Assembly (NCBI RefSeq): GCF_964204645.1
Contig: NC_134026.1
Span: 22,958,650-23,022,649 of the forward strand
DNA from: Tubulanus polymorphus
Lineage: Eukaryota; Nemertea; Palaeonemertea; Tubulaniformes; Tubulanidae
Length of the DNA stretch: 64,000 bases
Direction: 5' to 3'
Made by a program: the position numbers and the translations under genes. Positions 1 through 64,000 of the stretch are shown piece by piece. The notes beneath the pieces were generated by a model that was not told the origin of the DNA, searched no databases, and worked only from the letters and a program-made list of their open reading frames with translations. How positions within the stretch are numbered: the first letter of the stretch is position 1; every line of letters begins with the position of its first letter.

Positions 1-2551
1 TAATATAGTAAACGCTCCCTAACTTCAGTGGTGTCCTATGCTCTATTGTCATTAGGTATATTGAATTTCTAGTTGGACTGTCTCCTTGATCACTCATGTC
101 CACATGCGCAGTGTATGTATTTTTAATCATATTCCTAAAAGCTACGGAGCAACCGAAACATTCAGAATGCTCCTAGGTATCAAATTAAGTCAATGATTTG
201 ACTAAGTTCACCTCTATTTCAGCCACATTCTGTGAGACTAGGGTGCACTCAAGGTGGTCGTCCTGTGATCTTTTATGTGCCCAACTATGTCAGTTTCGGC
301 CTCTTAGTGTCACCAGTCCTCATTTGTAGATAGACAAAGGTTATTTAAGGAAAATCGCCAGGTTCTGACTTGTAAGCACTGTCATAAGGCACAATCTCTA
401 CATTGGGATTATGTTTTGTTCTTGCCACCAAGGGGAGTTGAACATTGGAGTTTATACAATTTTTCTGTATTGAATATTGAATGTATATTGATACTGCATA
501 TTTTTTAACCACAATAAATTGTAAAATTCTTGCTCATGAAATGCTCTATGATTATGATGAGTTTCAAGGACATTTGTAACCAAAAAGCATCACCAAATGG
601 AAAATTATAGCTCATGACATGTTCTATGATTGTGGTGAGTTTCATGGTCGTTGGTTTATGTATCAGTTCACCAGGATTATCAAGTGGTACTTCGTGGGCA
701 TAGTTTAAATTGTTTTCAAACATCTTGTGAATTGGCTGACCTGGATATGAAATTGTGCCTCTAATTTATATATGAATGATATACAAATGAAAAAGGAAAA
801 ATCAGAAAAAAATCAATCTACATCATGATAAGAATGAGCACTTGATCGAAAAGATTGGGCATCTTGTAGCAATCATAATTCATTTGAAATTCATTTGAAA
901 TTCATGAAAATCCTTCACCAACGGGTCAATTTGCATTTCGAAACAGTCTTTGAAATTAACCATCGCTCAATCGCCACTGCCATGCAACTGTTGATTTCAA
1001 GCATTTTGAGCATTTTGATTACGTTCTTCTTAGTATTTGCGATGTATAAAAAAAGAACTGTGAAATTTGAGATGTCTCCAAAGCGATTATCGATGGATAG
1101 GCAAGTTCCCTGGAGAACGGTTTAGATAAGACTCGCGGGACAGATGTCGTCGAAAGATTTGTAGATGATCGCAGATGAGTTTGAAAAGCAATCGTTTAAA
1201 GCAAATGACGATGTTTGCGCAATCAAACTTTGTGGATTCAGTGAAATTGAAGCAGGCAATACTGATATACCGTACATGTCACCACATCGTAAACAACTCG
1301 TTCACGACCCATCAGCCATCAGGTCTATTTTGTCCATGTGATCGGGCAACATTTCCTGGTCTTTCTCATTTCCATCACGGAGCAACATATTCTCAAATGT
1401 ATATTCAATAAATTTATCCAGGAAAGATATAAATCAAAATAATTCAGCCCTATTGCCTATATAATAAATGTTGGCATGTTGGCAGTAACTGAGTATGGGC
1501 ACAAAATCGGATGGGTAGAACTTGATTGGATCGAAATATGTAATAAATGATAATACATTATAACCCATGCGCATTTCGATAAAAGAATAGGAAAACAAGT
1601 TGAAGAGCATTTCCACCAATAACTTGAAGAGCATTGAGGAATGGGAAATGAGATTGGAATCAGGGCCTACAGTGAGGGTGACATCATGGTGCGTTCTCGT
1701 AATATTGCCATAATTTACCGCTATCTCTTTCTGCGCCCGTAGAGCTGGAAAAGGAAAACACGCAAAGCACATAATGCATTATCAGCCAGCAGGACTGCAA
1801 CCGATGACAACTTTCCTCTGGTTTATTTAAATGACTGTTTAAGTGTTTGTCGTTGCACTTGCTGTAACGCCAATAGTTCGGTCAAGCAGTCGCAAACATT
1901 TTTGACTGGTTGGCTGTGTGTTTTATCTCCGTTATACCATACTACACTACGAGTCTATTGTTCTTTGTGACAACATGTGTTCTGATCTATTGAACTTGCG
2001 ATTGGATTTCGATGTTTAATTCCCTGTAGGAGTTGTTGTTTCGCAGATTGCAGATTGCGGGTCCAATTAATGAAACCTGGCGCATACCAACCTATAGCCT
2101 TGAGCTCGGTGTCTATTACACATTTGCACCTCGTAATAGATGTCATTCATCAAATAAAACATCTACAGAAGACATCATTGGTAAAGATAGCGGAGAAAAC
2201 AATCACGATTTGTTAGCACAGCTGTATGGACATATATGACGCGGAAAATCTTATCCGAATTGGTTTTTTTTTCATTTTCAATGACAACATTTACATGTTC
2301 ATGCGTGTGGATGGAGTGTATAATTAGCTGTGACATGTGTACTGGCTCAGCTGAAGTAAAAGAAGAGAGTTAGTTGCAGACTACTAGTGTTATCACAGCA
2401 AGCAAGCCAGCGCCATATATACGTCAAACTAGCTATGGTGGCTTATGTGTCAAAAGCATCTTTGTAGTTGCCATCTCAGCGTTTATGTTTATCTTTTCTG
2501 TTGCGTTGCCGAAATTAGTTTTACGCACCGAGTCGGAATTTTTCTGTTAAA
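1..2551. other. Upstream flank of the KChIP gene, no gene recognised
   Basis: This stretch precedes the first recognised KChIP coding exon and presumably holds its promoter and 5' UTR. I see no convincing coding exon. The short open frames are AT-rich and match no family I know. A degenerate two-copy tandem repeat lies at 523-650. A clear TATA box or CpG-rich core is not evident by eye. Confidence 0.4.
523..650. repeat. Degenerate two-copy tandem repeat (about 78 bp period)
   Basis: Two similar blocks begin at 523 and 601. Both read AAAATT, then GCTCATGA, then TCTATGATT, then GTGAGTTTCA or ATGAGTTTCA, about 78 bp apart. It is a local duplication in noncoding sequence with no obvious function. 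Confidence 0.5.
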
Positions 2552-5500
2552 ATGTTATGCGTTAATTTATTCAACAAGGAGGCTGGTGGGCCCGGACTAG
2601 ACAAACTTTCCATCAATTCTGGTAAGTCATATCTTTAATAGATTTTCGAACGATCATTTGAAAAATTAGCTCGGTCAATATTGGGCAAAGGACTTGGTTA
2701 TTTGTTACTAGTATAGAAAATTGATCTCTACTTTAATGGTTAGTTTTTCTCAGGTCTTTGAATTTTGAATAATCCAAGAATTGAAAAATTTCTAAATTCT
2801 GTAACTCCTAAATGTGGTATACGTTTTATCATATTTGAGACACGAGGAGCATCATTTATTTTCTTACACTAGCTGTGTCTGAAAATTGATATCTGCAATC
2901 TCTGGGGTTCATTCTGAGGATTTGCAGTATTATATTCTTTCTATGCTGGTGAAAGCTCTAGTATTATTTGACAACAAGAGATCGCAATGTTTTTTCTCTA
3001 CTTGAGTATCAATGCTGCGCTGGGCGATTAATGGTCTGTAAGAAATTATGATATATCTTGACTCGGGAAGATTTAACATCCACGGTTCGAGCGGGAAATG
3101 TAGTTAGAGAAAGATCTCTGCATCTTCGACAAGACTCGCTGGGAGCTTGGAGTAATCCACGATAAGGGTGATGTTGATAGTGTAAAGTCAATGCGCCTCT
3201 TTCATCTTTTGTCTTTATCCTGAAATGCCACTGAACGCTTAATCAACTGAGGAATGCACAGAAAATGCCAATATAGTCTAGTAATCTATGAAACCACCAT
3301 TTTGCGAGTAGATTTCATCTGCTGACTTTGAAGTGTGTGTTGTAAGTTCTGTTCGCTAAACGTCATCAAAGTGATGCAGAAAACCACTGCAATATCCGAT
3401 CTTAATGCGCTGTAAGGCTATTTATAACATAAATAGCTTGGTCTATTTTTTTGCGCACAATCATCCGTTAAGAATTGATTTCATTGTGGTCGTTGTTATC
3501 TTCTGTCGCCTCGCTTGTATAGGATTCCGAGTTCATTTTTCAACGTAACGGATGCCATCGATCTTTTATTATGATCTTGATGGCAGCTGGTGTCGTAAAA
3601 TGTATAAAATTTGGGTGTTGGCTATTTTTCCAGAAAGGCTCTTATGATTTTATCGAAATTCTGTGTATGCTACCAGTGATTGATTTGCTGTTATTTTGTT
3701 GAGGTTCGAATCAAAAATCCCCTGAATTATATCATGTCACAACTAGATATGTTGATCTTTTTAGGTCGATGGTATATCTCCTTATTAACGAACCTCTTTC
3801 ATGATTCAATAAATCAGTTCTATGTGATTTAAAGCTATTTTCCAATGCACTAAAGGTCACAATATTACAGTAATTTGGCAAAATGTGCTAAGCTTTTTTA
3901 CCCCCTATATCGAGCCTCAGGTGTAAAGTTTGTTCGTTATTTCTTCATTATAAAGTTTTTAAAAACAAATCTCTATCTAAAAGAATTTCCATAAATCATA
4001 TTGTCGAGATCTGATAACTTCCAACAACGGCTGAACCACATGTCACTTGGAATGTGATTTCAGATTGAAATGAAGGTCTGTAGTCTTTGCCATGTAATTT
4101 TTAGCTCTTCGGTTGAATATGTTAACCATATCCGGTTAGAACTGAAGCTTGTCTTGGTAATAACGCTGGGATATGCCCGCCAAGTTACTCAACTCATTGA
4201 TATCACCCTTAATTAAAGATTTTTCTCGTTCGTGTCTTCTGTACCTCAGTCTCATCGTTGCCGGCTCTTTTTCTAGTTTCATTTGCATTTGCGTTCATCC
4301 CATTCATTTCAGAGTATGCTTTTTTCCATCATCGCCAAGACTTCACGTTCAATTAAGCTTAATCTCATCTCAATTATAGACGAAAAGTTTCTTTTTCGCA
4401 AAACACGCATATAACAATTGAATTTTCATGGTGAACTTCAACCCTGGCGTCATTGAATTGCATTCATGTGGTGATCATGTTAATGATTTTTCCACGCACG
4501 CTGAAGATGCATTTTGAATTTTCTCATGAATGTTGCTCTTGCGTGTTCTATTTATTGCTTATCAAATTGTCTTGGGTAATTGCTTCGTTAAGTGGATTTA
4601 TATAAAATTTGGAGAATCTGTCTCTCCTTGAGATATACGAACTGGAGATATGAAATACTCCTCTTCACTTGACATTTTAATGTTGAATCGGAGATTCCTC
4701 TTTTTTATGTGTATACAATTTCGTCATTTGAGCTACATTCGCAAAATCATTGAAGTCATCGCGACTTTTATGAAACTGGTGTGTCGTTAATGGCAACTGT
4801 ACCAGAATATTTGAATAAAGTATCAGCCAGGGCCAAGGTTTCCGACATCTAGCATATGTTACCATAGGAACTACCAAATAAATGTATCTTATATGTTGAT
4901 CCGTGGAGGTAAGTATAATGAACTATCTTTATAACCCCACACTGAATCAGTCGGATTCGCATTCTGATGAAGTTTTTCGTATTAATGTGGTACATTTACT
5001 TGCTATCAGGCGAAGAAATAGCTAAATGTCTTATATTGCTCTGGAGAGTATCTGGCTGATGGTCTCACATATTGGCTTTTCGTTTCTCGGATAAAATGGT
5101 TTTTTGGTCAGCTTTATATCTAGTTGGTCCATAACTCCTTCATGTAATTGATTTTGGAATGAATTATGTAAATTTACTGTTAGTTCTGAAGAAGGGTGTT
5201 GATGATTTTTATCTTACAGTCTGTTGGTTACTTGCTACCAGTATGAGAGGGGACATTTTTTAGTAATAGGCAAAGAAACTGTAGCATTAAGGTCTCTGGC
5301 GTTGAAATGAAACTGAAGCCGTGATCACACGAGCATTTTTGGCACGGAACAACTGTTCACACGGGTGCCAAATGGGCCCGACCAAAAACGACTGACCAGG
5401 CCCGAGCCAAATTTTATCACGAGACAGTTTACGCGTGAGCACACTCTAATTAGACGCGGGCCAAATATGGCTTGAGCCTGATCCGTGCCAATTTGGCCCA

Positions 5501-8500
5501 GCCCAAATCCTCTCTGTGTGATCGCGGCTTATGTCATGAATATCGCGTTTTCATCTCTATGCATAAGTGATAATCCTGTCTTCCACAGGCTATTATTCAG
5601 CCTTAACAAGATTTCAAACAACAGGAAAACATTGTTCTTGGATGTCCAGCCATATTTTTCATTCATTTCCTACCTTGTAAAATCTTTCTTGGTTCGGGTT
5701 AAATTATCATAGACGGCAATGATAAGGGTCAGCCATACCTCACAGGACACTAATATTTGAGAGTTACCCTGGAGGAATTGCATTTCCATTGAATCTCAGT
5801 TGTGGAATCTAATTCGCACTTGAAAGTTTCACACATTTCATTTGTAGTCCATATCCTGGCATACTGCATTCTTATGCCATGGACTGTAAAACTAAGAGTC
5901 CATGATTACATGGAACTATCATAAAACCCACTTACCATTCTGACAACAGCCGCTTGGGACAGATAGGATAAATGAGTTCAGTATCTTAGATATTGAAAGG
6001 GTTTATGTATTTTGTGTTATATGGATATTTTGGTGACAATTTATTATTGGTGCGGTAATGATTAATTATTATGATTACTCAAAGAAATACCAGATGAATA
6101 TTTTCATAAACTGCTAGTTCAAAATCAGTGATTTGTTTCAGTAAACTTATGTGCCGCTCACATACTTGCACTACTCTGCCATCTTGCAGTAAATGCTGAA
6201 ACCAAAATGCAAGCTTTTCCCGTTGCTTTGGTAACGGTTGGGTTTGTAACGTAGTGACACTCTCGGTAAAATCATCAACTAAAAGAAAGTGAGAAATGTA
6301 TAATTTGCTCAATTGAGAAAGGCCACAATTAAAGTGTAGAATGCAAAGAATGAAAAGTTTGCAACATTCTGCATTATCAGGTGGCTGATGATGGCCATTA
6401 GAAAATTGCCGAAATGTATCAACAGACTTTTAAATTGGCTTCGATTATACTTTTCATGGATAAGTGTATTTCAATAACTGTAAAATGAATTATATTGAAT
6501 TTTATTTCACCAAGCTTTGAAGATATTAAAGATATGTAAATGGTGCTTTCAAATGTGGCTTTTTTATACGTATTCATTTATTTCCGAGATATCTTACGAA
6601 GGACTGTATGTGACTGATAAACGATTTCAACATTACAGGGGTTGGCGTACTCTACGTCGACCCCTCATTATTTATGATTACGAACCTAAAGTGATGTTTC
6701 GAAGCTGAGGACCTAATCACAAATGACAGCGTCATTTCGCTTGATTATCAGACGCAGCAAGCATCCGACAATCAAATTTGCCATTGCTTTTATTTCGATG
6801 TTTCAATCGTCGAGTATCAATATAATTTTAATCGATATAGCCACACATTACGGCCTACCACTTATGATAAAGATTATACGGCGTGCCATCATCCAGCAGC
6901 CTTGCTTCATCGATATTTTTTCGTCAGCATTTTTGTGCTCGTACGCTATTCGTATGCTATTTTAAAGAGAAAGCTGCCTTTATATAAATATTTTATCATT
7001 ATATTATATGATATTATGATATGTCTTATTAAGCATATGATTTTGCTTGGCTCAATGTGTGGAAATAAGCATAGATGTCTTAAATGCAAAATATACTGGA
7101 AATTTAAATAGAAATACATAATCATATTCAAAGACCTTAGTTGAAGAATACCAATTTGAAGTGTAACGGTTGGTTTTATCACTTTGCTGTGCATTCATCT
7201 TCATAGATGACACTTTACATGTTAAAGTCCATGATATTTTCCGTGATTAGAAAAGCTGCAATCATAAAATCCAATCGGCAACATTCAATTTGCATTATGA
7301 ACCCGTCGAAAAATGGTGGTGGTTTTCATTTGCCGTGATCGTCGCATTTTGCTGCTAAAAGCTGCTTATTCTTAATTTCTAACAAAATATTGTGTTTTTT
7401 TCTCTTGCTCCTGTCTGAACATCTTCTAGGCAATGGTAAGTCAACCAGTTCAAATATGCATTTAAAAAACAGCTTTCCATTATCGCTTCTCCCAGTTAAT
7501 GGAACAGTTTGTTGCAAACCCTTATGAATGTCTTGCTCGTAATCCCCTTCGTACTTTATCCTTTCCATTTATCGAACACATAATTGAAAAGTTCACTAAA
7601 AAGTTGTACTAAAAGGCAGGATAGTTTTTTTAACTTGAACCTGTTGGACATTCATGGGGAAGTTTGCATTAACTTTTCTCTAATTAAGTAGTTATAATTA
7701 TCATTTTTGTTTCGTCGTTGCTAGTAATTTTCAGTATGCTGCTGCTGCTGCTGCTGCTGATTCTGTCCATTTTTAATCTTTTTTCAACATGCACGTTTTT
7801 TTTCAACATGCATTTTCGCTGAGCATGATAAATAGTGCATAGTATGTAAATGTGACTCTGTGACTTCTTGCTCCGTTAGTTCCAGTAAATTTCTTAAGTG
7901 ACTAGCACAAGATTTTGTTATCATGTCTAGAACCACGGGTGCGAAATGGAGAGGATTGCCTTAATTTTAGGCAAACAGTGAATGATAATTTTTACGGTTG
8001 TTATATTAGTATTCATCAATTCCAGCACAGTACATTTTACCTTGCTGTTTGTTTGTTTTTTTTTTAAATTTTAGATTCTAGATTCTGTCCATTGCAAATA
8101 GTGAAGTACTGTTAGCATGTTTGCGCACATAACTCTGACCTTGTATTGAACGTTTCAGTATATATTCTGACAACCCCTCTGTCACACTCAAGTTCATTTT
8201 TCTCTTGATAAAATAAAACTTAACCAAAGTATGCAGCGTAAATTTTCTTGGAACATGATTGTCTAAGTGTTGAATTGATTATTTTAGTAGTTAGTCTTTT
8301 ATGACTGTCATTTGCAGCAGGGAAGTATATATTTATATATCTATTGTTAGCGAGATCGTTATCGTAGTTAAATGCTTATCTCGCATGATTAGCTGAAAGC
8401 GTAGAATCTGGGCCAGGAGAAGACAATTTCTTTGAACTACGCAAGGAGGTCTATCAACTCCTTGAACTACATAAAATCGCTTAGAGGAGCTGTACTGAAA

Positions 8501-11500
8501 ATAAAGCAAAAGAGGAAGATGCTTTGATTGTTATTGTTGAAGTAGAAATAATCGTGGTTGGACCAACAGCCGATGGCAATTCTGACAATCCCGTTATCTA
8601 GTAATATGAGATGAGTATGGAGAACATATTGCGCGTTCATTCTTGCTCCTTTGATTAATATTTGAAAGGATTTATTATAAGGAGTGCGTTATTAAGTTAT
8701 TAACATTCTTGTTTCAAAAGTACTTTCTCATTTAGGGTCATTCAGTTTTCAATGTCAATCTCTTCACAATGACATTCTACCCATCCCAGTGTGTGCATGC
8801 TATCATGTTGATGCTCCACGTTGCCATAGCATTCATTATCCATAATACTGAATATAAATATATATCACCTTTGAAATCGAACTGATTAAAAATCGACAAA
8901 AAACAGATAAATTTATATCTACCTAATGCATCTTGAAAACCTGACGTGATTTGGTAAATTCGATTGCTACTTGCTGAAATGCTACATTGAGAAGTGTTAT
9001 GGTGAATCAGTGGTGAATGAATGTATATGTGTCTCTGAAGCTGCTGACACACCGACGTGCCAGTATGTTTTGGCTACCTGTCACGATCACATAATATTTA
9101 TACCTAATCCTCGCTGTCAATGCCAGTCATGGCATTATCTAGTGGAAAACCAATCAGACAATACCCTGATTAGATTAACCATGGCACAACACGTCGAGGA
9201 GGAGTTGCAGGGATGAGTATTAGTCTTAGTTTTGATCAGAGACACAGCATGAAATGGTCGGAAATGGTTAATACATTTTCTGGCAGAGAAAAAATACCTT
9301 CACCATAAGATAAGATTGACACTCTTCATGCAATTATACAGCGCAATGAGCAAACACATGATGGATCATTCCCATAAACATTCTTGAAGTCAGTGGAGAA
9401 ATGGACATACTGTACACTGGTACCCTGGGAGTTCTTGGGTCATTTTCCATTAGAGGATTTTCTTCAATAATGCAATATTTATGTTCAATATTTCATCATG
9501 TTTGCACATCTTTTTTTCATCTGCCATACCATCATTCCGAAAATGCATTCAAAGGATTCTAGAAATGCATTGCATCGGCACCATCATTTGCATTGGCAGT
9601 AACATTTACTATTCTCATTCATTTCCATTTGTCGAATTTAGAGCACTGTCAACATTCCTCTCCCTAGATGATCACATAGAGTATCATCATAAATATTCTC
9701 TGTGATAAACAATTTTACAAGGGACTTAACTATGATGGACCTGGACAATGATATTTCTGACAATTGCCGATCTTATTTCATTTCTGATTTCTGAGCCAAC
9801 CAGAAGAGACTCTGTCACTATTTTTACCTTTTTATTCTGACTACAGAAAGCTACTTCAGTGCGCATTTTGTAATAAGCTATAAGTTATCGATTGTGTAGG
9901 CTGCAGTGCTGAACCGTAATCATGAAATGAAGCAGCACAACACTGCCACACTTGGCAAGCGTTCCTGGTTACTTGGGAATTTTGCTCTGAGTCGACTTTG
10001 CTGATGCGATTAACAATCACCTGTGCAGAACTTTTCAAGAGCACCATCCTCAACTCTGTGATTGGCTGCAGTTTTTGGCTTAAGTGACTACCTATATGAT
10101 AAGACAGCATATTTGCCTCAATCGCCGGATAGATCTGGAATCAGGACAATATTTGTGATTGCTTTTTTGTTGCTATAGTTTCAAAGTTTTTAATGATGCA
10201 ATAGTGAATAGTTCGCTACCAAAGGATGGATCAATGTTGAATGAAATGGGATGGAAGAATTCAACCCCAGGATAATTGACAAAATACGATGGGAGGAGTG
10301 ACAGATAAACTTTTTGATCCTGGTAAATTATATCAATGTTAAGTGTGTTCATATCTGAGGGCATAAATCAGAAATTCATACCACTTTACACTTCTAATGA
10401 TGAACTTGAACTTAAACTTTCATTTAGTCTATCGAGTAAAGTGAAACCAGAAGATAAGTTCAATGTTTGAGGCCTAATCAATAATACATTCTATTCAACG
10501 TCTAAGAATATTGAAATATGTAGAATAACAGTCTTATATGTGCACTTCAGGATATGATGCCATGCTATGTATCTGATTTATAAAATGGAGAAAGTGTGTA
10601 AATTAGGCCATGTTATTGAGAATCTAATATTTTTGTTTTATCCAGCTAACCGTTTAGCTTTTCACATTTACGATCAATGGGGGTTATATTTATAACTATG
10701 GAGATTGATTCGAGTTATTCAAGGGTTTATTAGATAGTGTCATCCACAAAGTCTTCAATTACTGGGATCAAAAACTATAGTTCACCTCCATTAAATATGA
10801 ATTCTGTTTAAAATGCCGATGATACACCGTTCAATACTACAGGGGTTTCAGTGTGTTTCTAGTGAAAAATGCAAATCCCTGAAGATTATTTTGCTTACAG
10901 TTTTCTCATTTTATTCATTAAAAAAAAACCAGAATTGTATCTGGCCTTTGAGCGGTTTGTAGCTTTTCAATGCAAACACGTGCCGGAGCTGCACAAAGCA
11001 ACGACTTTAGGCTTTAGATTAATGATGAATTCTTGTTGCAATCACACGGAACTTCATCGCGTTCAGGTTTTTATCAGGTGTTTTTATCCGACCATGACGA
11101 TTAAAGGAATAGGCATTGAATAGACCCAAACAACCTGTAAAAAAGTTCTTTTCACGTTTTCATCTCCATAACAGCTTTAGAAAATATGATTAGGGTATCA
11201 TTAATCATACCTTTCATCAGTATTCAGCTGAAAACCAATAGTCGACTAGAAACTACTTGAAAGTTTATTAACGCCTTGAAGAAAAATAACACCTATATAT
11301 TGCCTAATATAGTCGACAATGAATTATATATAAATGATATATTAGAGACCAATTCAGTTACTTTGAATTTGAGTTGAATTGACCTGAACCAATATATATA
11401 GCCCAGTTATATGGACGATGTAGTGCACATTCTCTCAAAATAATTATCAACAAGAAAACTAACTCCAAAGTTTTTGACATCGGAAGGCTTAATATTGTCG

Positions 11501-14500
11501 ACAATGAATAACATGATATAGATTTTGATAATTGAATTGAATGGCAACTAGTCCTAGCCCCAATATTGATAAGTAGTTCACCAAAAATTTAACAAAAGTT
11601 ATGAAATATATTTAGTTACAAAATAGATGCCAAAATTCACAATTATGTAAAATTCTTATTTTGAAATGCCAATATTGATGTCTTAGATGGACTGACACAG
11701 AACCCCTTAAATTACGCATACTAAGTATCAATACATATAAACATTATTGTAACAGTTTTTACGGTGTCAATTTGACAAAAGACACGAAATTATCAAACAC
11801 CTTTGATGTGTTTCATTAGGAGATTCAAATGATTATATGATATAAGCAGCAATTTTCTTCCCTTCATTCAGATCTGAAATCGAAATAATTGATGTATTGA
11901 TAGGTCTTCACATGTACAGATTTCATATGATAATATATTGCTACATGTATAACTTTATTTTTAGCACATCTTTTTACATCGTTTGCGTTCATGTGAAAAT
12001 TGTAATCATCTTCAAAGGAAGAACAGTTCATAATTGGTCATGTTAAGGTAAACCAGAAGAGCATCTCCTATTAACTGTGTACTGATGCATATCATATACA
12101 GCATGTAACTGTATAACTGATCTAATTTCATTATTACAAGACTCATCGTCATATATCCGCATCCCACACACTCTATATACCTGCACCTTTCTTTGCAGTA
12201 AGTCTGTGTTGGCCTTATTCCTTTTGCCAGAAAACATGATCATCAAGATATTTCTCATTTTCATTTCATTCAGTCTATTGAAGTGCTTTCGTAGGGTTTT
12301 TCGAGCCCTCTTGAAATTTCATCTCAACACTCAAAGAGATATTGAATGTGCTCTTAACGTGGAGGTTGCAAATATTACTAACCAATATTTTTCTACCATG
12401 ACCTTGAAATGATAGGTCGTTTTTGATAGGTCATCTCTGTAAAAGGTGCTCAATTACAAGAATGTCCCTGTGCCTATTATACGGCTATTACTGAGGGGTC
12501 TTAACACGATTACCCTTCTGCGCTCATCATTCTTCATTTTGCCAACGTGAAGTGATGAGTGGACATTACTTTGGTCATTCACGATTATGGTCACACTCAT
12601 GTAATAGTATGGTCTTCATTTCACTCTTCTTCGTCACTCATAAAAAAAGAAACTTCAGTTTACGATATCATGTACTGTTAGAAATACAGCTGCAGATCAA
12701 CATTTGCTTAATTCAGTGATTACTTCACATCTCCTTGTTTCACACCCGAAGGAACCAGGAAAAACTTCCTGTGTATACTTAAGTAATTACTCTCTTGAGC
12801 CAAAGTATATCCACTAAAGCCTAGTTATTATCTTAGTGGCGATAGTATACAATGTTAGGGTGGATAAATAATTTGATTATTACTCTTCGCGGTTATTACC
12901 TCCCTTTGTCAGTTGTTAGAATTACTACTTCGTTGTGAGAGCTACTACCATTTGAATATAAGGGAGTGTTTCACACATTTTAAGATGCAAATGCACAGTG
13001 TTGTCATTGTCAGAGAGTATTTTTTCTAATGCTGTTTATTTGCTGACAAACACCATTAGACTCTTACTAAGCTGAAGTATTTTCTCATTGGAGTTTCAGA
13101 CATTTCGATTCAACCAGTCTAATGGATGTAGAAAAGCCTAGATGCAATTGGTGAGGTTGAATAGTGATAAATTTCATAAGACTGTTGTATGAGGACATAT
13201 TGGCTTACAAAACATGAAAAAGGATACATCAATCAGATGTGTCAAATGTTACGATAATGGGGACAGGTCAACTTAAACAATTTCATTTTGTAAACAGAGC
13301 AGTATAGATAGTATCATTGATAATAGAAATACTGGAATTTTTAAGACTAGTGCAAATTATACAATGAAATATCAGCTGCATATAAATCAAAATTCAACTG
13401 AGTGATTCAAATTTGAAGTTAGTTGGGATCAGCTGTTAATATAATTATTTGCTGTATTATTACCACCGATATTGGAAGTATCTCCATACCAATGTAGAAC
13501 TCATGTCATTTAGAAACTCAATGAATTTGTTCAGAAATACCTCAATCTAATTTCTAAGTCTGCTTTCCATGTCAAAACTTTTATCTAACGTTTGATATGA
13601 AGTATATACTGTATGTAATATCAAGTGTCGTCTCTTTGTTAGACTTACTACTATTGATATATTGATGTAAGATTCATCAAGAACCTCTTCTCGGTGCTAT
13701 CAAATGCATATGCTTTGCACTTGACGACCAACCATCAAAAAGTTGACAACCAGTTACTTATTAGTTCTGACAGGTCGACATATAGGCAATAAAGGATCCT
13801 ATTTTGCCTGGATGGTTTGACAGCTTCTATAGTTAAGCGTTCAACATTTCCATATGACAAACTGCTACCAACTTAGCGATTCGTCAATTCTTGAGATTTA
13901 CTGAGCTCCATTAATCCGTTCTTCAAAATCTCTTGAATTTTTTTCATTTGCATATGCGTTTGGCGTAAGATATTTGCGGTGTTTTCTTTTGCGCGATAGT
14001 GTATTTCAGTTTGTGTTCTTCACCAGAACACGGCTTGGTATTCGTGTAAGTGTTACAGTTGTGAATTGCTGTAGTACCAAAGTGCTAAATCAGCTCATCT
14101 TGAACAGCGGTTTCAGCTAAAAGTTTCACATATACCCCATTGTTTCGCCTATGTAACTCCCAGTGATATTATCTTAACATTTTTATCATGTTCTTAAATA
14201 TTTCCTTAGCGTTATTTCTAAACAAGATGGCTGACTAGCTGTTGTGTAGTGTGTCATGTTGGTTTTATTTTGGATGGAGCATAGCCTCCTCAAAGCAGAG
14301 TTTTTTGGGTGTTATGTTGTTATGTATATGCATATGCATTTTAAAGCAACAGCGCTTTGGTTTATTTCATTAAATTTTCATTTCCATATCATTTGGAGCA
14401 TCACTGGTTCTTCCTTGCGCTTCACTGACAGTTGCATATGAAATTCTGTATGACTTCTATAGCCAATCCATTTTGCCACCCAAGCTGATAGTGATACATG

Positions 14501-17500
14501 AAAGTTATTCCTTATTTATGAGCACTGAGGATGCTGTCACAGTGCTCGCTAATGCATTTCAGTTTTACTTGAAACGGACTGTTGTTGCGTGAGACACCAT
14601 ATTTGCGAAGTCTTTGCAGATCCCTTGAATTACCCATTATTCAAACATTAACACTAAGAACAATCAGGACTCCAGAGAGAACGACTTATTGGGTCTTTAT
14701 TTAGATTTAGATGTATAATGTGGGTATTTATCATTCTTCAATGTAGTGAAATTTCAGGAAAATGTAAATCAGTTGTGAATTATACAAAAAGCAATAACTT
14801 TTTGAAAATATATATCCATTCATAAGTATCAGTCATATTGGCTTAATATGCTTTGAGTATATTTAGAAACCTATGCCTTGCCACTTTTGTCTTATGATAG
14901 TGATGATGGGAGGTATAAATAACATCATTATGATTTAAGTATAATGGTTTTGAGAGCTTTGAGTATATCTGGATTATCTCCTGCTAGTGTCTGTTACCGG
15001 GAATGATACCATAATAGGTCAATTTGAGGTAGGGATGGAAGGGATAAAAGTAACTTCATCGGTCTTTGCTCCTTTCATCTTGAGCAGCTTTTTCGGTCAG
15101 TTCATGAATGAAATTTGTGCTGCCGATAAATGACGAAATCTGTTTCCCCAAATTGAAATTGCCTTTAGTTTATTCAACAGTAACATGTAGTTAATTTCCT
15201 AGAGTTGATTGTATCAGGCAATGCCTCTGTTCTGGCTTTGAATGAAATGGTCCTATTTCAGTCAATAAGGAGTAGTATTCAGATGAACGAGACTGAAAAA
15301 GGCTATGGTCCAGAAAAGTAATGGTCCAGTCACTTTGTAGGCATTGAACTTTGTAGTAACGATATTGTGAACTTAGGAGATGAACTTTAGTCGAATTGTA
15401 AATGATTTGATTTCTTTAGACAATGCTTAACCAAACAGGATTTTAAACTTTCAAGCTTTTGTTTGAAAACGTTTCAAAAGTAGATTTCTCGAAATTTCTT
15501 TTCTTGCAGGCGATGAGTTGGATGACTTGGAGATGCAAGTTGTTCGTTATAAGCCAGAAGGACTTGAACAACTTTGCAGAAACACCAAATTCACAAAGAA
15601 AGAACTTCAGATCATGTATAGAGGTTTTAAACAGGTGAGGCAGAACACAAGAGAAATCTGAAAACGTCACAAACAAGCAGATTTCCAAGATCCAAGCCGC
15701 TTTATAGTTGAAGCGTTATCTCGAATAAAAGTGAAAAGTACTTCCTGTATTTCTATGCAAATTGAACGATAGTGGGAGGAAAAGATTAAGCTGATCTGGA
15801 TTAAGATTTGAGCCCTCACATCTGCTATATGATATTTGAAGCCAATTACAGATCTATCGTATTTTTCAAATCAGTGCTAATGTGACTTCTTCTTTTCCCA
15901 TTAGATGTTTTTGTTGCTTTTATTTTGTTCATCGATGTTCGAAAATAAAATCTTGTTTGATGAAATCCTGATTGGCGGCTGTGTCTCATAATAGCCAGGT
16001 TCGTGATCATCATTGCCATGGTTACTTGGGGAACTTGTTCAAGGCTATATTGCGCCACAATCGCGGTCTCTGTTGTCATAGATTTTGTCGGATATCCTAC
16101 GGCAAAGAAGCAATCATGCTTATATCTTACTGTAATATTTTCACTTCCCCGATTACTCCGATTCCTGGCTTGCATAATAAATTCCATGCAGTTGAATCCT
16201 ATTGATATCCGCAGTTTCCATATTTTTAATTTCTCCTTAAGACGGTACCACTATTGAGATTTATTAAGATTATCCTTGTTTCTAGCGCAATTTATGAGAT
16301 GAATGATGACATTTATTTTCAATGCGTTGTCATCACCTGAAATTCCAGAGATGGAAGGTAGGCTGTAACGTTCATTTCGTGAATGGGGTGATTGATCTTT
16401 CATTTTTCTGAAAGTTTAGCTCGTGAGAAATTGGAGAGAAATGTTCCTAAAGGCCCAGATATCGAATCAGGATATAATAAAAAAACTGAAATATCACTGC
16501 TTATTATTCATATAAATTTCAATTTAAAAAAAAATGTCGTAGAAGATAAATCCAAATAGACTTATGAGCATTCTTTTGTTTTATGGTCTAATTTCCAAAA
16601 TCCATTTGGGATAAAGCTTACCGAATTCATTACTTGTCCATCAATAATCATATTTGAGGTGCAGTATGATAAAAAACGATGGTAAAATTAAATAGCATTA
16701 AGCATAGAATAAATTGGTTACCATGGAGACCAAGGATGCCATATGATACTGAACTGAAAGCAGGTGTGAAGATGATTGAAAACTAGAGGAAAATATTTTT
16801 TGAACACGTTGTAGTGAAGTATGACATTTGTCCGTTCTTTTTTCTCAAAAATACTAGATTATATATTGCAGATCCATCCAGAAGTTCCAATTTTTCTGTG
16901 AGATGAATATTCTATTAGATTTGGTATCTGTTCGATTTGTGCAACAAGTGAAGATGGAAAAATTGAACATTACATTTCTGTTCCTTTATTCTCATTTTAT
17001 CATCAATTATTCAATCTATTTACTGACAGCGAAGGATCATTCATTTTTAAGGTGAATTATAATTTCCTTTCGTCTGGAGAAATTTATCCCGATTTTTAAT
17101 TCAGTATTTTTTGGTGAGTTTCAACGTAACCCCATGTGCAAATTTGATGCAGAAGAAATTCTTGCATATATTCATAGAAATTTTGTTCCCTGAATTAGGC
17201 TTATAGCTCAGTCAGCTTGATATAAACGTCTATGCCACCATAGATTTGATATTCGAGAAATTGAAATTAATGGCTTGTCATGTTTGAGGTTTTATTGATT
17301 ATGCTTTCCTGTTCAATTAATTTCATTGAAACATCTCATCCCGCATAAATCTGACAGAAATGACAGTCACACTGGAAATTGTGTTGTATTTGTCTGTGCT
17401 ATTACCCACAAAATTTGAAGTAATTTTTTAGAAAACTTATGTGTTGAGCCTTCAACAGAAAATACTTTGAGGGAGGTATGCGTGTAGACTTACACATCCA

Positions 17501-20500
17501 TGGCACATCTTTCAATCAATGGCTTAGGAACGCTGAGGGATCGGCCAAAAAATTATTGAGTGCTTTTCACTCGATAACAGTGCCTATCTACGCCCGATTG
17601 AATTTCTCAAGAAGGAAGCTGTGAACTTAAGAAACACATTCATTTTTCATTCATTTCTAAACTCTACATTCGATACTATTATTAGAAAGATCCTGTTTGA
17701 AATTCTGTTTGAAAAGGAATTTTAACCAACAAATCTTACCTTTTTGTATAAAAAGCCCACATTTTTTCATCTTTGATGATGTATTGTACAGGCAGCTTGT
17801 TAATGATGTGTTCTTGATGTACTATTCTCAGGAATGTCCGACCGGGATAGTGAATGAAGAATCCTTCAAGGAAATATACTCCCAGTTCTTCCCTCAGGGA
17901 GGTAAGATTTAGAAACAATCATATGATGCATAATGACCTAATCATGTTAGCTCTTAATTGTTCATACTGTACATATTGCATATGTTTTTGCAAATGTCCC
18001 CATATGAATTGCATCACATTCTTATGGATAAATGTAGTTGAAAAAGATTCATATTTCATGTTTTTATAGATGCATCTGCCTATGCTCATTATGTCTTCAA
18101 TACATTTGATCAAGATCACAATGGCTCTATAACATTTGAAGTAAGTACCATACACAACTGCAGAAATACTGTTAAGTGAATGAGTGTGCTGTGTCGAATA
18201 AGTGATATGAGATAAATCTTAGCTCATTGCCTGTTCTCATGTATCTGGCTAATTTTTTATCATGACAAGCAGCATATTATTCTCTTTGATAGAAATTATG
18301 AATAGGAATCGTAAAAATGTCTGGTCTCCCTATTTACGACTATTTTCTGTTTGCGTTGCTATGGAGGACATGTTGTTGATGTGGCAAAATGAATCTTGTT
18401 CCGAAGTCGTAAATCGCGCATTAACAGCAGAAGTGCATTATTAATATCTGATCAAATCAATATTCGATACGTGAATTTTGTTTTTTCAGATTTATTTTAG
18501 TAGTTGCAACTCTGGAAATTACACATTTCTCAAATAACTATGCATTCAGCAATAAGTATAGTATTTTGATAGATTGGAACAACAAAACTAATTGGCTCTA
18601 GTTCCTTGGTTTCGTGTAAACATTCATTGAGGGATAGCTTGATAAGTTACGAAGCGTTAGATATTTGACTGTGTTAGATGACAATCAAATCTTTTTGCTT
18701 TGCTATTTCAGGAATTTGTGCAGGGTCTCTCAGTATTATCGCGTGGTTCATTACAAGAAAAATTGTTGTGGGCTTTCAACTTGTACGACATAAACGGGGA
18801 TGGTATCATAACGAAAGACGAAATGTTGGACATCGTTTCAGCTATTTACGACATGATGGGCAGATTCGCTGAGCCGTGTGTAGATGAGAACACAGCTAGA
18901 GAACATGTTGAACGTGTCTTTCAGGTATTTCTAAACTCAAGGATGACCCCCCCACCTTTCACTAAAATTCACGCAGATGGGGCGAGGTTTTACAAAATAT
19001 CATGAAAAGATATATCTTGTCATCAAAGCTCTGCTCTAAAGCTGTAAAAGATTTGTGAATGAATATGTATTTGTTTAATTCTACAGAAAATGGATTTGAA
19101 TCAAGATGGAGTGATAAGTATGGATGAATTCATGGATAGCTGCCGGCGGGTATGTATTTTCTCCAATGAATGAGTTTGTGTTTTTGTATCAGTGAATAAC
19201 AAGCACACACAAACATGCATTAAACCCAATACACATGATACACACATTTACGCTTTGAAATAGTCACAAAATTTGAGCACTCATTCCACTTATAGGTCTG
19301 CACATATACTACTATAGAAGTTCGATACCTGGAGGCAACCATAGAAATAATGCATTTCCATGATGATTGATCAAGATATCAAATGGCGAAAAAGCTTAGA
19401 TTAATCTATACAAACTGCTGTTCATTGATCAATTTTTGCAGTAACAGTATAAGAATAATTGATTATTTACCTTGAGTATTCAATTCAATTCTGACTACAA
19501 GTTTTGTAAATATATGTGAAAAGGATGAAACCAATTTATAAACCAACTAAGAAACTTTTTTCGGGAGAAAATACCTAAAATGGTTCACTGTACAGAAGAA
19601 CTGCATCATTATATGCTGGTTGCCTCTGGTTACATTGAGGCAGTGCTTTTCTGGTGTCTAATAATGCATCATAATGCTTGCAAGAACTTTTATCACCATT
19701 TTGGGTGTGGTAAAAATACGTATTGTCATTCGTAATATGTTTGCAGTCTAATCTTAAAGATTTCTTTTGAAAATTCACTCATTACTGACTAGCTGCTAGT
19801 AACTTGTAGTTACTTTTTTGGGAATCATTCGGTACATACATGTGTCAGCCAGAGGTAACAAGCAAAGCAAAGATTTTGAATTAAGAATATTACTACTTAT
19901 GAATTTAAAATGAGTAGCATGTTTCTATCAGTGATCACCTAGTATGCTTTTACACTTTTGCAATCTTTCATTTTGAATATTTTGAGAAGAAATTTTACTG
20001 CTTCAAACATACCACCGACCTAAATCTTCACTCGTGTTCATTTCAACTTTTTACCTTTTTGCCTTAAAGATAATATCTTTGAATCATCATAAGTTCTTAC
20101 GGTGACAAAATACTAGACCCAAAATGTGGAACAACTTTTGATTTGGTGCAGTTTTTGAATTAATTAATCAAGCCAAAATTATATACATTCTTTTTCTAAT
20201 TTTTGGTTACTTGTTCAGAAAGCATTGTCTCATATACTTTTTCATTTCCCGCCCTCCCTTCCATTGCAGGGCGAGGTAAGTAACTATGGTCATCACAAAC
20301 TGGTTTACTGGAATCGTGGGCTACATGAAAAAGGTTTGGGCCATCCATTATTCATGTACAGCAAAAAAAGTTCAAACACAAAGAGTTGCAAATCAGCCAA
20401 CTGCTGGTCGACTTGCCACTTTGAAGTACATGGGCATTGAATGACCATTAGGTTGAATGATGTTTCTATTTGCAATTTGTTACTGACGATAAGGGTTTGC

Positions 20501-22004
20501 ATGATGATAGATTTTGATTTTAACAGTTTACGCAGGTAAATTGATATTTTTTCTTAATCAAAAGCATTTTTCAACTTACACTAAATTATTTGACCAGATG
20601 ATAAATGATTATTTCTAGTGAGAGTCTTTATATTCTTTTCAATTGAACTATAAAATCAAGTTTTTTGGTTGTATGTGCCGTTTTTTTAATTCGTTGTTAG
20701 ATTGATTATCATTATCAAAGAGGCAACTTAGTTTCTGCCCTCAATTTCAAATACTCATACACTAATTGCATTGAGCTTTTTCTCAGTCTACTTATTACTG
20801 ATTACTTTCCTAGGCTATGTCGTCCCTTTGATGATAGTGGCAGTACTTTTCGTGCATGAATATACTTTTAATTTCATGTTTTTGTGATTCTTTTATTATA
20901 GAATAAAGATATGATTGCATCATTTGATATGCTCGATACTGTTCTAACCGTGCCACCATCACGATCATAGCATCAATGAGTATGCGTTCGGTCATCCTAT
21001 CCGATGTTCTGTCATAATCCTGTAATTGTTGTATTACTTAATACACTATGGTCATTACTTTTACCCGGTACCATTTGTTTAGTTAAAGAAAATATTTCTG
21101 ATTACCATGCTTACCTTTAGTATTATTTATGCCACTATTTTCTATTGAATTTTGCCCCAAAATATGATAGTTATCTTCATCTATTCATTACGCCTTCTTA
21201 ACCTTAGTTGCACGATTGATGGGCTTTGTACATATTACTTTGCTACTGATATATTATTATTTCTCAAATCTGTCGATGATGTTGATATTTTTTGAGAATT
21301 TGATAAAGATGCCAGCCAATACCTACTCTTTTGTCCAAGTGTGAAAATGAAATATCTGTTTTCATTTCACTCTCCACTGTGCCCGACAATAGTTATTAAG
21401 GCAGCTCCGGATATTTCTTGAATTTCCTCATTTAATCATAATTTTCCAAAAATTACTCAGTGATGGAAATCAGGGACAGTGCTAATGCAGTAGTAGATAA
21501 ATGTCATATATTTTTATAAATGTCATATCAACAACTTGAGGCTATTAAAATATTGAATGAATGATTTTCAATATTGCCTAACGGTGAATGTTGTATAAAA
21601 CAGATGTTGTCCAAACATATCACATGCTGTATCTATTCTATATACAATCATTTGGGTTTGTGTCCAAAAATACTATGTGTTCAATCTGTTACGGTAATAT
21701 TTGTTGTGAACCACTCAATCATATTAATTATTTGATTATTCAATCGTAATCACGTGATTTTCAATATCCATAATCTTGTATCATCATCTTCATTTCGTAA
21801 TTTTGGAGCTGTGATACAAGTTTGCACAGCAAATAAAAGGATGATTTTCGTTTTTGGAAAATTTAAACTATGTGGAAATAGCATAAAATCACAGCAGTTT
21901 ACCTTATTCTCGTATTCTATCTAGTATGGCCTAAAGCTTTTTGCCTTTCATTTCAGGATACGGCAGTTGGATTGTCAATGTCGATGTTTGATACCGTACT
22001 TTGA
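2552..22004 (+). CDS. KCNIP: Kv channel-interacting protein (KChIP/calsenilin-type EF-hand calcium sensor)
   Basis: Coding exons are 2552-2621, 15510-15634, 17832-17901, 18070-18140, 18712-18924, 19087-19149 and 21957-22004 (660 nt, 219 aa). All borders are GT-AG and phases close. The ATG at 2552 follows an in-frame TAA. The N terminus (MLCVNLF) lacks a myristoylation glycine but has Cys3, a possible palmitoylation site. Next comes the family signature KPEGLEQL...[16 protein letters not shown]1 is the degenerate CPTG type. EF2 (loop 102-113), EF3 (138-149) and EF4 (186-197) keep the canonical D-x-D/N-x-D/N-G acidic positions. In the family these bind the cytoplasmic N terminus of Kv4 channels and tune A-type currents; some members have other roles. 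The C terminus SMSMFDTVL aligns in length with vertebrate SLQLFQNVM. Intron 1 is 12.9 kb, and in vertebrates this region carries alternative first exons. The paralogue number is not assignable. Confidence 0.93.
4677..10354 (-). CDS. Possible unidentified gene nested antisense in KChIP intron 1 (partial exon set)
   Basis: Four exon-like pieces read on the minus strand: 10354-10220, 10091-10021, 6278-6166 and 4796-4677. Each is bounded by plausible AG and GT signals, and phases agree where they can be tested. The first ends with G and the second supplies GT, giving Gly. The third ends in phase 0 and the fourth opens in phase 0, runs 39 codons and stops with TAA. The peptides look protein-like, for example [18 protein letters not shown] in the first and [17 protein letters not shown] in the third. 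At least one exon is missing between the second and third, because the third needs one leading base, and the N terminus is missing too. I do not recognise the family. Short strands followed by a NYPG turn could suit an RWD/UEV-like fold, but that is a guess. Chance open frames are a real alternative. Confidence 0.35.
5317..5529. mobile_element. MITE with about 15-bp terminal inverted repeats (copy 1)
   Basis: The left end AGCCGTGATCACAC and the right end GTGTGATCGCGGCT are inverted repeats with one mismatch. The 213-bp interior has no open frame and carries several GGCCC/GGGCC and TTTGGC motifs. Flanks are GA on the left and TA on the right, consistent with a decayed TA target duplication. 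A related copy lies at 30318-30461. It is probably a non-autonomous DNA transposon; the superfamily is unknown. Confidence 0.65.
7738..7759. repeat. GCT/CTG trinucleotide microsatellite
   Basis: About seven consecutive GCT units lie in KChIP intron 1. It is not in a recognised coding frame. Confidence 0.8.
15846..16257. other. Island of overlapping open frames in KChIP intron 2, unidentified
   Basis: This part of intron 2 is open on both strands at once: about 113 codons on minus and about 77 and 84 codons on plus. Its composition is less AT-rich than the surrounding intron. One plus frame is hydrophobic and the minus frame is polar. I recognise no domain in any of them. A retrocopied fragment or an old repeat insertion is possible. 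No splice-consistent exon of KChIP is expected here. Confidence 0.25.
20270..20275 (+). other. Candidate 6-nt alternative microexon of KChIP
   Basis: GGCGAG is preceded by a long pyrimidine tract ending TTGCAG and followed by the strong donor GTAAGT. Both flanking coding exons meet in phase 0, so inclusion would insert Gly-Glu after residue 204, just behind EF-hand 4, without changing frame. Skipping gives a C terminus that aligns without gaps to vertebrate KChIPs, so inclusion would be the alternative form. There is no transcript support in the sequence alone. Confidence 0.4.
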
Positions 22005-23990
22005 CAAGATTGCAATACAAGCAGCCGATTGTATCCTCCTGTGGCTGGACTTTTTTATTGTGATATATTTTGAAGGGTGTCTCTTATCAGCCGTATCTCT
22101 CGATCCCTTATTAACCCCATGTCTATGTCTGTATGTATGAAATATACAACAAAAAACAAATCATGTAAATGGCTGCTATGACTACTACTTTGTTTCAAAC
22201 TGTTTAAAGACATGGCTGATTAAGCAGGCAGATGGAGAAAATCTCACTCCTTGGACACGTTCTCGGACCAAGTTCTCGGGGAACAGTGGATAGAGGGTTT
22301 ATGGATTGTTATTACTGAATGGCAGCTCTATGAAATGTTTGAAGATGATGCTGACATTACGAATTCGATTCAAAACCTCAGTTCAACATAAGACACGTAG
22401 TAGTGTATTACAAATATGGAAAGGCTTTTTAGTGGCGATGGCAATTGCATGTAAAAATAAGAGATTTAAAGGTGTACCTTTCAAGAATAGCGATTGATAT
22501 AGGATAAGGCACAGCCGCCATGAAAATCGAAAAAACGAAATATCACAAGATCATATAGACATGTTGTAGAACATCAATATACTGCATTTCATGTGTATAC
22601 TGCATTTCATGTGTATGCAAGCTAAGTATTTAATACTTGGATTCACTTCGATTTTATCGAACACCTACCTACATTATTCAAGCTACTTGTCTATCTTGAC
22701 TTAGAAGATTCACGATGAATGATGAAAATGAATTTAGAGCTATACCTCAAACAATATGGAATGCATGCTTGATTCAAACCACCTGGCTTTGGCGCACCAG
22801 GGTTGGTTTTGACTAACTCTTTGTAATCTTGATCATCTATAATCTACTAACTTTCTATAACCTCTGATCATTCCATTAATGTTTGAAAGAAAATTGTATA
22901 GACTTTTATACGCTTTCTAAAATTTGTTTTTTCTCCTTGATAATCCTAATATGTAGGGAGCTTTCAGGTTGTGGATTTGTGAAAAAGATGAAATTTTCAG
23001 TCTGATCAGGGAAATCTCCCAGGTTTGTTTAAGCAATGATGCTCCTTTATCAGACCTTTAGCCAGGGGGGTTATACTATTAGTTGATGCTGCAACTAAAA
23101 AATCAGAGGTAAAGAATTTACATTAAGCAAAAAGGAATTATCAATACTGTTCTCAATCACTATATGCTTGGATCTCAAAAATATTTTGCACAACATATTA
23201 CTTGATATACATCTAAAAATGAGTTTTAATTTTCTGCAGCTATTAACCAATAGAACTTTTTTCATCATGCTTTACTCGCTGTAGATAAGGTACCCATATT
23301 TGTGATCGAATTTTGCAACTATTTGTTAAAAAACATTTAAAAATCAAGTGATTAATATCTTACCTGTGGTGTGGCTAGCGTTGCCAAATGTTGTCATTAC
23401 GACAAGTTTTTTTTTAATAGTAAATGAGAAAAGTAATTGATATTCATGGTAGTGACATTTTAGTGCTGTATTTGAACCAAATTATTGTATCAAGTATAGT
23501 ACAGGTATTTTTTGAGCAGTCATTGTTTTGGACTATTAAGACAAAAGAAAACATTACCAACCCCGTGAAAAAATGACATTCTTTCATATATACCTGTATT
23601 CAAACTTCTAATCAGTTTTTAAATTGAATATATATTATGATAAGAAAATATGTTATATTTTGAAATTGAGAGTTTGATCTGTGTGACAAATTGTAATGTT
23701 TTTCCAAATACGTTAAGAATGATAAAAGGCACTATTATTATGTTTCAATCAATTAATAACAGTACTAATATTATTATTATTGTTTAATTACTAATTGTGC
23801 TAGATTATTTGTATATTTATTTTGAATATATATAGATCAATATCATATCTTGATATCTTGTTGTAAATGAAAATTGTAAAATCTTGTTAATTTGTAAATT
23901 ATTGGGCTCACGTAGTCACAGATTTTTATCATCGAAGAACATGAAAACATTTGTTGGTTTATGAAATGAAAGTCAAATAAACTGCATGTT
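22005..23990 (+). other. KChIP 3' UTR and polyadenylation signal
   Basis: Sequence after the KChIP stop is AT-rich and noncoding. An AATAAA hexamer at 23976-23981 is a reasonable polyadenylation signal, giving a 3' UTR of about 2 kb. Shorter forms are possible. Confidence 0.45.
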
Positions 23991-25237
23991 TCCATATTTT
24001 GTAATTGCGCTTTTGCTTTTATTTGCTTTTATTTCCAACACAAATATGGACTTGGTGATTGTTTTAAGACTTGGCCGTTTCTCCGAATTTGAAGCAGACT
24101 GCTCCAAGTAAACAACAGATACGTGCAGATCCATGATTAAGGAAGCGTTCTCCCCAGTAAATTGAATATTCTTTCTGTAACGACCACCCATAAAAATAAA
24201 CGCTGTTGCTAGGCACATTGATAGCGGATCTTTTATGAACCGACTTGTGGCAATCAACATGGGTCAACTTGTCTTGGAAGCAACAACATCCATCTCTGGA
24301 TCAACATGCTGCCTCACCAAGGTATGAGGTAATGAAAAATATTTGGAACATTTGTGTGAAACTATCTACACAAATTGTTCAACAAAATGGGATACAGTAA
24401 AACTCAAATCTAGGGACTGCCCAGATTTCTCTGAATTAAGTAAAATCCGAATATTTAATAGTTATGGGTTTTGGTAAAATGGACCAATTGTTACATTCAA
24501 ATTAAGTGAAAATCCTAATTGAAAAATGTGAATTAAATGAGTTCCATTGTATATCCCAATTGCTTGTCATAATTTAGTTGATATATTAATTGTGATATGG
24601 ATAACAGCTTTTACTGGTGTCGATTATCCGTGTCGACATTACCATACAGTCACCATACTTATTATGACCCTACCTTTAATGTCGTGATATGGAAGTTGAT
24701 ATAATGAAACATTGCTAAGTTGACTCTCATCATGGTGAGATAAGTGATATCGCTGCATTTCCTCGTAATATACTACATGGCACAAACCATAGACGTTAGG
24801 TTTGGAAGGTTACCAGCAATCCTAGAAATCTAGCCAATGACTGTTATATGAATATTCTAATCAAGATTGCTGATGCATGCACGGGGGACTAGTTTTCCAG
24901 CAGAGCACTCCTAACTTCCATGTCAAAGAACTAATATAAAAATAAAAACAGTTTATCTTATAATTGACCAACCTTTAAAAAGGTAAGTTATATTTATTAT
25001 ACACGTACAAATTCAGGGAAATGTATACAAGTGTAATATATGATTTCTAAAATATTTGCTGCCATATCCATAGTACATTTTCCATGTCGACTATGCACTT
25101 ATTTCTGGTTGAACAGCTTTAGGTCTTATTCAGTTTCACTGCATTGATGCCCCACAACCAGGATTGTAGTTACATGGACAATGGAGAAAAAGTTTTTTAA
25201 AAACAAAATATAAAATCTAATGAGCAACTGCCTGCTA
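23991..25237. other. Intergenic/3' UTR region between convergent KChIP and PCGF1
   Basis: The two genes point towards each other here. TTTATT at 24992-24997 is an AATAAA on the minus strand, about 240 nt past the PCGF1 stop, and could be its polyadenylation signal. I see no coding exon in the rest. Confidence 0.45.
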
Positions 25238-26851
25238 TCAAGAATTCACAGCAGGCAAATGTAGATAAACCTTTGGATGAACTTTGTAAAACAGCATCAT
25301 TGGCGAAGGCTAAAAATAGAAGATAATTCTCTGATACTCACTACTTTCGTAAAGTTACTATGACATTCAAAAGCTGCAGAAATTATTCTTTATATACATT
25401 CTTATCCTATATTACTTACTCGATCAGACCAGAACATAAGCCAGATCTGTTTCACACTGTAATCACAGTCTAATACTTGTTCATCACATACTACATCAAT
25501 CTAAAACACAAGACCACGTTTTCTATCTTGGCAAAGATACAACTATCCTTGGGAAGAAATCTCTTCTATATCCAATCCTTACCTCTAGCGGCTGTGGAAT
25601 ATCGAGCATCTTTCGTAGCAGTTTTTTTAAGTGAGCTACGCATGTCCTTGTCGGGCAGCGAATAAACTTTTGATCCAAAACAGGAAGGTTGTAAGTGCTG
25701 CTCTCATATACAACCGATGTAGCGCTGCAAAATTTCAATTATCAAATTATCACAATCAAAATTGGTGCAAGCCTCTTCATATTTCAGCAGAACATGTTCA
25801 GAAACTGTTATTTCAACATTATGATTTATACCAACTACATGTACATGTTTTTTTCTTACCTAAAGCGATCTAAGCACATTGTGATGAGTTCATCATGAAT
25901 GTAGTGATGCGCATCTCGAGCATCATAAACTGTACACAGGGGTTGCACCATATTTTCTGTTTCTCCTGATATAACAATTCAAACAATTTTAAGATACCTA
26001 TTCGAGTTGAAGTTAATACACTAAACAAATCTCAGTCATTTTGAGAAAATACCTTTTGAAATCTTTGACTTGAAAAATTCTTGTTTCCTACATTGTTCGT
26101 CTTTTTTAGAAGAGAAAGAAATGACTTTTATGTAATTTTTCTCAAATAAACTTTAGGCCTATTACGAATGGAGCTGGAAACCTTAGAAACTTACTTTCAT
26201 ACAGACCAGGAACTAATTTGTATACGATATCCTGAAGATTGCGGTCACTTCTGAGGTGAAGAAATGGCTGAGTTTCGTGTATCTTCAAATTACACTGAGG
26301 ACAGTATTTACTTGTTTGCAAATATTTTACTATACAACTCTTACAAACTATAAAAGTAGGGTAATATACAAAGTGAGTTAATTTGGAGACCACACACGCA
26401 ATGAAATATTGTAAATTAATCGAATTCCTTAGAACAGATTACTAACATGTATGTAAACATTCAGCGATAGTGGTGGCATCAATAAAATACCCAGCACATA
26501 ACGAGCACACAATATGTGGGTTTATATCACGAATTCGTATTTTGAGAGTTTTACCCTGAAATGAGAATAGATAAAAAATGCACTGATATCAATGGCCAAG
26601 AAGCATGTAAGTAAAACTGTGATTGCAATGATGAATGGTCTTTTAAGTTCTCGAATGCCCCCACATCGTCCTTAAGTTGAAGTTTTGCCTTTTAAGCTTT
26701 TTTTGGATTAACCAAATAAGTTATAGTGGCACGAATTGGAATGCTCAAACTAACGGCCTCTTATTGAAAGAATGTATGAACAGCAAATTCAATTCAAATT
26801 TGACTTTAAAAAGCAATACTTTCTTCGCTTTTTTTTTACCTCATCCATCAT
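25238..26851 (-). CDS. PCGF1: Polycomb group RING finger protein 1 (PCGF1/NSPC1)
   Basis: The minus-strand exons in order are 26851-26840, 26555-26447, 26347-26195, 26100-26053, 25965-25860, 25724-25583, 25500-25420 and 25309-25238 (723 nt, 240 aa; human PCGF1 is about 259). The RING is complete C3HC4: C21, C24, C37, H39, C42, C45, C56, C59. It sits in the PCGF1-like context [29 protein letters not shown] and [12 protein letters not shown] follow. A C-terminal RAWUL ubiquitin-like region spans roughly residues 150-240, with the characteristic KQIWLMFW segment. In the family PCGF1 pairs with RING1/RNF2 and BCOR/KDM2B in variant PRC1, which monoubiquitinates histone H2A in the nucleus. The chosen start (MMDE) is the first ATG after an in-frame stop, so a longer N terminus could exist through an upstream exon. 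The NIKIHETQP-type signature favours PCGF1 over PCGF2/4 or PCGF3/5. Confidence 0.92.
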
Positions 26852-27630
26852 TTTAAGACATTTTCAATTTTCCATCGGAATATTTTCAGTACGAAAATAT
26901 AACGTGATGAAAAACTGATTACGTTTTTAATTCGAATGCGAAGATTGCTCGAAAAATAACGACGAATTTGAACGTCTAAATTCATAAAACAGAAAAATTA
27001 ATATAACCCGGAAGTAAAATCGATTAAAGCGCCGTCTAGGCTGGTCGTGCTATTTAACGCAATTCGAGAATATATATTCCGTTCTTTTGAATAAGAACTT
27101 TAAAGCGATTTTTCCTACGCATAAATTAGAAATTTTGTTAAGATCAACAAACATATGAATGATTCAAGAATCTATTCATCCTGTCAATTATGATAAGAGT
27201 ACACATTTTCACATGACGGTTATATTTGATAATTAGTACATCAATCGGTAACGTGTAACGTGGAGCCAATTTATTTTATTGATATTAGACAAGCGTGTGC
27301 CCCGGCATAAGGTTTTGTATACAAACAAATAAGCTCTCTTTGTAATTGTAAATGTGAACATTTTGTAGAAATTATTTGTCAACGGCTCTTATTGAATTCA
27401 TTCAACCCAGATTGCCGTTTCTAATTCTAAGATAGGCCTATCACTTGACTGAGTTCGACTAAAATCAATTCAATCAAAAATGTCTACCACTCACTGGCAC
27501 TGCACAGTCTACACTATATACAGTACACGTCCACATATAGTCCGAATACCAGTCGTTACGGGTTCCCTTAAAACGGGGAACAACGGCTAGGTACTAGACT
27601 TTTAGTCCAAACACTGTCTGTGTGTGTCTT
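26852..27630. other. Shared upstream region of PCGF1 (-) and HMGCS (+)
   Basis: The two genes are divergent and separated by about 1.75 kb, more than a third of which is a transposon-like element. Promoters of both probably lie here or inside the element's flanks. I see no clear TATA box and no coding exon. Confidence 0.4.
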
Positions 27631-27847
27631 ACAGGGGCCTGATACACAAAACGTTTTTGACCCCAGTATCCCAGTCCTAAAAGTACTATATGATTTATAT
27701 TTGGAAGTAGTTATTTTACCGGATCCGGTCACCGACTTCTGAACGATATTTTTCTGGATATCGCCTCTAATTGGCTAATTTAATCCGCGCATGCGCGAAG
27801 AGGTGACTTAGAAAATTCGAAGGAAGTGTGGAGAACAGAGTTTGAGA

Positions 27848-27924
27848 AAATAGAGCGGGACTCGAACCAAGTGCCAGTAAATTATAAGCGCAGCATGCCC
27901 CCAATAGACCACTGAGCTCGCTGA
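27848..27924 (-). repeat. tRNA-derived (A-box/B-box) sequence, probably a decayed tRNA or SINE head
   Basis: On the minus strand this reads GAGCTCAGTGGTCTATTGG (A-box-like), then about 40 nt later GGTTCGAGTCC (a good B box). Acceptor, anticodon and T stems do not pair properly, so it is unlikely to be a working tRNA gene. It lies inside the long-TIR element. Confidence 0.45.
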
Positions 27925-27959
27925 AAACCAACCAAATGTTTTAGCTTGATAAAGTACCT

Positions 27960-28075
27960 AACCTTACCCTAATCCTCTCCCTAGCTGTAAAACGGACCCT
28001 AACTCTAATCCTAACCCTCTGGACCCTCCTCTCTCTCTTGACACTAACCCTATCGAAACCCTAAACCCAATATAA
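27960..28075. repeat. Degenerate telomere-like CCCTAA/CCTAA motifs
   Basis: Scattered ACCCTAA, TCCTAACCCT, CTAACCCT and ACCCTAAACCC motifs are interleaved with other sequence. The array is short and irregular, so it is interstitial and not a chromosome end. Confidence 0.5.
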
Positions 28076-28245
28076 TGATTTTATTGTTTCTTTTATTAGT
28101 TTGTATTATAATATATGGATCGAGCTAGATATCTTTTATAAGTCGGCAACCGGATCCGGCTAAATAACTACTTCCTTTGTATTTATAAAGCTTTTTTTAG
28201 CTAGGAGGATACTAGGGTCAAAAATATTTTGTGTTAGGCCCCTGT

Positions 28246-28614
28246 GGTTTAACTCTTATCAGGGTTTGCTTCATCAGTCAAAATTGGTCATGTACTCAAA
28301 ATTTATTGATTGATTTTTCATAAATTATCAAAATCCCATCATAATTTAAGTCACTTGTTCACTAATTAAATGTGACCTACTCACCTGCGCTTACTTCAGT
28401 GACTTAAGTAGAAACAGTTGGGTTTATCACAATTCTTCCTTTTTGAATTTTCAATTCATAGTCGGGGAATTCATTAATCGAAATACCAGGCAGTATGTCT
28501 GGGGTTCACTGTATTTGCAAATTCAGTGAATATTTTTGATTGTATTGTATCCTTAAACCATCAATTCATTCAGATCCTTTTAATCGTGTAGTGTTTCCTT
28601 TGTAGTTCGAAACA
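28246..28614 (+). other. 5' flank of HMGCS with a splice acceptor before the start codon
   Basis: TTTCCTTTGTAG ends at 28605, nine bases before the ATG at 28615. This suggests that the 5' UTR continues in an upstream noncoding exon, a common arrangement in HMGCS genes. I cannot place that exon. Confidence 0.5.
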
Positions 28615-31600
28615 ATGGAGGGTCATATAGGAAACGGAGATGCAGCATGTGGACGATGGCCGGCAGATGTCGGCATCATTGCAATGGAAGTGTATATCCC
28701 TAGTCAGTACGTAGATCAAGAAGAGCTGGAACAGTTCGACGGCGTATCAAAAGGAAAATATACAATCGGATTAGGACAGGCGCGAATGGGATTTTGTTCA
28801 GATCGCGAGGATATCAACTCATTGTGTCTAACTGTGGTTCAAAACCTTATGGAACGGCACGATATTGATTACAAAAATGTCGGACGGTTGGAAGTCGGTA
28901 CAGAGACGATCATTGATAAATCGAAAAGTACGAAGACTGTTTTGATGCAGTTATTTGAAACTTCAGGAAATACCGACATTGAAGGAGTGGATTCCAAAAA
29001 CGCCTGCTACGGTGGCACTGCTTCATTGTTCAATGCTGTTAATTGGATTGAATCTAGTTATTTCGATGGTAAGTTCTGCTCCACTAGCCATCAACAATGG
29101 GTCATCAGTCTATGAATGGCTTGATATCCAGTTTTTTTAATCTAATTTCAGGTCGCTATGCTTTAGTAGTTGCAGCAGACATAGCTGTTTATGCTACAGG
29201 AAATGCCAGATGTACTGGTGGTGCTGGTGCTATTGCTATGCTCATTGGTGCCAATGCCCCATTGATATTTGACAGAGGTGAGTCAACCAGATGATCTCGT
29301 TGATATTGATAACCTTGGTATTTTGTACTGATTTTGTGAACAATCGAAGCACTAGTAAAATATTGCATACTTTCGATATCGAGGAGGTAATTTTTAAAGA
29401 AAAAAAACTTGTCATTAATTTACTGTGTATTCAGTCACTGAACAATTTAATTTCGCTATGATTACGTAAATCATGCAACTGGATTTGCATCAATTTTGGT
29501 CAATGTCCATCTGCTAAGTGAATTTGTTGATATCACATGTGCTGTGTTTACTGCGTAATCAAGTTCTTATTTTACCGTGAAAAGTTTATAAATGAACTTC
29601 TAGTATTCCCGGATAGAACTAATTATTTAATGATCCGTGAGTCACACTAAACTATGGAATCAAACAAAAGTACTATCGGCACATGTAATAACAATAATAA
29701 TGTTTTCGGGTCATGCCTGGAAGTTGTAGCTACATACTAACACTGATATGTCATACATATAGGGGGCCTACTCGGTACTGGTGTACTCAAAAACATCAGT
29801 GCATTAAACAATTATCTGCAAAATATTATCCAAAAAGTTTATATTTTTCTTGTGTAATTAGTTGTGTCAACATGTTTTTCCGGGTTATACAGTTCTACTG
29901 ATTATTATTTCTACCCGATCAAAAATATCCTACCAAATGATATCCTGCAACTAATTTTTTATTTTCTCACATGGTATGTGATTAATAGCTTCAATGATTA
30001 TATCGTCCTTTTTTTGAACTAAGGTACGGATGTACTGAAACTGATGAACAACGACAGAAAACTGGTTGTGATGAAGTTCATTTCAAGTTGAAATATTTTC
30101 AAGATAGATACTCTAGGCTCCCCGAATAAAATCTGCATAATCTGTAGTCTATTGATTTTAAGAAAAATAATCAAATCACTTTATCGACACATTAGCAGAG
30201 TATTCCAGGGGTATTTTCTCACTCTGAGGTGATGTGACCCTAATCTTATTTTGAATAACTGAGGGAATCAAAGGGTGCCAGTTGAGTTATGGGCCTACAA
30301 AGATTCTAAAAGATATAAGCCGCGATAACACAAGCATTTTTGGCCTGGGTCAGATTATTGTGTGTGAATTGCTGCAGGTTCAGCTGACTCACTTCACTTT
30401 GCTTAAGGATGGGCCGAATTTGTGCCATCTGTGCTAATTTTGTATCTATGTGATCGCGGCTTAATTCTCCTCCCTGGATCCACATCAGTCACCTGTATGC
30501 TTAAGCAATGACACTGGTGAATTAACTGTCACACACACGCACATTTTGCAGGTTTGCGAGTTAGCCACATGCAACATGTCTATGATTTCTACAAACCCGA
30601 TTTAGTGTCAGAATTTCCTGTGGTTGCCAGGAAACTGCCCCAAAAATGTTATCTGATGGCTTTAGATAGATGCTACAAACAATACTGCCAGAAATTGGTT
30701 TCAATTACAGCAGGTAAATTCACCCTCCCCGTAGATAGTAATGTCCTTTGCCCTTAATTTCTTTCCAGGTTTACGGGCAATTCATATGCAACATGCATAT
30801 GATTTCTACAAGCCTGATATGGCATCTGAATACCCGGTAGTCGACGGAAAACTTTCTATAAAATGTTATCTTGGTGCATTAGATAAATGCTACCAACTAT
30901 ATGCCAAGAAATATTTGTCTCATGCAGGTAAATTCAACTACTACCAGAACTGGCAGACAAAGTGTCCATACCAGCATTTTGAGGGTTCAAACATTGTCAC
31001 TCAGTCAGTGAAATTGATATGTTCTAAATAACTAATGTTATGGAAATATTTGGTAGCTTTATTTTACCTTATTATTTTAGTTCCAAATGTTTAACGTATT
31101 CAAAATGATTATCTACTTGTTGATACATGTATGACTCATTCTTTTCCAATTCCCAGAAAAGTGAACCACTTCTGCAAAAAAGTGATTAAAAAGCAATTTC
31201 GATGATTTTATTTTCAGGAAAGTCTTCTTCGATATCAAACTTCAACATAGATTCAGCCGATGCATTCCTGTTCCATTCACCTTATTGCAAATTGGTTCAA
31301 AAATCTTTTGCTCGTCTCATGCTCAATGATTTCCTTCAAGATGGTGATCCAGATTTTTCTGGAAAATACGCCGGGTTAAAAGAGTATAGGTACTTCTTGT
31401 TATGTTTATTCATGCCATACATGACGCATATGCTTGAATAATTCTTAATCTTAATGAAAATTGTATATTTATCAGAAAAGTTAAGTTGGAAGACACATAC
31501 TTCAACAAAGATGTGGAGAAGGCTTTCCTAGTAGCCAGTAAGAGTGCATATATACAGAAAGTTGAACCAGGTCTTCATATGGCAAATCAATTAGGAAACA

Positions 31601-32417
31601 TGTACGCGCCTTCGTTATATGGTTGTTTAATATCATGTTTAAATAGGTGAGCATATTTGTATTTACAGTTCAAGTTCATGTCATAATAAGGGTGCTTAGG
31701 AATATCTAAAAAGTAGTATTGTTCTAAAAGATTTTAAGCCATTCTCCTTATAGATTATATTGCTTTATTATTAGAAATTGGTTTCTGGATGTATTTTTTC
31801 CAGTTGGTCGTTGTCGGAAGCAGCTGGTAAACGTCTAGTATTGTTCTCATATGGTTCGGGGCTTGCATCCTCTATGTTCTCAATGCATGTGACAAACGAC
31901 GTCGCTCCTGGTTCAAATCTGGATAAACTTAAGTCTGGTTTCAGTGATATCGACACTAGACTGAACTCACGGACGAAAGTCTCCCCTCAGGAGTTCGCTG
32001 ACACAATGAAATTAAGAGAAGATACCCATCATATAGGTACCTATGTGACAATACACTATGTACTAGTCAAGTCAAGGAATTTGTATGAGAACTTTAACCT
32101 GGGTTTTTGCTGGTACTTAAAATTAGCATTATCATCAGGTTATTGAACTGTTAGAAGTTTTCAAAATATTCTTTTTATCATGGTGCTATTAGGGCTTATC
32201 TACGCGGATCGACTTAATCAAATCATCCATTTGCTCTTTGTATTACTAAATGATGTTAGTGTAAAATGAACGGCATTTGTCTCGATATTTTTCAGCTCCA
32301 TACACCCCTGTAGGAGATATTCATAATTTATTACCCGCTACGTGGTATCTAACAAATGTAGATGACAAGCACAGGAAAACATATGACCGGAAACCAATAT
32401 TGAGTGTGTCCACTTAA
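28615..32417 (+). CDS. HMGCS1: Hydroxymethylglutaryl-CoA synthase, cytosolic type
   Basis: Exons are 28615-29068, 29152-29277, then either 30769-30927 (copy B) or 30552-30713 (copy A), then 31218-31389, 31476-31646, 31804-32036 and 32296-32417. With copy B it is 1437 nt, 478 aa. The enzyme condenses acetyl-CoA with acetoacetyl-CoA to HMG-CoA at the entry to the mevalonate pathway. Catalytic residues are visible: Glu97 (EVGTETIID), Cys131 ([10 protein letters not shown]) and His266 ([11 protein letters not shown]), each two residues beyond the human numbers 95, 129 and 264. SYGSGLA and MKLREDTHH motifs are intact. There is no mitochondrial leader, so it should be cytosolic. It is shorter than human HMGCS1 (520 aa) mainly at the C terminus. 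The third coding exon is duplicated in tandem. Confidence 0.95.
29278..30551 (+). other. HMGCS intron 2
   Basis: This 1.27-kb intron contains MITE copy 2 (30318-30461). Otherwise I see AT-rich sequence with no exon. Confidence 0.7.
30318..30461. mobile_element. MITE with terminal inverted repeats (copy 2)
   Basis: It begins AGCCGCGATAACAC and ends ATGTGATCGCGGCT, near-perfect inverted repeats, flanked by TA on both sides. Its first 30 bases match copy 1 at 5317 closely, including GAGCATTTTTGGC versus AAGCATTTTTGGC. At 144 bp it is an internally shortened relative. TA duplication fits Tc1/mariner-like mobilisation, but that is inference. Confidence 0.65.
30552..30713 (+). other. HMGCS alternative exon copy A (54 codons, divergent)
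   Basis: This exon has phase 1-1 boundaries identical to copy B and encodes the same segment (GLR..HMQH.YDFYKPD..SE.PVV). It has one extra codon, and about 35 of 54 residues are identical to B. Copy A replaces the widely conserved VDGK with VARK and changes CYLGALDK to CYLMALDR. No stop or frameshift disrupts it and both splice sites are good, so it looks selected and not dead. Confidence 0.75.
30769..30927 (+). other. HMGCS alternative exon copy B (53 codons, canonical)
   Basis: This copy keeps the canonical [23 protein letters not shown] and CYL.ALD.CY pattern of animal HMG-CoA synthases and so is the default. Only 55 nt separate it from copy A, and including both would insert a duplicate segment in frame. 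Confidence 0.85.
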
Positions 32418-33565
32418 CATAAGTCTTTGTAGGTGAGTAATAGAGATTGCTTTTTGGGCTGCATTTATTAAATAGTGAGCATATCAGAATTGGTGGCACT
32501 TATAGATAGAATGTAATGTAGCTTAAAACTTTAACAAAATTAAAATATCCTGGATCCAACGGACTTCCTAGTTTCTTTTTACATAACCTACAATCGATAA
32601 TGGACCTCCTTATTTTCAATCTACAATTTATTGCCTTTGTTTTTCAGGTGTTTTTTAAGCAGTGTTTAGTGCAACATGCCATACAAGCACTTCGTTTTTT
32701 TGCTATGGTCAATGATTTGTTACAAGATGGAAAAACTCTGCGTAATTCGTAATGTTCTCAGTACATTTTATTCATCATTGATGCACGCTCACACACATAT
32801 ATTTATATTTATGGTTTAGTATTTTTATATAATTGTTATTAGGCCAAAATTCTTTGTTTAGTTTTATTGGCTGTACTGGTCAGGATTATCAATAATGCAT
32901 GTATTTGATGTCAAGATGTATACGTGTATGTTTTGGAAGTGAATGAGTTTCTAAGACCATTTTAAAACCCAGTTCATTAGCTTTGGTTCTTAACATTTAA
33001 AATGGGATAAAATCCATTTGTTTAGCCTTAGAGTTAAAACTGTGAATTGTGCCACTGTCTCTTGGTTTATGCTTTAAAAGGAATAAGAATCCACAGAAAA
33101 TGAAAGATTGATGTTTTGATTTAAGTATTAGATTTTAGTTTTAATCATATTTACGATTCTGGCCTTGGGGTAAAATTCCTTTTCTGATTGCTTCTCTTTT
33201 GTATCAGAAATTTAGCTCATGCTCATAATGTTAGTAAATCAATTAGTATTACACATCTCTATGATCATTTATTGTTTGGTTGATTCAGTTAGTTAATGAA
33301 ACAAAACTGATATTAGTTGTTTGTATGTACACGGAATAGTATCTGACATATTTTCCAGTATTACGGTAACAATGTTTACACTATGTATTTAAAAAACAAT
33401 CATAGCAACAAAATATCCTGACAAATAAAATATAGAATTAATTAACACCATTGTTTGACTTTGTTAGATTATTGGTTTCATCATTTCTAATTTTGATTTT
33501 TTAAGTCAGAGCCCTGTAGATACGATTTAGGAAGAGGATGCTGAAAGCTCGCATCGTGAGTCCTA
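32418..33565 (+). other. HMGCS 3' UTR, with possible UTR intron and polyadenylation signal
   Basis: Sixteen nt after the stop is AG/GTGAGT (donor at 32433) and TTTTCAG ends at 32647, so a 3' UTR intron of about 215 nt is possible. AATAAA at 33424-33429 is a plausible polyadenylation signal. The remainder is AT-rich with no coding exon. Confidence 0.45.
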
Positions 33566-34036
33566 ATGGTTTTGGGTCAATGGCCGACGATTCCTAGAGT
33601 GGGTGGCATTACACATTACATAACACGCGTGGTGTGGTTTCAGTGCTGGGTAAATGAGTGTACACATTGTAGTCTTAACAAAATCGGCGATGAATTCCAT
33701 TTTCTTTTTGAATGTTCCAAATTAATCGGTATACGAAGAGCTTTCCTAACCCAATTTTATGTAAATAGACCTAACACTTTCAAAATGTCACAATTACTTA
33801 ATGCTGTAAATAACACTATACTAGTTAAACTCGCTAGATTTGTAAATGCTGGTCTCAAGCTACTTAAGTAAAATTCATTTATGCATACCAGTTATCTGTA
33901 CTATCATTCTATTATATGTGTATTTCTGTTTTCTTGTTTTTTTTTAAAGTTTTGTAAATTATAAATTTTATTGTGCAAATTCCTGTAACCTCTATAAACC
34001 AACATTGGTTAGAGTGAAATGAATAAACCTACAACC
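33566..34036 (+). mobile_element. 5'-truncated LINE (non-LTR retrotransposon) C-terminal remnant
   Basis: An open frame to 33871 encodes a C-terminal zinc-knuckle-like segment (CTHCSLNKIGDEFHFLFEC) followed by RRAFL and PNTFKMSQLLN. This arrangement is typical of the end of LINE endonuclease/reverse-transcriptase polyproteins. A noncoding tail follows, ending with GTGAAATGAATAAACC near 34030. No reverse transcriptase core is present, so it is a dead 5'-truncated copy. The LINE clade is not assignable. Confidence 0.65.
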
Positions 34037-35589
34037 TATTAAACTACATGATGAAACCCAACCATTTGAATTTAGAAGTTCAGAAGCCACCATCTTGGCG
34101 ATAGAAACCAGATTTTGCTCTTGTAGATGAGAATTGATTCGAGTTAAAATGTCTGATCACTTGAGTAAATGAGTATGACGCATCGAGAAAAATGATATAG
34201 GAGTCCAAAAACAATCGACAATCTTTCGAAAGATGACTACGACGTCTAGACTTCATTCCGACGAAGCTGTATTTTTAATTTCCAAAATTGAATGTCTCAA
34301 CATTTAAAACAAAAGCACAATCGAAACGTCGTCTTATCTGACCTGTTGACGTTGTTGCTGGATCGAAGTTCTACATGACACTTTAACTTTTTGACAAGGG
34401 TTACCTTCTTATGATATCGAGTGATAACAACACGTTAACAAGGCTGCGTCACACATCAAATAAGTTTTCATTCCGTTTAAGTGAGCATGTACATATACAT
34501 GAATGTATGTATATACGTTTCTGAGTAATTATTTCCCGCGACGCAAAATCTTGCCGAAATTGAATGATACAGAATTTCTCTTTTAAAGGCCAATCATCTA
34601 GATTTCAAATTTTACAACCCAGCAAAAATTACGTAAATCAATCAAGTAAAAAAATATTTTTCTCATTTGCAAATGGAATTTGGTCCAAAAGGGTGTCCTC
34701 GCACCAACGTATATCCGAGTTCTCGTCAACGAGGTTCCACTGTTGTATGTAGGGTCCTCGTGGTTGTCAGTAAAAGGATACGTTTATGCAGTCACATCTA
34801 TACCAAGAGGCAAAGTTCGCGCGCTAAAAATAAAAATTGATGACAATAAGGAAAGCGCTATGTGGGCCAAGGTTCAAATCAATTGTTGATTCAAATGCCA
34901 GATAAGCATGAAATCTTGACACTTCAAACAACAAACGAGCGCAGATTAACCAAGTAAAATAAATCATTTACTTCGAAATTTGTGTTTATATATATACATG
35001 TGTTTTTAAATTTCTTTGTTTACGGGTTGTGGGTTTTTTAAGATTATTACACCACATTGATACGGCCATCCTTCGTAGCGTTGTGAATTTGATAGTCCTG
35101 CCTGTGTGATGGGGATAGGCATCGATACATTTTTCTTTAAATTGAGATACTCGTTATTTAATCAAATTGAATTAACAAATGCATTCAAGATGATCAATCG
35201 TTGTTTTTTATCAACAATAAATGTAATATCGCCGATAGGGAAAACGTTTTCGTTGTAAATTGCTGCGTTCGCTGAACAGGCACATGTTTCAAGTCAGCTG
35301 ATCGCGTTTACCCACTTGGACCTTGTGCAGCAACACCGCAGCTTTATATAATACTAAACATTTAAGAGGTTGATGTCCCAGGGTTCACATACATGCCGAT
35401 TATTAAGCAACCCGATTGGACTTTGGGAGCAAATTATCGAACATTATCGATATAAAATCAGATATCATGCCCAACGGGCGTTAGTTAGAATTGTGGAAGC
35501 AAACTGTGCACATAACGTCGTTAAAAGGATTTGAAAACTATCAGGAAGTGACAATAGGTGCACTGATCGATTAAGTGAAGACTTTCACA
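34037..35589. other. Intergenic region and apolipophorin promoter
   Basis: No gene is recognised. Two short plus-strand open frames (34564-34752, 34680-34889) resemble nothing I know. The proximal promoter and 5' UTR of the apolipophorin lie at the right end. Confidence 0.5.
35345..35351 (+). promoter_or_regulatory. Putative TATA box of the apolipophorin gene
   Basis: TATATAA lies about 240 nt upstream of the start codon, in the right orientation for an unspliced 5' UTR of about 210 nt. AT-richness makes chance occurrence likely enough to keep confidence low. Confidence 0.3.
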
Positions 35590-38500
35590 ATGGAGTTAAA
35601 AAGGGCGCTTGTCGTCCTAGCGTTCGTCGCTACATCATATTCAAGTAAGTATTTTGTAAGATAAAAAATTATCTTTTAATTTTCAGTTCTTGTGGCGAAT
35701 GAATGATTTTATTGAAAATCTTGGTACGATCTTTTTTGCTCATGAATATAACTATCATTTATGCTCACTGAACATTATACGTATGTGAATTTATCCTTTT
35801 TGAATTGCAATTAATGTTCCGTTTTTGTAAATCTTTCACAATTCATCGTAAAGAGTTTAAAGTTGTTTACTTCATAATGATCATGCTGGTATTGACGACA
35901 GATTTGAGAAAAAGCACACCAGTTTTCCAAGTTCTTTTATAAAATTCACGGTGAAAATTAAACGGACTGATTAAAAAATAGAACGACCATGGACTAGGCT
36001 TTAATACAAACTACTTGTAATTTGTTTGAGTTTGATTAATTGGATCGGTTTCAAGCATTGAAATTCTAGCTTCCGTACTACAAGATCTCGAAGGCTACGT
36101 TATCCCTGGGAGTAAATTGTACGCCATACGAACACAAAAACAATCTAAACTTAGACCTGTTCTCTCTCGTGACTTTCTCTATTGCATCCAGGGATGAAAT
36201 TGTTTTCCATGCTAGATCCGGGTTCCCGGAAAAGTCATCATGCCTACACATTTATGTGTTTTGGAAATCTGTGTTACATAATCACAATACCACCATATGG
36301 CCGGCCTTATAAGAAAATAATTGATGATAATTTTCATATAGGATATTGCTCTGGCTCTGAACCTATTGAGACGGTTAACGTTATTGTATTTACCCTAGAC
36401 TATAACTGAAATACAAAAGTCTAGCCCAATACGATAATATAAATTTACGTACATACGAAACACCATGTTTTCAAAAAAAACATTTGAGTATGCATATGTG
36501 ATTGAATGCAAGATTGCGTCCATAATGCAGCAACAAAGGATGTCAAAGGACAAGTAATACGATGGATTTATGATAATATTTCTGTATTTAGATTTAATTT
36601 TTGCATTGTAAGATTGAAGTATCAAATTGTTCTGTTTTGCTGAATAGTGGTCTAAGATGATTCGGCCATGTTTTTGACGATTATCCTTACAAAATTTTAC
36701 AAAAGCCGTGATAAATTACTTAACGAAGTCGCTTGAAAACAAACAGACGAAACCAAGCGCACACTTAATCACCACATTGCCACTGTAAATTATTTCAGCG
36801 CCGTCAAAACAAACCTCACGCCGAATCTTTTATCTTTGCTATTCTTCACGTGTAACCTTCGTTTTTGAAAAACATTGACACGCGCACGTTTTACGATAGT
36901 TGCTTTAATGAGTTATTACCGTTGAAACCATCATATACATTGAATCTTATCGCGAAAAAGAAATACTTAATGAAAAGGGATAAGTTACTTATTACTTATT
37001 ATTCAAATATCTTACTGACATCGAGTACATGGAAAACGCTGATAACGATGTGTACTCTAAGGCTGCAGTGTTTGTAAACACAACCGACCCATTTCTTTTC
37101 TGAAACTTCTTGGAATCTTGGCTGTTGATCAAATACAGGCTTTTGCCAACAATATACGTCGACCAAACACGAGGTTACCCCCTGGGTCCGTAAAAAGGGG
37201 TGTAGCTGTAAAAATCCCCTAGGTAGCAATCTATGATTCTTTAAAATAGGTAGAAATCTCTACCTTCTTGAACGGAAAACAAATAGATATAATCTGAAAG
37301 TTTATTCATTGATAAATTCAATTTATTCATATCTTACTGTGCCTATATCATACCATGAATACAACGATTGTACAATTTGATTTATAAGATCCTACTAATT
37401 TAAAAGTCCATTAATACTAAAATTTTTCACACAGCTCAAATGTAGCACAAATTAAAAAGAAGTCATTGCACAGTTAGAAATACAACTTGAGTATTAAAAA
37501 ATATTACAAATTTAAAGTTCTTAATGCGTCAGTTTTCGAAAGATTTCGCATTGCACAGTTTGAATCTTACAAACATGAAAAATTCTTAATTTCATTTATT
37601 CTTTTGTTCTGATAGTAAAGAGGCCGAAACACAAATGGAGATTTTCGTTTTCGTATTTATAAACTGCTCATAATTCTTTCAGGTCCCATCAACTTAGGGG
37701 ACTACCGTCATAGTATTTGTACGCAAACATGCACAGGTAATTTCATTGATATATTGATAAGCATTCAAATTCGTGAATACTTGAATTATTTTACAATTTA
37801 GAAACTTTATTCATCATAAACTCATACTTTATAAAACTCCGTCGTTATTTCAGAATCAAACACATTCAACTACAATCCGGGAACCACGTACTCGTTCAAA
37901 TATGAGAGTGGCGTTTTAACGGAAGTCAGTGGTTCAAACACAGAGAACTCAGGACTTCATATGACTGCCAACGTGGACATCGAGGTCTTAGACAAATGTA
38001 ATATGGCACTAACGGTATGAACTAAACTGATTTGACGCTAACGTGCGAAATATAACCTTTCCCTTGAAAAAATGCCGCTACTTTCATTTTATTTGGGGAT
38101 GAAAATTAAGAAATACACTTCTAAACTTCTAAATGTGCTAAAATATTTTGGAAATTTCAGATGAAAAATGTTGCCTTGTACATTACTGATCCGACTAACC
38201 GCAATAGAAAAACGATATCTGACGGTAGCTCTGATTTCGGTCGAGCTTTAGAAGCGCGTCCTCTGAGATTTTCCTTCCAAGACGGTAGCATCGACGGTGT
38301 ATGCACCGATAGACCGGAGGATGAGAAAAAATGGGTGGTCAATATCAAAAGAGGTGTGCTGTCCTCATTCCAAAACACCATGGGTGATCTGATGGTGGAT
38401 ACAAAACTGAAAGAGGTATATGAATATATTTTTGTTGTGTTGTCGAAACGACTATCAGACTTAGGACGTATCTATGAACATTCATTCATTTTGGTTGGTT

Positions 38501-41500
38501 TACAGAATGACGTCAGCGGCAATTGTCACTCCGAGTACAAAGTAGCTGAAAGAGGATGGAACAGTTTTACAGTTAAAAAGACGAAAGATCTTTTAAGTTG
38601 TACTGATAGACACGGGTTCAGAACTTCTCTACAAACCACTCCATACCGAGTCAATTCGGTAAGAAGCGAAAAATGATGTTCTCTAAAAAGATTAATTAAT
38701 GATTTATTTTCTCCACAAAATTATATTATAATTAACAAAATATGTAAGAGGGTTGATTGACAATATGGAGAGGGACAACAAGCAAGCTTTAAAAGCTTTA
38801 CACAGCTACAAGTGCTGAGGCGAGGTGCCCCTGAAGACGATTTCAAAGTTGAATAGGCAATGTACTACTTCTGTAATTGAATTGCAGGATATCCAGTCCC
38901 TGCCCCTGTTGAAAGGTACCCATGAATGCATTCAGAAAATCCATAAGAGCGGCCGGTTACTGAAAAGTGAATGTACTGAGGTCCACATGTTCCGACCATT
39001 CTCGAAAGAAAACAGTGGTGCAATGACGAAAGCAACTCATGTGCTTGAGTTCCTCCGCGAATCCGCTGGAGTACGAACTTCACCAAGTAAGTAAAACTGA
39101 TGAGAAAATAATTGAAAAAAAAACGGTTACTATACGCGCGTAAATAGTGAGAGACCTAGTACCAGGGTACTGTCGTAAAAAGTCGTGAAACATGTCTTCC
39201 GAACGTGCGTAACGTTTCAAAGTCCTGAGTTCAAGTGTTGTTAATCGATAGTTCTAATTGTTTTCTATGATTACTGGTTAATGTACAACTACTCGGGTTA
39301 TAAAGCTATCGCTGATAAAACAATGATTCAAATAGGTTTAAAGATCGAAAAATATGAATCCAAATCATAAAAATCTGGACAAAGAGCTTATCATGTTTCG
39401 AAGTTCAAGTTCGAGTGGATTTTCGCACCTTGATTGTTATCAGTGGCGTAATTGTTTTTTCCCGAAAATAATGGTTTGGGGTATAGAATTGTGCCCATCC
39501 TTTTTGTAGGAGGCAACTTGCGTCGGGGAAATTTGTTTTTCGAACACGAACATGACGCAGAGCAACAACGAACCAACATTCTCCAGGCAACCAATCTGAT
39601 AAGGCAAATTTGCGAAATGACTCAAACTGACATCAGGCCAGAAACTCCCCATCTGTTCTCGAGTCTTGTCTACAGTTTGAGACAACTCGACAGCGCCTCG
39701 CTCAGAGATATGCACAGAAGAATCACATCAAATGCTGTCTGCACAAATAATCATAAAATTGCCAAGTGAGTGTTCCTTTGTGCGTGACTGATAATCCAAT
39801 TCCATAAAAAAGAAATAGATCTCCTTTTCCGCAATTTGACGATGATGATATTTGTCACCATATTCGATATAGCCTGAAAATGACGGTTTGAGCTTGATTG
39901 AGCTTGGAAAAGAATTCATTTCCTGATTTATCTTTTCTCAGGAAGTATTTCCACGATGCCATCCCTATGGTGAATTCCGAGGCTTCAGTTGCACTAATCA
40001 GCGCTCTGGTCACTAATCAACATATGCGAGGTTTGGAAGCGGACATGTGGGTCACGTCTCTCGCGTTCATCCAATCACCTACCACGCAAATGCTCAAATC
40101 TGTTCAGGTAATCACAATCGTAGCTCCAAGCAATTGAAAAAAGAACATTTTTTTCGGTTTGATCAAAAGCAATTAACACCGTGCTATTTGATTTTTGCAG
40201 AGATTATTAGAAGGCCAACCACGTAAGAGCGCTTTCCTGTCCGTATCGGCAATGGTCAACACGTTCTGTAAACATAATTCAGAATGCCATCGTCTCACCG
40301 AATTCGACGGGATTGCAAACATTCTCGGACAACGGCTCGGGACTAGTTGCAAATTCTCCAGCGAAAGTGATAGGCAGTATTTATTCATGGCACTGCGAGC
40401 GGTTGGTAATATGGGGCATTCGACAAATTTGGCCCGTCGTCTGCAAGGTTGCATGCGCGACACGACAAACCCGATTGAAATACGATTAGCCGCCATCGAC
40501 GCCTACCGCAGAATGCCTTGTTCCGTCGATGTAAGTTCAGCGTACGAAAATAGAAAAAAAAGAATGATTATATACTTGAGACCCATTTAGTTATTTTGAA
40601 TGAACAGAAGGCCGCATTACATACGACTTTTCGAACATTATTTGCCGCTTTCTGATATATCCATAGATCGGGCAATAATTGTTGAGTATATTATGTAGAA
40701 AGGTCTGCTGGAGTCATGTACTGTGATGATTCTGATTAGAATAGAAATATCGTATATTTCAGAACACGCATTTGATAGATTTGTTCACGAACAAAAAAGA
40801 AGACCCAGAGGTACGCATCGCAGCCTACAAGGTACTGATGCAGTGCGCCTCACCCGAGCTGCTCGACACAATCAAAGCCACGATGTCTCGTGAAGATGTC
40901 AACCAAGTAGCTTCGTTCGTCTGGTCGCATTTGAACAACCTGCTGAAGACGAACGATATTCACAAGCAAAACATTCGTAAAATTCTCGACGAGACTGACC
41001 TCAACAATGCGTTCGATATGGATAAAAGGAAGTTCTCGAGAAACTACGAAGCTTCGTACTTCTCAGACATGGCCAACGCCGGAATCAAAGCCGAAAGCAA
41101 CGTGGTGTTTTCACCGAAGTCGTTCGCACCACGATCGGTCAACCTGAATTTAACGATGGATCTATTTGGCGAAACGTTCAACCTTCTGGAAGTCGGAGGA
41201 CGCGTCGAAGGCTTGGAGGAAATGGCCGAAAAACTGTTTGGCCCGAAAGGTTATTTCTCCGACAATTCGATCAAAGATACGATCAAGAGAACTCGCCGTA
41301 GCATCAATGACATTAACCGTATTCACGAACAGGTAGAAAACTGTGAATAAAGGATTTGAAATATAAGTTCATGAAATCAAATTATTCAATCTATCACTCG
41401 TTCATTTTCAGTACAAAGGTGGAGCGAACAGAGACTTAAAGGGAAATATGTATTTACGTATTTTCGGCCACGAACTGAGCTACTTAGAACTGACGAACAT

Positions 41501-44500
41501 GGGTGGAAGTGGCATGAACATTCTCGATATTCTTATTGCGTTGGCCAGAGATCACCACATCGACGTGTCGAAAAGTTTCATGTTCTTGGATACAACGATG
41601 ACCATCCCCTTGATGACTGGTATGCCGCTGAAACTGTCCGTCAACGGAACTTCAACTATCAACCTTAAAATCAAAGGAAAAATGGACATGAGAAAATTAG
41701 GCAGTAGTCCACGGAGTCTCGACATTACAGGATATGTAAAACCAAGGTAAAGAAGCTAATCCGATATTGATATACTGGCATTTTAATACCATTCCCAATA
41801 ACTTATCTTATAGCTTCACAATTCTTTTACAGTGGTGCTGTAGAAATATCTTCGCTGATGGGTGTCGATGCTGCAGTTGCGCGAACTGGCCTGAAAATGG
41901 TCACCACCCTGCATTCCAGCACTGAAGTCGACGGCTCCATCGTCATCAAGGATAGCCAGATCGTCAACGTAAAATTCAACATGCCGAGAGATAAGATTGA
42001 AATCCTCAATGTTGAGTGAGTTCCACATGATAATACCTTATTTATCACTAACAATTATACGATTCTTACATCGGTACGTGTATTCTATTGACAGGAATAA
42101 ATTCTTCATCGTTCACCGCGAGACCGAGCGAGAACAAAAGATGCTCGCCACCGAACCAATAAAAAAACGCACATGTACGCCTGCGTACATGACGAAATTG
42201 GCGGGAGTTGAGGTCTGCAGTCAGATGACTTACCCTAATTACGAAAGCGGTAGCTTGGAACCTATTCAGTATCCATTAGCTGGACCTTTTAAATTGGGTG
42301 TAGTTCTTAACAAACGTGATACGCATAGTTCGTACGAGTTTGAAGCCAAACTGTTGACTCGAAAGGTTAGACAAAGATTTCCTCACGTATAAGTTTGCTA
42401 TCATTATATTACTACGTCACAGCCAGTTACAAATGAATTTGATTATATAAACATCAATCATATCTAATCGTATTTTTTCAGCACCGTAAGAACGGCGTTA
42501 CCCACTACGCTCACGAAGCAAAATTGGCGTTTAACACTCCGAATTCACAGGTGAACAGGGAATTGCTTCTGGATTTCAAGTTAAACAGGGCCGATAAGGC
42601 TTTGAGCTTTAACCTCATTTCACCATGGAAGAAAGTCAATATGAACGGTAAAGATTTATTCCAAAATCCCTTTTTTTTTGATTTTCTGAGCTTAAGAATG
42701 TGTTTTTGCAAAATAAGCTTAAGAGAATTGGTTCAAAATGCATTAATTTTATCATCAAAAAAATTTATCTTATTATCATCCAGGTGCCATTTTGAATAAT
42801 GCCGGTCACAAGCGTTTGACCGGACGTCTTATGATGGATCAACTTCGAGAATACTCGCTACTTGCCGAGGTTGAGATTGACACCAAAGAAGGCCGACGAA
42901 CCATTACCCCTAACGTCGAAATCCGCATGCACAACCGCAATACTGTATCCCTGCGAGGCCAGATAGATCACAGCATCGGACAAAGTTTAAGCGCTCATTT
43001 ATCAGTGGAGAATCTTTTCCGTCGACCTTTGACAATGAAGGCTGACTTGAAAAAACAGAAACAAGGCAGTAGTGGCACAAGGTTAGTTAAATCTGCCTTC
43101 ACAACGTTTATTTACAAATGAATCCTTATCGTAAACTTGCAAAATGCCCGTGAAAACTGTTCAAGGCACTTTTTTAGCAAAATAGTGAACATGAAATTAG
43201 AAAATTATTCATCTATTGTCATATCGAATCATTCGATGTAATCATTTCTTGTTAGTTGACAGTTTTGATGAATCTAATTTACATGTATTTGTTAAATCTT
43301 GTCACCAACAGATACGACATATCAAGCGAGTTCCATTCGCAGATCTTTCACTCGAAGGTGAAAGGATTCCTGGACGCAAGACGCGGGAGCCGTTACACGA
43401 GTCGAGTCGAGATCGAATACGGGAAACAGCGTAAACCCGAACATCGCATGGTTGTTAACTACAAGATGAGGGACAGAACATCTGCAACATTCCGACGAGT
43501 GATGGTCGACACGTAAGTCGTGTGACATTAAGTTCATTTCTTCAATCTCTAACACATTCGAACCGAATGCAAAAGTTTGGTTATTTTCAACTTTTTTGAT
43601 AGAACAATGACGTTTACTTTATCTATTACGTTTTATTTTGTCACTTTCTTTTCATTTGTTCAAAAATTTGATTGAAAAATATTTTCCTTCAGCGCAATTG
43701 AGAGCAGCCAATACCCGGATTACGACTTCCATACACGGTTTGATCTTCAGAAAACTACCACTGGTCATTACGAAGGAACTGCATCGTTGCAGTACGGTCG
43801 TAACCCTAATGATATTAACAAAAAAATCGACACACATGTATTACTCAAGTACAACAGAGCTGGCAAAATTGTAAACGTCGAATCTTCGGCTAGTTTCAAG
43901 TATCCAGTCATTGTAAGTGGATTTGTTAGAGTTTAATATAGTCGGACACTACAGTCCAGACCCATCATGAATTATTGAATATTTCTTTTTCAGGAAGCTG
44001 ATTTAGCCACGAAACTGACGGCTAACCACCGACCGTCGCAAACAAAGGTTAATACTGTCTTACAGTGGGCAACTGGTAAGCAGATGACTACCGACGTTAC
44101 CTATCGAAAAACTGGTGAAACGCACTATATCAACGGTGCAATGACCTTACCAGCCAAAGCGCCAATTTCATTCAGCGGAAATGCGAAGCTAGACCCCAGA
44201 GATTTGGCCATATCGGGACAGGTAAATTATGAAGGCCGTATCTATGTTGGTGATGTTGCTTATGTTGGCGACGCTTCTATCAATCACGATCTTACTGCGA
44301 ATCTCCAACTGCCAGACAAACCCCCGGCCAATCTGAAGGTTATTGGCAAGTTGGATCCACGTGATTTCATTGCCAAACTTAATCTGAAACACAATTACAA
44401 AGAGTATAACAGTGAATTGGTGTATAGTCTCAAAACCACTGGAGAATACCCGTCTGTTACTGGCAACCTTGACCTTAAGCACCCCACACGAAGAATTACA

Positions 44501-47500
44501 TCAGTTCTCGAGTTCGGATTTCACCCAAGGAGAGTTGACGGAAAATTGGACTTCAAATGGGACGCTGATAGGGATAGCAGCAAAGTTTTCGCAACGAATG
44601 TGAATTACAGATATGAAAATGAAGGCATTACGGTAACTACTCAAACAACTTACCCAGGACGCACGATGAAAGCAAAATTAGATGCGAATCGAGTAGGAAA
44701 CGCATATAGCTGTCGTACCGAAGCAGAATGGAGTCCAACCGATAAGATTGTACTTGATATATCATTCAACAAAGCCACCAAAACCGACGGACACGATATC
44801 AACGGAAGAATTTCTCTTACATCACCGTTTAAGAATGTGAAGAAAGTTGGATCACAATTTACGTTGACATCCGGCAGTACTCCGACAAGGAAATACCAAG
44901 GAAATGCCGAGGTGTGGTGGGGAGACCAGAAAAAGATCATATTGGATGGAATTCTATCCACCCACTCCATTAAAAACTTCGAAATAAAACTGACAGCTAC
45001 TACACCATTCGACGGTTATCGTAATCTTGGCGGTCATTTGAAAAACGTTATGGACACTTCATTGTCGACAAAGGCATCTATCAAATACGGCAACAAGGGC
45101 ATTGACTTCGATCTTCGACTTGACCGACGAGAACTTACGTTAAAGATGATGTCTCCGTTTGAATACATGGAAAATGCAATGCTCAACTTACGCGTATCGA
45201 CTGCAGATGATGGCATGCGTATGGTCGAACTTCTTTTCCGTTCCAAGCCACTCATTGATGATGTTACTGTGACGGTTGGTGTAAATCCCACGGGTTGGAA
45301 GAACTTTGGTGGAAAACTAGCGATTAGAACGCCATTCGAGTTGGTGAAAACTGCTGACGTAGAATTGGTTAGTTTGCTGACTGACAGGGAATTTAAAATG
45401 ACGTTTGGTGGCAATTATAACGGAGTGCAAGGAAAATACAGCTTGAATTTGAAAAATAATGGCAATCTTGGTAGAAACAACGTCGAATTCATGATGAGCG
45501 GCAGATGGAAGCAACGTATGGTTGAACTGATTATGAAACACAACGACAACGGAAGACAATTTAACTCGAATTTCGATCTAACGTACAACACCATGAAACT
45601 GCTTTCGGCTGCACTTGACGTGTTCCATGATGCGAACGATGTTCACGTTGAAAATAACGGAAACTACGTATGGGAGCTTAATCTATATCAGAAGAAGTAC
45701 ACATACAATCACTCCTGGAGACAGAAATTTACGAAAAGTGATGGACAAGTTTCGGCCCAGCACGCCATTACTGTTAACGGTCGTAATTACGTGTTCGATT
45801 TAAGTGGTTCGCATAGGTTCTCATTGGGAACTAGACGCATGATTGGTACTCTCGAAATGACTATTCCCGGACTTTCTGAAAAGGTCATCACTAAATTGCA
45901 CTACGTCAGAAACGGAAAGGAGAACCTCGAAGCTAAATTGAATGTATTCAGCGGTGTCCGTATATTTAACGTTGAGTTCGATTACAAGTTTGATGGCAGT
46001 TATGCTAACGTAGATGCAAATTTGAACCTGGACGTCAGTGGAGTCGTTGCTACAGCAGTAAATCCGATCGATATGAACATCAAGACGCATTATTCGGGAT
46101 TCCCGTACACAACGCATTTTGAAATAACAGGCCTGAAAGACCGCTTCGTCGTCGATCTGCGACACGAGAGACGGTCTTATTCAACCTACTTTACCAGGCT
46201 AGATGCAGACATTTACGGGAAACAGGCCAGTCTTCAGTCAACCTACGAAAAAACTTTTGATTCGATGAGCAGCGACATAAAGATCAAAACTCCGTATAAA
46301 CATCTTCAAACTCTAGATACGCTAATCAAGTGGAATGGTTACATTGGTGGGCAATTCATGCACTCTTACAAAGTTGTCTATTCTGGGGAGAAATACCAGT
46401 TCACTTATGCAGCTGACCAACAGATGACTACATTGACAAATCACGTGACGACTATCAGTTTAACCAGTAATATTCCATCTTACGAAAACGTTCAGATTAA
46501 GTTTGACCAATCACTGACTCATAATAAGTACCAACTTATCAAAGACATGACCATCGGACAGAAGTTGCAATGGCAGTCAACCTTCACCATCGAGTACGAG
46601 AACAACCGTCCGTCATCAACATGGGTCGCAACGATCAACGGAAACAAAATCAATATACACGGTGAAGCTCTTTATCAAAAACCATCATTTAATGGAGAAC
46701 TCAAGTTTGAATTTACTCCATTAAACGGAGAACTAAGCTCTATTGTTACTAACGTTAGGCTGAATCATGGAGAAGAACTCGAATTGCATGGAGATTTCAA
46801 GTTGACATGTCATCATATGAAAAACATCGATATGAAATATGACCTGAACAAAATAGCCAACAAATGGCACTCTGCATTTGAGGCTAATGTAGAAAATATG
46901 GGCAAATACGAGATGAACGCTGAATTCAAAAAATCATTGGAAAATGCTAGATTTACGATGAAAACTCCACATGAAAAGCTGAAGTCGCTTGAATCTACGT
47001 TTGAGTATAATCCAGAAAATCCATTCCGAAATGTAAAATTAACCGGGGAACTTATCTATTCCGGATACAAGAAAGCGTCACTGTCGGGTAAATTGAAAAT
47101 CAAGTCGTTGAAAGACATCGAGGTTGAATTCACAGCAAACGCTCCATCACGAAACTACGAGCTCAAGCTGATGCGCAGGAAAGATATTGGAATGTCCAGT
47201 ACGAAATTCTTAGTCGACAATGCTGGATCGAAATTTGAATTTTCCTCACTGTATCATCCAAAGAATCCTTTCAATTTAAAAGTTGAACTGAAAACACCGA
47301 TACAGTTCATCTCATCGATGTTGCTTGAAATAAACAACGATGTGAAAAGTTACAATGAATTTAAGCATAAGTTCGTGTTCGAATACAACATTTACGTCGC
47401 CCGTGTCAGACTGGAAAATGAATGGGAAGTCAACGGACCAGAATTAGTCAAAGGAGCCATGAGAATGACGAGTCCAATAAATTCGTACGAGTTCTTGCTA

Positions 47501-50500
47501 TTTACCGTCGATCACAGGCGGCAAGGTGACGATTTACTGACTGATGTAGAATTCAACCGAGTGTCAAGACAGAGGTTCCAGTTAAGACAGAGATTGAACC
47601 AGATAGACCGACGATATGAGCTTGATCTCGAAACACCTTGGGAAGAAATGAGAACGATGAAAGTTGTGGCTGTACAAGAGGGAGAGGGTTCCAGCTACAA
47701 CTTCAAATTGGATATGGAGATTCCACGATACAAGTTAGACTATTCGTCAATTCGACGACCAAGTTCAATAAAGACCATTTTGAAATTGGATACACCCCAT
47801 GATGGTTTCAGAAAAATCTCCCAAACCATGGAATTACAATTAGACGATGACACTACCGATTTCGGTTACAATGTCGACATTTCTAAACGCTATAACTTCG
47901 AAGCGAAATACAACCAACGAAACCAAATTGGAAACGGTATTGAAAGGAAGATATCAATTACTGGAAGTACCCCACACGATGTAATGAGGTCAATATCCAT
48001 CGATCTAACCTATGGTGGTGTGTGGAATAATTTCAAGAGTAATTTGATTATCAACCACAATAAACTACAAGTTCCGGTCTATGTTGTTTTGAATTATAAA
48101 GCAAAAGCTAATGCTGAGTTTTCACTGAAAGGCCCGGTTATGGAACTGGTGTTAAAATACGACAAGTCAAATGATTACACGTATGTTACTGAAACAAACT
48201 TACGTTACGGCAGCGATATGTATATCCGGCTGAACAACGAATTAAGACCGCATAGTTGGACAAGTTGGGGAGGCTCATTAAAATTGGAAACGTCGTTTGA
48301 AAGATTGGAGATGACGAAGATAGACTTTTCTCACACTGGATCAAGACTTTCATTCACCAACAACATCAAACTGGATTCCCAACGTTATGGGGAGATAAAC
48401 TGCAAAACTGAATGGACGACCCGGCCACAGTACAACGCGAAGGTAGCCATTCTCACGCCTTTTGATTCGTGGGAGAAAATTGAACTGTCACTGAATCACA
48501 TGGGCAGCAAAAAGGAATTCACCACAACTATCTCAGCAGTTACAAATACAAAGAGGCTCAGCGGTACATTTAACTTTAAGAACATCAACGGTCTCGAGGC
48601 TCACTTAATGTTATTGACACCATTCAAAGGGTATAACCGAGTCTCAGCAGCATTCAGTCACACTGGAGTGCTCCGAAACTTCCGTACCGGTTTAACGATT
48701 TCACGACCTGGCCGGGAATATAAAGTGAACGTCGAATTCAAGAAGCGACCAGAAATTGAAGTTCGACTAGTTGTCAAGACGCCCTACAAACATTACAAGC
48801 ATCTAGAGTTTTACATGAAGCATTCTGGCAATTTCCGACAATTCACCAACACCGGTTTGCTACAGCTGAGACGAGGAAAGCGCATTGATACCAAAGTTAT
48901 CATCGATACAAATGATTTGAGTGCGCTGTATGTTCGAGGAGAAGTAAAAACTCCATATGAGAAGATGAAACAGTTGGTTGCCTCATATCGACACAGCAGC
49001 AATTCTGCAGATTTAACTGGCAACTTAGATATCACTTTTAACGGCCGTGCTATAAACACGATTCTAGCGTTCAAAATGCCAACGCTGAATGACATCACTG
49101 GATCCATAACGATGAAAACACCGTACACAAATTATCAAGAACTTGTTGCTTCATTCGAACATAAAGGTCATTCGAAGGCATTCCATACCAACGGTAAAAT
49201 CCAATACATGACTGGAAAAACTATTTCTGGTGAATTGACGTTTGGAAGGGAGATTAGAAAGATTGATGTTGAACTGAAAATAAGATCCCCGTGTCCACGC
49301 ATTCCAAATGCTGCTGTCATACTGAAGTTTGATGCAAACGACAAACTGGACTCCAAATTACAAATCCTCAGTGGTTTAAATGAAGCTATGTTTGATTCTG
49401 GTCTATTGGTAGCTGCCAATGCAATTGATGGGCATTTACTTATTAAGACTCCTTTCAAGCCGATGCGCAAAGCTGAATTTAAGTTGGCAGTCACTGACCA
49501 AATCGTAGCGTCGTTTGAAGTTGATCATAATGCTGGAAAAAGCGAAGGATCAACAACATTCAAATACAACAAACAAAATGGCATGGAGTTAACTGCGAAA
49601 GTAAATACACCACACGACATATCAGGGTTAATTTCTGCTACTATAGCAAACCGTTGGACGACATACTCTGGTACTACAAACTTCCAGTGGGCTGCAGACA
49701 AGAAAATAACGTTTAGTGAAGACACTAAATTTACAAAAACACATGGTTTAGTGAGCAAGTCGTATATTTATACTCCGTTCGAAAGACTTGAGATCATATC
49801 TCTTGAACTGCACCACAATGGCAATATGGATGATTTCACGACCAATGCTGTTGCTGAATTTGGCATGGGTAACAAGGCATATGCGGCTGTGCAATTCACA
49901 AAAGGTGTCAGTGGCATTTTATCATTCCGAAGCCCATTCAATTATGCAGAGAACTTGAGTTTGAAGTATAGCAAGAGAGTAGTCGATGGAAAAGACGGTG
50001 TCCATTTGGAGACATCGTGGGCCGAGGGTAAAAAAGTAACGTTTGATTTTGGACACAAATTCTCTGGTATCCCATCCGCCTTAACGCTCGATGTTTACGC
50101 AAAGATAACCACCCCAACGAGTTGTTTGCCACGACTGACAATTGATATGGAACACAAACACGGCGACGGATTCATTAGTAATAAGTTGGCTGTTACTACT
50201 CGCAGACGATATGACACAGAACTTGATCTTGAATGGAGTGGCACAGGAGTAAAAGCAGAGCTAAATACCAGATCACCGGTACCAATGCAAATAACTATGA
50301 ATTTGCTGAAAACTGGTAACGACGTGACAGGAAACATGATGGCTAACTGGGACACGCGGGTATTGGACAAAAACGTTCAGGTTAACCTCATGCACACCGA
50401 CAGTTCCAATTACTTTATGCAAAAATACACGACATCAGTCAAAGTGACTTTACCATGGAGAACTATGGGCGCCGAGAACTATTTCGAAAAGACGACATAC

Positions 50501-53500
50501 AAAAGAATTCACCGACTGACGACGACTCTCGACGAATCCCGAAACAGAAAAGCTTCTTGGGAACTGATAGTTAATGACAAATCCAGAACGTACGTGAGCA
50601 ATTTCGATGGTGAACTCACAGTGACGACGCCGCTCCGCACGGTCCGCACAAAATTCTCCCATTTGCGAAACTCGGTTAAACACGACGATTCTTTGGAGAT
50701 TATGTGGGACGCTGCCAGTGATATGGCGAAAAAGGTTACAACTCGAAGTGTTATAGAAACCAGAGGCAAAACGAATACTATGAAGCTGTCACTTACGCAT
50801 CCTAGACTATCAAAGGTAAGCTTCGCGTGTATTTCGATGAATTGTTTTGGGTGTGTCAACATCGGAGTTGGAATTTAAAAAGCTTTCTGAACTAAAGATA
50901 AATTTGTTTCCTCTTTTCCAGCCTATTTCAATTTCTGGTGAAGTGACGATGAACAGCGGTAATAAGCTCATTGATTTGAAATCCACCTTGGACTATTCTA
51001 CTGATCCACGTGACCTGATAACAATGTATATGACCATACAGTCGAGAGGACAAGCAATGGACTACGTAACAACAATCGGTTACACGCATCCTAAATCAAA
51101 CTCCGACCATAAAATCACGATTACGACGATTGACACAAGCTCTAGATTGGAAGGTGGTATCGAAATAAAATATGTGGGAAAAATTGCTGAGTTGAGGATG
51201 GAAATTGACAAGTTAAAACGATCACTACTGATAAAGGTAAAAAAGCACGCTTGGATTTTTCTCTTTTATATGAAATTATCTTCTATAAAATATATCCTGC
51301 AGGTTCCTGTAATGAAACCACGTCTTTCCCATTTAATCGCCAATGGCAAAGTGGAAAGAACCTCATCAGGATACAAGGTAGACTGGACGAGCAGTTATGG
51401 GGTGAGGAAAGTGGAAGCTGAGGTAGACATTAACATGGTAGTACCGAGTATTGATCTTCGTCTAAATCATGACAGTGGTAATTACCTCGAGATGTCAGTG
51501 TATGTAAAAATATACAAATGCCGTATTCTAGTAATATTATTTGTTATCATTGTCCAATTGCAGAAAATCCAGACAATCTTTTGCACCTGTATGCCCGTTA
51601 CCTTAGTCACAAAGAACTAAAAATAGAGGCTTATCGTCTGCAAAATGGTCTGAGAATTACTGACGGCTTATTGACTTTATACATGAATACGACTAGACTT
51701 CTTCATACTCGTCTTCACTGGAGACCAAATTTCTACAAAGAGGCTAAGGTAAAACTCTAATTATTCATCAATATTTTTAGAAAGGTAACGTTGAACCAAA
51801 TTAACCGTGTTTTGTTTTCTATTCAGTCATACTTCAGTTCCCAGTTGAGTGACTACCGCACAAGAACATCAGAGATGCTGGAAGCAAATCGTTTGGCATT
51901 TGCTCGATTCAGAGCCAGCCGATCTCAGGAAATCAAATCAAGTATTCCCGATGTCACCGAGCTACAGAACTACATCCGCAGTGAAATAGACTCCGTTCTA
52001 ACTGAAGTGAACATTGTTAGAAATGCGTTCGATGTTATGTACAATAATAACGAATTCTTCATGCAGGATATCTCGACTCACGTTGGACGTGCTGCTGCAT
52101 ACATCCAGTATGTATAAATTCGCACGGATATGTTTTTCTCTTGTTGTTTTATTTTTCTTTTGTTAATTAATTCTAAAAAGCACCAAAAAGATTAAGAAAA
52201 TTAACTCTCGTACCTTTTAGGGCAAAGACCAGGATTGTCGGCCTCCGAGCTCTTCGTGCATGGGGACACTTGAAACGTACGTCGTTGCAACGTTTGGCAG
52301 TGTACCGACGCAAATTGGAGGAAAAACTAAATAATCTGCAGGATGTAATCGCCGAACTTGTTCTCAAGTTCAGACCAGCTTGGCAAAAGTATGGCTACAT
52401 GATGATAAGCAGTTACAATGTAGTTGTGCAGAGGATTTCTCACACTATGGAAGAGATGGTTGAAAAAATGGAGGTTAGTTGATAAAACCTTTTAAACATG
52501 TTTTGCATTTTAGAGAATCGCATATGTTCTATGAATATCTATTGACTTACGAACTGTATTTCTTAAACAGGATTTAAAAGTCCAGATTGTGGATTATTTC
52601 GATAATCAATTTGACTTCATCAGCTTGCGAATGCAACCATACTGGACTAAGTTTACAGGTTTGTATTACATCGGGTGATCGATGCTTTAAAACCTCGTGC
52701 TTCTTTGATTCTTACGAAGAGATTTCTTCGTTTACAGAATGGCGCCGTAGCTTGAGGAGTTCTCTTGCCAATGTCGATGACGAAGGATACCTCAGAAGCC
52801 TTTTGGAAAACTTAAGCAGGTATCGTGATAGTTACAACAGATGGGCTGCTGAAGTTAATGCCAAATACAAGGAAGTCATGCAGAAGGTCGAACAAAAGGT
52901 TGACGAACAAATGGAAAAGATTCTTGGTCATCGTTTAACTCAGATGGCCATTGCTAAATCCAAACAGCTTTATGAAGAGGTAAAGAATAGAGTAAATGCA
53001 TCCATCAGGGTATTCTTTAGAAACAAGTTCACAAATCTGAATCATCTACTCTTTTACAATGCTAGGCTAAGCGTCTTTACATTGAATACGAAGTTGAAAA
53101 GAATTTCCAAGAACTTGTTGCCACATCAATTGAAACTGGCAAGAAAGTACTTCGCAGCCAACTCCATGACATCGCGAAGAGTTTCCTACTGTTGGACAAA
53201 TCAGGATTTACAGTGTGGGACCCGAAGAATGGGGAAATTCAAGCTGAAATCTATCTGCCAACCAAGATCAAACAACTGAATAAGTTGCCAGAATTCAACC
53301 TTAACCAACTGAAAGCAGAATTGAATAAACTCTACCGGAAATTCATACCGAAATCCGATTACACCGTATGGGACTACTTCTATATGTACAGACCATCATC
53401 TGATATCAATAATTGGCTACCACCATTTAAAGGTAACGAAATTAATATTGCTTTGCAAATGTTTTGTGACCATGTGCTTGAAAACGTGGAATTCGTTCTA

Positions 53501-55791
53501 ATAACAGTCGATCTTCATTTCAGGGCACGCTTCCATTCTCGGCCAGAGTCACTTCGTTACTTTCGATCACCGTATCTACGACCTAACAGGAAGCTGTAGC
53601 TACGTCTTAGCGCATGACTTTGTTGGTAACACTTTCACATTCCTTATAAACTACGAAAATGGTGTCAGGAAATCAATCACAGTTATCAGCAATAACAAAC
53701 AGATCGAGATCTTCCCAGATTTCAAGGTACAAATGTGGAAAGCATTTCAGATATTTCCAACGCTTGGTCTGTGGGATGTGGGATCCGAAGAAGAGAAATC
53801 GCAAAATTATCATTTACATTTCAATTCTTTTAAGGTAACTGTTGACGATCGCCAGACTGAAGTGCCAATCCAATTCATGAATACGTCTGTCATCAGACAC
53901 AGCAGTGAAATTCGCATCCATAACGAACAAGGCTTTACAGTTACTTGCAACATGCTCACTGAGATTTGTCGCTTCAACGTGTCCGGCTGGTATTTCGGAA
54001 AGACTGCTGGTTTACTCGGAACCTTCACTAACGAACCTGCAGATGACTTCACCACTTCTAGTAATCAAGTAGTCGAAGATGTTGACGAGTTTGCTCGCAG
54101 TTGGCAAGTGGGAGAATATTGCAGAAATACCCGAACATTCGCGGTTCAAGCTGTACAAACCGGGGCGGCCGCCGACAGATGTAGAGAACTGTTTGAATCA
54201 ACATCATCACATTTGCGACCAGGTTTCAAATTGGTAAGTCATTAAAGTTTTGAGTTTGTTTTGTGTCAATGATTGTACTGATGAAGCAATTGGTTTTATA
54301 CAGGTAAACCCAAAACGCTACTTGGACATGTGTTTGAGGGATATTACATCCGTTTATAGCGAAGACGTTATCAATGATAAATTATGTGCAGTGTCAGCGC
54401 TATATGTTTCCAACTGTAGAAGCCATGGAGTTCCCGTGCGTCGTCCTAAATTCTGTGGTAAACAAATCGTTAATGTTATACATACATTTTGGTAGTCATA
54501 CCAGACTTATTTGAACGAATAAAGACATTTGAAATGTTTCTTCTGATCTAAAGCAAAATGTGATAGTCCGTTGTCGTCGTTCTTAACTGAGGGACAAAGT
54601 GTCAAGATCAAGGCTTCAGAGATTCCGGCGACGAGATCTGCAGATGTTGTATTCGTGGTTGAGGAAAAGCAATGCAATATGGGTGTCGCCCAGAAACTTC
54701 AGGATCTCGCTATGCAAATAGATACTGCTTTGAAGGCTGAAGGTAGGAGAAGTCAAAGATTCTGTTACTTATTATGCATTGTAATGAGATATCAAAACGA
54801 AATGATAGTATTTCCAAATTTCAGGCAAAGAAGGTAACAGATTCGGAGTCGTCGGCTTCGGTGGTAACAAAATCCACGATTGGGAGCAAACTCACTCCAT
54901 GGAAAATCTTATATTCAACAATGTACGTAAAGTGAGGATGGCGGCCGAGATTCTCGACTTCTCAAAGGACGGTAGCAATAAGGACATCCTTCGAGCTGTT
55001 CAATTTGCTGCAAAATATCCGTACCGAGCCGGGGTCGCTAAAATCGTAATCGCTTTGCCATGCTCGCAATGCATACCGAAATCGGTGTCGTACACAGAAA
55101 TGCAGTCCGTTTTGAATGACAGGGATATCCAGTTACATATTCTGATGAATTACGACTTCTTACTCAGAACGAGCTCACCGAAGAGTAACTACATTTTTGG
55201 AGCTGACGGTAGAGCTGTTTACACGAGCAAAGACGTGTATTCCGAGGTTCTAAATGGCGACGAGACCTTACTGCGTCAAGTGGTTATGCCAAAGGATATC
55301 TGCGTCGAATTGGCAACGCAACGAAAGGGATCTGTATTCAACATCAAGAAAATGATGGCCGGTCGCGTAAGCTCGCAGAAATCCTTCCTTGACGTATTCG
55401 CTCGACGTGTTGCTAAAACTGCCAAAGCCACTGAATGCCAAATTTGTGAATGTACTTCCGATAATACTGGTGCTGGCTTAACAGTTTGTAAACCATGTAA
55501 TATTCCGTCCCAACGATTCCGAGTAAGTTTCTTTCATTTTGATTTTTGCCGAAATAATGTCAGGTTTAGCATTGCAGCATTTAAATTCCGTTTTCAGTAC
55601 ATTTCTGGTGCATACAACCGTCTATTTGGCCACCCAGATGAGCGACCAATAGATATACCAGAACCAGATCCAATGTCGACCCCTAAACTTGACTTCAACT
55701 ACCAGGTATGCATTGATTTAAATCTGTTTGAAATATTAATTTATTTGTAACATTATTCATATATTGTTGTTCATATTTTTAGGAACGATAG
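35590..55791 (+). CDS. Apolipophorin II/I-type large lipid transfer protein precursor (4786 aa)
   Basis: 33 exons: 35590-35644, 37683-37736, 37854-38014, 38161-38415, 38506-38658, 38888-39086, 39510-39765, 39942-40107, 40201-40530, 40763-41332, 41412-41746, 41833-42015, 42095-42365, 42482-42647, 42784-43081, 43312-43512, 43693-43912, 43994-50815, 50922-51236, 51303-51477, 51564-51748, 51827-52107, 52221-52473, 52571-52658, 52738-52979, 53066-53432, 53524-53726, 53835-54233, 54304-54457, 54554-54742, 54825-55522, 55598-55705, 55783-55791 (14361 nt). Order: signal peptide (1-18), vitellogenin-N lipid-transfer module (about 37-610), furin site RTRR (719-722), DUF1943-like then DUF1081-like region with CTP and C-S-Q motifs to about 1010, long beta-repeat region (about 1290-3570), helical region (about 3790-4170), von Willebrand D domain (about 4200-4380), cysteine-rich module, vWA-like domain (about 4490-4640). 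The family forms secreted lipoproteins that carry lipids in the circulation. The architecture favours apolipophorin over vitellogenin: no polyserine is seen. The exon 26 acceptor is the least certain border. Confidence 0.9.
35645..37682 (+). other. Apolipophorin intron 1
   Basis: This 2-kb intron separates the signal-peptide exon from the rest, a common arrangement in secreted-protein genes. Short open frames inside (for example 36182-36409) show no domain I recognise. Confidence 0.7.
43994..50815 (+). other. Giant 6.8-kb coding exon with internal beta-strand repeats
   Basis: A single uninterrupted exon of 2274 codons encodes residues about 1292-3565 of the apolipophorin. About two dozen repeats begin with TP or SP followed by an aromatic residue or His (for example TPFDSWEKIELSLNHMGS, TPFKGYNRVSAAFSHTG, TPYKHYKHLEFYMKHSG) and often end with H-x-G. 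Spacing is roughly 60-80 residues. They alternate with beta-rich KxxxE/D strands, as expected of the lipid-binding amphipathic beta region of large lipid transfer proteins. All long antisense frames here are shadows. Confidence 0.85.
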
Positions 55792-57280
55792 TGGGTATGA
55801 AAATACAATCATATAGATTACCATAGGATCCTACGAAGTGACAAAGACTTGTGCCTGTGCACGGGACTGCCTGAGCGATATACATTTGTTGGATCCGAAA
55901 ATTTCACATTGATTTCATGAAATTATTCGCATAATTCCTGTGTTTATACATCTTCCTAATCTGATGCATATATTTTATCGACATACTACAGTGTTTTTCT
56001 CCAATGTTACTTAACTATACATCTAATAATGTAGTTTTTTTTCAATATTTGTGTACAAAATTATAATTGTAATCGTGTTTATGGATTTTTATTTACTTTG
56101 ATAAATTGTTGTATAAATGATGAAGATGTAATTATTTATTGTCATACGTGGATTAAACTATTAATACATTGTATCATTGAATTAGAAATAAAATCAAAAA
56201 TGTCATTTTGATGATCTTAATGATAAATACTGTTTTACTCTTTCTGCCGACTATCAATTTTCTCTGGATGGCCTTCACATTTTGGATTCTTGCTTAATTT
56301 AGACTTGAGGAAAATCTGATCTGTTCACTGTTTTCTTGTGAATGTAGAAGTCCAAATACATTTACATATGGAGCAGCTTGAAAGCAATGGTGTAATGTTC
56401 GGTGGAATTAAACTTATGTGTAGGCTGGAGTCTCGCCTCGCGCACAACTGTCTAAGAACATAAGTGGAATTCACCTTAAAGTGATTCCACAGATTCTTGT
56501 GGAATTCAACTATAGAACGGGTTTGACTCTGGGTTAAGAGATTTGACTCTAGTTTGAGGATCAACCAGGTACCATGGAACCGCGCTTAGCAAAATCGTTT
56601 ACTATAGGACAAACATAAGATGTAAACTTAGCCCTAGACGTAACCTTTTTGATTGTGCTCTTCCAGTAGAGGAACTTTCTATTTTTTCTTTGTAAGTTTC
56701 TATCGTGTGACGGTAGAAATAATATTCCATCTTCCGAAAGAGCAAAATCGAAAGGGGCCTTTTATTAGTAAACTTTATTAGTAAACAGAAGAATAACTCC
56801 GAGTATAAATCACCTAATTAAACAATTCTTCTCAACAATTTATTTAATCCTTAAATCATCCATTCATCCGAATCAATCTAATGAGACATACATATAAATA
56901 GAAATGTATACGTAAATTTTGTGACATTTATTTATTTCACAATATCTTTTTATAGGTAATGATATACACGATATAAAATGATTCATTATTTACAAAATCT
57001 ATAAGAGACATGTTAAAATCAATGATTCTATGAAATAAAAAAGTTGCATCGTTTGGACAATTATTCTCGAACTTTATGCTGATTCAAGAGGTGTATGTTA
57101 GTTACTCTTATAGTCTTTATTTCCAAATAGTAAATGTATTTTCTGGATTTCGAAGTTCGAACCCATCATTCAAAATGACCTTTTAAGACTCTGTGACGGT
57201 ATACAGTGTTAACGATAGTTAATTTTGGTTTTCATTATTTACAGCTTTTTTATCCGCATATGTACGACAGGGGGGACACG
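55792..57280. other. 3' UTRs of apolipophorin (+) and Rab (-), convergent
   Basis: AATAAA at 56187-56192 is the probable apolipophorin polyadenylation signal, about 400 nt past the stop. On the minus strand, overlapping AATAAATAAA at 56927-56936 is a probable Rab signal, about 345 nt past its stop. No coding exon is seen between them. Confidence 0.55.
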
Positions 57281-58699
57281 TTATCCACACGAACAAACGC
57301 CCCCTTTTTTCTTCTCCTGCTCTTCTTCCACAGGCACCACTGGATCGATGGACTTCGGTCGGGGAACAAAATCTTTTGGCAGCTTCTTTGCTGACAAATA
57401 TGATTCAAAACGACGCTTGTACAAAATGAATATTTGAAATGCGTGACACCCATAATTTACAAAACAAAAGTATCGCATTTAGCAAATTTGCTAGACTGAA
57501 TAGATATGTACCGGTGCCTTTTTACCGAACTCACCTATTTCTATAAATATTTCGTCAACATTCGTGCCAAATTTTGCCGAGGTTTCCAAGAAAATGAAGC
57601 CGTGTCCAGAGGCGTATTGCTTGGCTTCCTGAAAGGAAACGTCGTAAGCAAAAAATTAATCAAGACAGTTGTATTATGTAGTGTAATGAAGAAAAAAACG
57701 TAATTCTTGGAAATGATGTTCCCACTCACTTCGTACGACACAACACGTTGCTCCTTGAGATCAGATTTGTTTCCAGCAAGAGCAATGATAATGTCTGGAT
57801 TGGCTAAACGCTGCACCTCACGAACCCATTCTTTGGCCTTTTGGAACGATTTCTTTAAAATAGACATCGTAAAGCAGAGAGTCAAATTTCAAAGCCCGAA
57901 TAAAAATAAGTCAGATTCAAATAAAAATAAGTCAGATTGTCTACACAATAACGTACTGATTACAAAATATATAAAAAGTAATACGATTTTACGGAGCCCT
58001 GGGATTGACTCGAAAGAAAATTTTCCACAGACAACTACCAATATTAGGTACTATTAGTATGGCTCATACAACTGCGTGTGACGATTTTATGAAATTTTCA
58101 GTGTTCAATGGTAACTTATTTGGCTTCAATTTCAGAAAGGGTCCCCTCTCATCCGGGCCCATTTTAAAGATGCCCGCCGATGGCGTTCCCACGAAGAAAA
58201 CATATTTTTCGCTCTGTCACACATTTCTTTCCAACGAAAAGATTTTACTTACTCTGTCAGTGATGTCGTAAACTATAACTGTTGCTTGGGCACCTCGATA
58301 ATACATTGGGGTTATACAGTGAAATCGTTCTTGACCAGCTGTATCCCATATTTCATATTTATACGTGCAATCTTCGATTGTCACCGCATGTGACGAATAA
58401 GCCGCTGAAAAGAGGCGATTATTTGATTATTATTTGCCATTATGTGAAGATATAAATCACGTGCATCAAACGAAAAAAAGAAAGTCTAAAAGAAAGATGT
58501 TTGTTATTTATTGCACTTTAGTTTTACCTCCGATAGTAGGATCGATTTGCTTAAATCGTTTGTCCGTAAGCTGTATGACGATACTTGTTTTTCCAACTGC
58601 CGCCTCCCCCAGAAGTACTAAGCGAAAAGGTCCTGACTTCGAATGTGCACGTGGTCTCGGCCGTTGCGGATTCTGAGACCGTTTAGTCTTATTTGGCAT
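57281..58699 (-). CDS. Rab5-related small GTPase, divergent
   Basis: Minus-strand exons are 58699-58528, 58404-58253, 57852-57730, 57628-57512 and 57415-57281 (699 nt, 232 aa). G boxes are intact: GEAAVGKTS (31-39), PTIGAA with Thr55, WDTAGQE (77-83), NKSD (136-139) and ETSAK (164-168). MYYRGAQA and ALAGNKSDL resemble Rab5/Rab22-type Rabs. In the family these cycle between GTP and GDP and direct endosomal membrane traffic after geranylgeranylation of C-terminal cysteines. Unusual points are an extended basic/proline-rich N terminus ([15 protein letters not shown]), Glu32-Ala33 in the P loop, and a [10 protein letters not shown] end, so the two cysteines are CXCX and not the common CC or CXC. 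The exon-4 donor used here (GTACAT) is weak and was chosen because it keeps frame with the tail; see findings. Not assignable to a named Rab. Confidence 0.85.
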
Positions 58700-60334
58700 G
58701 TTCAATGTGATCGATTGGCGTTAGTAATTAGAAATGTTCAAAACCGCATAATTCCATGACACGTATATGAATTTGTCTCATACTATATCTGCAAAATGGC
58801 GTGCATCCTTATCTCAAGAGAAAAATAGTACAAAGTACGTACATATGGCATACATTCATATGCCTGCGACTTGTGGATCGGTGCCAGTCACGACGAAGAT
58901 ATCAGATTACAACGCGCACACAGAACCTCAATCGTTCTTCATAAAATTAGTAAGGTTACGTCATTCTCATGAAGATGCGATCAGACCACAGAGTTTCAAC
59001 TTTATTTTTGAACTTTGCTTTCAATTAATTCTTAAAACTTCTTTGTTAGATTCATTGTCCAGTTCCTTTAACACATATATTTTGAATATAATCATAGGTT
59101 TTATTTTCAAGAATCCATCACGGTACACTAATAAAGTTTTATTTTTCCTAAGTACTTGAAATTACAAATTTGTTAAAGCTATTTTCCCCTTCTTTGTTCT
59201 CTTTCATCAGTTTAACTGTTCGGTAGCATCCTCGCAGTCAGAATTATCAATTACTTTATATCACATTCTGTATATTTTCATAGTGTTTATTTCCTTTTTA
59301 ATATTATATGTATATAGCATCCTCGCAGTCAGAATTATCAATTACTTTATATCACATTCTGTATATTTTCATAGTATTTACTTCCTTTGTAATATTATAT
59401 GTATATGGTATGATTGTAATATCTTATCTTATTTTGTTCTGAAACGAAAAGTGGAAGTAGAATCGAATCTCGTAGTTGTAGAGACACGACTGTAGGACAG
59501 AACACAACTCACGCCGTGAACATATATAATGCAATTATATTATCTCCGTACTTTGAATTGATTAAACTTCTTTTAAACCACTTGATAAATAGATGAACAA
59601 TTATCATTGATTCATCTAGCTTTGTACCCGGGTATGGCGGCGATTGATAAGCCACGTTATCCGACTCGTTCAATTTTATGATTTAAGACTTTTTTCTAAC
59701 TATCTTTCTTTATTTTTTTTTCTAACAAATATACCTTGTTCAAGACATACTTGTAAATCACATTACAATTAACTTTCACATCTAGGACATCAAGCATTCC
59801 GCTGCCGAAAAAGAAAACAATTATCACTTTGAATGAAATGGGATACGATGGCTTTACAATTGGTTTACGATGCTAACTAAAGCGAAATAGAATAAGATTT
59901 TTAATGGACGATATATAAATAATCTTTCGGGAGAAACCAGTTTTCATATGCATATACATTCGAGATCGCCTTGCAAAATAGACATCCATAGAAAAAACAC
60001 GTTAGTGTTGTAGCTGTATGCCGATATATTGTGTACTGACTCCATTGTCGTGTCGCCCGTTCACACGACCAAGTGGATTCATTGTCAGCTCTAAAGTCGA
60101 CCTGCTGTATTTTAGCGAAAAAGCGACAGAAGGTTTGCGGTGTAGAAATTCTTAATCTGTGGCTCGTGGAGGCTGTTTAAAAAACCCGGATAGAATCAGG
60201 TCATTCGGTGGAGTTCGCATGCGTCCTTTGAACCCGTTTGAAAACGCCTTTGTGTAGCCTCGTTGTCAGAGTCCCCATTGCTCACCTGCTCCGCGAGAGT
60301 GGCTTATGTGAAAGGATTGTAAAAACTCTAGATA
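58700..60334. other. Upstream region of Rab and of the 60.3-kb exon
   Basis: This divergent intergenic stretch contains a 91-bp tandem duplication (59225-59406). Otherwise it is AT-rich sequence in which I see no coding exon. Promoters for the Rab (-) and for a possible + gene beginning at 60335 should lie here. Confidence 0.4.
59225..59406. repeat. Two-copy tandem duplication, 91-bp unit
   Basis: AGCATCCTCGCAGTCAGAAT begins at 59225 and again at 59316. The copies stay nearly identical through TTATATCACATTCTGTATAT and TAATATTATATGTATAT. High identity implies a recent duplication. Confidence 0.85.
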
Positions 60335-60371
60335 ATGGATTTTATCAAATCAGTAATACTGATTGCAATGG
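60335..60371 (+). CDS. Possible first coding exon (signal peptide) of a gene extending beyond the window
   Basis: ATG at 60335 opens MDFIKSVILIAM, a short charged-then-hydrophobic start like a signal peptide, followed by the strong donor G/GTAAGT at 60372. It ends in phase 1, as does the signal exon of the apolipophorin 25 kb upstream. No second exon is recognisable in the remaining 3.6 kb, so the product is unknown. A chance ATG plus donor is possible. Confidence 0.3.
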
Positions 60372-63160
60372 GTAAGTTTAAAAAACAAGCTTTTGTCTAA
60401 CTGCTAGTGTAATTAGATCGAGGAATTAACATGCTTGGTGTCACATTGTCGTCGCATGTGCATATTAGATTTTTGAAGAGATTTTTTCAATTCTAAACAA
60501 CATCTGCGGTATATTGGTTTATATATTTTTATCCATGATGCGATTTGGGTAAAACTCCATGTTGATGGTCCCGCGCGCGATCTAAGCAAAATTTAAAAAG
60601 ACGTTTAGTAAACCTGCCCTGATTTTTCGTATAATCTAATGCAAATTGAAGCGGCAAATTGAACTGCTGTAAGTGACAAATACACTTGAAGACGATTTTG
60701 TAAAAACGGTTTGAGAGAAAAAGCTCAACCTGATCACATTTCGCTAACATTCGACTATAACTACATTCCTTTCTTCTCTGAATCGTGATCGTTGCAGGGT
60801 TATGGCGGACAATATTATGATGACTAGATTTTTATTGCTTTGCACACGCCCAACATGTCGTCTCATAAAGAAGATTACTGCAGCGCAGCTCGGCTCCACA
60901 ATGCGAGAGCTGGTTTGGTATCATCGATTAGCACAGTCCCAGATGATATTTCAATAAATCAGAAAATACACAGCTCCAACGAGCTGCAGGAAATCAAATA
61001 TGGGCCTACACTTGAAACGGCTCGCCATCTTGCAACCTGGCTGACGATTTTCTGACTCACAATTCAAGCAAGAAAATATATATATTGTTTAATAACTCCT
61101 GCTAGACGATGATTTACATGTAGTGGGTGCTATTTCCGCTAAATAAACAGGATCTAATAATAACTGAGCCAGGAAAAATCTGAACAGATATATATATATG
61201 CTGGCACTCCTCGTTTCGTAAACAAGAAATCTTACTAAAAAACCCTCTATAAATGCATGTCAAACTGGATAAGCATTGGTGAACTGGGAAAATTGCAAAT
61301 TATCTTCAATCATTTATGGATTGCCGTGATTACGATTCGAATGGCATAATTGACATTCGATAGTATTGCACAAATATCGACTATATATGTATATAATATA
61401 TACAGTATATATGCTCCACAAAAAGTAGTTATTAACTAAAAAAGGAAGAGAAAACGATTTGAGCTATGTTTTTATTACCGTTTTCGGAAATCGCATTACT
61501 TCGATATTGCGCTGTATGAAATTATGGGATTCATTACTTCGAAAGTGAAACTATTTCTGTCACGGCACGAGGAGGTGACAACAGATTGATTTTAATACTG
61601 TTTCGCAATTGTAATTCTTCGAGATCCTAAAAATATCCTTTATTTGTCATACCATATAATGTGAAACATTAAATAAACATAAAATTTACAATTCAATAAT
61701 GACCTGCATAGAATAGATAAAAGCGGGAAAGCAGAACGAATGTGCATTAAAATTGGACTGGAATACATTTACCAAAAAATTAGAAAGGAATTTCACTTAA
61801 ATCGAAAATTGCTCTTTTTGTACGTCGTATCCTTCAGTGTAGAGCCGAATCAACCGGTCAAGTAGTTTAGAGTGGCCATATTTCCCGGGGCTGTTTCCGT
61901 ATCATGCGTTTATTTGCTTGCCGAAGGAAATACTTTTTTTGTGTTTAACACGAACCGCAATCATAAGCTACATCAATCTTTAGTAAGGTAATGGCCCACG
62001 AGAGCAAGCAAAACAGCAGGATATTACCCATTCAAATGTACGTATCTAGCGTACTAATGAAAAGACACATGGCTCGACCGGTTAAAGATTCGAACATGTA
62101 GTCCACACTAGTCAACGACCAACGTCGAATAAGCGAAAAAACCATAAAGTTCCATTTCACACACATAGAAGAATGTTTGCCGCATTGCATTTGCTATTAG
62201 GAAACAAAAAGATAACTCAAAACGTTTCAGCTTCAGTAATGAAAGAAACGGAAACCATGGCAACCGTCACATCCATAGAATGACTATTTTCTGCGCCAGT
62301 ACTCGGGTGGCATACTCAGCGATTTGCTATAGCGCTACGTGTTGATTCCCACATCGGCTACAGATCGGTTACAAATTGGTTAAACGAGCAAAAGATGATA
62401 GCCATTCATGGCATTTATCAAATCAGTTGAGATTCTGAAATTAATCGAGCCGATATACGCTGCGACTGCATATTGAAATGTTTAATTCGATAGATGCTAA
62501 TTGTAGAAATAAACAACGCCGATTTACTGAGGAGACAAAGCAACTATCAGTCATCGGTGTCAGGAGGTCGTTCAATAAACGTCAAAGAATTATAATTCAA
62601 TTAAAATTTATAATGCACGAAACAGCCAGTTTACACTTAACGAATGCGACAAGTAGAACTACGTATGAATAATGCCAGCATTTTGTTTCACCATTTACGA
62701 TGCAAATGACCCAATATTTAGAACTGTTGTATGCCTGGCATACAGAAATATTAAGTTATAACACCGAGTCATTTCATATTTCACCACATAATTGAGACCC
62801 AATGACATTGCCATTGAGTGATAAACGCTTTGCAGCAATTTGCCTACGAGCACCAACGACCCCTTGTTCACTGAGTAAACATTTCGCCATTGATTTCAAA
62901 AAATACATTTGCGTAACCACACTATTTATTTAGACTTAATCAAAAGAGTAACAAACTCTGAAAAATAAACAGCGTTTCTAAAATGAATTTCATTTTCATT
63001 CCTTGGACTAATCGTTAACAGCTTTCACGTAGGCCTACTTACTTCGGTTTGATTATTTCCCCATTACCCAAAGAACCATACTGGGTTATGAATTTTCAAT
63101 TTAGTTATTCGTATGACGTCACTGCAAAAATCTCAAAATCTTTAAGGCATCATGCTATTC
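60372..63160. other. Noncoding stretch, possibly intron 1 of the 60.3-kb gene
   Basis: AT-rich sequence with short TA-rich runs (for example near 61380-61410). Open frames at 60840-61055 and 62478-62672 have no recognisable domain or convincing splice context. I see nothing else. Confidence 0.45.
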
Positions 63161-63457
63161 TATGGTGGCTGATAAGGGCCATAGCGTAAAATTCCTGGTA
63201 TGTAAATGAGGGCGCCAGAACGCCAGAACGCCAAAACGAAAAAAAAACGTCCAATTTTCTCTAAAAGTTCGTTTTGCCAAAACAAAGAAAAAACGAACTT
63301 TCGTTTTGGCGCCCCCGCCAATTTTCGGAATTTTCTTTGTTTTGGCGCGCCAAAACGAACTTTCAGAGAAATTTGGACGTTTTTTTTCGTTTTGGCGTTC
63401 TGGCGCCCTGATTTGCATACCAGAAATTTTTCGCTATGGCCCTTATCAGCCACCATA
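63161..63457. mobile_element. Foldback MITE (297 bp) with target duplication
   Basis: The left arm TATGGTGGCTGATAAGGGCC and the right arm GGCCCTTATCAGCCACCATA are exact inverted repeats, and pairing continues inward across most of the element (GGCGCC, CGTTTTGGCG, GAACTTTC). The centre is a GGCGC/TTTTGGC palindrome. CTATTC flanks both sides (63155-63160 and 63458-63463), consistent with a 6-bp or slightly longer target duplication. There is no transposase. Confidence 0.8.
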
Positions 63458-64000
63458 CTATTCTACATATTCTATATATATTAATGTAGCCCATGCCGCG
63501 GCCTTCATTCTTAAATTGTTAAATGTTCCTCCGGTTTGAGTTTTGAATGTATATACATGTATATGTAGACGTCTTCAAGCGATAGCGGTCAAAATACGAC
63601 CGATGAGCGTCGCCTGGCGGTTGTTTTTAAAGGGAGTATTACTGCGCCTTTTCTTATTGCGAATATAGTCACGTCATCGAAACGCGTTAATTATGTCGCG
63701 AAAGAAGTAGAAATAACATCCGAGTCTCACAGGAATTAACCATTAATCCGGCTGTCATTCTCAACACGTTTTTATACAGAAATGCTGGTACAAACCAACC
63801 ATGTACTAAATGTAATGTCTTAAAAATTTTCAGTGGAAGCCGACCAGGTATAGTGTGTCCATGAAAAATAAATAGATCAGCCGTGCTGGGCCAAACAGGC
63901 ATATCTTTTTCGCCAATACTGAAACACCAAAAACAATTTAAATTTTACTATGTATTGACATTTTTGACAGCAATTTATCAGGAGGTTTCTTAATCGATTC
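63458..64000. other. Right edge of the window, nothing recognised
   Basis: No gene, RNA or repeat that I can support. The minus-strand open frame at 63687-63902 has no recognisable motif. Confidence 0.5.

Follow-up and report, generated by a model that had tools for sequence, protein, structure and literature searches.

Homologous exon pairs that exchange one segment of an enzyme are known from exons 9 and 10 of PKM and from other human tandem duplicated exon substitutions (PMC9741552, PMC5740500), among which pairs that lose most or all of the predicted binding residues in one copy are a minority (PMC9741552). In the case of the vertebrate metabolic enzyme OGDH, the internal exons 4a and 4b are mutually exclusive, and branch points situated 25-46 nt from the upstream donor enforce this exclusivity (PMC7969005), since they fall under the limit of ~50 nt proposed on steric grounds for simultaneous assembly (PMC5740500, PMC7969005). 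A further example is the alternative oxidase (AOX) of the oyster (Crassostrea), a metabolic enzyme encoded by a single-copy animal gene, in which a tandemly duplicated exon 10 is used alternatively, the second copy being conserved and the first carrying novel residues near functional sites (PMC5589949). The gene described here resembles all of these: it encodes a metabolic enzyme, it has an internal pair of homologous exons that would exchange one segment of the protein, as in PKM and OGDH, and, as in the oyster, it is single-copy, with a conserved second copy of the exon and a divergent first one.

The window, which is the whole stretch of 64 kb that was analysed (G+C 36.6%), comes from a genome of ~268 Mb in chromosome-scale contigs, and its + strand carries the whole of a gene for HMG-CoA synthase. 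The gene content and form of this genome suggest an invertebrate. HMG-CoA synthase is a central enzyme of the mevalonate pathway, committing carbon to sterols (cholesterol), isoprenoids and ketone bodies; a gene for it is generally assumed to give a single protein, and control of the enzyme is usually discussed in terms of transcription, phosphorylation and separate genes. We propose, with a probability of about 0.8, that the present gene gives rise to two isoforms of the enzyme by mutually exclusive use of two tandemly duplicated exons, which we call A and B. The features of the gene, in window coordinates, are as follows:

28615..29068, + strand: coding exon 1, from the start codon to an Asp-Gly junction, with the catalytic Glu and Cys131 (aligned to human HMGCS1)
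29152..29277, + strand: coding exon 2, 126 nt, the 5' partner common to A and B, with the strong donor GAG/GTGAGT
29278..30551, + strand: intron 5' of exon A, 1274 nt, with a CA-rich end and a weak acceptor
30552..30713, + strand: exon A, 162 nt, the divergent copy, with VARK for VDGK, Ser223 replaced by Pro and one additional codon
30714..30768, + strand: spacer intron between A and B, 55 nt, with a yTnAy branch-point candidate and a stop if retained
30769..30927, + strand: exon B, 159 nt, the canonical copy (VDGKLS), ortholog of human HMGCS2 exon 4
31218..31389, + strand: coding exon 3' of the pair, the common 3' partner, with the catalytic His266 (HSPY)
31476..31646, + strand: HMG-CoA synthase coding exon
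31804..32036, + strand: HMG-CoA synthase coding exon
32296..32418, + strand: last HMG-CoA synthase coding exon, with the stop codon

The assignment to the HMG-CoA synthase family follows from full-length homology together with the catalytic Glu, Cys and His. Coding exon 1 matches PF01154 with E 4e-75, and isoform B, of 478 residues, matches human cytosolic HMG-CoA synthase (PDB 2P8U, HMGCS1) in phmmer with E 1e-203; its identity over the whole enzyme is 65% to HMGCS1, 59% to HMGCS2 and 51% to the plant enzyme. E97, C131 and H266 are invariant in the family alignment, and the duplicated segment lies between Cys131 and His266, where an earlier note on this DNA had placed it. In a whole-genome profile search, both Pfam halves of the enzyme match at this locus alone and no second HMGCS paralogue was detected; such a search can miss weak matches, although exons A and B themselves scored high. 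Downstream of the gene, the window holds a gene (40192-55750, +) for a large vitellogenin/apolipophorin-type lipid-transfer protein, with vitellogenin N-terminal, open beta-sheet and VWD domains and one uninterrupted frame of 2299 codons that matches no Pfam model, as well as a Ras-family exon (57544-57888, -) that by eye is Rab5-like.

Exons A and B are adjacent and homologous, of similar length, of identical phase (1-1) and free of in-frame stops; their splice sites are canonical GT-AG, with the same donor, CAG/GTAAAT, in both, and 55 nt separate them. In all this the earlier note's description holds, as does its reading of VDGK in B against VARK in A and of one extra codon in A; its figure of about 35 of 54 shared residues, on the other hand, is corrected to 34 of 53 aligned residues, and a further replacement in A, of the invariant Ser223 by Pro, was absent from it. 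The similarity of the two copies is well above what chance would give, both in protein (tblastn between the copies, E ~6e-20) and in DNA, where a repeat scan reports a direct repeat of 151 nt with 72% identity, the recognisable duplication stopping near the exon borders. Exon A on its own scores 79 bits against Pfam HMG_CoA_synt_C, the two exons are the top two matches to this profile genome-wide, and no third copy was found in the gene or in the window. Splice-site variants c.559 and c.850 are listed for human HMGCS2 (PMC12428298), and the borders of A and B match these in position and phase, with an offset of +37 between HMGCS1 and HMGCS2 numbering, the match at c.850 holding up to a variable length at the end of the segment. 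It follows that the exon that was duplicated is an ancient and conserved one, corresponding to exon 4 of human HMGCS2.

With respect to the way in which the two exons are kept apart, exclusion by reading frame is ruled out, as both lengths are divisible by three: the frame does not enforce exclusive use and allows double inclusion or skipping, being open for A alone, B alone, both and neither (480, 479, 533 and 426 codons, respectively, including the stop). Incompatibility of U12 and U2 sites is not indicated, all the sites concerned being ordinary GT-AG, and the search for competing intron-intron RNA pairing gave no signal (z between -1.4 and 0.75).

For comparison with the spacer, profiles were matched exon by exon to genes of the same genome for chaperonin (CCT), kinesin and myosin, and intron lengths were measured or estimated from the matches. 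The refined introns, 28 in number and of 77 to 646 nt, come from CCT and HMGCS. The kinesin and myosin list comprises 105 entries, three of them with apparent lengths under 70 nt; two of these three lack a stop and are read as protein insertions, and the third turned out to be a genuine intron, with 76 nt. One intron estimated at 73 nt proved to have 79 nt. In the sample of ~131 introns so obtained (28 refined, 102 estimated and the one measured at 76 nt) the shortest has 76 nt, 21 nt more than the spacer, and shorter introns would make up at most 2.2% (95% upper bound, as computed for 133). The best branch-point candidate in the spacer, identified as a match to the motif yTnAy and not by mapping, is situated 43 nt downstream of the A donor and 11 nt upstream of the B acceptor, and retention of the spacer brings in a stop codon within it. 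This candidate block of cis features agrees with the earlier proposal that so short a spacer commonly bars joint splicing. A spacer below the sampled intron floor, a branch-point candidate at less than 50 nt from the donor and a stop on retention, taken together, make mutually exclusive splicing the explanation that best fits the sequence: with so little room (~43 nt) between the A donor and the B branch point, the spliceosome would be unable to join A to B, and each transcript would take either A or B.

The splice signals point, in addition, to an unequal use of the two exons. The acceptor of A scores 5.5 bits, against 7.6 bits for that of B, and falls below all but one of the 28 reference introns; directly 5' of it lies a CA-rich tract (30528-30551), a possible site for a CA-repeat-binding splicing repressor. 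The better acceptor of B and the weaker one of A behind the CA-rich tract suggest that B may be the default exon and that A would be used under regulation. At the donors, A and B share 13 bases (GCAGGTAAATTCA; window 30710-30722 and 30924-30936), and the persistence of these bases despite near-saturated synonymous sites suggests constraint beyond the usual donor positions. The intron upstream of A also carries a 20-nt inverted repeat (30311-30330 / 30449-30468; 85% complementary, 118-nt loop), which might represent a small mobile element or else form a structure that acts on the A acceptor.

Selection on copy A, which the earlier note had named as a check on its reading, was estimated by comparison with B over the 53 aligned codons. 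The copies differ at 23 of ~33 synonymous and 26 of ~126 nonsynonymous sites, which gives dS ~2.1, near saturation, dN 0.24 and dN/dS ~0.11 (bootstrap 0.02-0.29 over the 53 codons, with a dS interval from 0.9 to unbounded). When neutral decay was simulated from B, none of the 4000 runs at each setting with a branch length of at least 0.4 substitutions per site gave 34 identities without a stop, and identity averaged 9 of 53 when the branch length was 1. The replacements themselves are mostly of an accepted kind: 15 of the 19 in A are residues used at the same site elsewhere in the family, as compared with 7.7 expected from random nonsynonymous steps (P 0.0002). Near-saturated dS, a dN/dS of this order and the failure of neutral decay to reproduce the pair thus indicate that A is an old, constrained coding exon and that both copies have been maintained; judging from its substitution pattern, A has been a translated segment of HMG-CoA synthase for most of its history. 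On the date of the duplication relative to the vertebrate split and to plants, the AU test on a tree of 53 residues rejects no topology. A scan of viral contigs found no relatives.

The remaining four replacements in A (A212V, D219A, G220R and S223P) are absent elsewhere in the family sample, and three of them fall in a single turn, changed from VDGKLS to VARKLP. D219, G220 and S223 are conserved in 78, 80 and 80, respectively, of 80 bacterial homologues and are kept by the human and plant enzymes, so that the predicted isoform A lacks an intact VDGxxS turn, present from bacteria to human. D205, F206, P209 and Y227, which are the remaining universal residues of this exon, are retained in A. 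Near the dimer surface, at the position affected in the human disease variant G232V, A has Val and B has Ala. The earlier note's placing of the segment near the acyl-CoA pocket is supported, as S223 corresponds to Ser258 of human HMGCS2, named among the residues that maintain the active-site structure (PMC5979369), and the changed turn neighbours HMGCS2 Val253, classed near the substrate site, where V253A has an activity of 24% (PMC12428298). The changed residues and these published HMGCS2 sites predict that condensing activity would be altered or lost in isoform A. Isoform B is probably the ordinary enzyme, although this is held with less confidence than the splicing model. Isoform A would keep the catalytic Glu, Cys and His and the Asp205 motif together with a remodelled acyl-CoA/active-site turn, and, again with lower confidence, it may be a subunit of altered specificity or low activity that modulates flux in the dimer. 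That the rebuilt acyl-CoA turn confers a new substrate preference (e.g., for another acyl-CoA), or makes of A a regulatory, catalytically silent subunit, is a tentative suggestion to which we give somewhat less than an even chance; the loss of universal residues could also mean that the isoform is non-functional.

The same loss of three invariant residues, together with an acceptor among the weakest of the set, is what would be expected if exon A were the dead relic of a tandem exon duplication, no longer spliced in. This reading is nevertheless unlikely, as it has to accommodate a dN/dS of ~0.11 at near-saturated dS, the absence of a stop in A, replacements that are mostly family-accepted (15/19) and a pair that neutral decay does not reproduce at branch lengths of at least 0.4; it is left only with the recent death of a long-functional exon, and such a recent loss of use is possible. 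That the duplication is only apparent, owing to an assembly artefact or collapsed haplotypes, has a negligible probability, because 49 of 159 aligned bases are different between the copies, many more than alleles would show, and both copies lie in one contiguous chromosome-scale sequence in a window with no N.

If A is spliced in, the question is whether it excludes B. Both exons might be present, always or at times, in one mRNA, giving an enzyme with a duplicated segment of 54 residues; the frame would be kept, and very short introns are spliced in some animals, among them a human intron of 56 nt (PMC8363638). However, the spacer is 21 nt under the shortest of the ~131 sampled introns, its branch-point candidate is 43 nt from the donor, and a duplicated 54-residue segment in the thiolase-fold core would probably be unable to fold, so that we consider joint inclusion highly improbable. 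A more serious objection to the role assigned to the spacer is that exclusivity might come mainly from trans-acting regulators or RNA pairing, the spacer being incidental, or that A might act as a cassette-like switch to an inactive enzyme. A repressor could bind at the weak, CA-rich acceptor of A, and the lost active-site residues fit an inactive product, but the introns show no pairing beyond the ordinary, and so strong a constraint on the protein sequence of A speaks for a product that folds rather than a throw-away one; we regard this possibility as doubtful, though worth keeping in mind. Mutually exclusive use of A and B, imposed by the spacer, is thus the reading that we prefer.

If true, splicing of a single-copy gene would exchange one active-site turn for another and so provide the pathway with a new point of control, and the A/B pair would be a natural experiment on the role of the near-universal VDGxxS turn. 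As the prediction consists of exact exon junctions, it is testable with any RNA-seq of the species or its relatives. Our search of 5.39 million open papers revealed no HMG-CoA synthase with exons described as duplicated or mutually exclusive, in line with the earlier note, which knew of none at this place in the enzyme, and HMGCS is not mentioned in the main texts of two human exon-substitution surveys (PMC9741552, PMC5740500). Elsewhere in the same genome, a muscle-type myosin heavy chain gene (locus L017, G000 C4:4125126-4126944) has four tandem exon copies (Pfam Myosin_head ~119-152), whose starts are ~550 nt apart and whose ends are nearly identical, with donors resembling GTAAGTAA, and looks like a classic alternative-exon cluster.

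Compared with the closest described systems, the HMG-CoA synthase pair differs from the oyster oxidase in that the exon of the latter is terminal and chosen by 3' alternative splicing, whereas here it is internal; in that all known critical sites are kept in both oyster copies, whereas three near-universal residues are replaced in A; and in that the oyster case is backed by transcripts, whereas the present pair is known from genome sequence (PMC5589949). OGDH is an unrelated enzyme, and its intervening intron uses distant branch points (PMC7969005), whereas in the HMGCS spacer just 11 nt separate the candidate branch point from the acceptor, and the full length of this intron is under the sampled floor. 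The solved human and plant HMG-CoA synthases, for their part, have a single version of the segment, with VDGxxS. The class of mechanism is known, and what is new is the gene for which it is proposed and the loss of near-universal residues in one of the two copies.
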